Below are positions 1 to 64,000 of a stretch of 64,000 nucleotides of DNA, one piece after another. The translations under genes were made by a program, and so were the position numbers. The DNA is taken from assembly GCF_007922615.2 (NCBI RefSeq), contig NZ_CP042301.2, forward strand, positions 1,488,001 through 1,552,000, given 5' to 3'. Position 1 is the first letter of the stretch; each line of letters starts with the position of its first letter. The notes under the pieces are model-generated. The model was not told the origin of the DNA. It worked only from the letters and a program-made list of their open reading frames with translations, and searched no databases. This stretch comes from Nitratireductor mangrovi. GTDB taxonomy: Bacteria; Pseudomonadota; Alphaproteobacteria; Rhizobiales; Rhizobiaceae.

Positions 1-119
1 CGAAGAAACGCATCTATCCATGCCGATTATGTTACACGTCGGATGGCTACCGTTTCGTCACGTGCCTACTGCCGCAAATGTCGCGCCTACCGAAACAAAG
101 CATTTTCGATCGCGTGGCT

Positions 120-195
120 TGGTGAGCGCGCAGGGGCTCGAACCCTGGACCTACTGATTAAAAGTCAGTTGCTCTACCAACTGAGCTACGCGCTC
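120..195 (-). tRNA. tRNA-Lys (anticodon UUU)
   Basis: Read on the minus strand, a complete cloverleaf is visible. The acceptor stem GAGCGCG (195-189) pairs with CGCGCTC (130-124). The D arm is TAGCTCAGTTGGTAGAGC, the anticodon arm is ACTGA-CTTTTAA-TCAGT with UUU at positions 34-36, and the T arm contains GGTTCGAGCC. The discriminator is A and the CCA end is encoded (122-120). It decodes AAA/AAG lysine codons. No integrase or duplicated 3' end is seen nearby, so there is no sign that it serves as an attachment site here. Confidence 0.97.
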
Positions 196-414
196 CCGCG
201 GGGCAGGCCCCGAAGTGCGGCGGAAAATAGGGAGGCCGGCCCGAACGGTCAACCTGAAAAGCGATGACACCGCGCCGCTGTGCCCGCGTCTCTCGATGGG
301 CGGTCACGACCGGGACAATTCGCGCACCTAAGGGTGATTGGCAGTTGTGGCGCGGCGGGGTTATAGGCCGCACGAGCCATCGGCCGCAGGCCGGTGCATG
401 GCAGCAGGAAACGA

Positions 415-1164
415 ATGGCGATCGACGTCGGATATGCGAGCGCGGTCGGGGCAGGGGCGTTGTCGTTCCTGTCACCCTGCGTACTGCCGCTGGTGCCACC
501 CTATCTGTGCTATATGGCCGGCGTCTCGGTCGACGACTTCCGGCGCGACCACAGCACCACGCCCGTGGCGACCCGCACGCGGGCCGCGCTGCTTTCGGCC
601 GCGGTCTTTTTTGTGCTCGGCTTTTCGACCGTCTTCGTCGCGCTCGGCGCCGGTGCGTCGACCATCGGCGGGGTACTGCGCGCCTGGCAGCAGGAGCTTG
701 CCATCGTCGCCGGGGTACTGATCGTCATCATGGGGCTCAACTTTCTCGGCGTGTTGCGCATCCCGTTGCTGTCACGCGAGGCCCGCTTCCAGACCGGTGG
801 CGGACAGACCGGGCTGCTTCCCGCCTATCTGATGGGGCTTGCCTTCGCCTTCGGCTGGACGCCTTGCATCGGGCCGGTGCTCGGCCCGATCCTGACCCTG
901 GCGGGTGGCCGCGAGACGGTCGGCGAGGGGGCGGCGCTGCTCCTTGCCTATTCGCTCGGCCTTGGCATTCCCTTCCTGATCGCGGCCTTTTTTTCGGGCG
1001 CCTTCATGCGGTTCCTGGCGCGCTTCCGGGTGCATCTCGGACGCGTGGAGAAGATAATGGGTGGCTTACTGGTCATTGCCGGCATCCTGTTCCTGACCGG
1101 CGGTATCCAGGCCGCCTCATACTGGTTGCTCGAAACCTTTCCGGCACTCGGCATGCTTGGATAA
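415..1164 (+). CDS. ccdA: CcdA-type cytochrome c biogenesis / thiol-disulfide transmembrane protein
   Basis: This is a 249-residue polytopic membrane protein of the CcdA/DsbD-beta family. The family moves reducing equivalents from cytosolic thioredoxin across the inner membrane for cytochrome c maturation and periplasmic thiol reduction. Visible hallmarks are the first Cys-Pro helix (LSPCVLPLVPPYLCY, about residues 20-34) and the second (FGWTPCIGPVLG, about residue 150). Six hydrophobic segments can be counted. The ATG at 415 is preferred over the in-frame ATG at 394 because AGGAA sits 8-9 bases upstream and the protein then begins just before the first membrane helix. It stands alone, downstream of tRNA-Lys and 99 bp before glmU. 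Confidence 0.9.
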   Translation: MAIDVGYASAVGAGALSFLSPCVLPLVPPYLCYMAGVSVDDFRRDHSTTPVATRTRAALLSAAVFFVLGFSTVFVALGAGASTIGGVLRAWQQELAIVAGVLIVIMGLNFLGVLRIPLLSREARFQTGGGQTGLLPAYLMGLAFAFGWTPCIGPVLGPILTLAGGRETVGEGAALLLAYSLGLGIPFLIAAFFSGAFMRFLARFRVHLGRVEKIMGGLLVIAGILFLTGGIQAASYWLLETFPALGMLG

Positions 1165-1263
1165 GTGCCCGCACACCGGTGCGGATTGGATTGCGTCGCC
1201 GGCAGTGCTAGGTGATCCCACCAGAACCGACGAGATTTCCCGAAAGCCCGACGGAACCCATTG

Positions 1264-2652
1264 ATGAGCGAACGCACCTGCCTGTCCATCATTCTCGCCG
1301 CCGGCGAAGGCACGCGCATGAGAAGCGCACTGCCCAAGGTGCTGCATCCGATTGCCGGCCTGCCCATGGTCGCGCATGTGCTGAAGGCGGCGCGCTCGGC
1401 CGGCAGCGGCCAGCTGGCGGTCGTCGTTGGCCATGGCGCCGACAAGGTCGCGGACGAGGTCAAGCGCGCGAGCGGCGACGTCGAGACGTTCGTGCAGGCC
1501 GAGAGGCTGGGCACCGCGCATGCCGTGCTTGCGGCTCGCGAGGCGATCGCGCGCGGTTTCGACGAGATTCTGGTCATGTTCGGCGACACGCCGCTGATCG
1601 AAGCCGACGCGCTGGCGCGCGCGCGCGACGGTCTGGCCGACGGTGCGGCTGTTGTTGTCATGGGTTTCCGGACCGACAACCCGACCGGCTATGGCCGCCT
1701 GATCGAAAAGAACGGGCACCTGACCGACATTCGCGAGGAACGCGACTGCTCCGACAAGGAGCGCCGCATCACCTTCTGCAATGGCGGCCTGATGGCGATC
1801 GACGGCCGGCAGGCGCTGGCGCTGCTCGATGCCGTCGGCAACGATAACGCCAAGGGCGAATTCTATCTGACCGACATCGTCGGCATCGCGCACCGGCAGG
1901 GCCTGCGGGTCGTTGCCACGGAGGTAGCATTCGAGAACGTGCTTGGCATCAACAACCGTGCGGAACTCGCCGAGGCGGAGGCGATCTGGCAGGCTCGCCG
2001 GCGGCGCAAGCTCATGCTCGAGGGCGTCGCCATGGCGGCACCCGAGACCGTATTCCTCTCCCATGATACCGAAATCGGCCCCGACACTACGATCGAGCCG
2101 CAGGTGATCTTCGGGCCCGGCGTTCGCGTTGCCGGCGGCGCGAGAATCCGCGGCTTCTCCCATATCGAGGGCGCGACAGTGGCGAGCGGCGCGGAGGTTG
2201 GGCCTTTTGCGCGGCTGCGGCCGGGCGCCGAGCTGGCCGAAGGCTCCAAGGTCGGCAATTTCTGCGAGGTCAAGGCGGCCGACATCGGGCCGGGTGCCAA
2301 GGTCAACCATCTGACCTATATCGGCGACGCCACGATCGGGGCCGAGGCCAATATCGGCGCCGGCACCATCACCTGCAACTATAATGGCTACACCAAGGAC
2401 CGCACCGAGATCGGCCGTGGAACCTTCGTCGGCTCGAACTCCTCCCTCGTCGCCCCGGTATCGATCGGCGACAACGCCTATATCGCCTCGGGCAGCGTCA
2501 TTGTCGCCGACGTGCCGGCCGATGCGCTGGCTTTCGGGCGGGCCAAGCAGGAGGTGAAGGAAGGTCGCGCGCCAATGTTGAGGGAGCGCTACCGCCAGGA
2601 AAAGGAACGCCGGCTCGCGGCAAAGCGCAGCGCGCCCGCCTCGGGCGAATAG
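1264..2652 (+). CDS. glmU: Bifunctional UDP-N-acetylglucosamine pyrophosphorylase / glucosamine-1-phosphate N-acetyltransferase
   Basis: It makes UDP-GlcNAc for peptidoglycan and lipid A in two steps: acetylation of glucosamine-1-phosphate, then uridylyl transfer. The N-terminal nucleotidyltransferase half shows the LAAGEGTRM signature with PKVL at about residues 11-27. The C-terminal half is a left-handed beta-helix with hexapeptide repeats ([25 protein letters not shown]). Its 462 residues are close to the usual length of about 455. The in-frame TTG just before the ATG (1261) is ignored in favour of ATG 1264. glmS follows 118 bp downstream on the same strand, which places two steps of amino-sugar synthesis together. 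Confidence 0.97.
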
Positions 2653-2770
2653 CGTCGCCATCTGCCGGCTGTCATTAACTGAAAACTCTTTTTACTTCCG
2701 TCGCGCCTTGTAACCACCTAAATCCTCGCGGATTGAGGGGCCGGTCGAATCGAAGCGGGGAACAATCGCC

Positions 2771-4597
2771 ATGTGCGGAATCGTAGCAATTGTCGGCAAC
2801 ACGCCCGTCGCGCCGCTGATCGTCGACGCGCTGAAACGGCTGGAATATCGCGGCTATGACTCGGCCGGCGTCGCCACAATCCATGGTGGCCGTCTCGACC
2901 GCCGCAGGGCGGAAGGCAAGCTGGTCAACCTCGAGCGCAGGATCGCCGACCAGCCGCTGACCGGCACCATCGGCATCGGCCATACCCGCTGGGCCACCCA
3001 CGGCGTTCCCAACGAGACCAACGCCCACCCGCATTTTTCCAACGACGATGTCGCCATCGTCCACAACGGCATCATCGAGAACTTCGCCGAGCTTCGCGCC
3101 GAGCTTCTCGCCGACGGCTACACCTTCGCCTCGCAGACCGACACCGAAGTGGTGGCGCACCTGATCTCGCGCGAGCTGGCGCGCGGCAGCGCGGCCGTCG
3201 ACGCGGCCTTCGCCGCGCTGAAGCGGCTCGAGGGCGCCTTCGCGCTCGCCATCATCTTCCGCGGCGATGAAGACCTGATCGTCGGTGCCCGCAACGGCCC
3301 GCCGCTGGCGATAGGCCATGGCGACGGCGAGATGTTCCTGGGTTCAGACGCGATCGCGCTGGCGCCCTTCACCAACGCGGTCACCTATCTGGAGGATGGC
3401 GACTGGGCTGTGGTGCGGCGCGGCGGGCTCGAAATCTTCGACATGAACGGCCACCGCGTCGAACGCGCACAGCAGCAATCGATCGGCACCAAGTTCCTGG
3501 TCGACAAGGGCAACCACCGCCACTTCATGGAAAAGGAGATCCACGAACAGCCCGAAGTGATCTCCCACACGCTGTCGCACTACATCGATTTCGCCGAACG
3601 GACGACGAAGTCGGACGCGATCCCCTTCGACTTTGCCAATCTCGACCGGATTGCGATCTCGGCCTGCGGAACCGCCTATCTGGCCGGCCTCGTCTCCAAA
3701 TACTGGTTCGAACGGCTGGCCCGGCTGCCCGTCGACATCGATATCGCATCCGAGTTCCGCTACCGCGAGATGCCGCTGTCGAAAAGGAGCGCGGCGCTGT
3801 TTGTCTCGCAGTCGGGCGAGACCGCCGACACGCTTGCCTCGCTGCGCTATTGCCGGCAGCAAGGCGTTGCGATCGGCGCCATCGTCAATGTGCAGGAATC
3901 GACCATCGCACGCGAGTCGGACGGCATCTTCCCGACGCTGGCCGGGCCGGAAATCGGCGTCGCCTCGACCAAGGCCTTCACCTGCCAGCTTTCCGTGCTT
4001 GCCTCTCTCGCTTTGCGCGCGGCCAAAGAACGCGGAACCATTTCGGCGGAGGAGGAGAAGGCGCATGTGCGCGCGCTGACCGAGGCGCCGCGCTATACCA
4101 GCCAGGTGCTGAAGCTCGAACAACAGGTAGAAAAGGTCGCCCGCGAACTGACGCACTACAAGCACGTGCTTTATCTCGGCCGCGACACCAACTATCCGCT
4201 CGCCATGGAAGGCGCGCTGAAGCTCAAGGAAATATCCTACATTCACGCCGAGGGTTACGCGGCGGGCGAACTCAAGCACGGTCCGATCGCGTTGATCGAC
4301 GAAAACATGCCGGTGATCGTGATCGCACCACATGACCACATCTTCGACAAGACCGTCTCCAACATGCAGGAGGTGGCGGCCCGCGGCGGCAAGATCATCC
4401 TGATCACCGACCGCAAGGGCGCCGAACGCGCCGGCATCGACACGCTTGAAACGATCGTCATGCCCGACGTTCCGCAGTTCGTGGCGCCAATCGTCTATGC
4501 GCTGCCGATCCAGATGCTGGCCTATTATACGGCGGTGTTCATGGGAACCGACGTCGACCAGCCGCGCAACCTGGCGAAGTCGGTGACCGTCGAATAG
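2771..4597 (+). CDS. glmS: Glutamine--fructose-6-phosphate aminotransferase (isomerizing)
   Basis: It catalyses the first committed step of hexosamine synthesis: fructose-6-P + glutamine -> glucosamine-6-P + glutamate. The protein starts MCGIVAIVG, so Cys2 becomes the N-terminal nucleophile of the class II glutaminase domain (about 1-220; GHTRWATHG motif near residue 72). Two SIS sugar-isomerase domains follow (SACGTAYLAG, FVSQSGETADT; second domain LKLKEISYIHAEGYAAGELKHGP). The C-terminus is the typical LAKSVTVE. At 608 residues it is full length. The preceding 118-bp gap contains no recognisable ribozyme or GlmZ-type site. Confidence 0.98.
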   Translation: MCGIVAIVGNTPVAPLIVDALKRLEYRGYDSAGVATIHGGRLDRRRAEGKLVNLERRIADQPLTGTIGIGHTRWATHGVPNETNAHPHFSNDDVAIVHNGIIENFAELRAELLADGYTFASQTDTEVVAHLISRELARGSAAVDAAFAALKRLEGAFALAIIFRGDEDLIVGARNGPPLAIGHGDGEMFLGSDAIALAPFTNAVTYLEDGDWAVVRRGGLEIFDMNGHRVERAQQQSIGTKFLVDKGNHRHFMEKEIHEQPEVISHTLSHYIDFAERTTKSDAIPFDFANLDRIAISACGTAYLAGLVSKYWFERLARLPVDIDIASEFRYREMPLSKRSAALFVSQSGETADTLASLRYCRQQGVAIGAIVNVQESTIARESDGIFPTLAGPEIGVASTKAFTCQLSVLASLALRAAKERGTISAEEEKAHVRALTEAPRYTSQVLKLEQQVEKVARELTHYKHVLYLGRDTNYPLAMEGALKLKEISYIHAEGYAAGELKHGPIALIDENMPVIVIAPHDHIFDKTVSNMQEVAARGGKIILITDRKGAERAGIDTLETIVMPDVPQFVAPIVYALPIQMLAYYTAVFMGTDVDQPRNLAKSVTVE

Positions 4598-4630
4598 CTT
4601 TCGGCAAAGCGCCGTCCGGCGACCTTGCCG

Positions 4631-4648
4631 ACGCCGCGGAAGCGGCGT
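4631..4648 (+). terminator. Stem-loop downstream of glmS
   Basis: ACGCCGC (4631-4637), loop GGAA, GCGGCGT (4642-4648): a perfect 7-bp stem closed by a GNRA-type tetraloop, 34 bp after the glmS stop. No U-run follows, so it may act as an mRNA 3'-end stabiliser or a weak or factor-dependent terminator rather than a classical intrinsic terminator. Confidence 0.4.
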
Positions 4649-4739
4649 AGGACTTTGCGTGAAACGTCTCGCCATTCATAATTCGGTCGTCATGCACTAT
4701 CTATCGTGCAACGTTTGACCCTGCACGCTCCGGGAGCCG

Positions 4740-5444
4740 ATGTCTGAGCAGCCCAAGCACCGCGGCATGACCCGCCTGCGCAACTACTTCCTGACCGGCT
4801 TCGTCGTATGTGCGCCGCTGGCCATCACGGCCTACCTGTCCTGGTCGCTCATCGGCTGGGTGGATTCCTGGGTCAAACCCTACATCCCGGCCCGCTACAA
4901 CCCGGACAACTACCTGCCATTCGCAGTGCCCGGTTTCGGGCTTATCGTGGCGCTGGTGCTGATCACGCTGGTCGGTTTCCTGACCGCCAACTTCATCGGG
5001 CGCTCGATCGTCTCCTATGGCGAGGATATGCTCGGGCGCATGCCGCTGGTGCGCTCGATCTATCGCGGCCTGAAGCAGATCTTCGAAACCGTGCTGTCGC
5101 ACAAATCCGATGTCTTCAAGAAGGTCGCGTTGATCGAATATCCGCGTCGCGGCGCATGGGCGATCGTTTTCGTGTCCTCAGAGCGCGAATCCGAGGTCAA
5201 CCACCTGATCGAGCCGCATGCGGGGCGCACAATCGCAGTCTTTCTGCCCTCGACGCCGAACCCGACCACCGGCTTCCTCATGTACGTGCCGAAATCCGAG
5301 GTGATCGAACTGTCGATGACGGTGGAGGAGGCAGCCAAGCTTGTCATCTCCGCGGGCCTCGTGACGCCCGAATACCAGAAACTGACCCAGCAGCTCGCCG
5401 AGGATGCGCTTCGGGGCGACCAGAAACGGCCAGCAGCCGAGTAG
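4740..5444 (+). CDS. DUF502 family membrane protein
   Basis: This is a 234-residue protein of the DUF502 family; no biochemical role is established. Two N-terminal hydrophobic segments are visible (about residues 17-45 and 65-90). They are followed by the conserved stretch LVRSIYRGLKQIFETVL and a soluble part with the family motif FLPSTPNPTTGFLMYVP. The C-terminal tail is charged and ends KRPAAE. It lies between glmS and recG, and its stop codon nearly abuts the convergent recG stop (3 bp apart). The position next to glmS and recG is what one expects in this bacterial group and gives no functional clue. Confidence 0.85.
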   Translation: MSEQPKHRGMTRLRNYFLTGFVVCAPLAITAYLSWSLIGWVDSWVKPYIPARYNPDNYLPFAVPGFGLIVALVLITLVGFLTANFIGRSIVSYGEDMLGRMPLVRSIYRGLKQIFETVLSHKSDVFKKVALIEYPRRGAWAIVFVSSERESEVNHLIEPHAGRTIAVFLPSTPNPTTGFLMYVPKSEVIELSMTVEEAAKLVISAGLVTPEYQKLTQQLAEDALRGDQKRPAAE

Positions 5445-5447
5445 TGG

Positions 5448-7556
5448 TCAGCCCGACCGCAACAGGCGGATCGCTGCATCCCTGCCAAAGATATAAAGCA
5501 GCAGGCGAAGCGCCTCGCCGCGCGGCGAGGTCAGTTCGGGATCCTGCTCCAGCACCAATCGCGCGTCGCTGCGAGCGGTTTCCAGCAAGTCGGCATGCGC
5601 TTCGATGCGGGCCACCTGGAAACCCGGTGTTCCGGACTGGCGCGTGCCGAGCAGTTCACCTTCGCCGCGCAGCTTCAGGTCTTCCTCGGCGATGACGAAG
5701 CCATCCTCGGTGTCGCGCATGACGGAAAGGCGTTTGGTCGCCGTCTCGCCGAGCGGTCCCTTGTAGAGCAGCACGCAGGTCGACGGCTTGTCGCCACGGC
5801 CGACGCGGCCACGCAGTTGGTGCAGCTGCGCGAGGCCGAAACGTTCGGCATGTTCGATCACCATGATCGTGGCGTCCGGCACGTCGACACCGACCTCGAT
5901 GACCGTGGTGGCGACGAGCAGCCTTGTCTCGCCGGACTTGAAGGCGCGCATCGCTTCGTTCTTGTCGGCGCCCTTCATGCGCCCATGCACCAGCCCGACC
6001 GTGTCGCCGAAACGCGGCGCCAGCAGCGAATGGCGCTCTTCGGCCGACATCAGCCCGGCCTCTTCGGACTCCTCGACCAGCGGGCAGATCCAATAGACCT
6101 TCTGTCCCTCGGCGAGCGCGCTGGCGATGCGGTCGAGGAGGTCGGCGAGCCGCTCGGTGGGCAGAGTGACGGTGACGACAGGACGGCGGCCGGCCGGCTT
6201 ATCCGTCAGCCGCGACACGTCCATGTCGCCGAAGGCCGTCAGCACCAGCGTGCGCGGGATCGGGGTCGCCGTCATCACCAGCATGTCCGGCGCAACACCC
6301 TTCGAGGTCAGGGCGAGGCGCTGGTGCACGCCAAAGCGATGCTGCTCGTCGATGATTGCCAGCACCAGTTCCTTGTAGCGGACCTCGTCCTGGAAGAGCG
6401 CGTGGGTGCCGACCACAATGCCGGTGGCGCCGTCCTCGATGCCCGCCAGGATTTCGCGCCGCTCGCGGCCCTTTTCGCGGCCGGTCAGGATTGCCGTCTC
6501 TATCCCCGCCTTTCTTGCCAGCGGCGCGATGGTGGCAAAATGCTGGCGAGCGAGGATCTCGGTCGGCGCCATCAGTACCGACTGGCCGCCGGCCTCGGAC
6601 GCGCGCGCCATGGCGAGCAGGCCGACCACGGTCTTGCCGGAACCGACGTCGCCCTGCAGCAGCCGCAACATGCGCTCCGGCCGGGCAAGGTCGTCGGCGA
6701 TCTCGGCAAAGGCCTGCTGCTGTGAACCGGTCAGCGTATAGGGCAGGGCGGCGCGAATGGCCTCGACCAGCTGGCCGTCGCCGGACAGCGGCCGGCCCGA
6801 CAGGCGCCGGATACGGGCGCGCACAAGCGCGAGCGAGAGCTGGTTGGCGAGAAGTTCGTCATAAGCCAGACGCCGGCGCGCGGGATTGTCGAGGTCGACA
6901 TCCTCCGGTCCCGCAGGGTGGTGCAACCGCGCCAGCGCGCTGCCAAAGGCGGGAAAACTATGGCGGCGCATCAAAGCCTCGTCGAGCCATTCGGGCAGGT
7001 CGGGCACATTGGCCAGGGCCTGCTCGAGCGAGCGGCGCAGCACCCGCGGCGAGAGCCCGGCGGTCAATGGGTAGACCGCCTCGACCAGCGGCAACGAGGC
7101 AGCCTCGGTCGCATTCACGATGTGGTCGGGATGCACCATCGAGGGCCGCCCGTTGAACCACTCCATGCGCCCGCTCACGACCACGTTTTCGCCAACCGGC
7201 AATGCCCTTTCGAGCCAGTTCTGCTTGGCGTGAAAGAAGGTCAGCGCGATCTCACCGGTCTCGTCGTGGGCAAAGACCCTGTAGGGCACGTTGCTCCTGC
7301 CGCGCGGCGACGGCTGGTGCCGGTCGACCCTCAGGTCGAGTGTCACGATCGCGCCCTCCGGGGCTGCGGCGATGCCCGGACGGTTGCGGCGGTCGATCAG
7401 CGAATGCGGCAGCACGAAAAGAAGGTCGCCGACCCTGACGTCGCGACCGGCAAGATCGGCGGGCACGATCCTGGCCAACAGGTCAGCGATCTTGGCGCCG
7501 ACGCCGTCGAGCGCGGTGGCCGGAGCGAACAGGGGATCGAGACGTGAGGGCCGCAT
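5448..7556 (-). CDS. recG: ATP-dependent DNA helicase RecG
   Basis: RecG is a superfamily 2 helicase that remodels stalled replication forks and branch-migrates Holliday junctions. The protein has 702 residues, the family's usual length. Visible are an N-terminal OB-fold wedge domain (about 60-160), Walker A GDVGSGKT (near 305), the DEQHRFG box (motif II), SATPIPRT (motif III), VATTVIEVGVDVPDA, and the QLRGRVGRG motif VI. The C-terminal RecG domain (GTRQSGTPGF) is present. It is convergent with the DUF502 gene and divergent from sdhE, with 91 bp between the two start codons. Confidence 0.97.
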   Translation of the reverse strand: MRPSRLDPLFAPATALDGVGAKIADLLARIVPADLAGRDVRVGDLLFVLPHSLIDRRNRPGIAAAPEGAIVTLDLRVDRHQPSPRGRSNVPYRVFAHDETGEIALTFFHAKQNWLERALPVGENVVVSGRMEWFNGRPSMVHPDHIVNATEAASLPLVEAVYPLTAGLSPRVLRRSLEQALANVPDLPEWLDEALMRRHSFPAFGSALARLHHPAGPEDVDLDNPARRRLAYDELLANQLSLALVRARIRRLSGRPLSGDGQLVEAIRAALPYTLTGSQQQAFAEIADDLARPERMLRLLQGDVGSGKTVVGLLAMARASEAGGQSVLMAPTEILARQHFATIAPLARKAGIETAILTGREKGRERREILAGIEDGATGIVVGTHALFQDEVRYKELVLAIIDEQHRFGVHQRLALTSKGVAPDMLVMTATPIPRTLVLTAFGDMDVSRLTDKPAGRRPVVTVTLPTERLADLLDRIASALAEGQKVYWICPLVEESEEAGLMSAEERHSLLAPRFGDTVGLVHGRMKGADKNEAMRAFKSGETRLLVATTVIEVGVDVPDATIMVIEHAERFGLAQLHQLRGRVGRGDKPSTCVLLYKGPLGETATKRLSVMRDTEDGFVIAEEDLKLRGEGELLGTRQSGTPGFQVARIEAHADLLETARSDARLVLEQDPELTSPRGEALRLLLYIFGRDAAIRLLRSG

Positions 7557-7647
7557 GACGTGTCAACAATATGAGGCAGGCGATGGCGCGCAAGGCTGAC
7601 ACCGGCGTCGATCCACTATATATCGCCTCGCGAAGGATGATCGTCGG

Positions 7648-7935
7648 ATGACAGGCACCACAAGAAGCAGCGGCACCCTGGAGGTGCGGCGGCGCAAGGC
7701 GCACTACCGCGCCCGGCATCGCGGCATGCGCGAGATGGATCTGCTTCTCGGCACCTTCGCCGACGCCAGCGTCGACACGCTGTCGGCGGCGGACATCGAT
7801 GTGTTCGAGGATCTCCTGGAAGTGCCGGATGCCGAACTCTTCAAATGGATGACCGGCGAGGCGCCGGTCCCCGACCACCACGACACCGAACTTTTTCGCC
7901 GGATCCAGGCCTTCTGCCGGGTCTTGCCGATCTGA
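7648..7935 (+). CDS. sdhE: FAD assembly factor SdhE (succinate dehydrogenase assembly factor 2)
   Basis: It is a 95-residue, all-helical protein of the SdhE/Sdh5 family that promotes covalent flavinylation of SdhA. The family signature RGxxE is seen as RGMREMD (about residues 31-37), followed by the LLGTFAD segment and the acidic core DIDVFEDLLEVPDAELFKWM. It ends 12 bp before mfd on the same strand, so the two are probably cotranscribed. This sdhE-mfd adjacency is usual in Rhizobiales and does not imply a shared function. Confidence 0.9.
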   Translation: MTGTTRSSGTLEVRRRKAHYRARHRGMREMDLLLGTFADASVDTLSAADIDVFEDLLEVPDAELFKWMTGEAPVPDHHDTELFRRIQAFCRVLPI

Positions 7936-7947
7936 CATAGCCCTTTC

Positions 7948-10900
7948 ATGACACTGCTTCCAAAATTCGGCCTGGCGTCAGCCGCACCCGGCCCGGTCAC
8001 CGTCGCCGGCGTTGCCGACGGCTTCGAGGCCTTCGCACTTGCCGCCATCTCCGCTGAGGCGGCCACGGACTGTCCGATGCTTTTCGTCGCTCGTGACGGC
8101 CAGCGCATCCCAGCGATCCGCGAAGCCCTGGCCTTCGTGGCGCCCGGTCTGCCGGTGCTCGAACTGCCCGCATGGGACTGTCTTCCCTACGACCGCGTAT
8201 CGCCGGGCGCGGACGCCGCCGCGCGGCGGCTCGACGCGCTGGGCGCCATGATTGCGCTGAAAAAGGCGCCGCACCGGGCGATCGTGCTCTCGACAGTGAA
8301 CGCGATCCTGCAGCGCATTCCGCCGGCGGCCGCATTGGAGAGCCAGTTTCTGACGGTCAGGCCGGGCAACCAGATCGACATGAAGGTGCTTGTCGAGCGG
8401 CTGGAGACCAGCGGCTTCGAGCGCACCGGCACGGTTCGCGACGTGTCCGAATACGCCGTGCGCGGCGGCATCCTCGACCTTTTCGCGCCCGGATCGCCCG
8501 AGCCGCTGCGGCTCGACTTCTTCGGCGATACGCTGGAATCGATCCGCGCCTTCGATCCCGCCACCCAGCGCACCACCAGCCAGCGCAACGAACTCGTGCT
8601 CAAGCCTGCCAGCGAGGTCGCGCTGACGCCGGAAGCAGTCAGCCGCTTTCGTCGCGCCTATATCGAGGCTTTTGGCGCGCCCTCGCGCGACGACGCGCTC
8701 TATGCCGCAATCAGCGAAGGTCGGCGCTTCGCCGGCATGGAGCACTGGCTGCCGTTCTTTCACGAGGGCATGCAAACCGTCTTCGACTACCTGCCGGACG
8801 TGCCCGTCGTCTTCGATACGCTTGCCAACGACTCCCTCGGCGAGCGGCATGACCTCATCCGCGACCATTACGAGGCCCGCCGCAACCAGGCAGAAGGCAA
8901 GGGGCTGGCGGACGCCACGCCCTACAAGCCATTGCCGCCCGAGCTTCTCTATCTCGATCAAGACGAAGTCTCGGCGGCCGCCTCACAGAGGCTGCGCTGC
9001 GATCTCACAGCATTCGAAACACCGGACTCGGCGGGGCGGCGCGTCGTTCATGCCCGTTCCAAGGCTGGCCGCACCTTCGCCGCCGAACGCGCCGATCCCT
9101 CCGCCAATGTGTTCGATCACGCCGTTCGCCACCTGACCGCACTTCGCGCATCGGGCAAACGCGTCATGATCGCCGGCTGGACCGAGGGATCGCTCGACCG
9201 TCTGTCGCAGATCCTCGACGAACACGGCCTCGGCGGGATGGAGCGCGCGGCCGACCTTGCCGAGCTGGACAAGCTGCCTCCGCAGGAAGCGGGGCTCGCG
9301 GTCCTGCCGGTCGAGACCGGGTTCGAGACCGAGCGGCTCGCGGTCGTGTCAGAACAGGATATCCTCGGCGACAGGCTGGTGCGCCGTTCGCGCCGCAAGC
9401 GCAGCGCCGACTTCATCACCGAGCTGTCCTCGCTCGCCTCCGGCGACATCGTCGTTCACGCCGACCATGGTATCGGCCGTTTCATCGGCCTGCGCACGGT
9501 CGAGGCGGCAGGCGCTCCGCATGACTGCCTGGAGCTGCATTATGCCGGCGATGACCGGCTGTTCCTGCCGGTCGAAAACATCGAGCTGCTGTCGCGCTAT
9601 GGTTCCGACGCGGCCGACACGGCGCTCGACCGGCTGGGCGGCGGCAACTGGCAGGCGCGCAAGGCGCGGCTCAAGAAGAAGCTTTTGGAAATGGCCGGCC
9701 AACTCATCCGCATCGCCGCCGAGCGCGAGATGCGCGGCGCACCGGCGATCCGGCCACCCCACGGCCTTTACGGTGAATTTGCAGCCCGTTTCCCCTACGA
9801 GGAGACGGAGGACCAGCAGGGCGCGATCGACGCCGTCATCGATGACCTTGGCGCGGGGCGCCCGATGGACCGGCTGATCTGTGGCGATGTCGGCTTCGGC
9901 AAGACCGAGGTGGCGCTGCGCGCCGCCTTCCTCGCCGCCATGGAAGGGTTTCAGGTCGCCGTGGTGGTTCCGACCACGCTGCTGGCCCGCCAGCATTACC
10001 GGACCTTCGCCGAACGTTTTTCCGGCCTGCCGGTGCGGGTGCGCCAGGCGTCGCGGCTGGTCGGCGCCAAGGAGCTCGCCGAGACCAAGAAGGGCCTCTG
10101 CGACGGCACGGTCGACATCGTGGTCGGCACCCACGCGTTGCTTGGCGCCTCGGTGCGGTTCAAGAATCTGGGGCTGCTGATCATCGACGAGGAGCAGCAT
10201 TTCGGCGTCAAGCACAAGGAACGGCTGAAGGAGCTGAAATCCGACGTGCACGTCCTGACCCTGTCGGCGACGCCGATCCCGCGCACGCTGCAACTGGCGC
10301 TGACGGGAGTGCGCGAACTGTCGCTGATCGCCACTGCGCCCGTCGACCGCATGGCAGTAAGAACCTTCATCTCGCCCTTCGACGCGCTCGTCATCCGCGA
10401 GACCCTGCTGCGCGAGCGCTATCGCGGCGGCCAGAGCTTCTATGTCGTGCCGCGCATCAGCGATCTGGCCGAAATATCCGGATTCCTGAAGGAATCGGTG
10501 CCCGAACTGAAGGTCGCAACGGCTCACGGACAATTGCCGCCGGGCGAACTCGACGACATCATGAACGCCTTCTATGACGGCAAGTTCGACGTGCTGCTGT
10601 CGACCACGATCGTCGAATCCGGGCTCGACATTCCGACCGCCAATACGCTGATCGTGCATCGTGCCGACATGTTCGGGCTCGCCCAGCTCTACCAGCTTCG
10701 CGGCCGGGTCGGGCGCTCCAAGGTGCGCGCCTACGCGCTGTTCACGCTGCCCGCCAACCGCACGCTGACCGCCAATGCCGACCGTCGGCTCAAGGTGCTG
10801 CAGTCGCTCGACACGCTCGGCGCGGGTTTCCAGCTTGCCAGCCACGACCTCGACATTCGCGGCGCCGGAAATCTGCTTGGCGAGGAACAGTCGGGCCACA

Positions 10901-11448
10901 TCAGGGAAGTCGGCTTCGAGCTCTACCAGCAGATGCTGGAGGAAGCGGTCGCCGAGTTGCGCGGCTCGGGTGAGACCGTCGATACGGGCTGGTCGCCGCA
11001 AATCACGGTTGGAACCGCCGTGATGATCCCGGAGGATTATGTCGCCGATCTCCAACTCAGGCTCGGGCTCTATCGGCGACTGGCCGAACTCGAAACCACC
11101 GGAGAGATCGACGCCTTCGGCGCCGAACTGATCGATCGTTTCGGCCCGCTGCCGGTCGAGGTCCAGCACCTCTTGAAGATCGTCTACATCAAGGCGCTGT
11201 GCCGCCGCGCCAATGTCGAGAAGCTCGACGCCGGTCCGAAGGGCGTCGTCATCCAGTTTCGCGACAAGGTGTTCCCGAACCCGGCAGGGCTCGTCGGAAT
11301 GATCGCCGAGCAAGGTTCGCTCGCCAAGATCAGGCCGGACCAGAGCGTGGTTTTCATCCGCGACTGGCCGAGCGCCGAAAAGAGGCTGGCCGGCGCCGCG
11401 GTGGTGATGACGCAGTTGACGAGGCTGGTGGAGAAGGCCGCGGCCTAG
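7948..11448 (+). CDS. mfd: Transcription-repair coupling factor Mfd
   Basis: Mfd displaces RNA polymerase stalled at DNA lesions and recruits UvrA. The 1166-residue protein carries the UvrB-like N-terminal module, the CarD-like RNA-polymerase-interaction domain (SGDIVVHADHGIGRFIGL, about residue 495), and a RecG-like translocase with Walker A GDVGFGKTEVA, DEEQHFG, SATPIPRTLQL, the TRG region and the QLRGRVGRS motif. The C-terminal TRCF domain is present (IPEDYVADLQLRLGLYRRLA). Its stop codon overlaps the convergent stop of the DsbA-fold gene by 4 bp. Confidence 0.97.
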   Translation: MTLLPKFGLASAAPGPVTVAGVADGFEAFALAAISAEAATDCPMLFVARDGQRIPAIREALAFVAPGLPVLELPAWDCLPYDRVSPGADAAARRLDALGAMIALKKAPHRAIVLSTVNAILQRIPPAAALESQFLTVRPGNQIDMKVLVERLETSGFERTGTVRDVSEYAVRGGILDLFAPGSPEPLRLDFFGDTLESIRAFDPATQRTTSQRNELVLKPASEVALTPEAVSRFRRAYIEAFGAPSRDDALYAAISEGRRFAGMEHWLPFFHEGMQTVFDYLPDVPVVFDTLANDSLGERHDLIRDHYEARRNQAEGKGLADATPYKPLPPELLYLDQDEVSAAASQRLRCDLTAFETPDSAGRRVVHARSKAGRTFAAERADPSANVFDHAVRHLTALRASGKRVMIAGWTEGSLDRLSQILDEHGLGGMERAADLAELDKLPPQEAGLAVLPVETGFETERLAVVSEQDILGDRLVRRSRRKRSADFITELSSLASGDIVVHADHGIGRFIGLRTVEAAGAPHDCLELHYAGDDRLFLPVENIELLSRYGSDAADTALDRLGGGNWQARKARLKKKLLEMAGQLIRIAAEREMRGAPAIRPPHGLYGEFAARFPYEETEDQQGAIDAVIDDLGAGRPMDRLICGDVGFGKTEVALRAAFLAAMEGFQVAVVVPTTLLARQHYRTFAERFSGLPVRVRQASRLVGAKELAETKKGLCDGTVDIVVGTHALLGASVRFKNLGLLIIDEEQHFGVKHKERLKELKSDVHVLTLSATPIPRTLQLALTGVRELSLIATAPVDRMAVRTFISPFDALVIRETLLRERYRGGQSFYVVPRISDLAEISGFLKESVPELKVATAHGQLPPGELDDIMNAFYDGKFDVLLSTTIVESGLDIPTANTLIVHRADMFGLAQLYQLRGRVGRSKVRAYALFTLPANRTLTANADRRLKVLQSLDTLGAGFQLASHDLDIRGAGNLLGEEQSGHIREVGFELYQQMLEEAVAELRGSGETVDTGWSPQITVGTAVMIPEDYVADLQLRLGLYRRLAELETTGEIDAFGAELIDRFGPLPVEVQHLLKIVYIKALCRRANVEKLDAGPKGVVIQFRDKVFPNPAGLVGMIAEQGSLAKIRPDQSVVFIRDWPSAEKRLAGAAVVMTQLTRLVEKAAA

Positions 11449-12128
11449 CCAGCCGCCGGCTCCAGTTCGCCGCGCGCCTTGGCCTCGGCGACCTGCCTGA
11501 TGGCGTCGGCGAGCGCTTCCGGCTCCTGCGCGCCCATCACCGCATAGCGGTTTTCGAGCAGGAAGCACGGCACGCCGCGAATACCCATGCGCGACGCCGT
11601 CTCGATCTCGGTGCGCACCGCGTCGCGGTCAGCGTCGGTGGGCAGCAGGCTTTCCACCACGGCGACGTCCATACCGGCATCGCGCGCGGCGTCGATCAGC
11701 ACGCTGCGATCGCCGACATTCTTGCCGTCCTCGAAATAGGCCTTGAACAGCGCGCCGACCAGACGATCCTGGACGCCGGGGCCGGCGGTCTGGGACCAGC
11801 GGATCACCCTGTGTGCATCGAGCGTGTTGGGCGAAACGGCAATCGCGCCGAAATCGAATTCTATGCCTGCTTCCTGGCCGGCACCCAGGACGGTCTTGTG
11901 AACCTCTTTCAGCCGCTCCTCGCTGCCGAACTTGGCCAGCATATATGCCTTGCGGTCATGGCCTTCGGCAGGGATGGTCGGATCGAGCTGGTAGGGCCGC
12001 CAGCGCACCTCGACCTCGACACCGTCCAGGTCTGCGATGGCCTGTTTCAGCCGCTGCCTGCCGATATAGCACCAGGGACAGACGACATCCGACACGACGT
12101 CGATTTGGACCTTGCTGCTGTCGCTCAT
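11445..12128 (-). CDS. DsbA-fold oxidoreductase (FrnE / 2-hydroxychromene-2-carboxylate isomerase-like)
   Basis: This is a 227-residue cytoplasmic DsbA-family protein. The thioredoxin-fold active site VVCPWCYIG (about residues 17-25) gives a CPWC motif typical of the FrnE branch, and the helical insertion and C-terminal RGVPCFLLENRYAVMGAQ (cis-Pro loop) are in place. The start at 12128 is supported by GGAGG seven bases upstream; the open frame continues further upstream but lacks family homology. No signal peptide is seen, so it is not a periplasmic DsbA. The exact substrate is unknown; family members are linked to polyketide redox steps or oxidative-stress disulfide handling. Confidence 0.82.
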   Translation of the reverse strand: MSDSSKVQIDVVSDVVCPWCYIGRQRLKQAIADLDGVEVEVRWRPYQLDPTIPAEGHDRKAYMLAKFGSEERLKEVHKTVLGAGQEAGIEFDFGAIAVSPNTLDAHRVIRWSQTAGPGVQDRLVGALFKAYFEDGKNVGDRSVLIDAARDAGMDVAVVESLLPTDADRDAVRTEIETASRMGIRGVPCFLLENRYAVMGAQEPEALADAIRQVAEAKARGELEPAAG

Positions 12129-12150
12129 GGTTGCCTCCGGCCGTTTTGGC

Positions 12151-13956
12151 CTAATCTGGGGCGTGCCACCAGCTTTGCAACTGGTAGCCGTAAAGCGGCG
12201 CCTGGTCAGGGTGCCGGATGCGCTTCCAGCGCGCCACCCACTTTTCGTCGCGGTGATAGAGCGGCACGACATAGGCACCGCTCAGCAGGACCCGGTCATA
12301 GGCGCGTACCGCGTCGATGAACTCGTCGCGCTGGCGCGCATTGAGCAGCGCGTCGATCATGGCGTCGAGCGCCGGGTCGGCCGCGCCGGCGAAGTTCCAC
12401 GAGCCCTGCGCCTCACGCGAGGCGCTGCCCCAGCGGCCGATCTGCTCGACGCCCGGTGACAGCGATGACGGGTAGGAATGCAGGATCACGTCATAGTCGA
12501 AGCTCAGGAGGCGCTGCTGATATTGCGCGGCATCGACCGAGCGCAGGCTTGCCTCGATGCCCAGCCGGGCGAGGGTGCGCTGCCACGCAAGCGCCAGTTC
12601 CTCCCCGCCCTTGGCGCGCAGCATGATCTCGAACGCCAGCGGCCGCCCGTCAGGCCCGACCAACTTGCCGCCCTGCATGGCGTAGCCCGCCTTCTTCAGC
12701 GCCTCGAAACCGTTGCGCAGGAACTCGCGATCGCGCCCCGAGCCGTCCGAAACCGGCGGTGCCCACGTGCCTTGCATGATCTCCGGTTCGACCGAGTCGG
12801 GGAAGGGCGCTAGCAGGGCCTTTTCGGCATCGCTGGCCGGCTGTTCCTGGGACGACAGCTCCGAGCCGTCGAAATAACTCTTTGTCCTGGTATAGGCGCC
12901 GTCGAACAGGTTGCGGTTCGCCCACTCGAAATCAAACAGCATTGCGAGCGCGGCGCGCACATCGCGATTCTGGAACACCGGGCGGCGGGTGTTCATCACG
13001 AAGCCGTACATGCCGGATGGCAGGCCGCTTTCGAACGTATCCTTGACGATGTCGCCGCTCGTCACCGCCGGGAAATCATATTCGCCGGTCCAGCGGCCGC
13101 TGTTGTTTTCGACGTGGACGTCGACCAGTCCCTTCTTGAAGGCTTCGAAGAGCGCGTTCTCGTCGCGGAAATAGTTGATGCGCACCTCGTCGTAATTGTC
13201 GAAGCCGCGCTTTGAGGGAATATCCTTTGCCCAGTAGTCGGGGTTGCGTTTCAGAACCAGAAGTTCACCGGGGCGAACCGCGTCCACGGTGTAGGGACCG
13301 CTGCCGATCATCGGCTTCAGCGTCGATTTCTCGAAGGTTTCGGCATCGGTCGCGTGTTCGGGCAGCACCGGCATCAGACCGAGGATCAGCGGCAATTCGC
13401 GATCGCCTTCGCCAAAGGTGAAGCGGACGCCGTTGTCGCCGACCTTTTCCATCCTGGCGATCTTGTCCACGGTGCGCCTGTAGCGGGGAAAACCCTTGTC
13501 GCGCAGAAGCTTGAAGGTGAAGATCACATCGTCCGCCGTGATCGGCTCGCCGTCCGAAAACCGTGCCCGCTCGTCGAGGGTGAACTCGACGAAAGAACGC
13601 TCCTCGTCGGTCTCGACGGTCTTGGCGATCAGTGGATAGAGCGTGAAGGGCTCGTCATAGGAGCGCTGCATCAGGCTTTCGAAGACGTTGTAGCCGAAGT
13701 CGAGGTCGAGCGTTCCGCGCGCCGCCGACCCCTGAATGATGAAAGGATTGAGGCTGTCGAACGAGCCCTGCACTGCATAGTCGACCGAACCGCCCTTCGG
13801 CGCATCCGGATTGGCGTAGGGAAGATGCTCGAAATCGGCTGGCAGCGCCGGTTCGCCATGCATGGCGAGGGCATGGCTCGGTTCGGCCTCCCCCGTCGCC
13901 ATGCCGCTCAGGAAGGCGGCGGCAAACGCGACCGTCGTCAGGGCAAATCGGTTCAT
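12151..13956 (-). CDS. Extracellular solute-binding protein, YejA-like (oligopeptide/microcin C type)
   Basis: This is a periplasmic SBP_bac_5 (family 5) binding protein of 601 residues. A signal peptide is clear (MNRFALTTVAFAAAFLSGM, cleaved near GEAEP). The mature start HALAMHGEPALPADFEHLPY and the motif PYANPDAPKGG are typical of the YejA branch, which delivers oligopeptides and microcin C-like compounds to YejBEF. The start at 13956 is chosen because it begins the signal peptide and has a GAGG site upstream; the reading frame upstream is not homologous. No permease or ATPase genes adjoin it, so it is an orphan here. It is followed by the DsbA-fold gene on the same strand. Confidence 0.88.
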   Translation of the reverse strand: MNRFALTTVAFAAAFLSGMATGEAEPSHALAMHGEPALPADFEHLPYANPDAPKGGSVDYAVQGSFDSLNPFIIQGSAARGTLDLDFGYNVFESLMQRSYDEPFTLYPLIAKTVETDEERSFVEFTLDERARFSDGEPITADDVIFTFKLLRDKGFPRYRRTVDKIARMEKVGDNGVRFTFGEGDRELPLILGLMPVLPEHATDAETFEKSTLKPMIGSGPYTVDAVRPGELLVLKRNPDYWAKDIPSKRGFDNYDEVRINYFRDENALFEAFKKGLVDVHVENNSGRWTGEYDFPAVTSGDIVKDTFESGLPSGMYGFVMNTRRPVFQNRDVRAALAMLFDFEWANRNLFDGAYTRTKSYFDGSELSSQEQPASDAEKALLAPFPDSVEPEIMQGTWAPPVSDGSGRDREFLRNGFEALKKAGYAMQGGKLVGPDGRPLAFEIMLRAKGGEELALAWQRTLARLGIEASLRSVDAAQYQQRLLSFDYDVILHSYPSSLSPGVEQIGRWGSASREAQGSWNFAGAADPALDAMIDALLNARQRDEFIDAVRAYDRVLLSGAYVVPLYHRDEKWVARWKRIRHPDQAPLYGYQLQSWWHAPD

Positions 13957-14216
13957 GGTGCCTCGCTGTGCCCGGGGTGTCTCGAATCGCCTCGAACCTA
14001 TCATGAAAGGCGCCGGTGTCGGCAAAGCGGCAGGCGCGGGATCGGCTCGAAATGGCTGGATTCGGGCGGTCGGGCAGTGTAACACGGCCCGGAAACCGAT
14101 TTTGCGGCCGGCAACGACCCGGCGCCGGCGGCTGCAGTCATCCTGTTGCCTCATTTGGCAAACAGGTAGCGGGTCAAAAGAGCTGGCAACGGAACGCTCG
14201 AAAGGATCAATCCAGA

Positions 14217-14852
14217 ATGAAGATCAATCGCAAAAGCGCGACCCGACTGACGGTACTGGCAGGCGCCGCAACGGCGTTCCTGGCGGCCAATGTCATTCCG
14301 GCATCCGCGCAGCAGGCCCAGCAGCCGCAGATTCCGCGTGGATGGTTCAAGGCCTGCTCCAAGCAGGAGGATGTCGACATCTGCAATGTCCAGAACATCA
14401 TCCTGGCTGATTCAGGCCAGCTCATCACCGGGGTGAGCCTGATCGAGATCAAGGGCAAGGTGAACCGCAAGGTCTTCCAGATAACGGTGCCGACCGGGCG
14501 GCTGATGAAGCCGGGGGTCGGCGTCCAGGTCGATGGCGGCAAGGCGCAGAAGGTCGACTACGCCGTCTGCCTGCCGGACCGCTGCGTAGCCGAGGTGCCG
14601 CTCACCGATCCGCTCATCGACTCCTTCAAGAAGGGCGGCGAGCTGACGCTCACCTCAGTCAACTTCCAGAACCAGCCGAACCCGATCAAGGTTTCGCTGC
14701 AGGGCTTCACCGACGCCTTTGACGGCGCGCCGCTTCAGCAGTCCGACATCGAAGACCGCCAGAAGAAGCTGCAGGAGTTCGTCTCGAAGAACAACGAGGA
14801 TTTCGCCAAGAAGCTCAAGGAAGAGCAGGAAAAGGCGAAAGCCGGCAACTGA
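14217..14852 (+). CDS. Invasion-associated locus B (IalB) family periplasmic protein
   Basis: The protein has 211 residues with a signal peptide ending ANVIPASAQQ (about residue 32). The mature part matches the IalB family: GWFKACSKQEDVDICNVQ, the LIEIKGKVNRK strand and paired cysteines (WFKAC...DICN and VCLPDRC). IalB was named in Bartonella for erythrocyte invasion, but homologues are general in free-living Rhizobiales, where the role is undefined. The C-terminal 40 residues are a charged helix (FAKKLKEEQEKAKAGN), probably a coiled coil. A strong terminator lies 25 bp downstream. Confidence 0.85.
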   Translation: MKINRKSATRLTVLAGAATAFLAANVIPASAQQAQQPQIPRGWFKACSKQEDVDICNVQNIILADSGQLITGVSLIEIKGKVNRKVFQITVPTGRLMKPGVGVQVDGGKAQKVDYAVCLPDRCVAEVPLTDPLIDSFKKGGELTLTSVNFQNQPNPIKVSLQGFTDAFDGAPLQQSDIEDRQKKLQEFVSKNNEDFAKKLKEEQEKAKAGN

Positions 14853-14876
14853 CTTCCACAAAAGTGGCTGGAATCG

Positions 14877-14906
14877 AAAGCGGGGCCAATGCGCCCCGCT
14901 TTTTTG
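14877..14906 (+). terminator. Intrinsic terminator between ialB-family gene and hspQ
   Basis: AAAGCGGGG (14877-14885) pairs with CCCCGCTTT (14894-14902) across an 8-base loop, and the plus strand continues with T residues (six Ts in all). It terminates the IalB-family gene. It lies between convergent genes, so it may also stop hspQ transcription, though only a short A-run serves the minus strand. Confidence 0.85.
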
Positions 14907-14928
14907 TTGGCCCTATGCGGCTGCGAAA

Positions 14929-15261
14929 TCAGTGAACGCCGGAGTTCTTGGGCTCGTAGCGGCCGTCGGCCGTCTTGTTGAAGAACTCGGCGATCTGCGG
15001 GTGTCTGACCGGTTCGCCGGAATCGTCGGGCACCAGATTCTGTTCCGAAACATAGGCGATGTATTCGGTTTCCTCGTTTTCGGCGAGCAGGTGGTAGAAA
15101 GGCTGGTCCTTGGAGGGACGGATGTCCTCGGGGATCGCCTGGTACCATTCCTCGGAATTGTCGAACTCGGGGTCGACGTCGAAGATGACACCGCGGAACG
15201 GGAAAATGCGGTGGCTGACCACCTGGCCGATCTGAAACTTGGCTTTTTTGATATCTGTCAT
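14929..15261 (-). CDS. hspQ: Heat shock protein HspQ
   Basis: This is a 110-residue HspQ/YccV-like protein. In enterobacteria HspQ is a Lon specificity factor and binds hemimethylated DNA. The motifs GQVVSHRIFPFRGVIFDVDPEF (in two parts), DQPFYHLL and AYVSEQNL are all seen, and residues 7-90 cover the whole fold. The ATG at 15261 (MTDIKKAKF) is used; an in-frame ATG four codons upstream (15273) is possible and neither has a strong ribosome site. The gene converges with the IalB-family gene and is divergent from the AEC transporter. Confidence 0.88.
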   Translation of the reverse strand: MTDIKKAKFQIGQVVSHRIFPFRGVIFDVDPEFDNSEEWYQAIPEDIRPSKDQPFYHLLAENEETEYIAYVSEQNLVPDDSGEPVRHPQIAEFFNKTADGRYEPKNSGVH

Positions 15262-15377
15262 AACGCTTGCCATTCTGACTTCTATTTGGCGCACGTCGGC
15301 GGGCAGTTCAATAGCCCCGGCCTTGACCCTGCGCGAGGGAGCCGGTAGCCGCTTCGGGTTACCCGCGCGGCGAGCAC

Positions 15378-16343
15378 ATGGCAGAAATCTTCGGACTCGT
15401 TCTTCCGTTCTTCGGGCTGATCTTTCTCGGCTTCTTCGTGGCCCGGATCGTGCGCCAGCCTCTCGAGGCGCTCGGCTGGATGAACATCTTCGTCATCTAT
15501 GTCGCGCTTCCGGCCCTGTTTTTTCAGCTGCTGTCGAAAACGCCGATTGAGAAGCTCACGGAATGGAGCTTCATCTTCGGAGCGGTCTTTTCGACCTATG
15601 TCATGTTTTCGCTGATGTTTGTGGCGTCGGTGCTGTGGTCGCGCGGCGAGATCGCCCAAAGCACGGTCAAGGGACTGGCCGCGGCCTACGGCAATATCGG
15701 CTACATGGGGCCGGGTATCGCGCTGATCGCGTTCGGCGAGGAGGCGGCAGTCCCGGTCGCCCTCATCTTCTGCTTCGAAAACATCATGCATTTCGCCATC
15801 GCGCCGATGATGATGGCACTGGCCGGCGACGACAGGCGCGGCGCGGGGGCACTTGCCGTCGACGTCGTGAGGCGGATCGCGCTGCATCCCTTCATCATTG
15901 CCACCGCCGTCGGCGTTGCAGCCGCCGCGCTGGCTGTCGCCCCGCCGCAGCCGGTGGAACGCCTGCTGGAAACGCTGGCCCGCGCCGCCGCGCCTTGCGC
16001 GCTCTTCGCCATGGGGGTGACGCTGGCTCTCAGGCCCTTGAAACGCGTCCCGCGCGAACTGGGCGCGATCGCGGTGCTCAAGCTCGTGCTGCACCCGCTG
16101 CTTTGCTACGTGGTGCTGAGCGCCATAGGCGACTTCGATCCGGTCTGGGTTTCGACCGCGGTGCTCTTGGCGGGGCTGCCGACCGCGACCAATGTCTTCG
16201 TGATCGCCCAGCAATATCACACATGGGTCGAGCGCGCTTCCGCCAGCGTTCTCATCACGACGGTGCTGTCGGTGGCGACCGTCACCGGGCTTCTCTACCT
16301 GATCAAGTCAGGCGCGCTGCCGCCGGACCTGTTCCCGGGTTGA
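15378..16343 (+). CDS. AEC family (auxin efflux carrier-like) transporter
   Basis: This 321-residue membrane protein has about ten hydrophobic helices in two halves, as in the AEC family (malonate/auxin carriers, MdcF-like). Characteristic pieces are LPALFFQLL near residue 45, YGNIGYMGPGIAL near 110 and GLPTATNVFVIAQQY near 265. The substrate cannot be read from the sequence; organic anions such as malonate are usual for bacterial members. Its last 36 bp overlap the 3' end of the convergent monooxygenase gene. Confidence 0.85.
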   Translation: MAEIFGLVLPFFGLIFLGFFVARIVRQPLEALGWMNIFVIYVALPALFFQLLSKTPIEKLTEWSFIFGAVFSTYVMFSLMFVASVLWSRGEIAQSTVKGLAAAYGNIGYMGPGIALIAFGEEAAVPVALIFCFENIMHFAIAPMMMALAGDDRRGAGALAVDVVRRIALHPFIIATAVGVAAAALAVAPPQPVERLLETLARAAAPCALFAMGVTLALRPLKRVPRELGAIAVLKLVLHPLLCYVVLSAIGDFDPVWVSTAVLLAGLPTATNVFVIAQQYHTWVERASASVLITTVLSVATVTGLLYLIKSGALPPDLFPG

Positions 16344-17528
16344 CGTTGCCGCCTGCCTGAACCCGCTGCCGGGCTCCATGCCTTCGCGCATGAAGAAGGC
16401 GCGCAGCGGCGCCAGCGCCGACAGCAGGCCAAGGCCGGCGGAGCGGGCAAGCTGCGCCGGCAGGAAGCCTGACAGCAAAGACGCATTGAGCGCGTTGACA
16501 GCCCCGGCACGCGCCACGATGTCCGGACGCCGACGTGCCGAATAGTCCGAAAGAGCGCGTTCCGATCCGGGATCGCCGCGGAACCTTTCGGCGGTGGCGA
16601 CGAGGTCGCGGACGTCGCGGATGCCGAGATTGAGGCCCTGGGCGCCGATTGGCGGGAAGACGTGGGCCGATTCTCCAACCAGCGCGACGCGGTTCCTGGC
16701 AAAGCGCGAGGGCAGGGCGGCCGACAGGGGATAGGTCTGGCGACCCGGCTCCGCCGTTACCCGTCCGAGCATCGACTGCATCTTTTCTTCGATCAGCAAC
16801 GAAATCTCCGCGTCGGACAGGGCCTCCAGCCGTTCGGCCTCCTCCGGGCGCACCACCCAGACCAGGCTGGAACGGCGCCCGGGCAGCGGAACCTGGGTGA
16901 AGGGGCCGGTCTCGGTATGAAATTCCGTGGAGCAAAAGCCATGGTCACGCTCATGCGCGAAGTTGAGCACCAGCGCTGTCTGCCGGTAGGAATGCCGCAC
17001 GGCGCGGATGCCCGCCGCCTCCCGGGCCGCCGAGCCGCGCCCGTCGGCTGCGACCGCGAGTTGGGCCGCCACCGCGCTTCCGTCATCAAGGTTGGCGGTG
17101 ACATTCTCGGCATCGATCTGCCAGCCGGCGACCATGTCCCGTTGCCAGGCGATGTTTTCGGCGCGCTCCACCGCGGCCTGGAGTTCACGGTTCAGAACCG
17201 TGTTCGGGATATTGTGTCCGAACGCTTCCTCGCCGATTTCGGATGCACGGAAGGTCACCGGCAGGCTTCGCACCAACCGCCTTGTCGCGTCGACAATGCG
17301 CATCGTCTTCAGCGGCGCAGCGCCGGCAACAAGCGCCTCGCGCACACCGAGTTCGTCGAGGAACGACAGCGACGGCATCATCAATGCCGTCGTACGGCGG
17401 TCGTCCGTGCGTGGGACCGGTCCGAGTAATGAAACAGAAAAGCCTGCGTGGGCCAGGGCCAGAGCCGCGATAAGGCCCGCGGGCCCGGTTCCCGCGACAA
17501 TGACGGATCCCGAATCACCGTTTGCCAT
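16308..17528 (-). CDS. UbiH/UbiF-family FAD-dependent hydroxylase
   Basis: This is a flavoprotein monooxygenase of 406 residues. The N-terminal dinucleotide fold VIVAGTGPAGLIAALALAHAG (read in two parts) begins at about residue 8. The GD motif region VALVGESAHVFPPIGAQGLN is near residue 285, where the usual GDAAH is replaced by GESAH. This arrangement is typical of the ubiquinone-biosynthesis UbiH/UbiF/VisC group. The start at 17528 has GGAG nine bases upstream; the open frame continues more than 350 codons upstream only as a shadow of the DUF2182 gene. Likely role: a ring hydroxylation in ubiquinone synthesis, position not determined. Confidence 0.82.
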   Translation of the reverse strand: MANGDSGSVIVAGTGPAGLIAALALAHAGFSVSLLGPVPRTDDRRTTALMMPSLSFLDELGVREALVAGAAPLKTMRIVDATRRLVRSLPVTFRASEIGEEAFGHNIPNTVLNRELQAAVERAENIAWQRDMVAGWQIDAENVTANLDDGSAVAAQLAVAADGRGSAAREAAGIRAVRHSYRQTALVLNFAHERDHGFCSTEFHTETGPFTQVPLPGRRSSLVWVVRPEEAERLEALSDAEISLLIEEKMQSMLGRVTAEPGRQTYPLSAALPSRFARNRVALVGESAHVFPPIGAQGLNLGIRDVRDLVATAERFRGDPGSERALSDYSARRRPDIVARAGAVNALNASLLSGFLPAQLARSAGLGLLSALAPLRAFFMREGMEPGSGFRQAATSTREQVRRQRA

Positions 17529-17633
17529 GGCGGGCTCTCCTGCTAGCGTCGACGGCTTGGGAAGCCGGCTCTGAACTCTATATGGCACCGGCGCCGGTAC
17601 GATCAATCGGGCCGATTGCCACGGGAGCGGCGC

Positions 17634-18521
17634 TTGTCCGACGCGAGTGAAGATTTTCCCAGCCTGGATCGGACCGGCCGCGGCGTCGGCGCTTTCGCGC
17701 GCCGCCCGGGCCTGGGTGTCGTTGCCGCACTGATCCTGCTGACCGCGCTGGCGTGGCTGATGATGTTCGCCATGGCGCTGGAATTGTCGCGGCTTTCGCC
17801 GCTGGAAAATGGCCCCGGCACCGACATTCTTGCCTGGTTGCCCCATTTGGAACTGCCAGCCATGGCTCGATGGCTCCTGCGTCTTTGCGTGTTTCCCGCC
17901 GGGGCCGATGCCGACCTTTGGCGCTTCGTTGCGTTGGCGGGGATGTGGTTCCTGATGTCGGTGGCGATGATGCTGCCCTCGGCCACACCGATGATCGCTA
18001 CCTATTGCGAGATCGCCGATACCGCACGCGGAAAGAGCGCGCCGGTCGTCCATCCCCTGGTGCTGGTTGCGGGTTATCTCGCGACGTGGCTGGCGGCCTC
18101 CTTCGGCTTCGCCATGCTGACCTCGGTCCTGGGCGCGTCTACAGGAACCGAGGGGATCAGGCCGCTGCCGGTCGCGGCAGCGGCGATCGCGCTGGCGTTT
18201 GCCGGCCTCTATCAGTTCACCTCGCTGAAGGACGCCTGCCTTGCTAAATGCCGTAACCCGTTCGCCACGCTCTTCGCCCATTGGAGCGATCGCGCACCGA
18301 AAATATTCCGCCTCGGCGTCTTGCAGGGCATCTGGTGTCTCGGCTGCTGCTGGGCGCTGATGCTGGTCATGTTCGCGGTCGGCGTCATGAACCCGTTCTG
18401 GATGGCGTTGCTGGCGCTTTCCGCCGTTATCGAGAAGCAGGCGAGCGGACCGACATTCAGACGGACGGCCGGTGCGATATTGCTTGTCTGGGCCGGAAGC
18501 CTGCTTGTACTGTCCGCGTGA
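17634..18521 (+). CDS. DUF2182 family predicted metal-binding integral membrane protein
   Basis: This 295-residue polytopic membrane protein has about six to seven helices. DUF2182 hallmarks are the W-x-L-M-S-V-A-M-M-L-P motif (MWFLMSVAMMLPSATPM, about 107-123), the cytosolic loop LKDACLAKCRNP (near 205) and GVLQGIWCLGCCWALM (near 232), which contain conserved cysteine pairs suggestive of metal ligands. The TTG at 17634 is preferred because GGAG lies about 8 bases before it; another TTG at 17616 is in frame. It is followed 20 bp later by a DUF1326 gene. Function is not established for the family. Confidence 0.8.
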   Translation: MSDASEDFPSLDRTGRGVGAFARRPGLGVVAALILLTALAWLMMFAMALELSRLSPLENGPGTDILAWLPHLELPAMARWLLRLCVFPAGADADLWRFVALAGMWFLMSVAMMLPSATPMIATYCEIADTARGKSAPVVHPLVLVAGYLATWLAASFGFAMLTSVLGASTGTEGIRPLPVAAAAIALAFAGLYQFTSLKDACLAKCRNPFATLFAHWSDRAPKIFRLGVLQGIWCLGCCWALMLVMFAVGVMNPFWMALLALSAVIEKQASGPTFRRTAGAILLVWAGSLLVLSA

Positions 18522-18541
18522 ACGGAGGAACCACGCGACAG

Positions 18542-19156
18542 ATGCCAGACCACAGCTGGACCATGAAGGGGGAACTGGTTCTGTCGTGCAACTGCACGGT
18601 CTTTTGCCCCTGCGTCCTGTCGCTCGGCAACCATCCACCGACCGAAGGTTATTGCCAGACGTGGGCCGGGTTCCGCATCGACCAGGGCCATTTCGGCGAT
18701 GTTGACCTGTCGGGACTCAATCTCGGCCTGGTCATGGAAATTCCGGGCTATATGAGCCGCGGCAACTGGACGGCCGGCCTCTTCGTGGACGAACGCGCCT
18801 CGATCTACGCCCAGAAGGCTATCGGCAAGATCTTTTCGGGCAAGGCGGGCGGCACGACATCGCTGCTTTCGATCCTCGTCGGCAATTTTCTCGGGATCGA
18901 GCGAGCGCCGATCTCCTACGAGACCCGCGAGCGCACGCGGGTGTTCACGATTCCGAAAATCATCGACGGAGCAGTGACGCCGATCCCCGGCAAGGATCGT
19001 GAAACCGATACCGTAATCTCAAATTCCGAATACTGGATCGCGCCGGAGATCACGATTGCAAAGGCCGAGAAGAGCCGCATGCGCGCCTTCGGACGCAACT
19101 GGAACTTTGCCGGGCGCTCGGCCGAAATCTGCAAGCTGGACTGGCGCGGACCGTGA
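18542..19156 (+). CDS. DUF1326 domain protein
   Basis: This is a 204-residue protein of the DUF1326 family. The N-terminal family motif is intact: LSCNCTVFCPCVLSLGN (about residues 14-30), four cysteines within a short span. A second feature is the EYWIAPEITIAKAEKSRMRAFGRNW stretch (in parts) near the C-terminus. No signal peptide or membrane helix is seen. The start at 18542 gives the family's usual N-terminus, with GGAGG 14-18 bases upstream. It overlaps the next gene, pcs, by a GTGA stop/start. The pairing with DUF2182 is seen in many proteobacteria; the cysteine motifs in both suggest shared metal or thiol chemistry (inference). Confidence 0.82.
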   Translation: MPDHSWTMKGELVLSCNCTVFCPCVLSLGNHPPTEGYCQTWAGFRIDQGHFGDVDLSGLNLGLVMEIPGYMSRGNWTAGLFVDERASIYAQKAIGKIFSGKAGGTTSLLSILVGNFLGIERAPISYETRERTRVFTIPKIIDGAVTPIPGKDRETDTVISNSEYWIAPEITIAKAEKSRMRAFGRNWNFAGRSAEICKLDWRGP

Positions 19157-19929
19157 GCAAGAACGTCATCGGCCGGAAGATCGCCGAACGCTTCCCCAAG
19201 GCTGGAAAGAAGGTCACCTGGCCGCAGACGCGGGCCTTTTCCGTACATCTCCTGACCGCCTCGGGTTCTTTCCTGGCGTTCCTTTCGCTGGTCGCGGCGA
19301 GCGAGCAACGCTGGACCGCGATGTTCTGGTGGCTAGGGCTAGCACTGCTGGTCGACGGCATCGACGGCCCGATCGCGCGCAAGCTGCAGGTCAAGGAAAT
19401 CCTGCCGACATGGTCGGGCGACATGCTCGACAACATCATCGACTATGTCACCTACGTTCTGATCCCCGCCTTCGCGCTCTATCAGCGCGGCTTCATGGGC
19501 GAAGGCCTCTCGTTCCTGTCAGCGGCGATCATCGTGGTGTCGAGCGCCATCTACTATGCCGACACCGGGATCAAGACCAAGGAGAACTTCTTCAAGGGCT
19601 TTCCCGTGGTCTGGAACATGGTGGTGTTCACCCTGTTCGTCATCGAACCGGGCGAATGGGCGTCCTTCGCCGTCGTGGTCGTCTCCGGCATCCTCACCTT
19701 CGTGCCGATGAATTTCCTGCACCCTGTAAGGGTGAAGCGGCTGCGGGCAATCAATCTGCCGGTCTTTCTTGCATGGTGCCTGTTCGGGGCGATCGCGCTG
19801 CTGCAGGACATGAACGCCCATATCCTGGTCAAGGTCGGCATCGCCGCGACCGGCATCTATCTCTACGTCATCGGCGGGATCATGCAGCTTCTACCTGGTC
19901 TCGGAGCGAGGGGAACAACAAATGCCTAA
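19153..19929 (+). CDS. pcs: Phosphatidylcholine synthase (CDP-diacylglycerol-choline O-phosphatidyltransferase)
   Basis: It condenses choline with CDP-diacylglycerol to phosphatidylcholine in one step, a pathway characteristic of rhizobia, Brucella, Agrobacterium and relatives. The protein has 258 residues and about eight membrane helices. The CDP-alcohol phosphotransferase signature DGxxGPxAR followed by GDMLDNIIDY is seen at residues 77-105 (DGIDGPIARK; WSGDMLDNIIDY). It starts with GTG at 19153, within the stop codon of the DUF1326 gene, and overlaps the next gene by 8 bp, so the run from DUF2182 to the quinone reductase is probably one transcript. Confidence 0.93.
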   Translation: MSKNVIGRKIAERFPKAGKKVTWPQTRAFSVHLLTASGSFLAFLSLVAASEQRWTAMFWWLGLALLVDGIDGPIARKLQVKEILPTWSGDMLDNIIDYVTYVLIPAFALYQRGFMGEGLSFLSAAIIVVSSAIYYADTGIKTKENFFKGFPVVWNMVVFTLFVIEPGEWASFAVVVVSGILTFVPMNFLHPVRVKRLRAINLPVFLAWCLFGAIALLQDMNAHILVKVGIAATGIYLYVIGGIMQLLPGLGARGTTNA

Positions 19930-20899
19930 AGCCATCGTCGTTCACGAAACCGGCGGGCCCGAGGTCCTCCGCTACGAGGAGGTCGACGTGGGCAGCCCTG
20001 GCAAGGGGCAGGCGCTGGTGCGCAACAGCGCGATCGGACTGAACTTCCTCGACGTCTATTTCCGGACCGGGCTTTACCCGGCACCGAGCGGACTCCCCTT
20101 CACGCCCGGCAACGAGGGAGCCGGCGAAGTGCTTGCGGTGGGTGAGGGCGTGACCCATGTCCGCCCGGGTGACAGGGTCGCCTATGTCGGCCCGCTGGGC
20201 GCCTACGCCGAGAAGCGTGTCATGCCGGCCGACCGGCTGGTCAAGACACCCGACGCCGTCGCCGATGAGCAGGCCGCGGGAATGATGCTGAAAGGCATGA
20301 CGGCGGAATACCTTCTGTGCCGCACGTTCAAGGTAAAGGCTGGCGACACGATCCTCTATCACGCCGCCGCGGGCGGCGTCGGCCTGATCCTCGGCCAGTG
20401 GGCAAAGCATCTCGGTGCGACTGTGATCGGCACCGCTGGTTCGGCGGAAAAGGCCGAGCTTGCCAAGTCGCACGGCTTCGACCACGTCATCAATTACAGG
20501 AGTGAAGACTTCGTGGAGCGCGTGCGGGAGATCACCAACGGGCGCATGTGCGATGTCGTCTACGATTCGGTCGGCAAGGACACCTTTCCGGCTTCGCTCG
20601 ACTGCCTGCGGCCGCTGGGCATGTTCGTCAGCTTCGGGCAGTCTTCCGGCCCGATTCCGCCTTTCAACCTTGCAATACTTTCACAAAAAGGCTCGCTGTT
20701 TGCCACTCGGCCGACGCTTTTCACCTACGTCGCCAAGCGCGAGGACCTTGAATCCACTGCAGGGAATCTCTTCGACGTGGTGTCGAGCGGTGCAGTGAAA
20801 ATCGAAGTCAATCAAAGATATAGCCTGAAGGATGCGGCGCGCGCCCATGCCGATCTCGAGGGCCGACGGACAACCGGCGCAACGATCCTGCTCCCCTGA
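19922..20899 (+). CDS. NADPH:quinone oxidoreductase (zinc-independent MDR family)
   Basis: This is a 325-residue medium-chain dehydrogenase/reductase of the quinone oxidoreductase (QorA, zeta-crystallin) type. The GroES-like N-terminal half (NFLDVYFRTGLYP, PFTPGNEGAGEV) is followed by the nucleotide-binding half with HAAAGGVGLILGQWAKHLG near residue 147. The zinc-ligand cysteines of alcohol dehydrogenases are absent, as expected. It reduces quinones with NADPH. It overlaps pcs by 8 bp and ends about 110 bp before the ABC importer operon. Confidence 0.9.
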   Translation: MPKAIVVHETGGPEVLRYEEVDVGSPGKGQALVRNSAIGLNFLDVYFRTGLYPAPSGLPFTPGNEGAGEVLAVGEGVTHVRPGDRVAYVGPLGAYAEKRVMPADRLVKTPDAVADEQAAGMMLKGMTAEYLLCRTFKVKAGDTILYHAAAGGVGLILGQWAKHLGATVIGTAGSAEKAELAKSHGFDHVINYRSEDFVERVREITNGRMCDVVYDSVGKDTFPASLDCLRPLGMFVSFGQSSGPIPPFNLAILSQKGSLFATRPTLFTYVAKREDLESTAGNLFDVVSSGAVKIEVNQRYSLKDAARAHADLEGRRTTGATILLP

Positions 20900-21010
20900 T
20901 ATTGCGTTGGAATTGTTGAAGCACTTTCAAGGTGCAAACCGCTTTGCGTTAGGCGAAGGCCGCGCCTACGATCAATGTCGGGAACAAACTGAAAAATAAG
21001 GGGAACCACT

Positions 21011-22585
21011 TTGGCGGGTGACAACGCTCGGCTGGGCCATGCCCTTCTCGACGTCCGTGGTCTGACGAAGATTTTCGGGACCTTGCGCGCTTGCGACGGC
21101 GTCGATCTCCACATCGCAAAAGGCGAGATCCACGCGCTGCTCGGCGAGAACGGCGCCGGCAAGTCGACGCTGGTGAAGATGCTGTTCGGTTCGCTGGAGC
21201 CCAATGCCGGCGAGATTTCCTGGCAGGGAAAGCCGGTGCGCATCACCAGCCCGAGCGAGGCCAAGAAGCTCGGCATCGGCATGGTGTTCCAGCACTTTTC
21301 GCTTTTCGAGGCGTTGACGGCGGCCGAGAACATCGCGCTGTCACTGGCCTCCGATACGCCGATCTCGACGATCGCGGCCAAGGCGCAGGCGCTTTCCTAC
21401 AGCTATGGACTGCCGCTCGATCCTCATTCGCTGGTCGGCGACCTGTCGGTCGGCGAACGCCAGCGCATCGAGATCATCCGCTGCCTGCTGCAGACACCGG
21501 ATCTGATCATCCTCGACGAACCGACCTCGGTGTTGACGCCGCAGGAGGCCGACAAGCTTTTCGAGACGCTGGAAAGGCTGCGCGGCGAAGGCAAGTCCAT
21601 CCTCTACATCTCCCACCGGCTCGAGGAGGTGAAGCGGTTGTGCGACCGCGCCACCGTGCTTCGCCACGGCAAGGTCGTCGGCCATTGCGACCCCAGCAAG
21701 GAGACCGCATCGTCGCTGGCGCGCATGATGGTGGGTAACGAGGTCGATACGGTCGTGCGCGAACCGGTCGAGACGGGTTCAGCCGCGGCGCTGCTCGAGG
21801 TCGACAAGCTCGACCGGGCGCCAGCCACGCCGTTTTCCATCCCGCTGCGCAAGATATCGCTCACGGTGCGCGCCGGCGAGGTGATCGGCATCGCCGGTGT
21901 GGCCGGCAACGGTCAGGGCGAATTCTTCGAGGCGGTATCGGGCGAAGTCACGCAGGGTCGTGCCGACGCCGTGCGCATTCGCGGCGAGGGAGTCGGGTTC
22001 AAGGGCATTTCGGGGCGCCGGCTGATGGGCGCGGCTTTCGTTCCGGAGGAGCGGCTCGGCCACGGCGCAGCGCCCGCCATGCGGCTTTCCGACAATCTGC
22101 TCCTTTCGCGCCACACCACGGATGCCAAGGCCTTCCTCGGCGCGCTCGGAACGGTTCGCACCGGCGCGCTTTCGGCCGCCGCGAAGCGCATCAACGAGAT
22201 CATGGACGTCAGGAAAAGCGCGGAAGACCCGGCAGCATCGGCGCTTTCTGGCGGCAATCTGCAAAAGTTCATCATCGGCCGCGAACTGGATCGCAAACCG
22301 TCGGTGATGGTCGTCAACCAGCCGACCTGGGGTGTCGACGCAGGAGCGGCGGCGCGTATCCGTCAGGCGCTGATCGAGCTCGCGCGATCCGGCTCCGCAG
22401 TACTCGTCATCAGCCAGGATCTCGACGAGCTGTTCGAGATTTCCGACGCCATTGCCGTCATGCACAACGGCGAACTGTCGAAGCCGGTGCCGCGTGCCGA
22501 GGCGACCTTCGAGAAGATCGGCCTGCTCATGGGCGGCGCCGAACCCGGCCACGTCCAACACGATCATCCGGCGGAGGTTGCCTGA
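21011..22585 (+). CDS. ABC transporter ATP-binding protein, two NBDs (nucleoside/BMP-type importer)
   Basis: This 524-residue protein has two ATP-binding domains, like RbsA/MglA and the nucleoside-importer ATPases of the BMP type (YufO, NupA). The first NBD has Walker A GENGAGKST (about 45), signature LSVGERQRIEI and Walker B LIILDEPTSVL. The second has the degenerate Walker A GVAGNGQGE typical of this class and LSGGNLQKFIIGREL. It starts with TTG at 21011, with GGGGAACC upstream. It ends in an ATGA overlap with the first permease gene. With the next three genes it forms a complete importer operon. Confidence 0.92.
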   Translation: MAGDNARLGHALLDVRGLTKIFGTLRACDGVDLHIAKGEIHALLGENGAGKSTLVKMLFGSLEPNAGEISWQGKPVRITSPSEAKKLGIGMVFQHFSLFEALTAAENIALSLASDTPISTIAAKAQALSYSYGLPLDPHSLVGDLSVGERQRIEIIRCLLQTPDLIILDEPTSVLTPQEADKLFETLERLRGEGKSILYISHRLEEVKRLCDRATVLRHGKVVGHCDPSKETASSLARMMVGNEVDTVVREPVETGSAAALLEVDKLDRAPATPFSIPLRKISLTVRAGEVIGIAGVAGNGQGEFFEAVSGEVTQGRADAVRIRGEGVGFKGISGRRLMGAAFVPEERLGHGAAPAMRLSDNLLLSRHTTDAKAFLGALGTVRTGALSAAAKRINEIMDVRKSAEDPAASALSGGNLQKFIIGRELDRKPSVMVVNQPTWGVDAGAAARIRQALIELARSGSAVLVISQDLDELFEISDAIAVMHNGELSKPVPRAEATFEKIGLLMGGAEPGHVQHDHPAEVA

Positions 22586-23706
22586 TGCGCATCGAACTCA
22601 TCAAGCGTCCGCAACAGTCGAAGCTCTATTCGGCGCTGTCTCCGTTTCTCGCCTTCGCATTGATGGTGGTCGCAGGCGCGATCGTCTTCGCCGCACTCGG
22701 CAAGAACCCGGTCGCGGGCCTGTACGCCTATTTCATCGAACCGCTGACGGAGATGTGGTCGCTGCATGAGCTGGCGATCAAGGCGGCACCGCTGATCCTG
22801 ATTGCCGTCGGCCTTTCGGTCTGTTTCCAGTCCAACAACTGGAACATCGGCGCGGAAGGCCAGTTCACGCTGGGCGCCATCGTCGGCTCCGTGATCCCGC
22901 TCTATTTCCCGGATTTCCAGAACTGGACCGTGCTGCCGATGATGCTCGTCTGCGGGGCGATCGGCGGCGCGCTCTATGCGGCGATCCCGGCATTGCTCAA
23001 GGCGCGGTTCAACACCAACGAGATCCTGACCTCGCTGATGCTGGTCTATGTCGCGCAACTGGTGCTCGACTGGCTGGTGCGTGGTCCGTGGCGCGATCCG
23101 GCGGCGATGAGCTTCCCGCAGGCGCCCGCCTTCCATTCCTGGGCGATCGTGCCCGAACTACTACCGGCTTCCGGCCGGGCCAATTGGGGTATCGTCTTCG
23201 CTGTCATCGCCGCGGTCGCCGTCTGGTACATGATGTCGAGGACGCTGAAGGGATTTGAGGTCAAGGTCATCGGCCAGAGCCCGCGCGCCGGCGGCTTTGG
23301 CGGCTTCTCCGCTACCCGCACGATCATCTTCGCCTTCCTCGTGTCCGGCGCGCTGGCGGGGCTTGCCGGCATCGTCGAGGTCTCCGGCGCGATCGGCCGC
23401 CTGCAGCCGCAGATCTCGCCCGGCTACGGTTTTGCCGCGATCATCGTGGCCTTTCTCGGACGGCTGAACCCGCTCGGCATCGTCGCCGCCGGCCTGGTCC
23501 TGGCACTATCCTATCTCGGCGGCGAGGCGGCCCAGATCGAGATCGGCGTGACGGACAAGACGGTGCGCGCGTTCCAGGGCATGCTGCTCTTCTTCGTGCT
23601 CGCCTGCGACACGCTGATCCACTACCAGGTGCGCCTGGTCCGGCCCGCGCCAGCGGCCGCCCCCGAAAAACCCGTTGCCACGGAGGCCGCTCATGGGCAT
23701 GGCTGA
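22585..23706 (+). CDS. ABC transporter permease (nucleoside/BMP-type importer)
   Basis: This is a 373-residue inner-membrane permease of the BPD_transp_2 class with about ten helices. The conserved stretch SNNWNIGAEGQFTLGAIVGS (about 91-110) and the EAA-like region KVIGQSPRAGGFGGFSATR (about 222-240) identify the first of the two permeases found in YufP/NupB-type systems. Its start overlaps the ATPase stop (ATGA) and its end overlaps the second permease by 14 bp, indicating translational coupling. Confidence 0.9.
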   Translation: MRIELIKRPQQSKLYSALSPFLAFALMVVAGAIVFAALGKNPVAGLYAYFIEPLTEMWSLHELAIKAAPLILIAVGLSVCFQSNNWNIGAEGQFTLGAIVGSVIPLYFPDFQNWTVLPMMLVCGAIGGALYAAIPALLKARFNTNEILTSLMLVYVAQLVLDWLVRGPWRDPAAMSFPQAPAFHSWAIVPELLPASGRANWGIVFAVIAAVAVWYMMSRTLKGFEVKVIGQSPRAGGFGGFSATRTIIFAFLVSGALAGLAGIVEVSGAIGRLQPQISPGYGFAAIIVAFLGRLNPLGIVAAGLVLALSYLGGEAAQIEIGVTDKTVRAFQGMLLFFVLACDTLIHYQVRLVRPAPAAAPEKPVATEAAHGHG

Positions 23707-24667
23707 AGCAATCCTTCTCACCATAGCAACGGCGGCGACGCCGCTGCTTCTGGCGGCGATCGGCGAACTGGTGGTCGAGCGCTCCGGGGTGCTCAACCTC
23801 GGCGTTGAAGGCATGATGCTGATGGGCGCCGTCGCTGGCTTCGGCATGGCGCTGACCACCGGCCAACCCTGGTTCGGCATCCTCGCAGGGGCGATTGCCG
23901 GCATGCTGTTTTCGCTGCTCTTCGGCTTCCTGGCACTGACGCTGGTGACCAACCAGGTGGCGACCGGACTGGCGCTGACGCTGCTCGGCATCGGCATTTC
24001 CGGCATGATCGGCGAGGCCTTCGTCGGGCAGCCCGGCGTGAAGCTCGGCGTCCTGCACATTCCGGGGCTGTCGGACCTGCCCCTGGTCGGCAAGCTGCTC
24101 TTCGGTCAGGATCCGATGTTCTACATTTCGCTGCTTCTGACCGGCGGTGTGATGTGGTTCCTGTTCCGCACCCGGGCCGGTTTGACGCTGCGCTCGGTCG
24201 GCGACAGCCACTCATCGGCCCATGCGCTCGGCATCAAGGTGATCGGAATCCGCTATCTCGCGGTCATGTTCGGCGGCGCCTGCGCCGGGCTCGCCGGTGC
24301 GCAGCTCTCGCTCGTCTACACGACGCAGTGGATCGAGAACATGACGGCCGGGCGCGGCTGGATCGCTCTGGCGCTCGTAGTCTTCGCCTCGTGGCGTCCC
24401 TGGCGGGTGTTGGCCGGCGCGTACCTCTTCGGCGCCATCACAATCGCCCAGCTTCACATTCAGGCCACCAATCTGAGCGATCTCATCGGACTGCCCGCGC
24501 CCCTCTACTGGCTGGCCGAGATGATCAAGTCGATCCCGTCGCAGTTCCTTTCTTCGCTTCCCTATCTGGCGACGATCGTGGTCCTCGTACTAATCTCCAG
24601 AAACAGGCGATTGACCATGATGAACACGCCGGCCTCGCTGGGGCGGCCGTTCGTGCCCGATCGCTAG
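23693..24667 (+). CDS. ABC transporter permease (nucleoside/BMP-type importer)
   Basis: This is the second BPD_transp_2 permease, 324 residues, YufQ/NupC-like. Motifs are ERSGVLNLGVEGMMLMGAV near residue 25 and the cytoplasmic coupling stretch TLRSVGDSHSSAHALGIKV near 175. The start at 23693 is favoured over ATG 23675 and 23699 because GGAGG is centred about 8 bases upstream. It pairs with the upstream permease to form the channel; the binding protein follows 50 bp later. Confidence 0.9.
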   Translation: MGMAEAILLTIATAATPLLLAAIGELVVERSGVLNLGVEGMMLMGAVAGFGMALTTGQPWFGILAGAIAGMLFSLLFGFLALTLVTNQVATGLALTLLGIGISGMIGEAFVGQPGVKLGVLHIPGLSDLPLVGKLLFGQDPMFYISLLLTGGVMWFLFRTRAGLTLRSVGDSHSSAHALGIKVIGIRYLAVMFGGACAGLAGAQLSLVYTTQWIENMTAGRGWIALALVVFASWRPWRVLAGAYLFGAITIAQLHIQATNLSDLIGLPAPLYWLAEMIKSIPSQFLSSLPYLATIVVLVLISRNRRLTMMNTPASLGRPFVPDR

Positions 24668-24717
24668 AACGACAAGGGATGGAAACCCCGGAAGAGAAAC
24701 CAACAGAGGATAACACC

Positions 24718-25797
24718 ATGAAAAAAACACTGCTTGCACTGGCCGCCTCAACTGCCGTGCTTCTGGCCGCCGGAGCCGCGGGCGCACAGGAGAAGGCCAA
24801 GGCGTGCTTCATTTATGTCGGACCGATCGGCGACTTCGGCTGGTCCTATCAGCACCATCAGGGTGCGCTGGAGATGCAGGAGGCATTAGGTGGCGAGGAG
24901 AAGGTCGAACTGGCCTATCTCGAAAGCGTGCCGGAAGGTGCTGACGCCGAACGCGCCATCGAACGTTTTGCGCGCTCCGGCTGCAACATCATCTTCACCA
25001 CGTCGTTCGGCTATATGGACGCCACCAACAAGGTCGCGGCGAAGTTCCCGGACGTGAAGTTCGAACATGCGACCGGTTTCAAGCGCGAGCACCCGAACGT
25101 CTCGACCTACAACTCCAAGTTCCACGAGGGCCGCTACGTTCAGGGCGTGATCGCCGCGAGCCTGTCGGAAGCGGGCGTTGCCGGCTACATCGCCTCGTTC
25201 CCGATTCCGGAAGTGGTCATGGGCATCAACGCCTTCGTGCTCGGCGCACAGTCGGTCAATCCGGAATTCAAGGTGAAGGTGGTCTGGGCCAATACTTGGT
25301 TCGATCCCGGCAAGGAGGCCGACGCTGCCAAGGTGCTGATCGACCAGGGTGTCGACATCATTACCCAGCATACCGATTCGACCGCCCCGATGCAGGTTGC
25401 GGCCGAACGCGGCATCAAGGCTTTTGGCCAGGCTTCCGACATGATCAAGTTCGGGCCTGAGACCCAGCTCACCTCGATCATCGACGACTGGGGTCCGTAC
25501 TACACCGAACGCGTCAAGGCGGTGATGGAAGGCACCTGGGAACAGGTCGATGTCTGGGCCGGCATGGCGGAGGGCCATGTCGTCATGGCGCCCTATACCA
25601 ACATGCCTGACGACGTGAAGAAGCTGGCCGAGGAGACCGAAGCCAAGATCAAGTCGGGCGAGTTCGATCCCTTCACCGGCCCGGTGAAGAAGCAGGACGG
25701 CTCCGACTGGCTCGCCGACGGCGAGGTAGCCGAGGAAGGCGTCCTGCTCGGTCTCAACTTTTACGTCGAAGGCGTGGACGACAAGCTGCCGCAGTAA
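24718..25797 (+). CDS. BMP family ABC transporter substrate-binding protein (PnrA-like)
   Basis: This 359-residue periplasmic binding protein of the basic-membrane-protein (PnrA/Med) family typically binds purine nucleosides or related compounds. A signal peptide is evident (MKKTLLALAASTAVLLAAG, cleavage after AGAQ); no lipobox cysteine is seen. The mature N-terminus FIYVGPIGDFGWSYQHH and the hinge region DIITQHTDSTAPMQVA are typical. The start at 24718 has AGAGGA upstream. A strong intrinsic terminator 28 bp after the stop closes the four-gene operon. The real ligand is not determinable; nucleosides are the best guess from the family. Confidence 0.9.
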   Translation: MKKTLLALAASTAVLLAAGAAGAQEKAKACFIYVGPIGDFGWSYQHHQGALEMQEALGGEEKVELAYLESVPEGADAERAIERFARSGCNIIFTTSFGYMDATNKVAAKFPDVKFEHATGFKREHPNVSTYNSKFHEGRYVQGVIAASLSEAGVAGYIASFPIPEVVMGINAFVLGAQSVNPEFKVKVVWANTWFDPGKEADAAKVLIDQGVDIITQHTDSTAPMQVAAERGIKAFGQASDMIKFGPETQLTSIIDDWGPYYTERVKAVMEGTWEQVDVWAGMAEGHVVMAPYTNMPDDVKKLAEETEAKIKSGEFDPFTGPVKKQDGSDWLADGEVAEEGVLLGLNFYVEGVDDKLPQ

Positions 25798-25824
25798 TCT
25801 CGGCCGGGTAGCCGGTGAGACGGG

Positions 25825-25855
25825 AAGGGCGCCGCAGGGCGCCCTTCTTCGTTTT
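25825..25855 (+). terminator. Intrinsic terminator of the nucleoside-type ABC operon
   Basis: AAGGGCGC (25825-25832) pairs with GCGCCCTT (25839-25846) over a six-base loop, followed by CTTCGTTTT. It lies 28 bp after the BMP-protein stop codon. Confidence 0.85.
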
Positions 25856-25940
25856 ATGCTGCTTTTGACATCCGGCTCCTGACAGTCGGTCGTCAGGAGG
25901 CGGGTGCTAGAAACGCTGATCGGAACGGAGAAACGGCAAT

Positions 25941-26591
25941 ATGCTCACCTTCTATCACGCGCCCTGGTCCCGCTCGTCCAGCGTGTTCTGGCTGCTGGAA
26001 GAACTCGGCGTCGAATACAAACTCGAGATCGTCGACATCAGGGGTGAGGGCGGGGCGCCCGAAGCCTACCGCGCCATCCAGCCGAACAAGAAGGTGCCGG
26101 CGATCGACCACGACGGCAGGATCGTCACCGAGCGTGCCGCGATCACCATCTATCTTTGCGACACCTTCCCAGAGGCAGCACTGGCGCCCGCGATCAGCGA
26201 CCCGATGCGTGCCGCATATCTCAAATGGCTGGTCTATGCCGACGCCGTTTTCGATCCGGCGGTAAGCGCCCGCGTCCACGGGCTCGACTATGTCAGCAAC
26301 GACTATTCCTTCGGTCTGTTCGACGACATGGTCCGCCATGTCGAAGAACATCTGACGACGAACGCCTTCATGTGCGGCGACCGCTTCACCGCCGCCGATG
26401 TGCAGATGGGCAGCGCCATCGGCTACACGATGGAGGTGCTGAAGGTCCTCCCGGAACGCGATGCCTTCAAGGCGTATATGTCCCGGATCGAAGCGCGGCC
26501 GGCGGCAAAGCGCGCCGACGAGAAGGATCGCGTCCTGGCGATGGAGCTACCGTTCTTCAAGGCTCAGTTCGGCGGTGAGGCGGCCGGCTGA
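25941..26591 (+). CDS. Glutathione S-transferase family protein
   Basis: This 216-residue protein is a two-domain soluble GST. The N-terminal thioredoxin-fold part has FYHAPWSRSSSVFWLLEELG (about 4-23), the cis-Pro region NKKVPAID and the glutathione-binding ITERAAI-like motif VTERAAITIYL. The helical C-terminal domain contains GDRFTAADVQMGS (N-capping box, about 148). The likely catalytic serine is in the SRSS stretch. Its stop is 3 bp from the convergent rimO stop. Substrate unknown. Confidence 0.88.
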   Translation: MLTFYHAPWSRSSSVFWLLEELGVEYKLEIVDIRGEGGAPEAYRAIQPNKKVPAIDHDGRIVTERAAITIYLCDTFPEAALAPAISDPMRAAYLKWLVYADAVFDPAVSARVHGLDYVSNDYSFGLFDDMVRHVEEHLTTNAFMCGDRFTAADVQMGSAIGYTMEVLKVLPERDAFKAYMSRIEARPAAKRADEKDRVLAMELPFFKAQFGGEAAG

Positions 26592-26594
26592 CGA

Positions 26595-27908
26595 TCAGAC
26601 CGCCTGACCGAAGAGGTCGTACGCATCCGAGCGGTCGATCTTGACGGTCACGATGTCGCCGGTCCTGAGCGGCCTGCGTGCGCTGATGTGAACGGCGCCG
26701 TCAATCTCCGGCGCATCGAACTGCGAGCGTCCGCGGGCCGACGTGCCATGCGCCTCGTCGATGATGACCGGCAGGCGCCTGCCGATCTTCTTCTTGAGAA
26801 GGCTGGCCGAAATCGCCTGCTGCCGGGCCATGAAGCGGTCGTAGCGTGCGGTCTTTGTCTCCTCCGGCACTTCGTCGAGGCCGAGTTCGTTGGCGCGCGC
26901 GCCAGCGACCGGCTCATATTTGAAGCAGCCGGCGCGTTCGATCTTCGCCGCATCCATCCAGTCGAGCAGTTCGCCAAAATCCTCTTCGGTCTCGCCGGGA
27001 AAGCCGACAATGAAGGTCGAGCGGATCGCAAGATCGGGGCAGATCTCGCGCCAGCGGCGAATTCGCTCCAGCGTCTTTTCCTGGTGCGCGGGGCGGCGCA
27101 TGTTCTTCAGCACCGCCGGCGAGGCGTGCTGGAACGGAATGTCGAGATAGGGCAGCACCTTGCCCTCCGCCATCAGCGGTATCACCTCGTCGACGTGAGG
27201 GTAGGGGTAGACATAGTGGAGCCTGACCCACACGCCCATCTCGCCGAGTTCGCGCGCCAGGTCGAGGAATTTTGTACGCACCTCGCGCTCCTGCCAGAGG
27301 CTCGGCGCGTATTTGACGTCGACCCCGTAGGCGCTGGTGTCCTGGGAAATCACCAGAATTTCCTTCACACCGGCCTTGACCAGCCGTTCGGCTTCCCTCA
27401 GCACGTCGGCCGCCGGGCGCGACACCAGATCGCCGCGCAATGCCGGGATGATGCAGAAGGAGCAGCGATTGTTGCAGCCTTCCGAAATCTTCAGGTAGGC
27501 GTAGTGGCGCGGTGTCAGCTTCACGCCCTGCGGCGGCATCAGGTCGACGAAAGGTTCGTGCGCCGGCGGTGCGGCTTCGTGCACCGCCGCCATGACGCTC
27601 TCATAGGCTTGCGGACCGGTGATCGCGAGCACGCCGGGATGTTTTTCCCGGATCAGTTCCGGCGTGGCGCCCATGCAGCCGGTGACGATCACCTTGCCGT
27701 TGTCGGCCATGGCCTCGCCGATCGCGGCCAACGATTCATCGCGCGCCGAATCCAGGAAGCCGCAGGTATTGACGACGACGAGGTCGGCGCCGTCATGCTT
27801 GCGGGCAATCTCGTAACCCTCGGCACGCAGCCGCGTGATGATGCGTTCGGAATCGACCAGCGCCTTGGGACAACCAAGGCTGACGAAGGAAACGCGTGGC
27901 GCGGTCAT
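26595..27908 (-). CDS. rimO: Ribosomal protein uS12 methylthiotransferase RimO
   Basis: RimO is a radical-SAM enzyme that methylthiolates the conserved Asp of ribosomal protein S12. The 437-residue protein shows all three parts: the UPF0004/MTTase domain with cluster cysteines in [18 protein letters not shown] and VTGCMG; the radical SAM CxxxCxxC motif in [13 protein letters not shown] (about 157-169); and a C-terminal TRAM domain ([16 protein letters not shown]). The start at 27908 is the standard family N-terminus ([15 protein letters not shown]); a 16-codon upstream extension is not homologous. Confidence 0.96.
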
Positions 27909-28018
27909 GGGCGGGTTCTGGTCTGCTTTGCTGACGATTGCGCCGGCGCATAGCACGCGAAGCGCAGGCTTGCCACCAGATCATCACGCCGCGAACGCGG
28001 CACGTATGACCTTAGTAG

Positions 28019-29101
28019 CTACGTCCGCGCAGGGCCTGCGGCCACGCGAGCCTGCCGGATGCGCCAGAGCAGCCAGCCGAGATAGACAAACATCAGGAAC
28101 GAAATCAGGAACTCCCGGATCTCGGAAAGTTCGTGGCCTTCCGTCATGCGGCTGCCGTAGAGCAGGAACACGGCTTGCGAGGCGAGCATGAGGAGCGCCC
28201 AGGTACCCGCCCATACGCGCTGGGCCGGTGTTCCGCGCGCTTTGTCGAAAGCGGCGTCGAGCAGCAGGATGACGCCGAGCGCAAAGGCGATCTGCATCGG
28301 CACGACGTTCCAATATTCGTAGAAAAGCCCCGAGATCGGCACGGCAATCAGCATGAAGCCGGCCGGCGGAACGAAGAAGGCGATCATGGAGAGCAGGCGT
28401 CCGGGTCGGCGGACCCACGCATAGGGAAGCACGAAAAACAGGACGAGTGCCGCCAGATAGTAGGCGGTCTCGAACCGATACGTGTAGAAATTGTGGAGAT
28501 TCGTCTCGTTCTGGATGTTTCCGGCGAATTTTTCGGGGGTTTCCCAGCCGATCAGGTGCTGCCCCCAGGACATTTCCTCGCCGAGGATGAGCAGGGACAC
28601 CACCGCCATCGCGGCGAAGGGCAGAGGCGCCGGCAAGACCCCGATCTTGGCACCTTCGACCTGGCGCGAACGCACCGCCGCGTAGACGGCAAAGCCGATT
28701 GTCCCGGCCAGGAACAGTTCGGAAATCGTCTGCACTGCGGCCGCGTCGGTGACCCAGGGGTAAAGCCGATCCGGAATGAAGATGACTGCAGCCATGGTAG
28801 CCAACACGATGGCAGCCGCCGTGATGGAAAGTGCGGCGGGGAGATGCGAACTCGGCGTCCCGTCAAGGAACGACCGCGTCTGGCCGCGCGCTGGCTTCAG
28901 TGCAAGGTAGATGAGAAACGCTGCCAGCGTCGAGCCGGCAAGCCGGAGCCAGCCGGGCGCGGAGAAATCGGGCGGGTATTTCTCAAGAAGCTGCAGCCCT
29001 TTCTGCAGCGTGCCGTAGCGGATCGCAATCGCCGCCACGAGTAGTCCCAGAATGACCCAGGCAATCCTGCTGCCGAGATCGCGAATTTCCATCGATGTCA
29101 T
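28019..29101 (-). CDS. Uncharacterised multi-pass membrane protein with EEMSWGQ and NLHN motifs
   Basis: The family was not identified by name. It has 360 residues with roughly nine to ten hydrophobic helices. Between the middle helices lies a conserved-looking polar region, LGEEMSWGQHLIGWETP (about 173-189), followed by NIQNETNLHNFYTYRF (about 194-209); such a Glu-Glu/Asn-His combination inside a membrane protein suggests an active site or metal site rather than a simple channel (inference). An in-frame ATG three codons downstream (29092) is an alternative start. It stands alone between rimO and the IclR gene. Confidence 0.7.
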   Translation of the reverse strand: MTSMEIRDLGSRIAWVILGLLVAAIAIRYGTLQKGLQLLEKYPPDFSAPGWLRLAGSTLAAFLIYLALKPARGQTRSFLDGTPSSHLPAALSITAAAIVLATMAAVIFIPDRLYPWVTDAAAVQTISELFLAGTIGFAVYAAVRSRQVEGAKIGVLPAPLPFAAMAVVSLLILGEEMSWGQHLIGWETPEKFAGNIQNETNLHNFYTYRFETAYYLAALVLFFVLPYAWVRRPGRLLSMIAFFVPPAGFMLIAVPISGLFYEYWNVVPMQIAFALGVILLLDAAFDKARGTPAQRVWAGTWALLMLASQAVFLLYGSRMTEGHELSEIREFLISFLMFVYLGWLLWRIRQARVAAGPART

Positions 29102-29267
29102 GACCGTCGCCCCCAGACCACGCTCTTTCGTGACAGTCTTATGGAGGCGCCGGAAAGTTGGAAGGGAAACCTTACCGAATAGTTAACGGCCGCAATCTGT
29201 TAACGATACCGCCCTTGGCCCCGACCCTTGTAGCGCGCGCCGGTGCCTTAAGGCAAACCTGTCGCGG

Positions 29268-30050
29268 CTAGGCGATGTTCCTGACGACCGAATGGTTGCG
29301 GCAAAACGCAAGCAGGGCTTCGATCTCCGGGGCACCTGGCGCGATGGCCGCTGGATCCACCCCGACCAGTGTCACGACGGCTTGTGCCTCGCCCTGCCAG
29401 TCGAGGATCGGGGCCGCGGCAGCGACAAGGCCAGGGATGAATTGACTGTCCACCGACGCGAAGCCGTTCGCACGGATGCTGTTGGCGAGTTCAGCTGCGC
29501 CCGCCTTGGTCGGCTTCATGTCTGGAACGAGCGCTGGGTTTCGCGCCGCGCGCCTCAACTCGCGTTCAACGGTGGCCTGAACCGCTGCCTTGGGAGCCCA
29601 TGCGAGAAAAATCCTGCCGGTGGCCGAGTTCAGGAGCGGCAAGGTGGTCCCCAGCCCCATCGATGTCACAGTCGGCGTAACCCCGCGTTCCCAGCGCACC
29701 ACCGTTGCGCCGCCGTTCGCCCAAACCGCGAGCAGCACAGTCATGGAGGTGTCGCCCGCGAGACCGGGGAGGCCGTCAGCGGCGCGATTGACGAAATCGT
29801 GGCGGGCGATCGCCGCCAGGCCAAGCTCCATGGCGCTGGGTCCGAGGTCGTAGCGGCCCGACCTGCCTTCCTGCCTGACCAGCCCGGCATTGACGAAGGA
29901 CGCCAGGTAGCGATGCGTCTTGCTGGGCGGCATGCCGCAGCTCCGGGCGATCTCGGACAGGGTTAGCGGGCCGCTCTGCCGCGCCATGTAATTGAGGACC
30001 CCGAGAGCAGTGTCGAGCGAGGTGAGCCCATGGGTGGTTTCGTCAGCCAT
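29268..30050 (-). CDS. IclR family transcriptional regulator
   Basis: This is a 260-residue IclR regulator: an N-terminal winged HTH (LTLSEIARSCGMPPSKTHRYL, in two parts, about 30-50) and a C-terminal effector-binding domain (RNPALVPDMKPTKAGAAELA; FASVDSQFIPGLVAAAAPI). The start at 30050 is supported by GGAG nine bases upstream; an upstream in-frame ATG lacks a site. It is divergent from the CoA-ester hydroxylase/ligase/gentisate genes, so it is the likely specific regulator of that cluster, with an aromatic acid or its CoA ester as probable effector (inference). Confidence 0.88.
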   Translation of the reverse strand: MADETTHGLTSLDTALGVLNYMARQSGPLTLSEIARSCGMPPSKTHRYLASFVNAGLVRQEGRSGRYDLGPSAMELGLAAIARHDFVNRAADGLPGLAGDTSMTVLLAVWANGGATVVRWERGVTPTVTSMGLGTTLPLLNSATGRIFLAWAPKAAVQATVERELRRAARNPALVPDMKPTKAGAAELANSIRANGFASVDSQFIPGLVAAAAPILDWQGEAQAVVTLVGVDPAAIAPGAPEIEALLAFCRNHSVVRNIA

Positions 30051-30141
30051 TCTTCGCTCTCCGTGGTGGCGCGGCGCGGGGCAGGGGCGCAGCCTCGATA
30101 TCAATCCCGCAGGCTCCGGTCACGCAGCGAGTCATCGTTTC

Positions 30142-30214
30142 CGCATAGCCATGCGTGACGCAATAATTCTGCTATGTAAAATTCGTTGCATAATTTGGAA
30201 TTGTAGCCTACGCT
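30142..30214. promoter_or_regulatory. Divergent control region between iclR-type gene and gentisate cluster
   Basis: This 195-bp gap is AT-rich compared with its surroundings. It contains a short palindrome CGCAT-AGCC-ATGCG (30142-30155), a spaced inverted pair AATTC/GAATT (30180-30202) and a sigma70-like promoter facing the hydroxylase gene: TTGCAT (30186-30191), 17 bases, TACGCT (30209-30214). The palindromes are candidate IclR operators; none has been matched to a known consensus. Confidence 0.35.
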
Positions 30215-30245
30215 CTGCCTGACGTCCAGGGATTTCGGAGGCGAC

Positions 30246-31388
30246 ATGTCGAGGCTCACGAGCGTGGAAATATTGGGGGGAGGTCCCGGCGGCCTCTACA
30301 CCGCCATCCTCGTGCGAAAGCTGTTGCCGCATATGAGCGTGCGAGTGACCGAGCAAAACCCGGAGGGTGCTACCTTTGGATTTGGCGTCGTTTTTTCGCA
30401 CCAGGCGCTCGAGTTCCTGAAGGCGGACGATCCGGAGACGCATGACCTGATCACGCCGCATATGGAACGCTGGCAGAACATGACGCTGAACCTGCCGGGC
30501 GAATCGGTAACCCTTGATGGCGTCGGGTTCACCGCGATCGGACGCCTCGAACTCATCGAACTGTTGAAGGAGCGGGCGCGCGCACTCGACGTGCCGATCC
30601 GCTTCGGCACACAGGTCAATTCGCTGGACGAATTGAAGGCCGATCTGGTGATCGGCGCGGATGGCCTGAATTCACTGGTTCGCCGTTCCCTGGAGGAGCG
30701 ATTTGGCCCCACCCTGGATCATTTCAGCAATCATTTCGCATGGTTCGGCGCGAAGGTTCCCTTCGACACGCTCACCCAGACGTTCATCGAAACCGACAAG
30801 GGCCCGATGAATGCGCATCACTATCGCTATGCGCCGGATCGCAGCACCTTCATCGTCGAGTGCGAGGACGCGACGTACCGGGCGCACGGCTTCGATGCCA
30901 TGGGCGAAGAGGAAAGCGCCAAATTGTGCAGCCGATTGTTCGCCGACGTTCTGCGCGGGACGTCGCTGATCACCAACAAGTCGACCTGGCGCCAGTTCCC
31001 ACGCCTGTGGTGCAGTACCTGGGTCAGCGATCGGTACGCGCTGCTCGGCGACGCCGCGCATACGGCGCACTTTTCGATCGGATCCGGAACCCGCCTTGCG
31101 ATGGAAGATGCGATCGCCTTGGTTCACGCCCTGGCGAACCATGACGATTTGGACAGCGCGCTGGCCGCCTACCAGTCGGAGCGGGCGCCGATCGCACGCA
31201 AGATCGTCGATGCCGCCAACACCTCTGCCGAATGGTACGAGACCTTCGGCGACAAGATGCGACTGTCGCCAATGGATTTCGCCCGCGATTACCTGATGCG
31301 ATCGGGGCGCATGACGGAGGAACGTTTGCGGCAGATCGCGCCGCGATTTGCCGCGGCTTACGCGAACCACAAGGCGATGGCCGGCTGA
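30246..31388 (+). CDS. FAD-dependent hydroxylase of the salicylyl-CoA 5-hydroxylase type
   Basis: This is a 380-residue group A flavin monooxygenase with the N-terminal FAD motif ILGGGPGGLYTAIL (about 9-22) and GDAAHTAHFSIGSGTRLAMED (in two parts, about 265-285). The FGFGVVFSHQALEFL stretch and the HYRYAPDRSTFIVE segment are typical of hydroxylases acting on aromatic CoA thioesters, such as SdgC (salicylyl-CoA 5-hydroxylase) and the N-terminal part of anthraniloyl-CoA monooxygenase. Together with the ligase and gentisate dioxygenase it suggests formation of gentisyl-CoA from salicylyl-CoA or 3-hydroxybenzoyl-CoA. The start ATG has GGAGG nearby. The choice of substrate is open. Confidence 0.8.
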   Translation: MSRLTSVEILGGGPGGLYTAILVRKLLPHMSVRVTEQNPEGATFGFGVVFSHQALEFLKADDPETHDLITPHMERWQNMTLNLPGESVTLDGVGFTAIGRLELIELLKERARALDVPIRFGTQVNSLDELKADLVIGADGLNSLVRRSLEERFGPTLDHFSNHFAWFGAKVPFDTLTQTFIETDKGPMNAHHYRYAPDRSTFIVECEDATYRAHGFDAMGEEESAKLCSRLFADVLRGTSLITNKSTWRQFPRLWCSTWVSDRYALLGDAAHTAHFSIGSGTRLAMEDAIALVHALANHDDLDSALAAYQSERAPIARKIVDAANTSAEWYETFGDKMRLSPMDFARDYLMRSGRMTEERLRQIAPRFAAAYANHKAMAG

Positions 31389-31470
31389 CGCGGCCGGACA
31401 GGTTCGAGGAAACATCTGGCCGCGGTTGCTGCAGCAACTTGGCGCTTCGCAAGCCATTCAGGGAGAAAAC

Positions 31471-33117
31471 ATGTCGAGTTTGGCAGGCACAGAGACGCTC
31501 CGCCGCACGGCCCAAACGCCAATCGTTGATCCGGTCGCGGAGGACATCCCGGGAGCGATCGAAATCGGCTTTCAACGGTCGCGTCATCGCAACTGTTCGG
31601 AGGTTCTGTGGCAGAACCTCGCGCGCAATCCGGACAAGACGGCCGTTGTCGGGCCGGCCGGAACCCTAACCTATGCCGAACTCGTCGCCGATGCTGCGCG
31701 CTGGGGCAATGCCTTTGCCGCGGCAGGACTCACCCCTGGCGAGCGCATCGCATTTTTCCTCGACGACACACCCGTCTTTCCCGCCGCCTTCTTCGGCGCA
31801 GTGCGGGCGGGCTTCGTGCCGGTTCTGCTCAACATCCAGACCAAGCCGGACGTTCTCAATTATTTCCTGGAGGACACGGAAGCCCGCCTCGCGGTGGTGG
31901 ATGCCGAGTTTGCCGACATCTTCAGTGGCGAGATAGTCGAGGGAACCCGGCTCGAGGAGACTATCGTCGCCAACGGTGCGGTGGACGGAGAAGGCTTTCG
32001 GTCCGCAGATGCGTTTCTCGACGGCCAACCGGGCGAATTGGCGTGCGCCGACACCGGGCCGGACGACATGGCGTTCTGGATGTATTCCTCGGGTTCGACC
32101 GGACGGCCGAAGGGGATCGTCCACCTGCATCACGACGTGGCCTATGTACAGCAGAGCTTCGGCGAGCATGTGCTCAGGCTCAATGCCGACGACATCTGCT
32201 ATTCGGTGCCCAAGGGTTATTTCGCGTACGGCTTCGGGAACTCCTTCATATTTCCCTTTGCCTGCGGTGCGACAACGCTCCTGATGCCGGGGCAGCCGCG
32301 TCCGGAAACAGTCCTCGACGCGATCGAGGCCTATCGCCCGACGGTGTTCTTTGGCCTGCCCACGCTTTTCACCGCACTCGCGAGGACCAGCGGGATCGAG
32401 GCCCGCGACCTGACCTCGATCCGCCAGTCGATGTCGGCAGCAGAAATCCTTTCGGAGGAGGTCTACAATGCCTGGAAGAGGCTGGTCGGCCACGGGCCGA
32501 CCGAAGGGCTGGGCTCGACCGAGGTGCTTCACGTCTACCTGTCCAATGCCCTTGACGACCACCGCATAGGTGCGGCGGGCGCCAGGGTGCCCGGCTATGA
32601 AATCCGCCTCGAGACACCCGAAGGCGGGGAGGCCAAACCCGGCGAAGAGGGCGTGATGTATGTTCGCGGCCATTCCACGGCGCCGACATACTGGAACCGA
32701 CCGGACAAGACCGCCGAGACCATACGCGGCGACTGGATCTACACCGGCGACCGGTTCGTCGAACGCGACGGCTATTTTTACTTCCTCGGCCGCGCCGACG
32801 ACCTCATCAAGGTTTCCGGCCAATGGGTCTGGCCTCTGGAGGTCGAACGTTGCCTGAATGAACACCCTGACGTGCACGAATGCGCGGTGCTGGCCCAGCA
32901 ACTCGGAGACCGGCGCATGGCGCTGCGGGCGGTGGTGTGCCTGGTACCCGGCCTGACCGGTGACGAAGCGCGAACCACGAAGCTGCGCGATTACGTGAAA
33001 TCGCAACTGACGCCCTACAAGTCGCCGCGCATGATCGAATATGTTGCCGAGTTGCCGAAGACCGGAACGGGCAAGATCGACCGGCAGGCGATCGCGAACA
33101 CGCCGCTCGCGTGCTGA
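31471..33117 (+). CDS. Benzoate-CoA ligase family acyl-CoA synthetase
   Basis: This is an AMP-forming aryl-CoA ligase of 548 residues. The P-loop is YSSGSTGRPKGIVH (about 205-218), the mid-domain motif is GSTEVLHVYLSN, the hinge is FLGRADDLIKVSGQWV and the catalytic C-terminal lysine is in PKTGTGKIDRQAI. It resembles benzoate-, hydroxybenzoate- and salicylate-CoA ligases. The start at 31471 has GGGAG six bases upstream; the frame upstream overlaps the hydroxylase gene's end and is not homologous. It is the activating step that makes a CoA-thioester hydroxylation route possible. Confidence 0.87.
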   Translation: MSSLAGTETLRRTAQTPIVDPVAEDIPGAIEIGFQRSRHRNCSEVLWQNLARNPDKTAVVGPAGTLTYAELVADAARWGNAFAAAGLTPGERIAFFLDDTPVFPAAFFGAVRAGFVPVLLNIQTKPDVLNYFLEDTEARLAVVDAEFADIFSGEIVEGTRLEETIVANGAVDGEGFRSADAFLDGQPGELACADTGPDDMAFWMYSSGSTGRPKGIVHLHHDVAYVQQSFGEHVLRLNADDICYSVPKGYFAYGFGNSFIFPFACGATTLLMPGQPRPETVLDAIEAYRPTVFFGLPTLFTALARTSGIEARDLTSIRQSMSAAEILSEEVYNAWKRLVGHGPTEGLGSTEVLHVYLSNALDDHRIGAAGARVPGYEIRLETPEGGEAKPGEEGVMYVRGHSTAPTYWNRPDKTAETIRGDWIYTGDRFVERDGYFYFLGRADDLIKVSGQWVWPLEVERCLNEHPDVHECAVLAQQLGDRRMALRAVVCLVPGLTGDEARTTKLRDYVKSQLTPYKSPRMIEYVAELPKTGTGKIDRQAIANTPLAC

Positions 33118-33182
33118 GGCGCGGATTTCCGAGGTCCGTGCCCTCACGGCCCACGCCATTTAGCTAGAACGGAGCTGACTTT

Positions 33183-33878
33183 TTGGCCTACGTCATTACG
33201 CAACCACCCGTCGCCAGCGTCGAAGTCGCCGGCACGTCCGACCGTTTCCCGGTTCGACGCATCTTCTGCGTCGGTCGCAACTATGCCGCCCACGCCCGTG
33301 AAATGGGCCGCGATCCCGATCGCGAGCCCCCCTTCTTCTTCACCAAGCCGGCTGATGCGGTCGTGGATACCGGCGCGACTGTTCCCTATCCGCCCGAAAC
33401 GAACAATTTTCACTACGAAGCCGAACTGGTCGTGGCCATCGGAAACGGAGGCAGGAATATCGCGGAAAAGGACAGCCTATCCCATGTCTGGGGCTACGCC
33501 GTGGGCAACGACCTGACCCGTCGCGACCTGCAACTCGATGCGCGCGAGAAAGGCCGGCCATGGGACTGGGGTAAGGCGTTCGACCGCTCCGCGGTGATCG
33601 GCCCGGTTCACGCCGTCGAGCAGGTCGGACACCCCGCCGAAGGAGCCATCAGGCTGACCGTGAATGGCGAGGTCAAGCAGGACGCGGACCTGACCGACTT
33701 GATCTGGTCCGTTCCCGAGATCATCTCGATCCTGTCCCATTCGATCGAACTGCAACCGGGCGACCTGATCATGACCGGCACGCCGGCGGGGGTGGGCGCC
33801 CTTGTGGAGGGCGACACATGTGTCGTGACCATAGAAGGGATAGGGTCCATCGAAACAAAGATCGGCCCACGGGAATGA
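33183..33878 (+). CDS. Fumarylacetoacetate hydrolase family protein (probable fumarylpyruvate hydrolase)
   Basis: This is a 231-residue FAH-family hydrolase. The active-site and metal-binding elements are CVGRNYAAHAREMG, PFFFTKPADAVV, HYEAELVVAIG (the metal ligands Glu-x-Glu) and MTGTPAGVG. The length fits the short NagK-like fumarylpyruvate hydrolases that split fumarylpyruvate to fumarate and pyruvate, the last step of the gentisate route. It starts with TTG at 33183; GGAG is nine bases upstream. It lies between the aryl-CoA ligase and gentisate dioxygenase genes. Confidence 0.85.
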   Translation: MAYVITQPPVASVEVAGTSDRFPVRRIFCVGRNYAAHAREMGRDPDREPPFFFTKPADAVVDTGATVPYPPETNNFHYEAELVVAIGNGGRNIAEKDSLSHVWGYAVGNDLTRRDLQLDAREKGRPWDWGKAFDRSAVIGPVHAVEQVGHPAEGAIRLTVNGEVKQDADLTDLIWSVPEIISILSHSIELQPGDLIMTGTPAGVGALVEGDTCVVTIEGIGSIETKIGPRE

Positions 33879-33954
33879 TGCCCGGGCCATTCCTCTGCCC
33901 TCGGGGCCGACGACGACGCGCGGCCGTCGGCCCCATGCTCGAAGGAGAACTGTC

Positions 33955-35055
33955 ATGAACGAACAGCTCGATCACGACAATGTGGCGCATGCGATGCAGC
34001 CGGAGGATAGCCCGGAACTGCGCGCCCTTTACGCCGGCTTCGAAAAGGAGCACCTGATCCCGCTGTGGACCCAGCTTGGCGACCTGATGCCGGTGCACCC
34101 GAAGTCGAAAGCTGTCCCGCATGTCTGGAAGTGGGCGAACCTGCTGCCGCTGGCGGAAAAGTCGGGCGAACTCGTGCCCGTCGGCCGTGGCGGCGAGCGA
34201 CGAGCGATCGGCCTCGCCAATCCGGGCCTGGCGCCGAACGCCTATGTCTCGCCAACGCTATGGGCGGCCATCCAGTATCTCGGCCCGCGCGAGACCGCAC
34301 CTGAGCATCGCCATTCGCAAAACGCCTTCCGCTTCGTCGTCGAGGGCGAGGGGGTGTGGACCGTGGTCAACGGCGACCCTGTGCGCATGTCGCGGGGCGA
34401 TCTGCTGCTGACGCCGGGCTGGAATTTTCACGGCCACCACAACGACACCGACCACCCGATGGCGTGGATCGACGGACTCGACATTCCCTTCAGCCAGCAG
34501 ATGGATGTCGGCTTTTTCGAGTTCGGTTCCGACCGGGTGACCGACTATGCGACGCCCAACTACTCGCGCGGCGAGCGGCTGTGGTGTCATCCCGGCCTGA
34601 GACCCTTGTCGCAGCTCCAGGATACGGTTTCCTCGCCTATCGGTGCCTATCGCTGGGAGTTCACCGATCGTGCCCTGACCGAGCAACTGCTGCTCGAGGA
34701 TGAAGGCCAGCCGGCCACGGTCGCCCAGGGCCACGCCGCGATCCGCTACGTGAACCCGACGACCGGCGGTGATGTGATGCCGACGATCCGCTGCGAGTTT
34801 CATCGCCTACGCGCCGGCGCAGAGACCGCGACCTGCCGCGAAGTCGGATCTTCCGTGTTTCAGGTGTTCGACGGCAGCGGCGCCGTCGTCCTCAACGGCA
34901 AGACGACGAGGCTCGACAAGGGCGACATGTTCGTGGTGCCGTCCTGGGTCCCCTGGTTGCTGCAAGCCGAGAGCCAGTTCGACCTGTTCCGCTTCTGCGA
35001 TGCACCGATCATGGAGCGGTTGCACTTCATGCGGACCAGGATCGAAGGACGGTAG
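33955..35055 (+). CDS. Gentisate 1,2-dioxygenase
   Basis: This 366-residue bicupin Fe(II) dioxygenase opens gentisate to maleylpyruvate. The N-terminal cupin carries the iron-ligand motif APEHRHSQNAFRFVVEGEG (about 120-138) and the later HGHHND; the C-terminal cupin is partly conserved (VFQVFDGSGAVVLNG, MFVVPSWVPW). Conserved family pieces VPHVWKW and LANPGL are seen at the N-terminal end. The stop codon is 2 bp from the GTG start of the next gene, so the two are translationally linked. Confidence 0.92.
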   Translation: MNEQLDHDNVAHAMQPEDSPELRALYAGFEKEHLIPLWTQLGDLMPVHPKSKAVPHVWKWANLLPLAEKSGELVPVGRGGERRAIGLANPGLAPNAYVSPTLWAAIQYLGPRETAPEHRHSQNAFRFVVEGEGVWTVVNGDPVRMSRGDLLLTPGWNFHGHHNDTDHPMAWIDGLDIPFSQQMDVGFFEFGSDRVTDYATPNYSRGERLWCHPGLRPLSQLQDTVSSPIGAYRWEFTDRALTEQLLLEDEGQPATVAQGHAAIRYVNPTTGGDVMPTIRCEFHRLRAGAETATCREVGSSVFQVFDGSGAVVLNGKTTRLDKGDMFVVPSWVPWLLQAESQFDLFRFCDAPIMERLHFMRTRIEGR

Positions 35056-35057
35056 GC

Positions 35058-35609
35058 GTGCAGCAGACCGACACCGACCTCGCCGCACGCGAAGCGTTGC
35101 GCGCGCGGCAGGGCAGCGGGGCGCGCTACGACGCCGCCAACGCACCGGCCGACGAATTGCTGCTGGCGCGCCGGGGCGCGGCCTTCTTTGCCAGAAAGCT
35201 CAACGAACTGACCGACACGGATCTGGAGGCGCCGTCATTGCGCGAAGGCCGGACGCGGGCCTATGTGATCGCCGAGGTCAGCTATCAGGCGCGTATGATG
35301 GCGATCGGGCTCAAGAGTCTGCGCGAGGAACTCACTGCGGAAGAAGCCGGCTGGGTTCCCGATATCGGGCTCGCCGCCACGTTGCCACCGCGCGCTCTTC
35401 GCCATCTCTACGCGCACGCTGACGTCCATCTCAACGTCGAGTTCCGCGATTTACAGCCGCCGCACTGGGAGCAGGAGGTGGCGATCGGGGAGGGGCGTCC
35501 GGCGCCGGTTCGCTCGGTGCCGCTGTTGCGCGCACGAACGATCTGGCGCAGCGCCATCGACCTGGGCAACGGAGCCAGGATGGCGGACATGCCTCCTGTG
35601 CTGTTGTGA
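35058..35609 (+). CDS. Maleylpyruvate isomerase-fold protein (MDMPI/DinB-like) lacking the zinc ligands
   Basis: This 183-residue protein aligns by eye with the N-terminal domain of the mycothiol-dependent maleylpyruvate isomerase: TRAYVIAEVSYQARMMAIGL corresponds to the family's helix with the first zinc His, and LLRARTIWRSAIDLG...DMPP to the family's R-x-R-E-V-x-x-H-x-x-D-L...D-x-P. The three metal ligands known in the Corynebacterium enzyme (His52, Glu144, His148) are here Glu73, Thr161 and Ser165. The C-terminal domain of the actinobacterial enzyme is absent. Its place after gentisate dioxygenase (2 bp gap, GTG start, AAGGA upstream) argues for maleylpyruvate isomerisation, by an altered mechanism if so. 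Confidence 0.75.
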   Translation: MQQTDTDLAAREALRARQGSGARYDAANAPADELLLARRGAAFFARKLNELTDTDLEAPSLREGRTRAYVIAEVSYQARMMAIGLKSLREELTAEEAGWVPDIGLAATLPPRALRHLYAHADVHLNVEFRDLQPPHWEQEVAIGEGRPAPVRSVPLLRARTIWRSAIDLGNGARMADMPPVLL

Positions 35610-35655
35610 CAGAGGCATGCCCTGAGATAGACGCGGGAGGAATTCGCGTTCCCAG

Positions 35656-36312
35656 CTAACCCACGTGCCTGGCCAGGAAGGCCTGCGTCCGTACATGCGC
35701 CTCGGCGGCGGCTTCCGCGACATAAGTCGTACGTGCATCGTTGACGAAGGCGTGTCCTGCGTCGTAGAGATGCACTTCCATGTCCGGCAGGTAGGCTTGC
35801 GCCTCGGCCAGCATTTCCGGCGGCACATGGTCGTCCGTCCTGCCGAAATGGCCGAGCAGTGGCGCCTTCAGGGGGCTGTCGAGATATTGCTGCAGCCGGG
35901 TTCCGTAGAAGGCGACGGCGGCAGCGATGTCGAGCTTCTGCGCTGCGCGCAGCGCCAACCCGCCGCCCCAGCAAAAGCCGATGACGGCGACCCTGCCGCC
36001 CTTGATCGCAAGCGCCTTCACGGCTGAATCGACGTCCATCAGGCATTCTTCCGGCTTCGACGCCAGCATCATGTCGCGTCCCCGCGCCCCCTGATCGAAG
36101 GGGATAACGGCATCTTTTTCGTGCCGATCGAACAGTGCCGGCACGGCAACGTCGTAGCCCTTGACGGCATACATCGCCGCCACGCCCTTCAACTGGTCGG
36201 TGACGCCGAAAATTTCCTGCAGAATGACGATCCCGCCGCGGCGCGGGCCGTTGGCCTCGACCATCCAGCAATCAAGTACATGGCCGTCGGCCGCGGTGAG
36301 TTGCGTCATCAT
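35656..36312 (-). CDS. Dienelactone hydrolase family protein
   Basis: This is a 218-residue alpha/beta hydrolase of the dienelactone hydrolase (carboxymethylenebutenolidase) family. The nucleophile Cys is in GFCWGGG (about residue 113), the acid is in GRTDDHVPPE and the His in YDAGHAFVND, so the Cys-Asp-His triad is complete. The start (MMTQL) is preceded by GGAGG. It lies downstream of the TAXI-TRAP genes on the same strand, separated from them by a hairpin, so it probably belongs to the pyrone/aromatic dicarboxylate operon. The true substrate is not evident. Confidence 0.85.
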   Translation of the reverse strand: MMTQLTAADGHVLDCWMVEANGPRRGGIVILQEIFGVTDQLKGVAAMYAVKGYDVAVPALFDRHEKDAVIPFDQGARGRDMMLASKPEECLMDVDSAVKALAIKGGRVAVIGFCWGGGLALRAAQKLDIAAAVAFYGTRLQQYLDSPLKAPLLGHFGRTDDHVPPEMLAEAQAYLPDMEVHLYDAGHAFVNDARTTYVAEAAAEAHVRTQAFLARHVG

Positions 36313-36342
36313 TTCGTTGATCCTCCAGACTTACCGGCACAG

Positions 36343-36368
36343 CGGGCTCGCCTTCTTCGGCGAGCCCG
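36343..36368 (-). terminator. Strong hairpin after the TAXI binding-protein gene
   Basis: CGGGCTCGCC (36343-36352) and GGCGAGCCCG (36359-36368) form a perfect 10-bp stem with a 6-base loop, 12 bp past the TAXI gene stop. No U-run follows on the minus strand. Such a stem between a binding-protein gene and the next gene may protect the upstream mRNA or partly stop transcription, giving more binding protein than the downstream hydrolase. Confidence 0.55.
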
Positions 36369-36380
36369 TCGGCGACATGC

Positions 36381-37352
36381 TTACTTGCCGACCGCGATCC
36401 CGGCTTCCTCGAAATAGCGCAGAGCACCGGGGTGGTACGGCATCACGTTCTTGGGCGCCATTTGCTCGACCTTAGAGAGCTTGAACGGGCCGAACGCCTC
36501 GCCGAGCGCCTTCTGGTTCTCCGCAACGACCTTGACCAGATTGTAGACGAGGTCGTCGCTGACATCGGCGTTGGTGAGAAGCATCCATGGAACCCGGATC
36601 AGGACCGCGCCGCGCTTCTGCAGGCCGTTGACGTTTTCGTTCTGCGGCAGTTCGGCGACATAGCCTGCCGGCAGGTAGTCGGAGAAGGCTGCAATGCCTT
36701 CTTCAGTATTGTTGACGGAAATGTAGCAAAGCCCGCCGCGGTCCTTGAGCTTGACGGCGGCTTCCTGCCCGGCGCCGGCATTGAGGCTGACCAGCGCGAT
36801 GTCGACCAGCCCATCGCCAAGGGCGTTGATGCCGTCGACGAAGCTCGCCACCGGCACCTGCTGGAAATCCTCATAGCTCAGCCCGGCCGAGGCCAGCGCG
36901 CCGCCGATATAGAAAGGAATGATGGTCGATGAGGTGTATTCCGACGCGATCCTGAGGTCGCCGGCGCGGTCGACGAGGTCGTTGACGCTCTCGATCTCGA
37001 GATCGCATGGCGCCATGATGCCGGTCGTCAGCGGGAACATGACGCCGGCGAGCCGCACGTTCGGATGCTCGCGGTCGAAATTGCCGGTCGCGGTGTAGGC
37101 AAAGGCGGCCTCGGCACCGTTGGCGTAACCGAAATCGACCTCGCCGCTCTGCAGCAGAGGCATGTAGCCGACGAGCGGTTGGGTGCGCACGGTGATGCCG
37201 TTGTCATTGGCGACGCGCGCCACCGCCTGGCCGGAATTGTAGGCCAGCGATCCTTGCGCTCCGGTCGCCATCGACACCACTTGCGCCTGGGCCGCGGCAG
37301 CGAAAGCCAGGCTGGCGATGGCCGCACCGGCCAGCATTTTCAGATGTCTCAT
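36381..37352 (-). CDS. TAXI family TRAP transporter solute-binding protein
   Basis: This is a 323-residue periplasmic binding protein. The signal peptide is MRHLKMLAGAAIASLAFAAA, with cleavage near AQAQ. The mature protein opens with VSMATGAQGSLAYNSGQAVA, the TAXI-family beginning, and has DFGYANGAEAAFAY and SLNAGAGQEAAVK later. It lies 28 bp downstream of the fused permease gene. TAXI systems usually take up C4-C5 or aromatic-derived carboxylates; the neighbours suggest a pyrone or oxo-tricarboxylic acid (inference). Confidence 0.88.
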   Translation of the reverse strand: MRHLKMLAGAAIASLAFAAAAQAQVVSMATGAQGSLAYNSGQAVARVANDNGITVRTQPLVGYMPLLQSGEVDFGYANGAEAAFAYTATGNFDREHPNVRLAGVMFPLTTGIMAPCDLEIESVNDLVDRAGDLRIASEYTSSTIIPFYIGGALASAGLSYEDFQQVPVASFVDGINALGDGLVDIALVSLNAGAGQEAAVKLKDRGGLCYISVNNTEEGIAAFSDYLPAGYVAELPQNENVNGLQKRGAVLIRVPWMLLTNADVSDDLVYNLVKVVAENQKALGEAFGPFKLSKVEQMAPKNVMPYHPGALRYFEEAGIAVGK

Positions 37353-37380
37353 TGTTTCCTCCCTGGGTTGATTGTTCGGA

Positions 37381-39300
37381 TCAGGTCAGTTGGCCGTCGA
37401 GCTTGGACCGCGACTTGTGGATCAAGAGGCCGAGGCCGAGCGTCAGGGTCGCTCCGGCGGCGACGAGGTGAACGGCGAGGGGGACGGCGACGAAGCCAAG
37501 CGGCAGGGTGAGCGCGCCAAGAACGACGAAGCAGACCCGCAACGCCAGCCGCAATTGGCGGCCCCAGTAGCCGGCAATACCGGCCGTGACCGCTGCGATG
37601 CCGATCGCCGTCAGGCAGGCGGCGATCACGGTCTCCTGCAGTCCCCCGGCAAATAGCAGCGCCGGCGTCGAGACGAAGCAGAACGGCAGGATGAAGGCAG
37701 CCCAGCCGACGCGCATCGCGGCAAGCCCGGTCGCCAGCGGCCCCGCCTTCGAGATCGTCGCCGCGGCGAAGGCAGCAAGGGCCACCGGCGGCGTGATCAT
37801 CGACATCATGCCGAAATAGAGGATGAACAGGTGGGCCGAGATCGGCTCGACGCCAGCTTCGACCAGCGACGGGGCGACCAGTGCTGCCAGAAGGACATAG
37901 ACGCCCGAGGTTGGCATGCCCATGCCGAGGATGATACAGACCACCGCCGAAATCAGGAGCAGCAGCACGAGACTGGTGCCGACGGAATCGACCAGAAGCA
38001 GCGTCAGCGCGAAGCCGAGGCCGGTTATGTTGAGGACGCCGATGACGAAACCCGCGGCGGCGACGACCAGGATCAGGTCGACCATCGAGGTCCCCGTGTC
38101 GACGAAGACGCGGCCGAGCGTGCGCAAGGTCAAGCGGGTGCCGCGGTAGCCGCGCGCGAAACCCGCCGCCACGATCGCCAGTGACGCGAAAAGGGCGGAA
38201 TCCTCCGGATCGAGGCGGACCCAGAACAGCGCGTAGAGGAGGACTGCGAACGGAACCAGGAAATGCCAGCCTTCCGCCAGCACCTTGCGGACGCCGAGCG
38301 CGCTTTCCTCGGGCGCGGCGATCCCGTCGCGCGCCGCGATCAGGTCGACCTGCATGAAGACGCCGAGATAATAGAGGATCGCCGGCACCAGTGCCGCGCC
38401 GGCGACGGTGGCATAGGGTATGTCAAGGAACTCGGCCATCAGGAATGCGGCCGCGCCCATGATCGGCGGTGTCAGCTGGCCGCCGGTCGAGGCGACCGCC
38501 TCGATCGCGCCGGCATCTTCCCGGGTGTAGCCGCCACGCTGCATCAGCGGGATGGTGATGACGCCGGTTGTCGCCACGTTGGAGACCGCCGAGCCCGAGA
38601 TCGAGCCGAAGAGGGCCGAGCCGGTCACCGCGATCTTGGCGCTGCCGCCGCGCGAGCGGCCGGTCGCCGCCATCGCAAGGTCGGTGAAGAACGCGCCGCC
38701 GCCGGCGGCAAACAGCAACTGGCCGAAAAAGACGAACAGCAGGACCGTGATCGTGCCGACGGCGAGCGGCGAGGAAAAAACGGCGGAGGAATCGAACCCG
38801 ACATAGTCGACCAGCCGGATCGGGCTCAGTTCCCGCCCCACCAGCCGGCCGGGAACCTTGTCGGCAAAGAGGGCATAGACGAGGAACACGGCGACGATGG
38901 AAAACAGCATCAGGCCGGCGCGCCGGCGGATGCTTTCCATCACCGCAAGCACCACTACCGTGCCGATCAGGGTGATCTGCCAGGGGCGGTAGAACTGTTC
39001 CTGCAGCAGCCAGACGAAGTCCGCCGCGGCGTAGATCAGCGTGCCGAAGCAGGTCGCTGCGATCGCAACATCGAATAGCCAGGGACGCGTGGCGGGTTGT
39101 CCGCGCGGGTCGAAACGCAGGAAGGCGATGGTGAGCGCCAGTCCGAGTTGCAGCGCCATATATTGCTGGCGCAGGACGGCCACGCCGATGCGCGTGTGCA
39201 CCTCCAGGTTCCACAGGATGCAGGCGACGCACATGACGGTCGCGAGCGCTGCCACGACCCAGCCGACCCAGTTGCCGCGCTCGCGGATTGCCTTGCTCAC
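37381..39300 (-). CDS. TRAP transporter fused permease (DctQM-type) of a TAXI system
   Basis: This 639-residue membrane protein has the small 4-helix and large 12-helix TRAP subunits fused, as is usual for TAXI systems. Conserved pieces in the large part are GSALFGSISGSAVSNVATTG, TGGQLTPPIMGAAAFLMAEF and ILGMGMPTSGVYVLLAAL. The C-terminal helices are followed by a short basic tail (HKSRSKLDGQLT). It starts with GTG at 39300, overlapping the stop codon of the LigI-like gene by 4 bp; the long upstream reading frame is a shadow of that gene. Confidence 0.9.
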   Translation of the reverse strand: MSKAIRERGNWVGWVVAALATVMCVACILWNLEVHTRIGVAVLRQQYMALQLGLALTIAFLRFDPRGQPATRPWLFDVAIAATCFGTLIYAAADFVWLLQEQFYRPWQITLIGTVVVLAVMESIRRRAGLMLFSIVAVFLVYALFADKVPGRLVGRELSPIRLVDYVGFDSSAVFSSPLAVGTITVLLFVFFGQLLFAAGGGAFFTDLAMAATGRSRGGSAKIAVTGSALFGSISGSAVSNVATTGVITIPLMQRGGYTREDAGAIEAVASTGGQLTPPIMGAAAFLMAEFLDIPYATVAGAALVPAILYYLGVFMQVDLIAARDGIAAPEESALGVRKVLAEGWHFLVPFAVLLYALFWVRLDPEDSALFASLAIVAAGFARGYRGTRLTLRTLGRVFVDTGTSMVDLILVVAAAGFVIGVLNITGLGFALTLLLVDSVGTSLVLLLLISAVVCIILGMGMPTSGVYVLLAALVAPSLVEAGVEPISAHLFILYFGMMSMITPPVALAAFAAATISKAGPLATGLAAMRVGWAAFILPFCFVSTPALLFAGGLQETVIAACLTAIGIAAVTAGIAGYWGRQLRLALRVCFVVLGALTLPLGFVAVPLAVHLVAAGATLTLGLGLLIHKSRSKLDGQLT

Positions 39301-40226
39301 GGCGCGCGCTCCCCGGGCCAGTAAAGCCGCATCGGGTTGTCGACGAGCAAGCGTTTCTGCAATTCGGGACTCGGAGCGATCTGCGGGATGAGATCGACCA
39401 GCGCGCCGTCGTCGGGCATGTGCGAAGTCATGTTCGGGTGCGGCCAGTCGGTGCCCCACAGCGTGCGATCGGGAAACCTCTCGACGAGCGTTCGCGCGAA
39501 CGGCACCACGTCGCCATAGGGCGGCCCGTCTACCGTCAACCGTTCGGGGCAGGAGACCTTGATCCAGAAGCGCGGGTTGCTGGCCATCAGTTCCAGAACG
39601 CGGGCGAAGCCGCGACCACCAAGTCCGTCCGCCACGTCGGGCCGCCCCATGTGGTCGATCACGATCGTTCCCGGCAGCGCCTCGACATAGGGGCCGAGCT
39701 CGGAGAGTTCTGCGGATTCGAAATAGACGACGATGTGCCAGCCGAGCGCGGCGACGCGTTCCGCTATCCTGATATAGTCGTCGCGAGGTGCGTCGCCGAC
39801 CAATCTCTTGAGGAAATTGAGACGCACCCCGCGGACGCCGCCATCGTGAATCCGCCACAACTCTTCCTGCGGGGTATCGGCGTCGATCACCGCCACGCCG
39901 CGCGCCTGCCCATTGGAGCGCGCGATCGCGTCGAGCATGGCGCTGTTGTCGGTGCCGTGGCAGGTGGCCTGCACGATGACGTTGCGGCTGATGCCGAGAT
40001 GGTCACGCAGGGCGAACAGGCGCTCGGCCGGGGCGTCGACCGGCGTGTAGCGCCGGCTGGCGGAGAAGGGAAACAGCGCGGCCGGGCCGAAAACGTGGCA
40101 ATGCGCGTCGACGGCGCCGTCCGGCATGCGGAACTGCGGCCGCGCGGGCGCCGGGTGGAACGGGAGGTAGTCGGGGTCGGGCCGTGTCGCGGCCGCGATA
40201 GCGTCCTCCGCTCGCGACAAGTGCAT
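39297..40226 (-). CDS. ligI: Amidohydrolase family protein, 2-pyrone-4,6-dicarboxylate lactonase (LigI)-like
   Basis: This 309-residue TIM-barrel amidohydrolase of the PDC lactonase family hydrolyses 2-pyrone-4,6-dicarboxylate to 4-oxalomesaconate in the protocatechuate 4,5-cleavage route. The metal/active-site motif DAHCHVFGP is at about 41-49, IVIDHMGRPDVADG is in the middle and the catalytic Asp lies in LWGTDWPHPN (about 258-267). The gene is divergent from a LysR gene with a T-N11-A palindrome between them, and overlaps the TRAP permease gene by 4 bp. It is therefore the first gene of a lactonase-transporter-hydrolase operon. Confidence 0.85.
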   Translation of the reverse strand: MHLSRAEDAIAAATRPDPDYLPFHPAPARPQFRMPDGAVDAHCHVFGPAALFPFSASRRYTPVDAPAERLFALRDHLGISRNVIVQATCHGTDNSAMLDAIARSNGQARGVAVIDADTPQEELWRIHDGGVRGVRLNFLKRLVGDAPRDDYIRIAERVAALGWHIVVYFESAELSELGPYVEALPGTIVIDHMGRPDVADGLGGRGFARVLELMASNPRFWIKVSCPERLTVDGPPYGDVVPFARTLVERFPDRTLWGTDWPHPNMTSHMPDDGALVDLIPQIAPSPELQKRLLVDNPMRLYWPGERAP

Positions 40227-40300
40227 GTCGGGTTTCTCCTCTTACCCCGACTGTGCGCGATTGCCGGCAATTTGTGAAATGGATAGTCGTGTTCTACAAT

Positions 40301-40315
40301 ATCACCGTTGGTGAT
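40301..40315. promoter_or_regulatory. LysR-type binding palindrome (T-N11-A)
   Basis: ATCACCGTTGGTGAT is a perfect 6+3+6 palindrome containing a T-N11-A core (40302-40314). It lies in the divergent 101-bp gap between the LigI-like gene and the LysR gene, ending 12 bp before the LysR start. This is the standard arrangement for autoregulation plus control of the divergent operon. Confidence 0.65.
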
Positions 40316-40327
40316 GATTGATTGAAA

Positions 40328-41239
40328 ATGCTGCACAATTTCGATCTCAACCTGCTTGTCGTCCTGCATACCTTGCTGGAGGAACGCAGCGTCACACGGA
40401 CGGGGCAGCGGCTGGGCCGCACCCAGTCGGCGATCTCCAATTCGCTGAGGCGGCTACGGGACAGCCTTGGCGATCCTCTGCTGGTGCGCACGCCCGACGG
40501 CCTCAGCCCGACGCCGCGGGCAGCCGAACTGGCCCCGCTGCTGGCCAAGATCGTCCAGGATGCGGATGCCTGCATAGCGCGGCCGGACGCGTTCGATCCG
40601 ACGACGGCAGAGGCGCAATTTTCCATCGGCGCGCCCGACCGCTTCTCTTTGCCGGTCCTGTTGCCGCTGCTGGAGCATCTTGGCCGCGTCGCTCCGGGCA
40701 TCGTCGTCAATCTGCGCACCACCGATCGCGACTACGCGATCCGCCTGATCGAAGCCGAGGAAATCGACCTGGCGATCGGCTGGTTCGACGCCACGCCGCC
40801 GCACCTAAGACGCATGTTCGCCTACGAAGACCGGTTCGTATGCCTGTGCCGCCGCGATCACCCGCTGCTGGAAAGTGGCAGGGATCTCGACCTCGGCGAC
40901 CTGCTTGCCTATTCACACCTGGTCGTCAGTTCCACGAGCGACCGGCGCGCGGCCTTCGATGCGGTGCTCGACCGGCATGGTGCCAGCAGGACGATCGCGG
41001 CAACGCTGATGAGCTTCACAATCGTTCCGGAACTGCTTCTGACGTCCGATCTGGTAGGCGTCTTCACCCATCGCACCAGCGACTATTTCGTGCGCCGCTA
41101 CGGCCTGGTCGCGGTGCCGGTGCCGCTCGCAATGGCGCCGATTGCCAACCATCTGATATGGCACCGGCGGTTCGAGGGAAACCAGGCGCATGCCTGGCTG
41201 CGCGACCAGATCAAGCAGGTTTGCGCCCGTGAAAACTGA
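40328..41239 (+). CDS. LysR family transcriptional regulator
   Basis: This is a 303-residue LysR regulator of the NodD/LinR-like branch: an N-terminal HTH (NLLVVLHTLLEERSVTRTGQ; RTQSAISNSLRRLRD, about 8-50) and a LysR substrate-binding domain. The ATG at 40328 is preferred to the TTG two codons upstream. It sits between the ligI-TRAP-TAXI operon, from which it is divergent, and galD, with which it converges (11 bp between the two genes). It most likely responds to a pathway intermediate such as PDC or 4-oxalomesaconate (inference). Confidence 0.88.
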   Translation: MLHNFDLNLLVVLHTLLEERSVTRTGQRLGRTQSAISNSLRRLRDSLGDPLLVRTPDGLSPTPRAAELAPLLAKIVQDADACIARPDAFDPTTAEAQFSIGAPDRFSLPVLLPLLEHLGRVAPGIVVNLRTTDRDYAIRLIEAEEIDLAIGWFDATPPHLRRMFAYEDRFVCLCRRDHPLLESGRDLDLGDLLAYSHLVVSSTSDRRAAFDAVLDRHGASRTIAATLMSFTIVPELLLTSDLVGVFTHRTSDYFVRRYGLVAVPVPLAMAPIANHLIWHRRFEGNQAHAWLRDQIKQVCAREN

Positions 41240-41250
41240 GTGGCCTCCGG

Positions 41251-42324
41251 TCAGCGGGCCGGGGCGGGGAAGACGCGGCCCTCGAACAGCTTGCGCGCCG
41301 TCCTGACCGTTCCCGCGCCAAGCACGGCGCCGGTTTCGTCGCGTTCGATCACGACCTCGGCCACCCCGCTCGGATGTTCGATCAGGAAGATGCCGTCGGC
41401 CGGCAGAGAGGCCAGCCGTGCCGCCGGACCGTCGGCCAGCGTGCAGGCGGTCGCGACGCTGACGGCGGCAAAGACGCCGATCGAGGCATGGCAGCGATGC
41501 GGGATGAAGCTGCGGGTCGCAATCGCTCCACCAGCCGCCGGCGGCGACACCAACGTCATTTTCGGCACCGATTTGTCAGCCACGTCGCCAAGCTTCATCA
41601 TCGGTCCGGCCTTGAGCCTGATCGTCTCGATGCGGGCCTTGAGCGCGGTGTCGGCGTCAAGCGCGTCGCGCGTTTCCTGTCCGCTCAAGCCGAAATCCGC
41701 CGCATCCATGACCACGATCGGCATGCCGTTGTCGATCAGCGTGCAGGCGATGCCGTCGATCATGTCGACGGCATTGCCCGTCGGCAGCAGGGCGCCCGTC
41801 ATCGAGCCGGCGATGTCGCGGAACATCAGCGGTACCGCCGCGTGCCGGCCGGGAACGCCGTCAATCTCCGCCTCGCCGCGATAGCTGACACGTCCGCCCG
41901 GCGTGGCGATGCGCGCGACCGCCACCTCGCCGGTGTTGACCATGTGGATGCGCACCGGCGTCACGCCGTCCAGTGCTACGACCAGCCCACGCTCGATCGC
42001 CGCCGGGCCGACGCCGGCCAGAATGTTGCCGCAGCCCTGCGCGTCGGAGACCAGCGCCTGATCGACAAAAACCTGCAGGAAAAGATAATCGACGTCGGCG
42101 TCTTCGCGCGAGGAGGGCGAAAGGACCGCGACCTTCGAGGTCAGCGGGTCGGCGCCGCCGATCCCGTCGATCTGGCGCGCGTCGGGCGATCCCATGATGC
42201 GCAGCAGGAGCGCGTCGATGTCCTTGCGCTCCGCCGGCAGGTCGGAGGCAAGCAGGTAGGCGCCCTTCGACGTGCCGCCCCGCATCCAGATGCAGGGAAT
42301 GCCGTCGGTTTCGCCATCAGACAT
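41251..42324 (-). CDS. galD: 4-oxalomesaconate tautomerase (GalD/PrpF family)
   Basis: This 357-residue protein of the PrpF/DapF-fold family matches GalD, which converts the keto/enol forms of 4-oxalomesaconate. Signature stretches are [20 protein letters not shown] (about 11-30), the [19 protein letters not shown] loop with a catalytic-type Cys near residue 97, and the second-half [10 protein letters not shown] and [12 protein letters not shown] with another Cys. The start at 42324 overlaps the upstream galC stop by 8 bp, so they are translationally coupled. Confidence 0.9.
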
Positions 42325-42988
42325 ATTTGAGCCCCTTGGCGGCGAGACGTTCGCGCATCTCGTAGATGTCGAGGCCGAGTTCGCCGGCGGCCAGCCGCTT
42401 GCGCTTGACCTCCTCGGCGGCGAGCCGTTTCTCGGAGGCCGCGAGCACGGCTTCCGCCTCCGCGCGCCGGACCACGACCACGCCATCGTCGTCGGCAACG
42501 ACCACGTCGCCGGCCTCGATCAACTGACCGGCACACACGATCGGTACATTGACCGAGCCAAGCGTTTCCTTGACCGTTCCCTGGGCGCTGACCGCCTTCG
42601 ACCAGACCGGAAACCCCATTCTCGTCAGGTCACGCACATCTCGCACCCCGGCCTCGATCACCAGGCCCCGGCAGCCGCGGGCCATGGCCGAGGTGGCCAG
42701 CAGGTCCCCGAAATAGCCGTTGTCGCAGGGCGAGGTCGGCGCGAGCACGAGCACGTCGCCGTCCCGCAACTGTTCGATCGCCACATGCAGCATCCAGTTG
42801 TCGCCGGGCGGCGCGCTGATCGTCACCGCCGAGCCGGCGATCTGCGCGCCGGGATAGATCGGGCGCATGTGCGCGGCAAGGCATCCGTTGCGGCCCTGTG
42901 CCTCGTGGACAGTCGCAACACCCGCCTCGCCAAGCCTGCGGATCACGTCAGCCTCCGCCCGTTCGACCTTCTGCACAACGACGCTCAT
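42317..42988 (-). CDS. galC: 4-carboxy-4-hydroxy-2-oxoadipate aldolase / oxaloacetate decarboxylase (GalC/LigK)
   Basis: This 223-residue RraA-fold class II aldolase cleaves 4-carboxy-4-hydroxy-2-oxoadipate to pyruvate and oxaloacetate. The family motif [20 protein letters not shown] followed by [12 protein letters not shown] (about 95-125) contains the conserved Gly-Asp-Leu-Leu and Arg-Asp residues that hold pyruvate and the metal. The N-terminal helices resemble LigK and GalC rather than the RNase E inhibitor RraA. It precedes galD with an 8-bp overlap. Confidence 0.9.
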
Positions 42989-43085
42989 CAGCTCTTCCTT
43001 CCTTTGTCGTCCGCCTGCTCCGGGGAATCATCGCCGAGGCGCGGTCAATCCCTGGCCGTGGTCGTTTCGGGTCGAGCGCCTGATC

Positions 43086-43817
43086 CTAGAGTTCGTCGAC
43101 CGTGCGCGGAAACACCGACTGGAAGCCTTCGGCATAAAGACAATCGCGGCCGCCGGCCTGCCCGCCCGAATTGCGCTTGAAGTGGTTGGCGCGCTGCTGG
43201 GCGACGCGGGTGTAATAATCCCACAGGTGGACCTGCCCTTGCATATGCTCCATCGCAGCGCGTTTCTTCTCCCATACCGGTGTGATGTCGAGGAAGGTAT
43301 CAGGCTTCCAGCCCATCTGCTCGGTCTGGTGCGGCTCGAACAGGTATAGTTGCGGCGCCCCCAGCACCTTTTCGCCCGGATTGTAGCCCCACGCCTGCGC
43401 GATCATCCGGCACTCGAGGGCAACCTGCGTCATGTACATGTGGTCGGTGTTGTAGGGGTCGTATTGCGAATGGCTCATCATGAAGGCCGGCTGCACCTTG
43501 CGGATCAGATCGACCAGCCTGTACTTGTCGTCCTTTTCCATCTGCAACGGGTAGTCACCGAGATCGAAACAGACGAGTTCGGTCACGCCGAGCGCCGCGG
43601 CTGCGGCTTCCGCTTCGCCGCGCCGGATGTCCTTCACTTCCTGCAGCGACTTGCCTTCCTTCCACAGCTTGGCGCTTTCCCCCCGTTCGCCGAAGGAGAG
43701 GCATGCGACCGTAACGGCGTAGCCCTTTTCGGCGTGGAGCGCGATGGCTCCGCCGCAGCGCCAGACGAAATCGGCGGCATGGGCGGAAATGACGAGCGCG
43801 GTCTTCGGTGTAGACAT
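43086..43817 (-). CDS. galB: 4-oxalomesaconate hydratase (GalB, PIG-L family)
   Basis: This is a 243-residue PIG-L deacetylase-like protein matching GalB, the zinc-dependent hydratase that adds water to 4-oxalomesaconate. The usual PIG-L AHPDDE motif is replaced by SAHAADFVWRCGG (about 9-21), which is the GalB form. Further family pieces are SFGERGESAKLWKEG and FMMSHSQYDPYNTDHM, with the His-Asp-His ligands. It lies 97 bp upstream of galC on the same strand. With GalC, GalD and the LigI-like lactonase it completes the path from PDC to pyruvate + oxaloacetate. Confidence 0.88.
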   Translation of the reverse strand: MSTPKTALVISAHAADFVWRCGGAIALHAEKGYAVTVACLSFGERGESAKLWKEGKSLQEVKDIRRGEAEAAAAALGVTELVCFDLGDYPLQMEKDDKYRLVDLIRKVQPAFMMSHSQYDPYNTDHMYMTQVALECRMIAQAWGYNPGEKVLGAPQLYLFEPHQTEQMGWKPDTFLDITPVWEKKRAAMEHMQGQVHLWDYYTRVAQQRANHFKRNSGGQAGGRDCLYAEGFQSVFPRTVDEL

Positions 43818-44160
43818 GATCTGGGCCCCGGAGCTTCCTGTCGCCTTGCATTGTCTCATCCAACCCGGCGCTCGACAATTTGGAAGCTCATGCAGCAGGA
43901 TAAGTTTTTGCTATAATTGCGATCTAGTTCTGCAGGCATGCGCGTACGGCGAAGCGAGAGGACGAAAAGGAGTAAGGATTGCTGAGAGTCAAAACACCGG
44001 CGGCGGGCCTTCGTCGGCCTCCGGAGGGCGGCGCAGCATTTGGCAGGTTGGCCGCCATTCCGCCTGGGTTGGCACGACATCAGCAACATGATCGCGGCAA
44101 CCCGGGAGCAATGTTCGCACGATACCACGACCGTAGGCTCGATCGCGGCCCGTCCGCTCC
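43818..44160. promoter_or_regulatory. Divergent gap between galB and the tandem-HTH LysR gene
   Basis: No convincing gene is seen in this 343-bp gap. An AT-rich patch carries ATAAG-TTTTT-GCTAT (43900-43914), a LysR-like T-N11-A core, immediately followed by an overlapping TATAAT (43912-43917) that could serve as a -10 element for the plus strand; no good -35 lies 16-18 bases upstream. It is a candidate operator for the tandem-HTH regulator and for galB. Confidence 0.35.
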
Positions 44161-45375
44161 ATGATCTCGCGGAACCTCAGACATTTCAGAGTTTTTCTTG
44201 CTGTAGCCGAGCTTCGCAAGCCGACCGCGGCCGCTGACCGGTTCCTGGTTTCGCAGCCCGCGGTAACCCAGGCTCTCGCCAAACTGGAACGCCAAGCCGG
44301 GGGCGCCTTGTTCGAGCGTACCCGGCAAGGCTTTTTCCTGACCGAGCGCGGCGAGGTGCTCAACGCGCGACTGAGGCGCGCGATGGACAGGCTCGACAAC
44401 AGTTTCGCCGAGGTCTCGCCGAGGTTGGCGGTGACGGCCACGACGGCTCAATTGCAAGCGCTGATAGCCATGGCCGAGGCGCGGAACTTCACGCTGGCGG
44501 CACGCAGGCTCGGCGTCGCCCAACCAACCGTGCACAGGGCGATCACCCAGATCGAACTGGAGGCGACCCGGTCCCTGTTCGAGCGAACGCCCTTCGGCAT
44601 GGTGGCGACGCGACCCTGTCGCGAGCTCGCGCAGGCCGCCCGGCTTGCATTCTCCGAGTTCGACCAGATCGAGGCGGACCTTGCCGATCTTGACGGGCGC
44701 GAGGTGGGCCGTATCGTCGTCGGGTCCCTGCCGCTGTCCCGCTCCGTCGTGCTGCCTGAGGCCGTCGCCAGGTTCCTTTCCGCTCGGCCAAAGGGGAGGG
44801 TGACGATCATCGATGGCCCCTACGACGATTTGCTGGGGAGTCTCCGCAGCGGGCAGATCGACTTCATCCTCGGCGCCCTGCGCGATCCGCTGCCTATCGA
44901 CGACGTAACCCAGGAACCGCTTTTCCTCGATCATCTTGCGATACTCGCCCGACCCGACCACCCTTTGGCCGCCGAGCATGATATCCCGCTGGAGGTACTC
45001 GTTCAGCACACCTGGACCGTACCGCGGCCGGGTACGCCGGCGCGTGAGCAATTCGATGCCCTGTTCGAGGCGCAAGGAATGGTCCTGCCGGACAGCGTCG
45101 TGGAGTGTGGTTCGATACTGCTCATGCGGGAGTTGCTTCTCAGGAGCGACCTCCTGGGATGCATATCCGGTCAGCAAGCCGAGGCGGAGGTCCGCAACGG
45201 CCTTCTTGTAAGCCTGCGGACGCGAATCGATTGGCCCGGCCGCAGCATCGGCCTCACGTACCGCCGGGGCTGGGTACCCACGAAGGCCCAGAGCCTGCTC
45301 CTCGGGGCAATACGCAGAGCCACGGGTGAGAGGGGTTCGGCGTCGCGACTCATCGAAAGGCATAAGAAGATCTGA
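44161..45375 (+). CDS. LysR-type regulator with two tandem HTH domains
   Basis: The protein has 404 residues, about 100 more than a normal LysR regulator. The extra length is a second HTH. HTH 1 spans about residues 5-63 (recognition helix VSQPAVTQALAKLE) and HTH 2 about 95-152 (VAQPTVHRAITQIE); each is followed by the usual LFERT segment. A LysR substrate-binding domain follows (GRIVVGSLPLSRSVVLPEAV from about 183). The last 39 codons lie in a 192-bp sequence that is repeated at 47816. The start has no strong ribosome site. It is divergent from galB and probably regulates the gal genes (inference). Confidence 0.85.
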   Translation: MISRNLRHFRVFLAVAELRKPTAAADRFLVSQPAVTQALAKLERQAGGALFERTRQGFFLTERGEVLNARLRRAMDRLDNSFAEVSPRLAVTATTAQLQALIAMAEARNFTLAARRLGVAQPTVHRAITQIELEATRSLFERTPFGMVATRPCRELAQAARLAFSEFDQIEADLADLDGREVGRIVVGSLPLSRSVVLPEAVARFLSARPKGRVTIIDGPYDDLLGSLRSGQIDFILGALRDPLPIDDVTQEPLFLDHLAILARPDHPLAAEHDIPLEVLVQHTWTVPRPGTPAREQFDALFEAQGMVLPDSVVECGSILLMRELLLRSDLLGCISGQQAEAEVRNGLLVSLRTRIDWPGRSIGLTYRRGWVPTKAQSLLLGAIRRATGERGSASRLIERHKKI

Positions 45376-45449
45376 TCGTCACAACTGCCCGGCGATACCT
45401 CGTGGGCGGTGCGAACAATCAAGCGGGCAGGGGGGCTGATTTCCGCGGT
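45258..45449 (+). repeat. 192-bp direct repeat, copy 1 (3' end of tandem-HTH lysR and flank)
   Basis: This stretch aligns without gaps to 47816-48007, with eight mismatches counted by hand. It covers the last 39 codons of the LysR gene (GWVPTKAQSLLLG...SRLIERHKKI) and 74 bp beyond its stop. Identity starts abruptly inside the gene and stops abruptly at the hemolysin-family remnant. Confidence 0.93.
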
Positions 45450-45837
45450 GTCGACAGGCTGCGGACGGCGCCGGCGCATATGGTGCTGGTCTACGACGAA
45501 TACGGGCACTTCGAGGACATCGTCACGCCATGTACGTACTGGAGGCGATCGCGGGCGAGCTCCCCGAACACGGTACCGACGAGCCCAAGGTGGTGACGCG
45601 GGCGGACGGGTCCTACCTGATCGCGGGGTGGATGCCGGTCGACGGGTTCGCCGATCTCCTCTCGCTAGAGATCGACGAAGACCGCGAATACGAGACGGTG
45701 GCAGGGCCTGTCCTCGACGAAGCGGGCCAGTTGCTGGAAGTGGGGCAGCGCATCGACCTGCAAGGCTGGGGGTCGAGGTGGTCGATATGGACGGTCGGCG
45801 CATCGACAAGCTTCTGGTGCAGAAGGCGGCGGCTTGA
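45450..45837 (+). pseudogene. Hemolysin/CorC-family C-terminal remnant, frameshifted
   Basis: Three reading frames in succession encode the C-terminus of a hemolysin-type (CBS-pair plus CorC/HlyC domain) protein: AHMVLVYDEYGHFEDIVTP (frame of 45402), then MYVLEAIAGELPEHGTDEPK...DGSYLIAGWMPVDGF (frame of 45530), then EVVDMDGRRIDKLLVQKAA to the stop at 45837. At least two frameshifts are needed to join them. The N-terminal membrane and CBS domains are missing; the remnant begins where the 192-bp repeat ends. Non-functional. Confidence 0.8.
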
Positions 45838-45859
45838 GCCTGCCGCCGCCATCCGGGAT

Positions 45860-46843
45860 TTAGGGCCAGATCGCCCAGACATAGACGAGGTAGCCGACGA
45901 GCAGGACTGCGCCCTCCCATCGCGCGATCCTGAGCCCGGTCCAGGCAAAGGCGACCAGCGCTAGCGAGACGCCGATCATCACGAGGTTGTCGAAGCTCAC
46001 GATCTCGGCCGGCACCACGCCCGGTGCGATGAGCGCCGTAAAGCCGCCGATCCCGAGGATGTTGTAGATGTTCGAGCCGACGATGTTGCCGAAGGCCACG
46101 TCGCCCTGCTTGCGCAGACCGGCAACCGCCGAGGTCACGAATTCCGGCATCGAGGTGCCGACCGCCACAATGGTCAAGCCGATCACCGTCTCCGAGATTC
46201 CGAAGCCGCGGGCCAGCGACACGGCGCCCTCCACGAGAAAGCGACCTCCGATCACGACAAGCACGAGCCCGGCAAGGGCAATCAGGGCCGAGACCAGAAG
46301 GGATTTCTTTGGTTCCGAGGGAGGCGCAAGAGCGACATCGGTTTCCTGCAGCGCAAGGCTCTTGTCGTAGACCGCGCCATGGCCGCTCGGGGCAGACGCC
46401 CTCTCCTGCCGGAAGGCAAGATAGACATAGGCGATCAGCGCCGCGACGAAGACAGCGCCGACACCGCGTCCCAGGGGCATCGCGAACGCAACAACTGCGA
46501 AGACGATGGCGACAGCCAGCATGACTGCGCCGTCGCGTTTCAGCGCCACGGACGCGATGACCATCGGACTTATCAGGGCTGCAACGCCGACGATCAGCAG
46601 GATGTTCGCGATGTTGGAGCCGACGATGTTGCCGTAGGCGATCCCCGGCGCGTCAGAGAGTGCCGCCTGCACGGAGGTGACGAGTTCGGGTGTTGAAGTT
46701 CCGAAACCGACCAGCGTCAGCCCGATGACCAGCGGTGAAACCCCGAGGCCAGTTGCGACCTGGACTGCGCCTCGGACCAGCAACTCGCCTCCAGCGATCA
46801 GCAGGACGAGACCTCCGATGAGAGGCAACCAGATCTCCAACAC
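45860..46843 (-). CDS. Calcium/sodium antiporter (CaCA family, YrbG-like)
   Basis: This 327-residue membrane protein has ten helices in two inverted repeats. Both alpha motifs are intact: LVGFGTSTPELVTSVQAAL (about 45-63) with GNIVGSNIANIL, and VAVGTSMPEFVTSAVAGL with GNIVGSNIYNILG in the second half. It exchanges Na+ or K+ for Ca2+. It starts with GTG at 46843 with AAGGAG nine bases upstream. It is the only intact gene between the two copies of the 192-bp repeat and is flanked by two broken genes. Confidence 0.92.
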   Translation of the reverse strand: MLEIWLPLIGGLVLLIAGGELLVRGAVQVATGLGVSPLVIGLTLVGFGTSTPELVTSVQAALSDAPGIAYGNIVGSNIANILLIVGVAALISPMVIASVALKRDGAVMLAVAIVFAVVAFAMPLGRGVGAVFVAALIAYVYLAFRQERASAPSGHGAVYDKSLALQETDVALAPPSEPKKSLLVSALIALAGLVLVVIGGRFLVEGAVSLARGFGISETVIGLTIVAVGTSMPEFVTSAVAGLRKQGDVAFGNIVGSNIYNILGIGGFTALIAPGVVPAEIVSFDNLVMIGVSLALVAFAWTGLRIARWEGAVLLVGYLVYVWAIWP

Positions 46844-46895
46844 GTTCTAACTCCTTTCATTTTCGGGTTGAGGTTAACAGACGAGGGCCATTCGT

Positions 46896-47815
46896 CTAGA
46901 CCGCGACCTGCGATCCCATCTCGACAACGCGGTCGCGCGGAAGGTGGTAGAAGTCGCTGGGGTCGGCGGCGAGGCGCGACATCAGGATGTAGACGCGGTC
47001 CCACCAGACGGGCATGCCGACCGTCGGGCTCGCCACGATCTTCCGACGACCGAGGAAGAACGACAGCTTGCGGCCTTCGAAGTCCAGCGTGTCCTTCCGC
47101 AGCTGGCCGAGCGCGCGATTAACGTTGGGCGTCTCCATGAACCCGAAGCGTAGCGTCACACGCGTGAACCGATCATCGATCTGCTCGACCGATGCGCGCT
47201 CAGCAGCGCGGACGCGCGGCGTATCGCAAGTTTCGACGGTCAGGACGACGATCTGGCCGTGCAAGACGTGGTTGTGCTTGAGATTGTGCAGCAACGCCGG
47301 CGGAGACGATTTCGGATCGCTCGACAGGTAGATCGCATTTCCCGGTGCATGGAGCGCGGAGCCCCGCTCGATCTGCCGGATGAAACGATCAAGAGGGACA
47401 GCCTGCGCACGACTCCGTTGGAACAGATCCCGCGTGCCGCGCGACCAGGTCCACATGGCCAACCCGATCAGCGCACCCAGCACGAGAGGTACGTAACCGC
47501 CCTCCGGGACCTTCAGAAGGTTGCCGGAGAAGAATGCGAGCTCGATGAGCAGGATGGGAGCGGAAATGCTTGCCACCAGCAACCACGACCACTTCCAGAC
47601 ATGCCGCAGCATAAGCATGGCCAACCCGGTCGTGACCAGCATCGTGCCGCTGACGGCGATGCCGTAGGCTGCAGCCATGGCGCTCGAGCTCTGGAACTCG
47701 AGGACGAGGAGCAGAACGCCGGCAACCAGGGCAATATTGATCGCCGGAAGATAGATCTGGCCACTCTCTCGATCCAACGTATGGCGGATCTCGAAGCGGG
47801 GCAGCAGGCCGAGTT
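46896..47815 (-). pseudogene. kup: kup potassium transporter, N-terminally truncated
   Basis: About 306 residues of the C-terminal half of a Kup/Trk-low-affinity K+ transporter remain. They run from LGLLPRFEIRHTLDRES through YGIAVSGTMLVTTGLAML, FSGNLLKVPEGGYVPL and the soluble tail FGFMETPNVNRALGQL to the stop at 46896. A full Kup is about 630 residues, so the first half with most of the pore helices is missing. The break coincides exactly with copy 2 of the 192-bp repeat, whose antisense strand supplies an artificial in-frame start. No internal stop is seen in the remaining part. Confidence 0.88.
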
Positions 47816-48007
47816 GTACCGCCGGGGCTGGGTACCCACGAAGGCCCAGAGCCTGCTGCTCGGGGAAATACGCAGAGCCGCGGGTGAGACGGGTTCGGCG
47901 TCGCGACTCATCGAAAGGCATAAGAAGATCTGATCGTCACAACGGCCCGGCGATACCTCGTGGGCGGTGCGAATAATCAAGCGGGCAAGGGGGGTGATTT
48001 CCGCGGT
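47816..48007 (+). repeat. 192-bp direct repeat, copy 2
   Basis: It has the same length as copy 1 (45258-45449), in the same orientation, with eight mismatches and no gaps. The lysR-tail reading frame is still open in this copy, with three amino-acid changes (A-to-E, T-to-A, R-to-T), but it has no regulator upstream. Its left edge abuts the truncated kup gene. Confidence 0.93.
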
Positions 48008-48046
48008 TCCCCTCTATCTCGGCAGTTCGGCATCGGGGTACATGCG

Positions 48047-48688
48047 TTAGGCTAGCGTTCCTGCCGTTTCTGTTAACTTGATGCCGTAACTTATCATTAG
48101 GATTATCAGTGCCCACAAAACAAAGCCAAAGAACGATTTGGCGCCGTAATGGCGCATTGAACGATAAAATGCGCGCGCCCTCTTTGTGCTGCGCAGCGGG
48201 CTCAGCATCATTTCGGCATGGTCCTTGGCGCTGGCACTCCGAAGCGAAGAAATAAATGTTCGTATGATCGTGATGGGCCAAAACAAGAATGTAACGATTG
48301 GCCTGCCATGCATATCGACAAACAGTACCCGGAAACCACCCCATAATCTCGTCCAGAATTTCATTCGCCAATTGCCGGCCCAGAGCAATCGGCCGATTGC
48401 GAAAAATTCTGCGGTAGCAACAATAAATCCCATTGAAAGGTAGTCTTTTAGAAATCCCGGCAGTCGCCAGCCAAATATTCTCAGGAATGCGCCTAGCGAA
48501 AAATCCCATATCGGGCGAGTTACACTCTGATATGCATCGACGACCTCTTTGATTTGGCCTTGGAGGTCAATCACTCCGCTGAGAAGGCCCACAAGACCGA
48601 TACCTCCCAGTATCCCGCCTGGAATTCGAGCAATAAGCTGTCCGAGGCTCGTTGAAGCGCTGGGCTGCTTGTCCTCGTGTTCGCTCAA
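48047..48688 (-). CDS. Hypothetical membrane protein in an AT-richer patch
   Basis: Not recognised. The 213-residue protein has an N-terminal polar stretch (EHEDKQPSASTS), a hydrophobic glycine-rich segment (ARIPGGILGGIGLVGLLSGV, about 20-39), then helices near 85-105, 125-145 and a C-terminal one (FGFVLWALIILMISYGI). A basic amphipathic stretch (RSTKRARAFYRSMRHYG) precedes the last helix. It begins with TTG with GGAG 11 bases upstream. Base composition is clearly lower in GC than the neighbours, which suggests acquisition from elsewhere. It is isolated between repeat copy 2 and the toxin-antitoxin pair. Confidence 0.6.
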   Translation of the reverse strand: MSEHEDKQPSASTSLGQLIARIPGGILGGIGLVGLLSGVIDLQGQIKEVVDAYQSVTRPIWDFSLGAFLRIFGWRLPGFLKDYLSMGFIVATAEFFAIGRLLWAGNWRMKFWTRLWGGFRVLFVDMHGRPIVTFLFWPITIIRTFISSLRSASAKDHAEMMLSPLRSTKRARAFYRSMRHYGAKSFFGFVLWALIILMISYGIKLTETAGTLA

Positions 48689-49204
48689 TGTCTCATTGCT
48701 CCGCGCTCTGCATCACGCCGGTTGATGATCTCGGTTACGATATCTTTTGAACGGTTTTCAAAGCGATCGCGCTGGTCAGACCGCTGGCGCAGACCGACCG
48801 GTACTTGCCACAACGAGCCTTGGGTGGCCGCCCATGCCCGAATCCTCGTTAGCACATCCATGTCAGCGCTTGCATTCTCCTATGGGCCTTCCATGGAGCA
48901 ATGCGAACAATGCACGAAGCTATGAACAGCGGGACAGTTCTGTCAGGGCGGAGACCAAGACGTTCGATCCCGAGATGGTGCGTTTGAAGGTCACGAGCGC
49001 CGGCAGTAGGCGGTGATTGAGTACGGATGGTCCTGAGAACACCATCCCGCCGTATCGCGGGCAGGGGTCGTACGCGGTCGCGATGGCTCGAATACACGCG
49101 ATGATCGTTCTGGCGGAGGGAGTGGGCCTGATATCCAACCTTCTCCACCTCGCATGGCCTTCCTTCGGCTCGGCTTCGGATCTGACTTTTTTCGCTACAA
49201 TGGT
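48689..49204. other. Gap without a recognisable gene
   Basis: This 516-bp stretch contains only short open frames. A minus-strand frame ending at 48920 (72 codons from 49138) reads plausibly but matches no family I recognise and has no ribosome site. Part of it (49111-49147) resembles a segment at 58055-58091. Confidence 0.5.
49111..49147 (+). repeat. Imperfect 37-bp intergenic repeat, copy 1
   Basis: TGGCGGAGGG and TCCAACCTTCTCCA flank a variable middle; 31 of 37 positions match 58055-58091 by hand count. It is probably part of a dispersed intergenic element of this genome; its full extent is not clear. Confidence 0.45.
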
Positions 49205-49513
49205 TTATCCAAAGTCTTCCTTGAACCGGTCGATCTGGTGCATCCGCTCGTGCAGGATGGTGACGATGCCGATGTCGCCATTGCCGAGCCGTCTCCAGTA
49301 AACGAAGTGCCGCTCGTAGCGGAAGAAGTATCCGTCTACTCCGAACTCGGCCGGCACCGGCCTCGATATCACCCCGCGGGTTTCGATCTTCTCGAAGGCG
49401 TCGAACAGCCCGGTGATGTATGTCTCGGCCTGCGCTTCGCCCCACTGATCGCGGGTGTAGCGGTAGATCTCGTCGAGACGCACCGAGGCCGCTTCCTGGA
49501 CCCGGATTGCCAT
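49205..49513 (-). CDS. parE: ParE/RelE-superfamily toxin
   Basis: This 102-residue toxin has the RelE/ParE fold: AASVRLDEIYRYTRDQWGEAQA (in parts, about 8-29), ITGLFDAFEKIETRGVISRP and the C-terminal strand IGIVTILHERMHQIDRFKEDF. ParE proteins poison DNA gyrase; RelE proteins cut mRNA. The catalytic residues of RelE (basic cluster and Tyr at the C-terminus) are not evident, which favours ParE. It is 4 bp downstream of its antitoxin gene. Confidence 0.85.
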   Translation of the reverse strand: MAIRVQEAASVRLDEIYRYTRDQWGEAQAETYITGLFDAFEKIETRGVISRPVPAEFGVDGYFFRYERHFVYWRRLGNGDIGIVTILHERMHQIDRFKEDFG

Positions 49514-49517
49514 GGGC

Positions 49518-49775
49518 TCAAGCCCGCCGGTTTCGAGCGATCACCTCGGCGGCGGTCATGGGCGTGTAGCTCTCCTCGGGCGCGGCGAACGCCCGGTTCA
49601 GTTCCGCCTTCAGGCGATCGAAGGCTTCGCGCTCCGCGCGCTCCTTGTCGCGGCGGATCAGGTCGCGGATGTACTCACTGACGTTTTCATAGGCGCCGCC
49701 CTCGCCAACGTTCGTCGCGACGAACTCACTGAGAGCGCCGCTCACGCGTACGGTCATCGTTGTGGTGCGCGGCAT
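49518..49775 (-). CDS. parD: ParD/CopG-type antitoxin
   Basis: This 85-residue protein has an N-terminal ribbon-helix-helix (TTTMTVRVSGALSEFVATNV) with the ParD motif GAYENVSEYIRDLIRRDKER (about 26-45), followed by a flexible toxin-binding tail (AFAAPEESYTPMTAAEVIAR). The ATG at 49775 has AAGGAGGA ten bases upstream, one of the best ribosome sites in the region; the frame upstream is not homologous. It represses its own operon in known ParDE systems. Confidence 0.87.
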   Translation of the reverse strand: MPRTTTMTVRVSGALSEFVATNVGEGGAYENVSEYIRDLIRRDKERAEREAFDRLKAELNRAFAAPEESYTPMTAAEVIARNRRA

Positions 49776-49864
49776 GGGGGCCGTCCTCCTTCTTCTGTAT
49801 TCAAGATAACCAAAAACGAACGCAGGACAAGAGGTGGCATGGACCCCGGAGGTAGCGCACGCCC

Positions 49865-50113
49865 CTAATCGTCGTCCCTGATCCACCGCTCCGCCAGCGC
49901 CAGGAGCACCAACACGATGGCGTCGGAATGCCGCGCGAGTAAAATCAGGTGCTCGCCGCTCGGCCCGCGCTCACCCGAAAACCAGTATTTCACGGTTCTC
50001 TCGCTGGCTCCCGTCCACCGCATCGCGGTCTTGATCGCCCGATGAGTCGAGCCGAGCTCCGTATGCAAAGCCAAAGCTATCGCACCACGATAATCGCCCG
50101 GAATGCTGTCCAC
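49865..50113 (-). CDS. Small HTH-like protein of accessory elements
   Basis: This 82-residue protein carries a probable helix-turn-helix (THRAIKTAMRWTGASERTVKYW, in parts, about 23-44) followed by FSGERGPSGEHLILLARHSD, a pattern seen in small regulators near recombinases and prophages of Rhizobiales. It starts with GTG at 50113 and is transcribed away from the recombinase remnant. No further function can be given. Confidence 0.55.
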   Translation of the reverse strand: MDSIPGDYRGAIALALHTELGSTHRAIKTAMRWTGASERTVKYWFSGERGPSGEHLILLARHSDAIVLVLLALAERWIRDDD

Positions 50114-50154
50114 CAGAGATCATCGCGGGCGTTACGCGCCATGGCGGGTCGGCC

Positions 50155-50484
50155 GTGCAGGATCCGGCCACGGACCTTGTTCGCGTCAACGACGAGTTCA
50201 CCGTGTCCATCGTGCTGGCCCGCTGCACGGCGACGGCGGCCGGGTCGCTGCGCTGGCGCATCCGTCTCGACACTGGGCTGGTGCCGGACATCACCATCGC
50301 CGTGCGCATGGACGAGGTGAACGAGGCGCCGCGCGACTACTACGTGCTGCCCAGCATCGACATGACATTTGGGAAACTGAAATTCGCCAAGCAGAACGGG
50401 CTCGCGCTGGATGCGTACCGCTTCGATACGCTCGATTTCTTCTATGCGCTCGCCTCGCGGGCCAGGATCGCGGAGGTGGCGTGA
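50155..50484 (+). pseudogene. C-terminal remnant of a large serine recombinase
   Basis: The frame encodes DPATDLVRVNDEFTVSIVLAR, RIRLDTGLVPDITIAVRMDE, PRDYYVLPSIDMTFGKLKFA and FDTLDFFYALASRARI, which I recognise as the C-terminus of a recombinase family found upstream of paired ParB/RepB-like genes in rhizobial accessory elements. Homology seems to begin a little before the GTG at 50155 (PEIIAGV near 50113). The catalytic N-terminal domain is absent. Its stop overlaps the next ATG (TGATG), as in the intact module. The family identification is from memory, not from a search. Confidence 0.55.
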
Positions 50485-50851
50485 TGCCCGACGAATTTGA
50501 GCCGACCAGCCCGAAGCAGGTGACACTGATCCCGACTGACAGGATCCGGATCCTCAACCCCCGCGTCCGCAACCGGCGGACTTTCGAGGCAATGGTGGCC
50601 AACATCGCCCGCATTGGCCTGAAGCGCCCAATCACCGTGGCGCCGCGCGCCGGGACCGATCCGCAGGAATACGACCTCGTCTGCGGCCAAGGCCGCCTCG
50701 AGGCTTTCATGGAACTCAAGCAGGAGCGCATCCCCGCCATCGTGATCGAGGCCGACGAAAGCGACTGCCTCGTCATGAGCCTCGTCGAAAACTGTGCGCG
50801 GCGGCAGCACAACCCCATCGACCTGATGCGCGAGATCGGCGCGCTCCGCCA
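50484..50851 (+). pseudogene. ParB/RepB-like protein 1, N-terminal part
   Basis: About 122 codons of a ParB-like nuclease/partition N-terminal domain remain: QVTLIPTDRIRILNPRVRNR, NIARIGLKRPITVAPRAG, YDLVCGQGRLEAFMELKQ and VMSLVENCARRQHNPIDLMR. After REIGALR the sequence leaves this gene: the following bases belong to ParB-like protein 2 in another frame. The continuation (ERGYNDRQIGEKIGVSTEY) is found inverted at 51041-51442. Confidence 0.75.
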
Positions 50852-51046
50852 GCGCAGCTGGTCGAGTCGTCCAAGCCAAAGAAGGTCAAAGGGATCACGC
50901 CCGAGGCGATGGCACGGATGGAGCAGGAACTCGCCCGGCTGCAGGAGGGCATCGCCTCGATCCAGGACACCTATGGCCAGGATCACCTGCATCTGACGGT
51001 GATCAAGGGCTACGTCGGCAGACTGCTCGGGAACGCCCGGGTTGTG
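50852..51046 (+). pseudogene. ParB/RepB-like protein 2, displaced segment
   Basis: In the +2 frame relative to the preceding piece it encodes AQLVESSKPKKVKGITPEAM, ARMEQELARLQEGIASIQDT and YGQDHLHLTVIKGYVGRLLG. This belongs between the pieces now at 51440-51664 (ending GTPQA) and 51662-51752 (beginning RYLAQNHPEF). It has moved about 600-800 bp upstream while keeping its orientation. Confidence 0.7.
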
Positions 51047-51442
51047 CTCTGCCTTCTTGATCAGCAGCTTCTGGCGCGTGGCTTCCTGCTGATAGGCGCG
51101 AACGAGGCCTTCGCTGGTCAGCGCCCGTCTCCCCACACGGCGACCGAGCGGATTGCTCTTGATCTGCGGGCCGCGCAATTCGCGCTGCTGGATCAGGCGT
51201 CGCACGAGCGCCAGCTTCCGGCCGCGCAGCTTGTTCTGCGTGTAGGCGTCCATCAGCGCCTTCTGTGCGCCCTTCGCGTCCGTCTTGGAAATCTGGATGG
51301 CGAGATTCAGCGGCAGGAGCCCCGACTCGACTGCCGCGACCAGGCGCTCTTCGCCTTTCTCCAACAGACCGGCGATCATGTTCACATACTCGGTGGACAC
51401 GCCGATCTTCTCGCCGATTTGCCGGTCGTTGTAGCCGCGCTC
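51041..51442 (-). pseudogene. ParB/RepB-like protein 1, middle part, inverted
   Basis: On the minus strand it encodes ERGYNDRQIGEKIGVSTEYV, NMIAGLLEKGEERLVAAVES, GLLPLNLAIQISKTDAKGAQ, ALMDAYTQNKLRGRKLALVR and LIKKAEH, the natural continuation of the piece ending at 50851 (...REIGALR). It is therefore inverted relative to its own N-terminus. The rest of protein 1 after KKAEH is missing. Confidence 0.75.
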
Positions 51443-51752
51443 GACCTCAACATGAGCAGCATCCGGCGCAAGGCGCGCCTGCTCGATGGCATCTGCGAGG
51501 AAGCGGTCGCGATCCTGAAGGACAAGCCCTGCACCAATGCGGTGTTCGAGACACTGCGCAAGATGAAGACCATGCGGCAGATCGAGGCGGCCGAGCTGCT
51601 GGTCAACGCAAACAACTATTCCGTCGCCTATGTGAACGCGATCCTCGCGGGCACGCCGCAGGCGCTATCTGGCGCAGAACCATCCCGAGTTCCTCGGCGA
51701 GTTCCAGACGATCACCGAGATCACGCCGGTGGAAGCCGCCAACCCCGATTGA
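51440..51752 (+). pseudogene. ParB/RepB-like protein 2, C-terminal half with internal deletion
   Basis: The first frame gives LDLNMSSIRRKARLLDGICE, EAVAILKDKPCTNAVFETLR and NANNYSVAYVNAILAGTPQA up to 51664. At a shared GCG the sequence jumps to another frame: YLAQNHPEFLGEFQTITEIT and the stop at 51752. The segment that should lie between them is at 50852-51046. The N-terminal half of protein 2 is not found. Confidence 0.72.
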
Positions 51753-52104
51753 TTGAGGCAAGAGCAGACGATGGGGACCCGGACCCGACAAGCGCGGGGA
51801 CCGCGGGAGACGCCGGACGGTGGGCCGGATCGAGCGCGGCGGTGGGGATGGCGGCGAACCCGTTCGGAGCCCACCAGGCTGGCTGGAGTTTTCGCCGGCC
51901 GCGTGGCCGCCTCCGCGGCTGCGTTCAATCTGGGCGTGTCGGAGGACGGGCTACTCCGGCACGCCCATGCAAGCGAGGCGGCTCCGACGTCGAACAGCGT
52001 AGATTTCAGGCTGAGAGCGCAGACGGTAGCGCGGGGTCCATCAAATCGATGCGTCGGAGAGATCGCCGACGCCGGAGTTGTTGGGTGCACCACGAAGGCT
52101 CGCT
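51753..52104. other. Gap without a recognisable gene
   Basis: This 352-bp stretch lies between the ParB remnants and the convergent wHTH-TPR gene. Open frames here are arginine-rich and look like shadows; no family resemblance, hairpin or repeat was seen. Confidence 0.5.
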
Positions 52105-53697
52105 CTACTCGTCGACACCGGCGAGCCGCAGCCCCTCTATGAAGATGTCGAGCTGAGCGGGATCCTTCAGGTAGAAGAGCCGCTTCCGTGCGAAGTTCCG
52201 CGAGAAGTCGGACCGCGTCCGTTTCAGCGTCTCCACAGCCTCGGGGGCGCGGCAGTCGCCAAGATGACCGAGGGCTGAGACGAGGTTGGCCTGGGCCCAG
52301 AAATGCGCGTTCGGCACCTGCGTCGCGCGGCGCGCCCACTGTGCCGCCTCGTCGAACTCCTGGCCGAAGAGATGGGCGAGCGAACGATAGGACATGAAGG
52401 CCCAGCGGAATGGGTCGTGCGGGCTGAGGTCGATCGCTGCCTGGAATCTGTCAATCGCTTCGTCGAGCCGGCCCTCATAGGCAAGCGAGTCCCCGAGGCC
52501 GCAATGGCTTAGCGCCAGACAGGGATTCAGCCGCAGCGCGTCCTCGAGCGCGTCGATCGCGAGTTCGTACTCGCAGCGAGCGAGGCGGACGCGGCCGAGC
52601 GCGAACAGGGTGTTGGCGTCCTGATCGTCGCAGGCGACGCCCTCGCGGGCGAATTCGAGTGCCTCGTCCATCCGCGCCCGGTTGGGCTCGCCGTCGAAAT
52701 AGACCATCTCGAGTATCATCGCGTAGGCGAGCCGGGCGTAGGGAGCGCCGAAGCCGGCGTCCTCGTGAATTGCCTGCCGTAACAGGCGCTGGCAGCGTTG
52801 GTTGCTTTCCGGTGTAAAGCGGTAGAACTCGATCGAGCCGAGTTGGTAAAGTTCCCAGGCACCGAGGTTCTTGCGTGCCTGTCGCGCGGCACGCTGCTGC
52901 TCGGTGATGCCGAGCTCGGTCGCGACCCTCGCGGAGACCAGACGAGCGATCTCATCTTGCAACTCGAAGATGTCTGTCATGTCCCGGTCGAAGGTCTCGC
53001 TCCAGAGGCAGCGCATGTCGCGGGCATCGAGCGTCTGCACCGCAACACGAACCCGATTTCCGTCGCGGCGGACGCTGCCGGCCACGAGGTAATCGGCCCC
53101 CGCGGTGCGGGCGATCTCGGCGGGCTCGTCGCCCATCCCCGTCAGCGCGAAGGCAGTGCTGCGCGGGATCACTCGCAGCCAGCGGTTCCGGGAGAGCGCG
53201 GCAATAATGTCTTCCGTCATTCCCTCGGCTAGGACGGTACCCCGCCCGTCGTCGTCTAGGCTTGTGCATGGGAGCACGACCAAGGTCGGCGGGCCGGTTC
53301 GCGCCGCTGCGGCTCTGCCGTCGCTGTCGGGTCCTGCCGCCTCCGGCGGAGCCGTCTGCCGGCGCAGACGGAAGCCGCGCCCGTGCACCGTTGCGATGAT
53401 CTGCTGACTATCGCCGTCGTCGCCGAGGACTCGCCGCGCCGACCGGATCTGGCTGCTGAGTGCTGCGTCCGAGACGACCCGGTCGGGCCAGACCGCGCTG
53501 AAGATCTCGTCGCGGGTCACGGTATGTCCCATGTTCTGCGCCAGAAACCGGATGAGGTCGAACGTCCGCGGCTCGATCGGTACCCGCTGCCCATCCCGCC
53601 GCAGCTCGAAGTGGTCCGGGTCAAGCTCGAATGGGCCGAAACGGATCGGGCCGTCGGCTTCGTCGAGTGTCAGCGGTTGCACCGTCGAGCGGCTCAT
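52105..53697 (-). CDS. Winged-HTH / TolB-like / TPR transcriptional regulator
   Basis: This is a 530-residue soluble regulator in three parts. An OmpR/PhoB-type winged HTH (IRFGPFELDPDHFELRRDGQ to HGRGFRLRR, about 18-113) is related to CadC. A TolB-N-like/adenylate-cyclase-associated domain follows (VVLPCTSLDDDGRGTVLAEG; AGADYLVAGSVRRDGNRV, about 138-235). TPR-like helices fill about 265-520 (LFALGRVRLARCEYELAIDA; AFMSYRSLAHLFGQEFDEAA). There is no membrane segment, unlike CadC. It is on the same strand as the methyltransferase 166 bp upstream and may control it (inference). Confidence 0.82.
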   Translation of the reverse strand: MSRSTVQPLTLDEADGPIRFGPFELDPDHFELRRDGQRVPIEPRTFDLIRFLAQNMGHTVTRDEIFSAVWPDRVVSDAALSSQIRSARRVLGDDGDSQQIIATVHGRGFRLRRQTAPPEAAGPDSDGRAAAARTGPPTLVVLPCTSLDDDGRGTVLAEGMTEDIIAALSRNRWLRVIPRSTAFALTGMGDEPAEIARTAGADYLVAGSVRRDGNRVRVAVQTLDARDMRCLWSETFDRDMTDIFELQDEIARLVSARVATELGITEQQRAARQARKNLGAWELYQLGSIEFYRFTPESNQRCQRLLRQAIHEDAGFGAPYARLAYAMILEMVYFDGEPNRARMDEALEFAREGVACDDQDANTLFALGRVRLARCEYELAIDALEDALRLNPCLALSHCGLGDSLAYEGRLDEAIDRFQAAIDLSPHDPFRWAFMSYRSLAHLFGQEFDEAAQWARRATQVPNAHFWAQANLVSALGHLGDCRAPEAVETLKRTRSDFSRNFARKRLFYLKDPAQLDIFIEGLRLAGVDE

Positions 53698-53863
53698 CAG
53701 CGGCTCCCGGTTTCGTTGGGCGCCAGACGGCTATTGCCTGCCGACGCATCGGTCTCGCCTCCAGGGGCGACGCGCGGACTTGTCGGCGTCGCGGTGGGTT
53801 CCGGCGGAAGACATCTCGGAAAACCCTACCAGAGGCCGCGCCCTTGCGGCAAGGAAAGTCCGG

Positions 53864-54775
53864 TCAGTGGCCGTTCCCGCCGGGATTCGTGGCGCTGATC
53901 ACCCAGGACGAACTCGGCATGACGATGCCCTCGGCCGAACTCGTCTGGGCGCGGATCGCCTCCGCCAGCGCCGCCTCGATCTCGGACCGCCGCGCCTCGG
54001 CCGCGTCTCCGGCCTCACGGAAGACTTCGCCGGCAGGGCCGATAGCCAGCTGAAACGCTACTGCATCGCGGACGTCGTGGCCGACGAGCACGGGCGCGTC
54101 GACGCGTTCGAAGGTGATGTCGTCGTAGCCGGCGATCTCCATCATCTTGCGCACCATCGGCTCGTCCGCCATCGAGAAAGGGCCCGGTCCACAGGTTCGC
54201 GCGTCGTCGCCCGGCGCGGGCAGGAAGCGCAGGACGACATCCTTGGCCATGGACAGCCAAGGATTGTCGGCCGAATTGCGCCATACGATGTGAGTCATCC
54301 GGCCGCCCGGTCGCAGCGCGCGGCGCATGTTGCGCAGGCCCGACACCGGGTTGGCGAAGAACATGGTGCCGAAGCGGGCGAAGACGAAGTCGAAGGCGCC
54401 CTCGGGAAGCGCGACCTCGGCATCGCCCCGCATGAAGCTGAGGTTGTCGATGCGAGCCTGTTCACGGTCGGCATCGGCGGCGGCAAGGAAGGCGTCGCAG
54501 CAATCGATTCCCACGACCTCGCCTTCTGGGCCGACGATGCGCGCGAGTTTGATCGCGGTGTCGCCGAAGCCGCAGCCGACGTCGAGCACCCGGTCCCCCT
54601 CGCGCACCGGGAGCTTGGGGAAAACCGCCTCGCTGTGATGCGTCAGGCCGTCGACGAGGATGTGGCGGAACCGGATGAACTTGGGTGCGAGCACCTCGTT
54701 CCAGAACTGCACGAACTCAGTGTCGTCTTGCGGCGCAACTGCAGGCGTGGCGGAGGTTTGGTCGAGCGTGGGCAT
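53864..54775 (-). CDS. Class I SAM-dependent methyltransferase
   Basis: This is a 303-residue methyltransferase of the UbiE/Methyltransf_25 type. Motif I is VLDVGCGFGDTAIKLARIVG (about 64-83), the acidic loop is VVGIDCCDAF, motif II is GAFDFVFARFGTMFF and post-motif II ALRPGGRMTHIVW. The start at 54775 has GGAGG eight bases upstream. The substrate is not apparent; the large C-terminal cap (VGHDVRDAVAFQLAIGPAGE) suggests a small organic substrate. It is divergent from the cupin/DsrE operon across a 318-bp gap. Confidence 0.85.
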   Translation of the reverse strand: MPTLDQTSATPAVAPQDDTEFVQFWNEVLAPKFIRFRHILVDGLTHHSEAVFPKLPVREGDRVLDVGCGFGDTAIKLARIVGPEGEVVGIDCCDAFLAAADADREQARIDNLSFMRGDAEVALPEGAFDFVFARFGTMFFANPVSGLRNMRRALRPGGRMTHIVWRNSADNPWLSMAKDVVLRFLPAPGDDARTCGPGPFSMADEPMVRKMMEIAGYDDITFERVDAPVLVGHDVRDAVAFQLAIGPAGEVFREAGDAAEARRSEIEAALAEAIRAQTSSAEGIVMPSSSWVISATNPGGNGH

Positions 54776-55093
54776 GCGTGCCTCCATTTGTGGTTTTTGG
54801 AAACTTCCGGGTCCGAAGCATAGGTGCGGTGCCGGTTCGATGCTTGAGCGTTTCCTGACGGTTCCGTGGGGCTTTCGTGTCCTGGCGTCGCCGCCCGCAG
54901 ATGGCAGTAGCCGCCGCATCAGGCCGGACCTCGCGAATGCAGAAAACCGTCACGCAAGAAGCAGGAAATCCTCAAGCATGCCGGGTGCGGGTTCTTTAGG
55001 CTCGTCATCGACGGCTTGGTTCCGACCAAACACAGATGTGACCGGGCCGGATCGCGCCCACTCTGGCGCGTGCCATAGAGAGGAGAGATCGAA
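54776..55093. promoter_or_regulatory. Divergent intergenic region, methyltransferase versus cupin operon
   Basis: This 318-bp gap has no supported gene. It must hold the promoters of both the methyltransferase gene and the cupin operon. The cupin start is preceded by AGAGAGGAG-type ribosome-site sequence. No palindrome strong enough to call an operator was seen. Confidence 0.4.
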
Positions 55094-55567
55094 ATGACCC
55101 GCCACCAAATGCCATTTGCCTCTGCCGCCATCGCGACCGCCATGCTTGCCGCGCCTGTCGCGTTGGCGGAAGACGATCACGTGCTGATCGAAAGCGACGC
55201 GTTCGAGTATCAAGCCGGTCCCGCCTCGATCGACGAGGGGGCGGAATTCGCGGTCCTCTACGGAGACCCCGGTTCGGACGGCGTCTTCGCCATGCGGCTG
55301 AGGCTGCCCGACGGCTTCCACATCGCGCCCCACCAACACACCCAGCCCGAGATCGTGACGGTGATCTCCGGCACGTTCCGGCTGGGCATGGGCGAGGAGG
55401 CAGACCCCGAGGCCACGACCGCGCTCGAGCCCGGTGGCTTCTTCGCCTATCCGCCGGGCATGGTGCACTACGCCTATGCCGAGGGCGAGACCGTGATCCA
55501 GCTCAACAGCACCGGACCATGGACAATCACCTATGTCCGCGACGAGGACGACCCGAGGACGCAATGA
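55094..55567 (+). CDS. Secreted cupin-domain protein
   Basis: This is a 157-residue single cupin with a signal peptide (MTRHQMPFASAAIATAMLAA, cleavage near ALAED). Cupin motif 1 is DGFHIAPHQHTQPEIVTVISG (in parts; His, His, Glu metal ligands, about 74-95), and motif 2 is FFAYPPGMVHYAYAEGE (His ligand). It is periplasmic. It overlaps the next gene by an ATGA, so it is translationally coupled with a small membrane protein. The role is unknown. Confidence 0.85.
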   Translation: MTRHQMPFASAAIATAMLAAPVALAEDDHVLIESDAFEYQAGPASIDEGAEFAVLYGDPGSDGVFAMRLRLPDGFHIAPHQHTQPEIVTVISGTFRLGMGEEADPEATTALEPGGFFAYPPGMVHYAYAEGETVIQLNSTGPWTITYVRDEDDPRTQ

Positions 55568-55968
55568 GCGGCGCCATGAGACCCGAGGCCGGACCAAACT
55601 CGCTCGCCGCGGGCGCCACGGCGCTCGCGGTCGCCGCCTGCTACGGCACGATGCTGATCGTGGCGGCGCTCGCCTCGCTCGGCATCGCCGTGGCGATCCA
55701 TGACGGCGTCTGGGCCGGAGCCGTGAGCCTGTTCGCCGTTCTCGCCTGGGCCAGTGTGCTCATTGGGTATCGGCGCTACCGCATTCTCTGGCCGGCGGCG
55801 CTCGCCACCCTCGGAGCCGCCGCCGTGCTCTGGGCGATGTTCGGATCCTATCACTGGCTGACGGAGCTCGTCGGCCTCGCCGCCCTGGCGCTCGCCGCGG
55901 CCTGGGATTGGCGGCTCAAGAAAAACGCGCGCAGCAAGGAGACCAAGAATGCCGGAAGCTCAGCGTGA
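55564..55968 (+). CDS. Small four-helix membrane protein
   Basis: This 134-residue protein has four hydrophobic helices (about 14-40, 44-62, 68-90, 95-110) and a basic C-terminus (RLKKNARSKETK). Its size and topology recall MerC-like proteins, but the paired cysteines of MerC are absent, so that assignment is not made. It overlaps the cupin gene by 4 bp and the DsrE gene by 20 bp, which makes a tight three-gene unit. Confidence 0.7.
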   Translation: MSGAMRPEAGPNSLAAGATALAVAACYGTMLIVAALASLGIAVAIHDGVWAGAVSLFAVLAWASVLIGYRRYRILWPAALATLGAAAVLWAMFGSYHWLTELVGLAALALAAAWDWRLKKNARSKETKNAGSSA

Positions 55969-56317
55969 CCTCGTTGTGGTAATGACACATGGACCGGACG
56001 AGGAACTCTCCTCCGTCGCGTTCACCATCGCCAATGGAGGGATGACCGCCGGACTGAACGTGTCGATCTTTCTGACCAGTTCGGCGGTGGACGCCGTACG
56101 CCGCAAGGCGACGGACATGACGCACGTCAAGCCGCTCGAGCCACTGGCCGGGTTGGTCGACGATTTCCTGAAGCGCGGGGGCACCTTGTGGGCATGCGCG
56201 CCCTGCGTGAAGGCGCGGGGATACGAAGAGGGCGACCTGATAGAGGGAGTCGTCGTCACCGGCGCCAGCCCGATGCACGAACGCATCAAGGCGGGCGCCG
56301 GGACGCTGAGTTTCTAG
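55949..56317 (+). CDS. DsrE family protein
   Basis: This is a 122-residue cytosolic DsrE/TusD-like protein. It has the Rossmann-like pattern of the family (DLVVVMTHGPDEELSSVAFT; GLNVSIFLTSSAVDAVRRKA) and the conserved cysteine motif GGTLWACAPCVKARGY (about 78-93), where sulfur-transfer relatives keep the catalytic Cys. AAGGAG precedes the ATG at 55949. The C-terminal part is GVVVTGASPMHERIK. Role in sulfur relay or redox sensing is possible but unproven. Confidence 0.83.
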   Translation: MPEAQRDLVVVMTHGPDEELSSVAFTIANGGMTAGLNVSIFLTSSAVDAVRRKATDMTHVKPLEPLAGLVDDFLKRGGTLWACAPCVKARGYEEGDLIEGVVVTGASPMHERIKAGAGTLSF

Positions 56318-56393
56318 CCGGCCGCCACCATGCGGGGTTGAGCTTGGCGGGCGGAGTTGGCTACCCGGCTCAGGCAGGGTGTTCTGGACTGAG

Positions 56394-57060
56394 CTACGAT
56401 GGCCGCTCGTCCGCCTCGACGAACGCCGCCGGTTGCATCGCGCGCCGATCGATCTCCAGACGGAACAGATCAGGCCGTCCGTAGTGGCCGGCGACGTCGA
56501 GCGATTTTCGCGCGCTGCGCGCTGCCTCGGCGTCGATCGTCGCGTAGAGGATGCCCTTCTCCCGGTGGAGCGGCCCGGCGACCACGCCGCCGAACGGCTT
56601 GATGACGACGGCATCGCCGGGATTGATCCATTCGTCATCCGTGAACAGCGTGTCGCGCTCGGGAAAGCTGTCGGGAATGTCCGAGCCGGCGAGCGCGGTG
56701 GCGGTGCCGAGCACCCAGCAGCCGCCCTCGCGCGCGATGTGATTCGTGGTGGCGAGCCATGTCTCGCCGCTGTCCCAGGTCGGGGCAATGTAGATGTCGA
56801 GGTTCTGGGCGTAGAGCGCGAAGCGGGCGAGCGGCATGTAGCTCTCCCAGCAGATCAGGCAGCCGATGCGCCCGACCGGCGTATCGACCACACGCAGGCC
56901 GCGGGCGTCGCCCATGCCCCAGACCATGCGCTCGGGATTGGTCGGCATCAGCTTGCGGTGCCGGTTGAGGATGGCGCCGTCGGGCCCGACCACGACGACG
57001 GTGTTGAACAGGGTCGAGCCGCTGAATTCGGAATCGATCTCGTGCATTCCCATGACGACG
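56394..57060 (-). pseudogene. Nitrilase, C-terminal two-thirds
   Basis: It encodes the central and C-terminal part of a carbon-nitrogen hydrolase of the nitrilase branch: VVMGMHEIDSEFSGSTLFNT, the catalytic Lys in NRHRKLMPTNPERM and the catalytic Cys in GCLICWESYMPLARFALYAQ, ending EADERPS. The N-terminal third with the catalytic Glu is missing. At about 57060 the sequence switches to a phage-type nuclease gene in another frame on the same strand. Not expected to be active. Confidence 0.82.
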
Positions 57061-57704
57061 GTCGAAGAAGTCGGGCGTGGTGGCGACGCGCGGCAGCAGC
57101 TCGCCCGCATCGGTCGCCTGCAGGATCCGCACGCCCCGGTCGGACATGCGCTGCGCGAGATCGGCGTCGAAGGCGACCTGCTCGTGGTGGAGCTCGGCGG
57201 TGTCCTTGTTGATCGCGGTGAACACGGCGGGCGCGGCGCTGATGCCAGGCACGCTGGTTTCCATGTAGGCCTGATAGAGCGCGATCTGGGCGGCGTAGAC
57301 CGGCTTCGACTTGGTCACGCCGTCCTTGACGCAGGCGCGCCAGTTCTTCGCGTTCATCGTCTTGCATTCCCAGAGCGCGGGAACGGCCAGACCGAAGCCT
57401 TCGGGCCCGGCGGCGACGATGCCGTCGACATGACCGCGGATGCGCCCGCCCGCGACGGAGAAGCCGAACTGGCCGCCATCGGGCCGGTTGCCCTTGCGCG
57501 TGTAGAGGTCGAAGCCCGCGCCGCGCAGCCAGGCGACGGCCAGATCCTCGAGCGCATGGCCGATGGCGAAGATGCGCAGCGACTGGCCGCTGAAGTCCTG
57601 GCCCTCGTCCTTCGGCGTCGCCGTGAACTCGAACTGCAGGGCACGCTCGCAGGCATGGCCGAGACGCGAGCCGCGAGATAATCTGCCACGTGGCTGAACC
57701 CCAT
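57056..57704 (-). pseudogene. Phage-type PD-(D/E)XK nuclease remnant
   Basis: It begins MGFSHVADYLA at 57704; one base appears lost near 57675, after which the homologous frame continues SRLGHACERALQFEFTATPK. GHVDGIVAAGPEGF, ALWECKTMNAKNWRAC (the D...ExK core) and KPVYAAQIALYQAYMETSVP follow. This is the organisation of RecB/YqaJ-like nucleases of prophages and integrative elements. It stops at TTPDFF, before the usual C-terminal cysteines, where the nitrilase fragment begins. Both the frameshift and the truncation mark it as a pseudogene. Confidence 0.72.
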
Positions 57705-58006
57705 CACGGGGCAGCCTTCTTCGAGCTCCTCGAGAAGGTGATGCCCGATTGGGAGCGTCAGAAGCAGCGGTTGGAACGAGCCTTGGCCTGACTTCCGAGC
57801 CCGGTCGCGGCAGGTGCAGACGCGACTCCAATCCAAACAGTTTCTTTAGCGGGATTTTCCCTCATCAAAACAAAGGCGTACAGGAAATTTACCAAATCGG
57901 CGCAGTCATAAGGTCGGGAGAAAATCGGCCCTGAGAGACCGCTTCCGGCCCGCTTGGCGAAGGGGACAGTGCTCAGCCCCACCCGCATAACCCTCGAAAA
58001 CAACGG

Positions 58007-58028
58007 AAAAATCCGGCCGCGGCCGGAT
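58007..58028 (-). terminator. Intrinsic terminator downstream of the amidase gene
   Basis: ATCCGGCCG-CGGCCGGAT (58011-58028) is a perfect 18-base palindrome. On the minus strand it is followed by TTTTT within ATTTTTCC. It lies 106 bp past the amidase stop and would end the binding-protein/RraA/amidase run. With no loop bases at its centre, a few pairs must open to form the hairpin. Confidence 0.6.
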
Positions 58029-58054
58029 CGGGAGAACGCTTTCGAGTGGGCAGG

Positions 58055-58091
58055 TGGCGGAGGGGAGGGGTCTGACGTCCAACCTTCTCCA
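58055..58091 (+). repeat. Imperfect 37-bp intergenic repeat, copy 2
   Basis: It shares 31 of 37 positions with 49111-49147 in the same orientation, with identical ends TGGCGGAGGG and TCCAACCTTCTCCA. Confidence 0.45.
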
Positions 58092-58133
58092 GCCCCACAA
58101 CCTCCGTTGGAAATGCTTGGAGGGATCGAACAA

Positions 58134-59576
58134 TCAGGAGGGCTGGAAAGGGCTCTCTACGACACGTTCGACCGAGCGTCCGATCGACAGTAGCCGCATG
58201 TCCTGTCCGACCCGGGTGAAGAGCGATATTCCGAATCGGGAACCGTTAGGGTGCCACCCGATCGGTATCGATAGCGCTGGAGCGCCAGCCTTGCCCGTCA
58301 ACTTGGCCGCCACGCCCATCGGCGCGATCAAGATGTCGGCCGCGCCCGCAGCAAGAGCTGCATCAATGCCCTCCGTCGTGGCCAAACGGACGTCGTTGAG
58401 GCGGTCGACGCGGTAAGCAGGGTCTTCGAGACCGCTGGTCGCCTCGGCCGCCAATAGCAATGATTGGCCGTAGGGAATGGCTTCGGGATGCGCTTCGTTC
58501 CAGGCGATGATATCGGCGAGCGACGCCATGCCGCAAGGAGCGCGGTGTTCCTGAAGGAACTCGCCGATCGCTTGCTTGAACTCGGTGCGAAAGACAGACG
58601 AGCGTAGCGGTGCCAATTCCGGGGCGCTGGGAACGTCGCAGGGATCTATTATGCGGGCACCGGCCTTGGCCAGCGCACTCAGCACCTTGTCGAACATGCC
58701 CTGTGTCGCGTCGTCCTCGATCATGTCGGCCATTGCGGTCCGCGGCACGCCGATTGTCGCGTAACGCAGGTCGGCGGTCTTCGGCATTTCGAGCGCCGGC
58801 ACGCCGCGCAAATAACTGATGCTGTCGCGAGCATCCGAGCCCGACATGATTGCGGCGACGACGATTGCGTCCTCGACTGTGCGCGCGAACGGACCGATGC
58901 TGTCCTGACTTGGAACTAGCGGGGCGACGCCGGCGCGGCTCACAAGCCCCACGGTTGGTTTGAAGCCAACGATCCCGGTCGCGGAGGCCGGCGATTGAAT
59001 AGAATTCTGCGATTCACCGCCGATGGCGAAAGGAGCGAAAGCCGCCGCTACCGAAGCAGCCGAGCCGACACTCGATCCTTGGCCGCGGTCGAAGCGCGGC
59101 CCACGCGGATTGCGGACGACACCGCCGGCGCCGCTGAATTCCGAGGGCATAATGTCGGATGCATAGTCGGCGAACTCGGTCATGTTGGCCTTCCCGAGTA
59201 CGAGCGCCCCGGCCCGTTTCAGACGGGCAACGATGGTCGCATCGCGACGCGGCAGGAAGTCCTTCAGCGCCCGTGCGCCGATTGTCGTCGCCATGCCGTC
59301 GGCCGTCGTCACGTTGTCCTTCAACACGACCGGCACACCAACCAGCGGCTCATCGTTCGCTCGACCCGACGCGAGGCGCCGGTCAGCCAGATCAGCGTCT
59401 TCGAGTACCCGCGGTGCGACCTCGCGGATAGCGTTGATTGCATCCCCACTCCCGTTTCGCGCCCTGATGCGCGTCAGGTACCACTCGACGGCCTCACGTA
59501 CGGACAGGCGCTTCTCACGATAGGAGCGGGTTAGCTCGGTGACGGATCCGGAAGCGAGGATCTGCTCAACGTCCAT
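58134..59576 (-). CDS. Amidase signature family enzyme
   Basis: This is a 480-residue amidase with the Ser-cisSer-Lys triad: Lys86 in GVPVVLKDNVT, cis-Ser near 168 in GQGSSVGSAASVAAAFA, and the nucleophile Ser192 in GGESQNSIQSPASATGIVGF, where the usual GGSI/R context is changed to QNSIQ. IVGFKPTVGLVSRAGV and SIGPFARTVEDA follow as in the family. It hydrolyses a carboxamide; the substrate is not evident. It is the third gene of a minus-strand run after an ABC binding protein and an RraA-like enzyme, which suggests an imported amide or lactam. Confidence 0.9.
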   Translation of the reverse strand: MDVEQILASGSVTELTRSYREKRLSVREAVEWYLTRIRARNGSGDAINAIREVAPRVLEDADLADRRLASGRANDEPLVGVPVVLKDNVTTADGMATTIGARALKDFLPRRDATIVARLKRAGALVLGKANMTEFADYASDIMPSEFSGAGGVVRNPRGPRFDRGQGSSVGSAASVAAAFAPFAIGGESQNSIQSPASATGIVGFKPTVGLVSRAGVAPLVPSQDSIGPFARTVEDAIVVAAIMSGSDARDSISYLRGVPALEMPKTADLRYATIGVPRTAMADMIEDDATQGMFDKVLSALAKAGARIIDPCDVPSAPELAPLRSSVFRTEFKQAIGEFLQEHRAPCGMASLADIIAWNEAHPEAIPYGQSLLLAAEATSGLEDPAYRVDRLNDVRLATTEGIDAALAAGAADILIAPMGVAAKLTGKAGAPALSIPIGWHPNGSRFGISLFTRVGQDMRLLSIGRSVERVVESPFQPS

Positions 59577-59684
59577 GCGTAAGGCTCCGTGTGGGCTGTG
59601 CGCGAGCGCGGGAGCCGGCCCCGGGAGGAAAGGGGCCGGCTCGGGGAGGTCGAACCTGTCGGAGCGGGTTCGAGCGACGCGGCG

Positions 59685-60374
59685 TTAGTCGATGAAGGCG
59701 CAGCCCTGGTCTGTGACGACCTTCCTGGCGTTGGCCATGCCCGGGAATTGACCGGCGGCCAGCAACGGACCCCATTCGACGTGCTTGCCATGTAGTTCGA
59801 CCACCTTGTCGACAACGTACGGCGCGTCGGCAGCTTGCACGCAGGCAACGCCGTTGGTGTCCGCCACGATTATGCTGCCGGGGAAGACGACCACGCCACC
59901 GCAGGCGATCGGCACATTCACCTCTCCCGGCGCATCCGCCAAACATGCGTTCGGCACAACGCCACGGGCAAAAATTGGGAAGCCCGATTCAGCAATTTCG
60001 TCCGCGTCTCGGACATAGCCATCAACAACCATCGCCGCCACCCCGTGCTTCTGCATGCCACCGGCCAGCAGGCCGCCGAACATGGCGAAGTCGGCGCTGC
60101 CACGACTAGATACAACAAGCACGTCACCTTTGCGCAACTGCGCCATCGCCATCTTGAGCATGTTCACTCCGCCCAGCGGCAGCGAAACGGTGATCGCCGT
60201 CCCTGCGACACGGCCCGGCACATTGCCGATGCGGTGCAGGCCGCGCATTGTCGCCGCCTGGCGAGTGACGTCGGCGATGTCAGCAGTGTCACACTCAGCC
60301 AGCCGCTTCACGAGGGCGGCCGGCGCGCGCTCGACCTTCTCGTAGACCCTGAAACCGATGCTCATGGAATTCAC
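59685..60374 (-). CDS. RraA-like protein (4-hydroxy-4-methyl-2-oxoglutarate aldolase / oxaloacetate decarboxylase family)
   Basis: This is a 229-residue RraA-fold protein. The family motif ADFAMFGGLLAGGMQKHGVA and VVDGYVRDADEI (about 93-125) keeps the Gly-Gly-Leu-Leu and Arg-Asp residues used by HMG aldolases and related decarboxylases, so an enzymatic role is more likely than RNase E inhibition. It starts with GTG at 60374 overlapping the binding-protein stop by 4 bp; an in-frame ATG at 60365 is an alternative. It is clearly distinct from the galC product at 42.3 kb. Confidence 0.82.
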   Translation of the reverse strand: MNSMSIGFRVYEKVERAPAALVKRLAECDTADIADVTRQAATMRGLHRIGNVPGRVAGTAITVSLPLGGVNMLKMAMAQLRKGDVLVVSSRGSADFAMFGGLLAGGMQKHGVAAMVVDGYVRDADEIAESGFPIFARGVVPNACLADAPGEVNVPIACGGVVVFPGSIIVADTNGVACVQAADAPYVVDKVVELHGKHVEWGPLLAAGQFPGMANARKVVTDQGCAFID

Positions 60375-61909
60375 CGCACCGATGCCGCGCCGAAGTCGTA
60401 GTTCTGGTCGGGGCGAGGGTCCCAGTCGATCTTTTTCGACACACCGTAGCTGTCGACCAGTTGGTAAAGCGGCACCCAGTAGGCCTTGTCGACGATGACA
60501 TGCTTCTCGATTTCGGCGTAGGTCTTCTGACGGAAGTCCGTATCGGTCGTCAGATTGGCCGCCGCGCCCATCTCGTCAAGCCGCTTGTCATCAGACTCAA
60601 GGTAGCCACCATAGCGTGACGTCGAGGCGAAGTAGGCACGCGATACCAGGAAGCTTGAGTCGGCATAAATCGGCGCGTAACTCGCCAAACTCATGCCGGT
60701 GGAGTCCCCGGCACCATATTTTTGTATCATGATGCTCTGCGCGGCGCTGTCCAGATTGGCGGTGATGCCTACGGCAGCGAGCTGGGCCTGCACTGCCTGC
60801 GCCACATATGGCTCCATCACTGAACCGTCCTGCGTGAAGTGCAGGTCAATAGTGACGCCATCGGCGAAGCCCGCCTCCACAAGAAGCGCCTTGGCTTTCT
60901 CAGGATCATAAGGGATGCCCTCGAAGGAAGCCTCGTAGCCGATCTCGCCAGGCAGGAAGATACCTTTTAGCGGCACAGCGTCCTGGGCTAGCAGCGAGTT
61001 TACAATGGCGTTGCGGTCGATGGCATGGGCAATCGCCTGCCGGATCCGCACGTCGTCAGTCGGCTTGTGCTTGGCACTTACGAAGAAAAAGATGCGCCGT
61101 TGGCTCGGAATACGCTTTACCTCGGCTTCAGGCAGCGCCTCGACAAGCGGGGCGAGCGTCGGAGAAAGGTCGGCAACCACGTCGGCACTGCCGGCCTGCA
61201 GTTCCGCCACGCGAGTCATGTCGTCAGGGATGCTCCGATAGACGACCTTCGAAATCTCCGGCTTGGTCCCCCAGTAATCGGGGTTTGGCTTGAGCGTGAT
61301 CGCTACGCCCTTTTGCCAGTTGTCGAGCATAAACGGGCCGGTGCCGATCGGTGCGTTCCCAAACCCCTGCGTCTTGACCTGCGCGAAGTACGCCGGCGGA
61401 TAAACATACAGAAAGGAAAGTTGTGCGGGCACGGTGGGAAGGTTGGGTACCTTAGTGATCACATCGAAGGTCAGGTCGTCCACCACCTTGATCTCCAAGT
61501 CTCCGACGAGTGGTGGACCGGAGCGCTTGTTCTCCATGTATACGTCCTTGGTGAAACGAACAGCTTCGGCCGTCAACGGCTCACCGTTGGTGAATTCGAC
61601 GCCCGGGCGCAGATAGAATCGCCAAGAATAATCGTCCACCTGTTCCCATCTTTCTGCGAGACCTGGGTGCAGCTCGTAGTTCTTGCCGTCCCATACATAC
61701 TTGGTGATGGCTTCGACGATCTCCGAGCTGATACGCAGGGATGGACGGGCAGATTCGAAGTCCGGTTCAAGCATGTTGACTACTGCCGCCTGGACAACGT
61801 TCAGCGTGTTCTTTTCCTGGCCGAGTGCATCGCTGGTCCAAGCGGCGACAGACAGGGAAAGTGTGGATGCTGCGACGCTCAATGCTGAAAGAAAGTTTTT
61901 TCTGATCAT
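60371..61909 (-). CDS. ABC transporter substrate-binding protein, family 5 (peptide/nickel/opine type)
   Basis: This 512-residue periplasmic binding protein has the signal peptide MIRKNFLSALSVAASTLSLS with cleavage near DALGQ. SBP_bac_5 pieces are WRFYLRPGVEFTNGEPLTAEAV (in parts), PIGTGPFMLDNWQKG and IRQAIAHAIDRNAIVNSLLAQ. The C-terminus NYDFGAASVR is typical. There are no permease or ATPase genes next to it in this window. It is coupled to the RraA-like gene by a 4-bp overlap. Confidence 0.9.
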   Translation of the reverse strand: MIRKNFLSALSVAASTLSLSVAAWTSDALGQEKNTLNVVQAAVVNMLEPDFESARPSLRISSEIVEAITKYVWDGKNYELHPGLAERWEQVDDYSWRFYLRPGVEFTNGEPLTAEAVRFTKDVYMENKRSGPPLVGDLEIKVVDDLTFDVITKVPNLPTVPAQLSFLYVYPPAYFAQVKTQGFGNAPIGTGPFMLDNWQKGVAITLKPNPDYWGTKPEISKVVYRSIPDDMTRVAELQAGSADVVADLSPTLAPLVEALPEAEVKRIPSQRRIFFFVSAKHKPTDDVRIRQAIAHAIDRNAIVNSLLAQDAVPLKGIFLPGEIGYEASFEGIPYDPEKAKALLVEAGFADGVTIDLHFTQDGSVMEPYVAQAVQAQLAAVGITANLDSAAQSIMIQKYGAGDSTGMSLASYAPIYADSSFLVSRAYFASTSRYGGYLESDDKRLDEMGAAANLTTDTDFRQKTYAEIEKHVIVDKAYWVPLYQLVDSYGVSKKIDWDPRPDQNYDFGAASVR

Positions 61910-62069
61910 TGGATTGCGCTCCCCTTCAAGATGTACGCAGAGTCATCTCGCAGGGCGTAACCCCTGCCAGCGCTCGCGGGACGGTCTTTGGCGTACGGTG
62001 GATGATAGGGGGCGCGATCCGGATTCGTTCATATGGATTGAAGCTGGCAGGTATATCAATAAATTCTGG

Positions 62070-62945
62070 CTACCCGCCCGGAGGCTTCGGCGGTGTCAAC
62101 TGTCGTCCCAGCATCCTGGCCTGCAGCACCAGTGCCAGCGTAAGCGAACAGGAGACGATGGTTGCCAGAATGAGGCTCCAACCATACTCGAAATGCGGCA
62201 GTAAGAGCGAGAATGCGGCTGAGAACACAGCCAGTCCTGCCGCGCCTTTCAGGGCGGCGTTCAAGGTACCTATCACATTCGCGGCTCCAAGTTTCTCGTG
62301 TAGCGTTACGGCAACCACGCCAAAGCCGATCGGGAAGGCAAGCAAGATACCGGAGAACTCTGGGCCAAGGCGGCTCGACATCGTCGTGACTGCCGCAACC
62401 AGCAGGCCGGCGAGACCGCCGCGAACAAGCAGCGTGGCCCACCCGATGGACGGCATGGCGGGTGCTGTGCCAAACGCGAGACGTCCCCCGAGCCAGATTG
62501 CGATCAACGTTACGGCTGCGAAGGCTGCAAGGCCCAAGAGTGGCGCGGGCGGAAGGTGGCTGACAGCGACCGCGGCAATCGACCAGACAATCACCGAGCA
62601 GCCTAGCGACCTGGCAACTCCATGCCTGCGCGCACATGCCATGTAGGTAAGAATGAATGCCTGCGTTCCGCACAGAGACCAGAGTGAGTGAGACGCCGCG
62701 TTGTTGACGAAATCAGGTGTGGAATGGAGGGAGAGAAAGTAGAAACCGGGGCCGATCACCACGGGCAAGCCTGCGAGCGCACCGCCGATGAATGGACCGA
62801 AATGATCGACGGCCCACGTTACCGCCATAACCACCGCAGCAGTGGCGGCCATGCGGAATGCGAGTTCGAACAATGGAAGCGCAACGAGTTCCTGCAATCG
62901 ATCCTCGATGTCGACGAGTCGAGCGTGCGCAGCACGCAACAGCAT
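62070..62945 (-). CDS. Hypothetical membrane protein with two similar halves
   Basis: The protein has 291 residues and about eight helices. Two related segments stand out, FGPFIGGALAGLPVVIGPGF (about 49-68) and LGPEFSGILLAFPIGFGVVA (about 206-225), each with a Gly-Pro...Gly...Pro pattern, suggesting an internal duplication as in many small carriers. The family name is not known to me. The start at 62945 gives a long amphipathic N-terminus; a later start cannot be excluded. It is divergent from a LysR gene 98 bp away and may be its target. Confidence 0.65.
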   Translation of the reverse strand: MLLRAAHARLVDIEDRLQELVALPLFELAFRMAATAAVVMAVTWAVDHFGPFIGGALAGLPVVIGPGFYFLSLHSTPDFVNNAASHSLWSLCGTQAFILTYMACARRHGVARSLGCSVIVWSIAAVAVSHLPPAPLLGLAAFAAVTLIAIWLGGRLAFGTAPAMPSIGWATLLVRGGLAGLLVAAVTTMSSRLGPEFSGILLAFPIGFGVVAVTLHEKLGAANVIGTLNAALKGAAGLAVFSAAFSLLLPHFEYGWSLILATIVSCSLTLALVLQARMLGRQLTPPKPPGG

Positions 62946-63043
62946 TTTGGCGTTGCGTCACTACGCTCTTCCGCTGCTATGATCCAGAGCGTTCGGGTTC
63001 CTGTTAAGGGCGAGGATGAGACTTCCCGAGTTTAGGTCGATAT

Positions 63044-63973
63044 ATGGATCTCAGGCAGCTTGGATACTTCGTGCGGGTGGTGGAGATGGGCAGCTTGACG
63101 CGGGCTGCGACCGTGCTCCGCATAGCGCAGCCGGCACTCGGGGTCCAGATCAAGAAGCTGGAGGGGGAGTTTGGCGCGCCTCTGTTGGTACGTCATTCGC
63201 GCGGTGTGGAGCCGACCGATGTCGGCGCATTATTGTTCGAGCAAGCCAAGGCATTGCTGGCGAACGCCGACGCCATAAAGAACAAGATCAACGACTATAA
63301 GGGGCCACCGCGCGGCCACGTTTCACTCGGCATACCGCCGATCGTGCATTCGGTGCCGATCGATGTCATCGAGCGCTGCAGGGCCGAATATCCGGAGATC
63401 TCGCTTACGATCGTTGAGGAGTTCTCTTCTTTCCTGGTCGAATGGATCGAGGACGGCCGACTCGATATGGCCTGCGCCTACGTCGATTCAATCCCACGCG
63501 ACATGCGCGGCGAGCGACTGCTGCGCGAGGACTTTCTGTTTGTTGGCGCACCGGGAATGATAGACGACAATGGCAGTGACATTTCATTCGACGAAATGGT
63601 GAAGCACCCGCTTATCCTGCCCGGCAAAGAAAACAGCTTGCGCCGACTACTGCACGATGCTGCCCTTCGCAACGGCGTCTCGCTTAGCGTTCCACTGCAA
63701 GTACGATCGCAGCCCCTGGTCAATGAACTGGTCGAGCGCTCATTCGGCTACACGATCCTACCTTACATGGCGGCGAGGCTGAAGATGGAGCAAGGTCGGT
63801 TCGTCGCGCGCCGCATCGTCAATCCCGTGGTCTCGACTGAGTTGCGGCTGATCTACCGCGAGCGCCGCACCTTCTCAAAGGCCGAGCGGGCGGTACGCGA
63901 GATCGTCACCAGCGCATTCAAGGACGAGATTACCCGTTCGCTCGCCTCGGGAAGCAGTTTCCTGCGCTACTGA
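63044..63973 (+). CDS. LysR family transcriptional regulator
   Basis: This is a 309-residue LysR regulator of the Nac/Cbl-like branch: HTH at about 3-58 (LGYFVRVVEMGSLTRAATVL; AQPALGVQIKKLEGEFG) and a substrate-binding domain from about 90 (GHVSLGIPPIVHSVPIDVIE). It begins 98 bp after the divergent membrane-protein start, so it probably regulates that gene, and perhaps the binding-protein/RraA/amidase run. It ends 27 bp before the window edge. Confidence 0.9.
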   Translation: MDLRQLGYFVRVVEMGSLTRAATVLRIAQPALGVQIKKLEGEFGAPLLVRHSRGVEPTDVGALLFEQAKALLANADAIKNKINDYKGPPRGHVSLGIPPIVHSVPIDVIERCRAEYPEISLTIVEEFSSFLVEWIEDGRLDMACAYVDSIPRDMRGERLLREDFLFVGAPGMIDDNGSDISFDEMVKHPLILPGKENSLRRLLHDAALRNGVSLSVPLQVRSQPLVNELVERSFGYTILPYMAARLKMEQGRFVARRIVNPVVSTELRLIYRERRTFSKAERAVREIVTSAFKDEITRSLASGSSFLRY

Positions 63974-64000
63974 CACTGGCGACTCCTACACGGCCGCGAT

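Follow-up and report, generated by a model that had tools for sequence, protein, structure and literature searches.

A broken and reshuffled recombinase-ParB-ParB module followed by a conserved, predicted structured RNA in Nitratireductor mangrovi

Large serine recombinase genes followed by two ParB_N/RepB-type genes are annotated as sets on alphaproteobacterial plasmids and chromosomes. The same three genes, in the same order, were found in the relatives of the locus described here, which lies in a 64,000-nucleotide window of the Nitratireductor mangrovi genome (NZ_CP042301.2, positions 1,488,001 to 1,552,000, forward strand); unlike the annotated sets, the copy in the window is broken. The first intact gene order was obtained from a Pseudorhodobacter turbinis plasmid, and the relatives were the best 80 loci from named genomes as ranked by the Pseudorhodobacter ParB-1, mostly Rhodobacteraceae by their record titles, together with Rhizobiales and sphingomonads. 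The starts of the recombinase, ParB-1 and ParB-2 genes stood in the normal order in 78 of these 80 loci, a test that concerned gene starts and not gene interiors; L067, with a match outside the position filter, and L113, at a contig end, were left unscored. The intact recombinase of one relative (L020) carried both the Resolvase and the Recombinase domains, the same Pfam domains as in the annotated system. The recombinase in the window lacked both domains and retained its C-terminal remnant alone.

Marinibacterium profundimaris (L087) served as the reference copy for mapping, as its module is intact, shares 86-97% DNA identity with the pieces in the window and is the closest to the window among the best 80 loci. 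Divided at the breakpoints, the L087 module reads A-B-C-D-E-F; its pieces end at about 5372 (A), about 5766 (B), about 6312 (C), 6542 (D) and about 6735 (E), after which F follows. In the window the order is A, E, inverted B, D, F, and the two ParB_N/RepB genes no longer lie ordered on one strand. The rearrangement itself is certain. The first-pass annotation, made from the letters of the window, had described five reshuffled pieces with one of them flipped, and this was borne out at the DNA level, as all five could be placed on L087.

Piece A (50116-50859 of the window, L087 4633-5376, plus strand) joins the recombinase C-terminus to the ParB-1 N-terminus. Its first part (50116-50484, plus strand), in frame and stop-free, is 90.6% identical to L087 over 363 bp and confirms the earlier identification of a large serine recombinase remnant directly upstream, although on its own the remnant gave no significant domain; its second part, the ParB-1 N-terminal part (50484-50855, plus strand), is 94.1% identical to L087 and gave a ParB_N hit of 1.8e-8 in 50484-50858. 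The ParB-2 C-terminal part, moved forward as piece E (50856-51047, plus strand), lies in a DNA match of 50846-51050 to L087 6533-6737 on the plus strand, with a RepB hit of 7.9e-14 in 50858-51043. Piece B, the middle of ParB-1 (51046-51441, minus strand; L087 5763-5368), is inverted. It is 95.5% identical to its L087 counterpart over 396 bp and gave a RepB hit of 6.7e-15 in the reverse strand of 51044-51400, so the inverted frame is homologous to ParB-1 and not an unrelated reading. The earlier part of ParB-2 follows as piece D (51436-51665, plus strand; L087 6313-6542, 97% identity; RepB 1.8e-16 in 51452-51664), and the ParB-2 tail as piece F (51662-51752, plus strand), within a plus-strand match of 51662-51967 to L087 6733-7037 that also takes in the RNA discussed below; the 29-residue tail gave no Pfam hit. 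The only PADLOC match was that of a methyltransferase model to a ParB N-domain.

Two stretches of the intact module are absent from the window. Piece C (about 550 bp) is missing, and about 1.56 kb upstream, including the N-terminal, catalytic half of the recombinase, was deleted separately; neither stretch had a match in the host's own genome. A donor copy of the module elsewhere in the genome was ruled out, since the own-genome searches gave no match. The genome is a single contig of 4.86 Mb, 99.98% complete, in which 50155-51752 occurs once. Three genomes of the same genus contained no match to 50155-51752, apart from one 35-bp match in a further search, and a phage collection gave no DNA match.

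The pieces appear to have been broken only recently on the scale of their divergence. Together they hold 511 codons with no stop, and A, E, B and D are equal in length to their L087 counterparts in the alignment. The codons of the window and L087 differ by 78 synonymous and 19 nonsynonymous changes. When ten other relatives were used to polarise these differences by majority, the window lineage was assigned 42 synonymous and 6 nonsynonymous ones, and the L087 lineage 33 and 12. Free decay would be expected to produce mostly nonsynonymous changes, unlike the pattern here, and nearly all of the divergence would thus predate the break. These figures support two further points of the first-pass annotation, namely that the codons inside the pieces had stayed clean and that the rearrangement was recent.

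The bases shared at the joints provide information about how the pieces were rejoined. The proposal that each joint falls at a few shared bases held in principle; the joints proved to be four, with other bases and positions than those first given. They are GCGC at 50852-50855 (A/E), GC at 51046-51047 (E/inverted B), CGCGCT at 51436-51441 (inverted B/D) and GCGC at 51662-51665 (D/F). A fifth, upstream joint at about 50112-50116 marks the 1.56-kb deletion and carries about three extra bases, CCA. The lengths of the overlaps were taken, site by site, from the best-fitting parent state. At D/E this was GCG, found in L087 and L079; at E/F it was GTGCGCTATC, shared by L064, L112 and five others but not by L087; at C/D it was CTCGCGCTCGAC, the form of L087 and L081, whose state was also used at B/C. 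Because D is 97% identical to L087, the L087 states at D/E and C/D are supported. Pieces E and F are nearer to other relatives than to L087, which indicates that the parent copy was a mosaic. Other relatives carry GCC at D/E or C/D; a parent with GCC at D/E would leave 1 base at A/E and 2 at D/F, and one with GCC at C/D would leave 2 at inverted B/D, for overlaps of 1, 2, 2 and 2.

The excess of overlap over chance depends on which parent is assumed. The null was drawn from the L087 module as about 300,000 random joints, 2.5% of which overlapped by at least 4 bp. Under this null, the total of 16 bases from the best parent had P = 5e-5, the total of 11 with GCC at D/E had P = 0.004, and the total of 7 with GCC also at C/D, at P = 0.07, was not above chance.

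The main argument comes from the three sites at which both sides of a cut survive, s1 (A/B), s2 (D/E) and s3 (E/F). As read by hand in L087 coordinates, the end of A may lie anywhere in 5368-5372 and the start of B in 5368-5374; D can end in 6538-6542 and E start in 6539-6543; E can end in 6732-6734 and F start in 6733-6737. With the best-fitting parent states, a single cut can therefore account for both sides at all three sites without the loss or gain of a base; under the worst states (GCC at both D/E and C/D), the two sides of s1 would share a few bases instead of meeting exactly. By an analytic estimate, three such coincidences within 4 bp would arise with a probability of about 3e-7 if switch points were independent over 1.4 kb. 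The exact refit therefore favours cutting and rejoining over copying by template switching.

We accordingly consider it fairly probable that an integrative element entered the chromosome and was recently broken at several points and rejoined by multi-break end joining. The element would have carried the large serine recombinase, the two ParB/RepB-type genes and the structured RNA, and among the copies seen it would be nearest to those of Rhodobacteraceae. About five double-strand breaks would have fallen within 1.4 kb, in what the cut-site fit suggests was a single episode, and the ends would have been rejoined by Ku-LigD or by alternative end joining through overlaps of a few bases. What the mapping itself shows is five cut points in the intact order, with B, D and E rejoined out of order, B flipped, C lost and the N-terminal part of the recombinase deleted separately; the coding pieces are dead, and the RNA downstream is untouched. 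The host has one Ku gene adjoining a LigD with phosphoesterase, ligase and Prim-Pol domains, which gives it the capacity for end joining and is not proof that this pathway acted here; with overlaps of 4 and 6 bp, alternative end joining would be no poorer a fit than NHEJ. Of the two origins that the first-pass annotation had offered, the break-repair-like one thus gains support from the short overlaps with plausible parents and from Ku and LigD in the host.

The rival that survives best, though we regard it as unlikely, is MMBIR-like copying, in which a restarted fork would have jumped between short matches in the module and once onto the other strand. It would account for the overlaps of a few bases, given plausible parents, and for the one inverted piece. 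Template switching often leaves duplications, however, and no stretch of A, B, D, E or F longer than a few bases occurs twice; additionally, the points of leaving and entry would have had to coincide by chance at the same three sites. A stepwise series of conservative events, in which a three-cut exchange placed E before B and a later inversion came with the loss of C, seems more doubtful still. Such an exchange would use exactly s1, s2 and s3, the loss-free sites, but the later inversion would then need another precise cut at the newly formed E/B joint, and inversions alone would require three steps that reuse cut points (by hand count). No intermediate order was seen either, the three same-genus genomes being without a match to the region.

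Scrambling by a recombinase or endonuclease that cuts at GCGC and leaves two-base cohesive ends, free to rejoin in any arrangement and in either orientation, is very improbable. Serine recombinases leave two-base overhangs, and GCGC was present at four of the five cut sites, in at least some relatives (P about 2e-4). This pattern was noticed post hoc, however; GCGC is common in the module (39 occurrences in 2405 bp of L087), microhomology joining in GC-rich DNA would favour it too, and the fifth cut site lacks it. Moreover, no longer site common to the five cut sites was found over 50 bp beyond the similarity expected by chance (mean best match 19.7 against a null of 19.2, P = 0.25), and no recombinase sites were recognized at the joints, so the recombinase-driven origin that the first-pass annotation had also entertained gained no support. 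Least probable of all is an artefact of assembly or library, as the scramble, known though it is from the assembly of one genome alone, lies in a unique region of a complete, one-contig genome, with overlaps of at most 6 bp that are too short to mislead an assembler and lost fragments that match nothing elsewhere in the genome.

Homology with relatives ran from 49111 to about 51977 of the window. The left end of the element is a 16-bp sequence (49111-49126) identical to the 3' end of the host tRNA-Ser(TGA), which ARAGORN placed at genome position 1597814, 60.7 kb away. With up to 2 mismatches allowed, this core occurred at only two places in 111.5 kb, both of them exact. The homology of L069, L079, L081 and L090 begins at the 49111 end, and the sequence outside the element in L079, L090 and L080 resembles, by eye, the 3' flank of tRNA-Ser(TGA) with a terminator-like hairpin. 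The tRNA-Ser core at the end of the element and the tRNA-Ser-like outer flanks in relatives make it probable that the element integrates at tRNA-Ser(TGA). The window genome keeps an intact tRNA-Ser, with the element 60.7 kb off beside other DNA; the flanks of the element gave no more than short or weak matches in the three same-genus genomes. That the element now sits in the tRNA-Ser was ruled out, as the tRNA keeps its terminator-like flank. A looser copy of the core was seen at genome position 4301193, and two same-genus genomes (L132 and L133) have others; one of the two, G003 (L133), has the same left end and a ParE-like stretch.

Between the left end and the recombinase remnant lie three features on the minus strand. 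A ParE-like toxin gene (49205-49513; Pfam ParE_toxin, 1e-8) has colinear DNA in L081, L079, L069 and others, and partly in L087. The adjoining ORF (49518-49886), which had no Pfam hit and is colinear at the DNA level with relatives, we take to be a putative antitoxin from its position and a general resemblance. Upstream of the recombinase, a remnant of a divergent small gene (49865-50113) had no Pfam hit and matched a PHROG of unassigned function at 1.3e-4. Positions 49291-50112 correspond to L087 2250-3071 with 92.6% identity.

The best match of piece A besides the window was 78% in a sample of 394 genomes of the host family, against 92% in Marinibacterium, which suggests that the element was acquired by horizontal transfer. 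Elsewhere in the window, a 192-bp direct repeat, 96% identical, lies at the tail of a LysR gene (45258-45449 and 47816-48007), and its second copy abuts a K+ transporter ORF without its N-terminal part. A carbon-nitrogen hydrolase ORF (56397-57110, minus strand) matched only positions 76-256 of a 256-position profile and is probably another truncated gene in this neighbourhood, missing its N-terminal part.

Directly 3' of ParB-2, at 51770-51967 on the plus strand, the window holds an intact copy of what appears to be a conserved structured RNA; its counterpart in L087 lies at 6842-6972, and one copy was found in the window genome. In more distant relatives (the L043-L051 rows), this stretch was more conserved than the genes, with 84-92% identity over 139-198 bp against 72-80% for coding sequence. 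BLAST found it in 69 of the 113 loci compared, some of which cover one place twice. Covariation was assessed in 52 selected sequences, the window and 51 loci, with 18 matched loci left out. The alignment had 49 pairs, 24 of them with changes on both sides. Pairing was 97.6% against 91.9% in shuffled alignments and double-change pairs were 24 against 13.4, with none of 500 shuffles as good on any measure. The structure came from this very alignment, which favours it, and relatedness by itself can lift sequences above shuffles in the absence of structure. When the partner was slid by 1-3 columns, at most 41.3% paired, and this control, together with frequent changes from G-C to G-U, points to an RNA read from the plus strand. 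The window kept 49 of the 49 consensus pairs, its row having been among the 52 sequences behind them.

For the core, the comparison was repeated on an unselected set made up of all 63 matched loci plus the window. Double changes appeared in 12 of 28 pairs, whereas 300 shuffles averaged 5.4 such pairs and never exceeded 9, and 97.9% were paired against 94.1% when shuffled. The middle helix was drawn differently in this set, so that predicted helix is less certain. A 130-nt core model built from 38 sequences, the window excluded, scored the window copy at 140.9 bits. Single-sequence folding was unremarkable (z = -1.6 for the plus strand and -0.5 for the minus strand), and the case for a structured RNA rests on covariation. 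A coding reading of 51770-51967 was ruled out by indels in relatives that are not multiples of three and by the base-pair covariation.

The RNA followed ParB-2 in 63 of the best 80 genome-contig loci, including partial or weak copies in L052, L058, L062 and L098. Of the remaining 17, eight showed no complete end of ParB-2, owing to a contig end or a truncated match, and nine had a full ParB-2 and no RNA match (L118, L114-L116, L119, L086 and L104-L106). L117, with gene coordinates equal to those of L118, has the RNA that L118 lacks. Some copies stop partway (L020 at about 8232, L052 and L058); in L020 and L052 the break comes at nearly one position, about 60 nt into the RNA. Such partial copies may mark insertions or a recombination point. 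With the host's own genome included each time, the RNA was also found in 2 of 61 genomes of relatives and, across the class, in 15 of 385 genomes, the latter with 18 hits. At all 18 non-own loci (17 in the class, 1 in the relatives), at least the end of ParB-2 lay directly upstream. Ten plasmid records carried the RNA.

A motif scan located the RNA in 43 viral contigs, all 43 of which were matched by the model. ParB-2 lay directly upstream in 31 and was not seen in 12, of which seven have no more than about 200 nt of upstream sequence and five (L158, L161, L163, L181 and L182) have more. In L158 (about 3790), L161 (about 4350) and L182 (about 950) the RNA stands beside a convergent phage tail-fibre-like gene with no adjoining module, and in L181 (about 6842) beside fragments of such a gene, again with no adjoining module. 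The same tail gene occurs in L156 and L197, where the upstream sequence is too short to judge. In L157, L175, L176 and L180, ParB-2, the RNA and the tail gene adjoin, and L176 and L180 also have the recombinase and ParB-1. The adjoining of module, RNA and tail gene in viral contigs suggests that the module may be the integration module of some prophages. The nine ParB-2 loci without the RNA and the viral loci without ParB-2 argue against a strict link, and the RNA can stand without the module. The RNA might itself serve the recombinase-ParB-ParB machine, attaching to the recombinase or to ParB proteins and helping DNA sites to be selected or assembled, a speculation to which we assign little likelihood; if true, the module would be an RNA-assisted integration system.

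Compared with known structured RNAs in Rfam, this one is alike in its covarying stem-loops ending in a hairpin, but Rfam 15 gave no match above threshold for the window stretch (best RT-15, 18.8 of 82 bits) and nothing but a tRNA for five relatives. The plasmid records seen annotate it as nothing or as a hypothetical protein, never as RNA, or are unannotated. Among the literature matches listed, mostly from outside the subscription journals, the module with its RNA was undescribed. For the scramble, among the literature matches listed on chromothripsis and prokaryotic NHEJ/LigD, chromothripsis occurred in none but one, which concerns extrachromosomal circular DNA. Chromothripsis is a multi-break rejoining and serves here as an analogy. 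As in rearrangements by bacterial two-component Ku-LigD NHEJ and in chromothripsis-like rejoining, the fragments in the window were kept once, reordered and reoriented, with one lost, the overlaps are short, one joint has a few extra bases, and the host carries Ku and LigD. The event differs in its scale, 1.4 kb inside one operon, and is known here from its sequence alone. It is a legible multi-break shuffle with near relatives of every piece, in which cutting and rejoining can be separated from template switching; events of this kind are known, but few examples are so clean. The RNA, which ranges over Alphaproteobacteria and viral contigs, is the more novel part and a stronger lead than the scramble, as a covarying RNA tied to a serine recombinase and two ParB-like partners offers a target for studying the function of the module.
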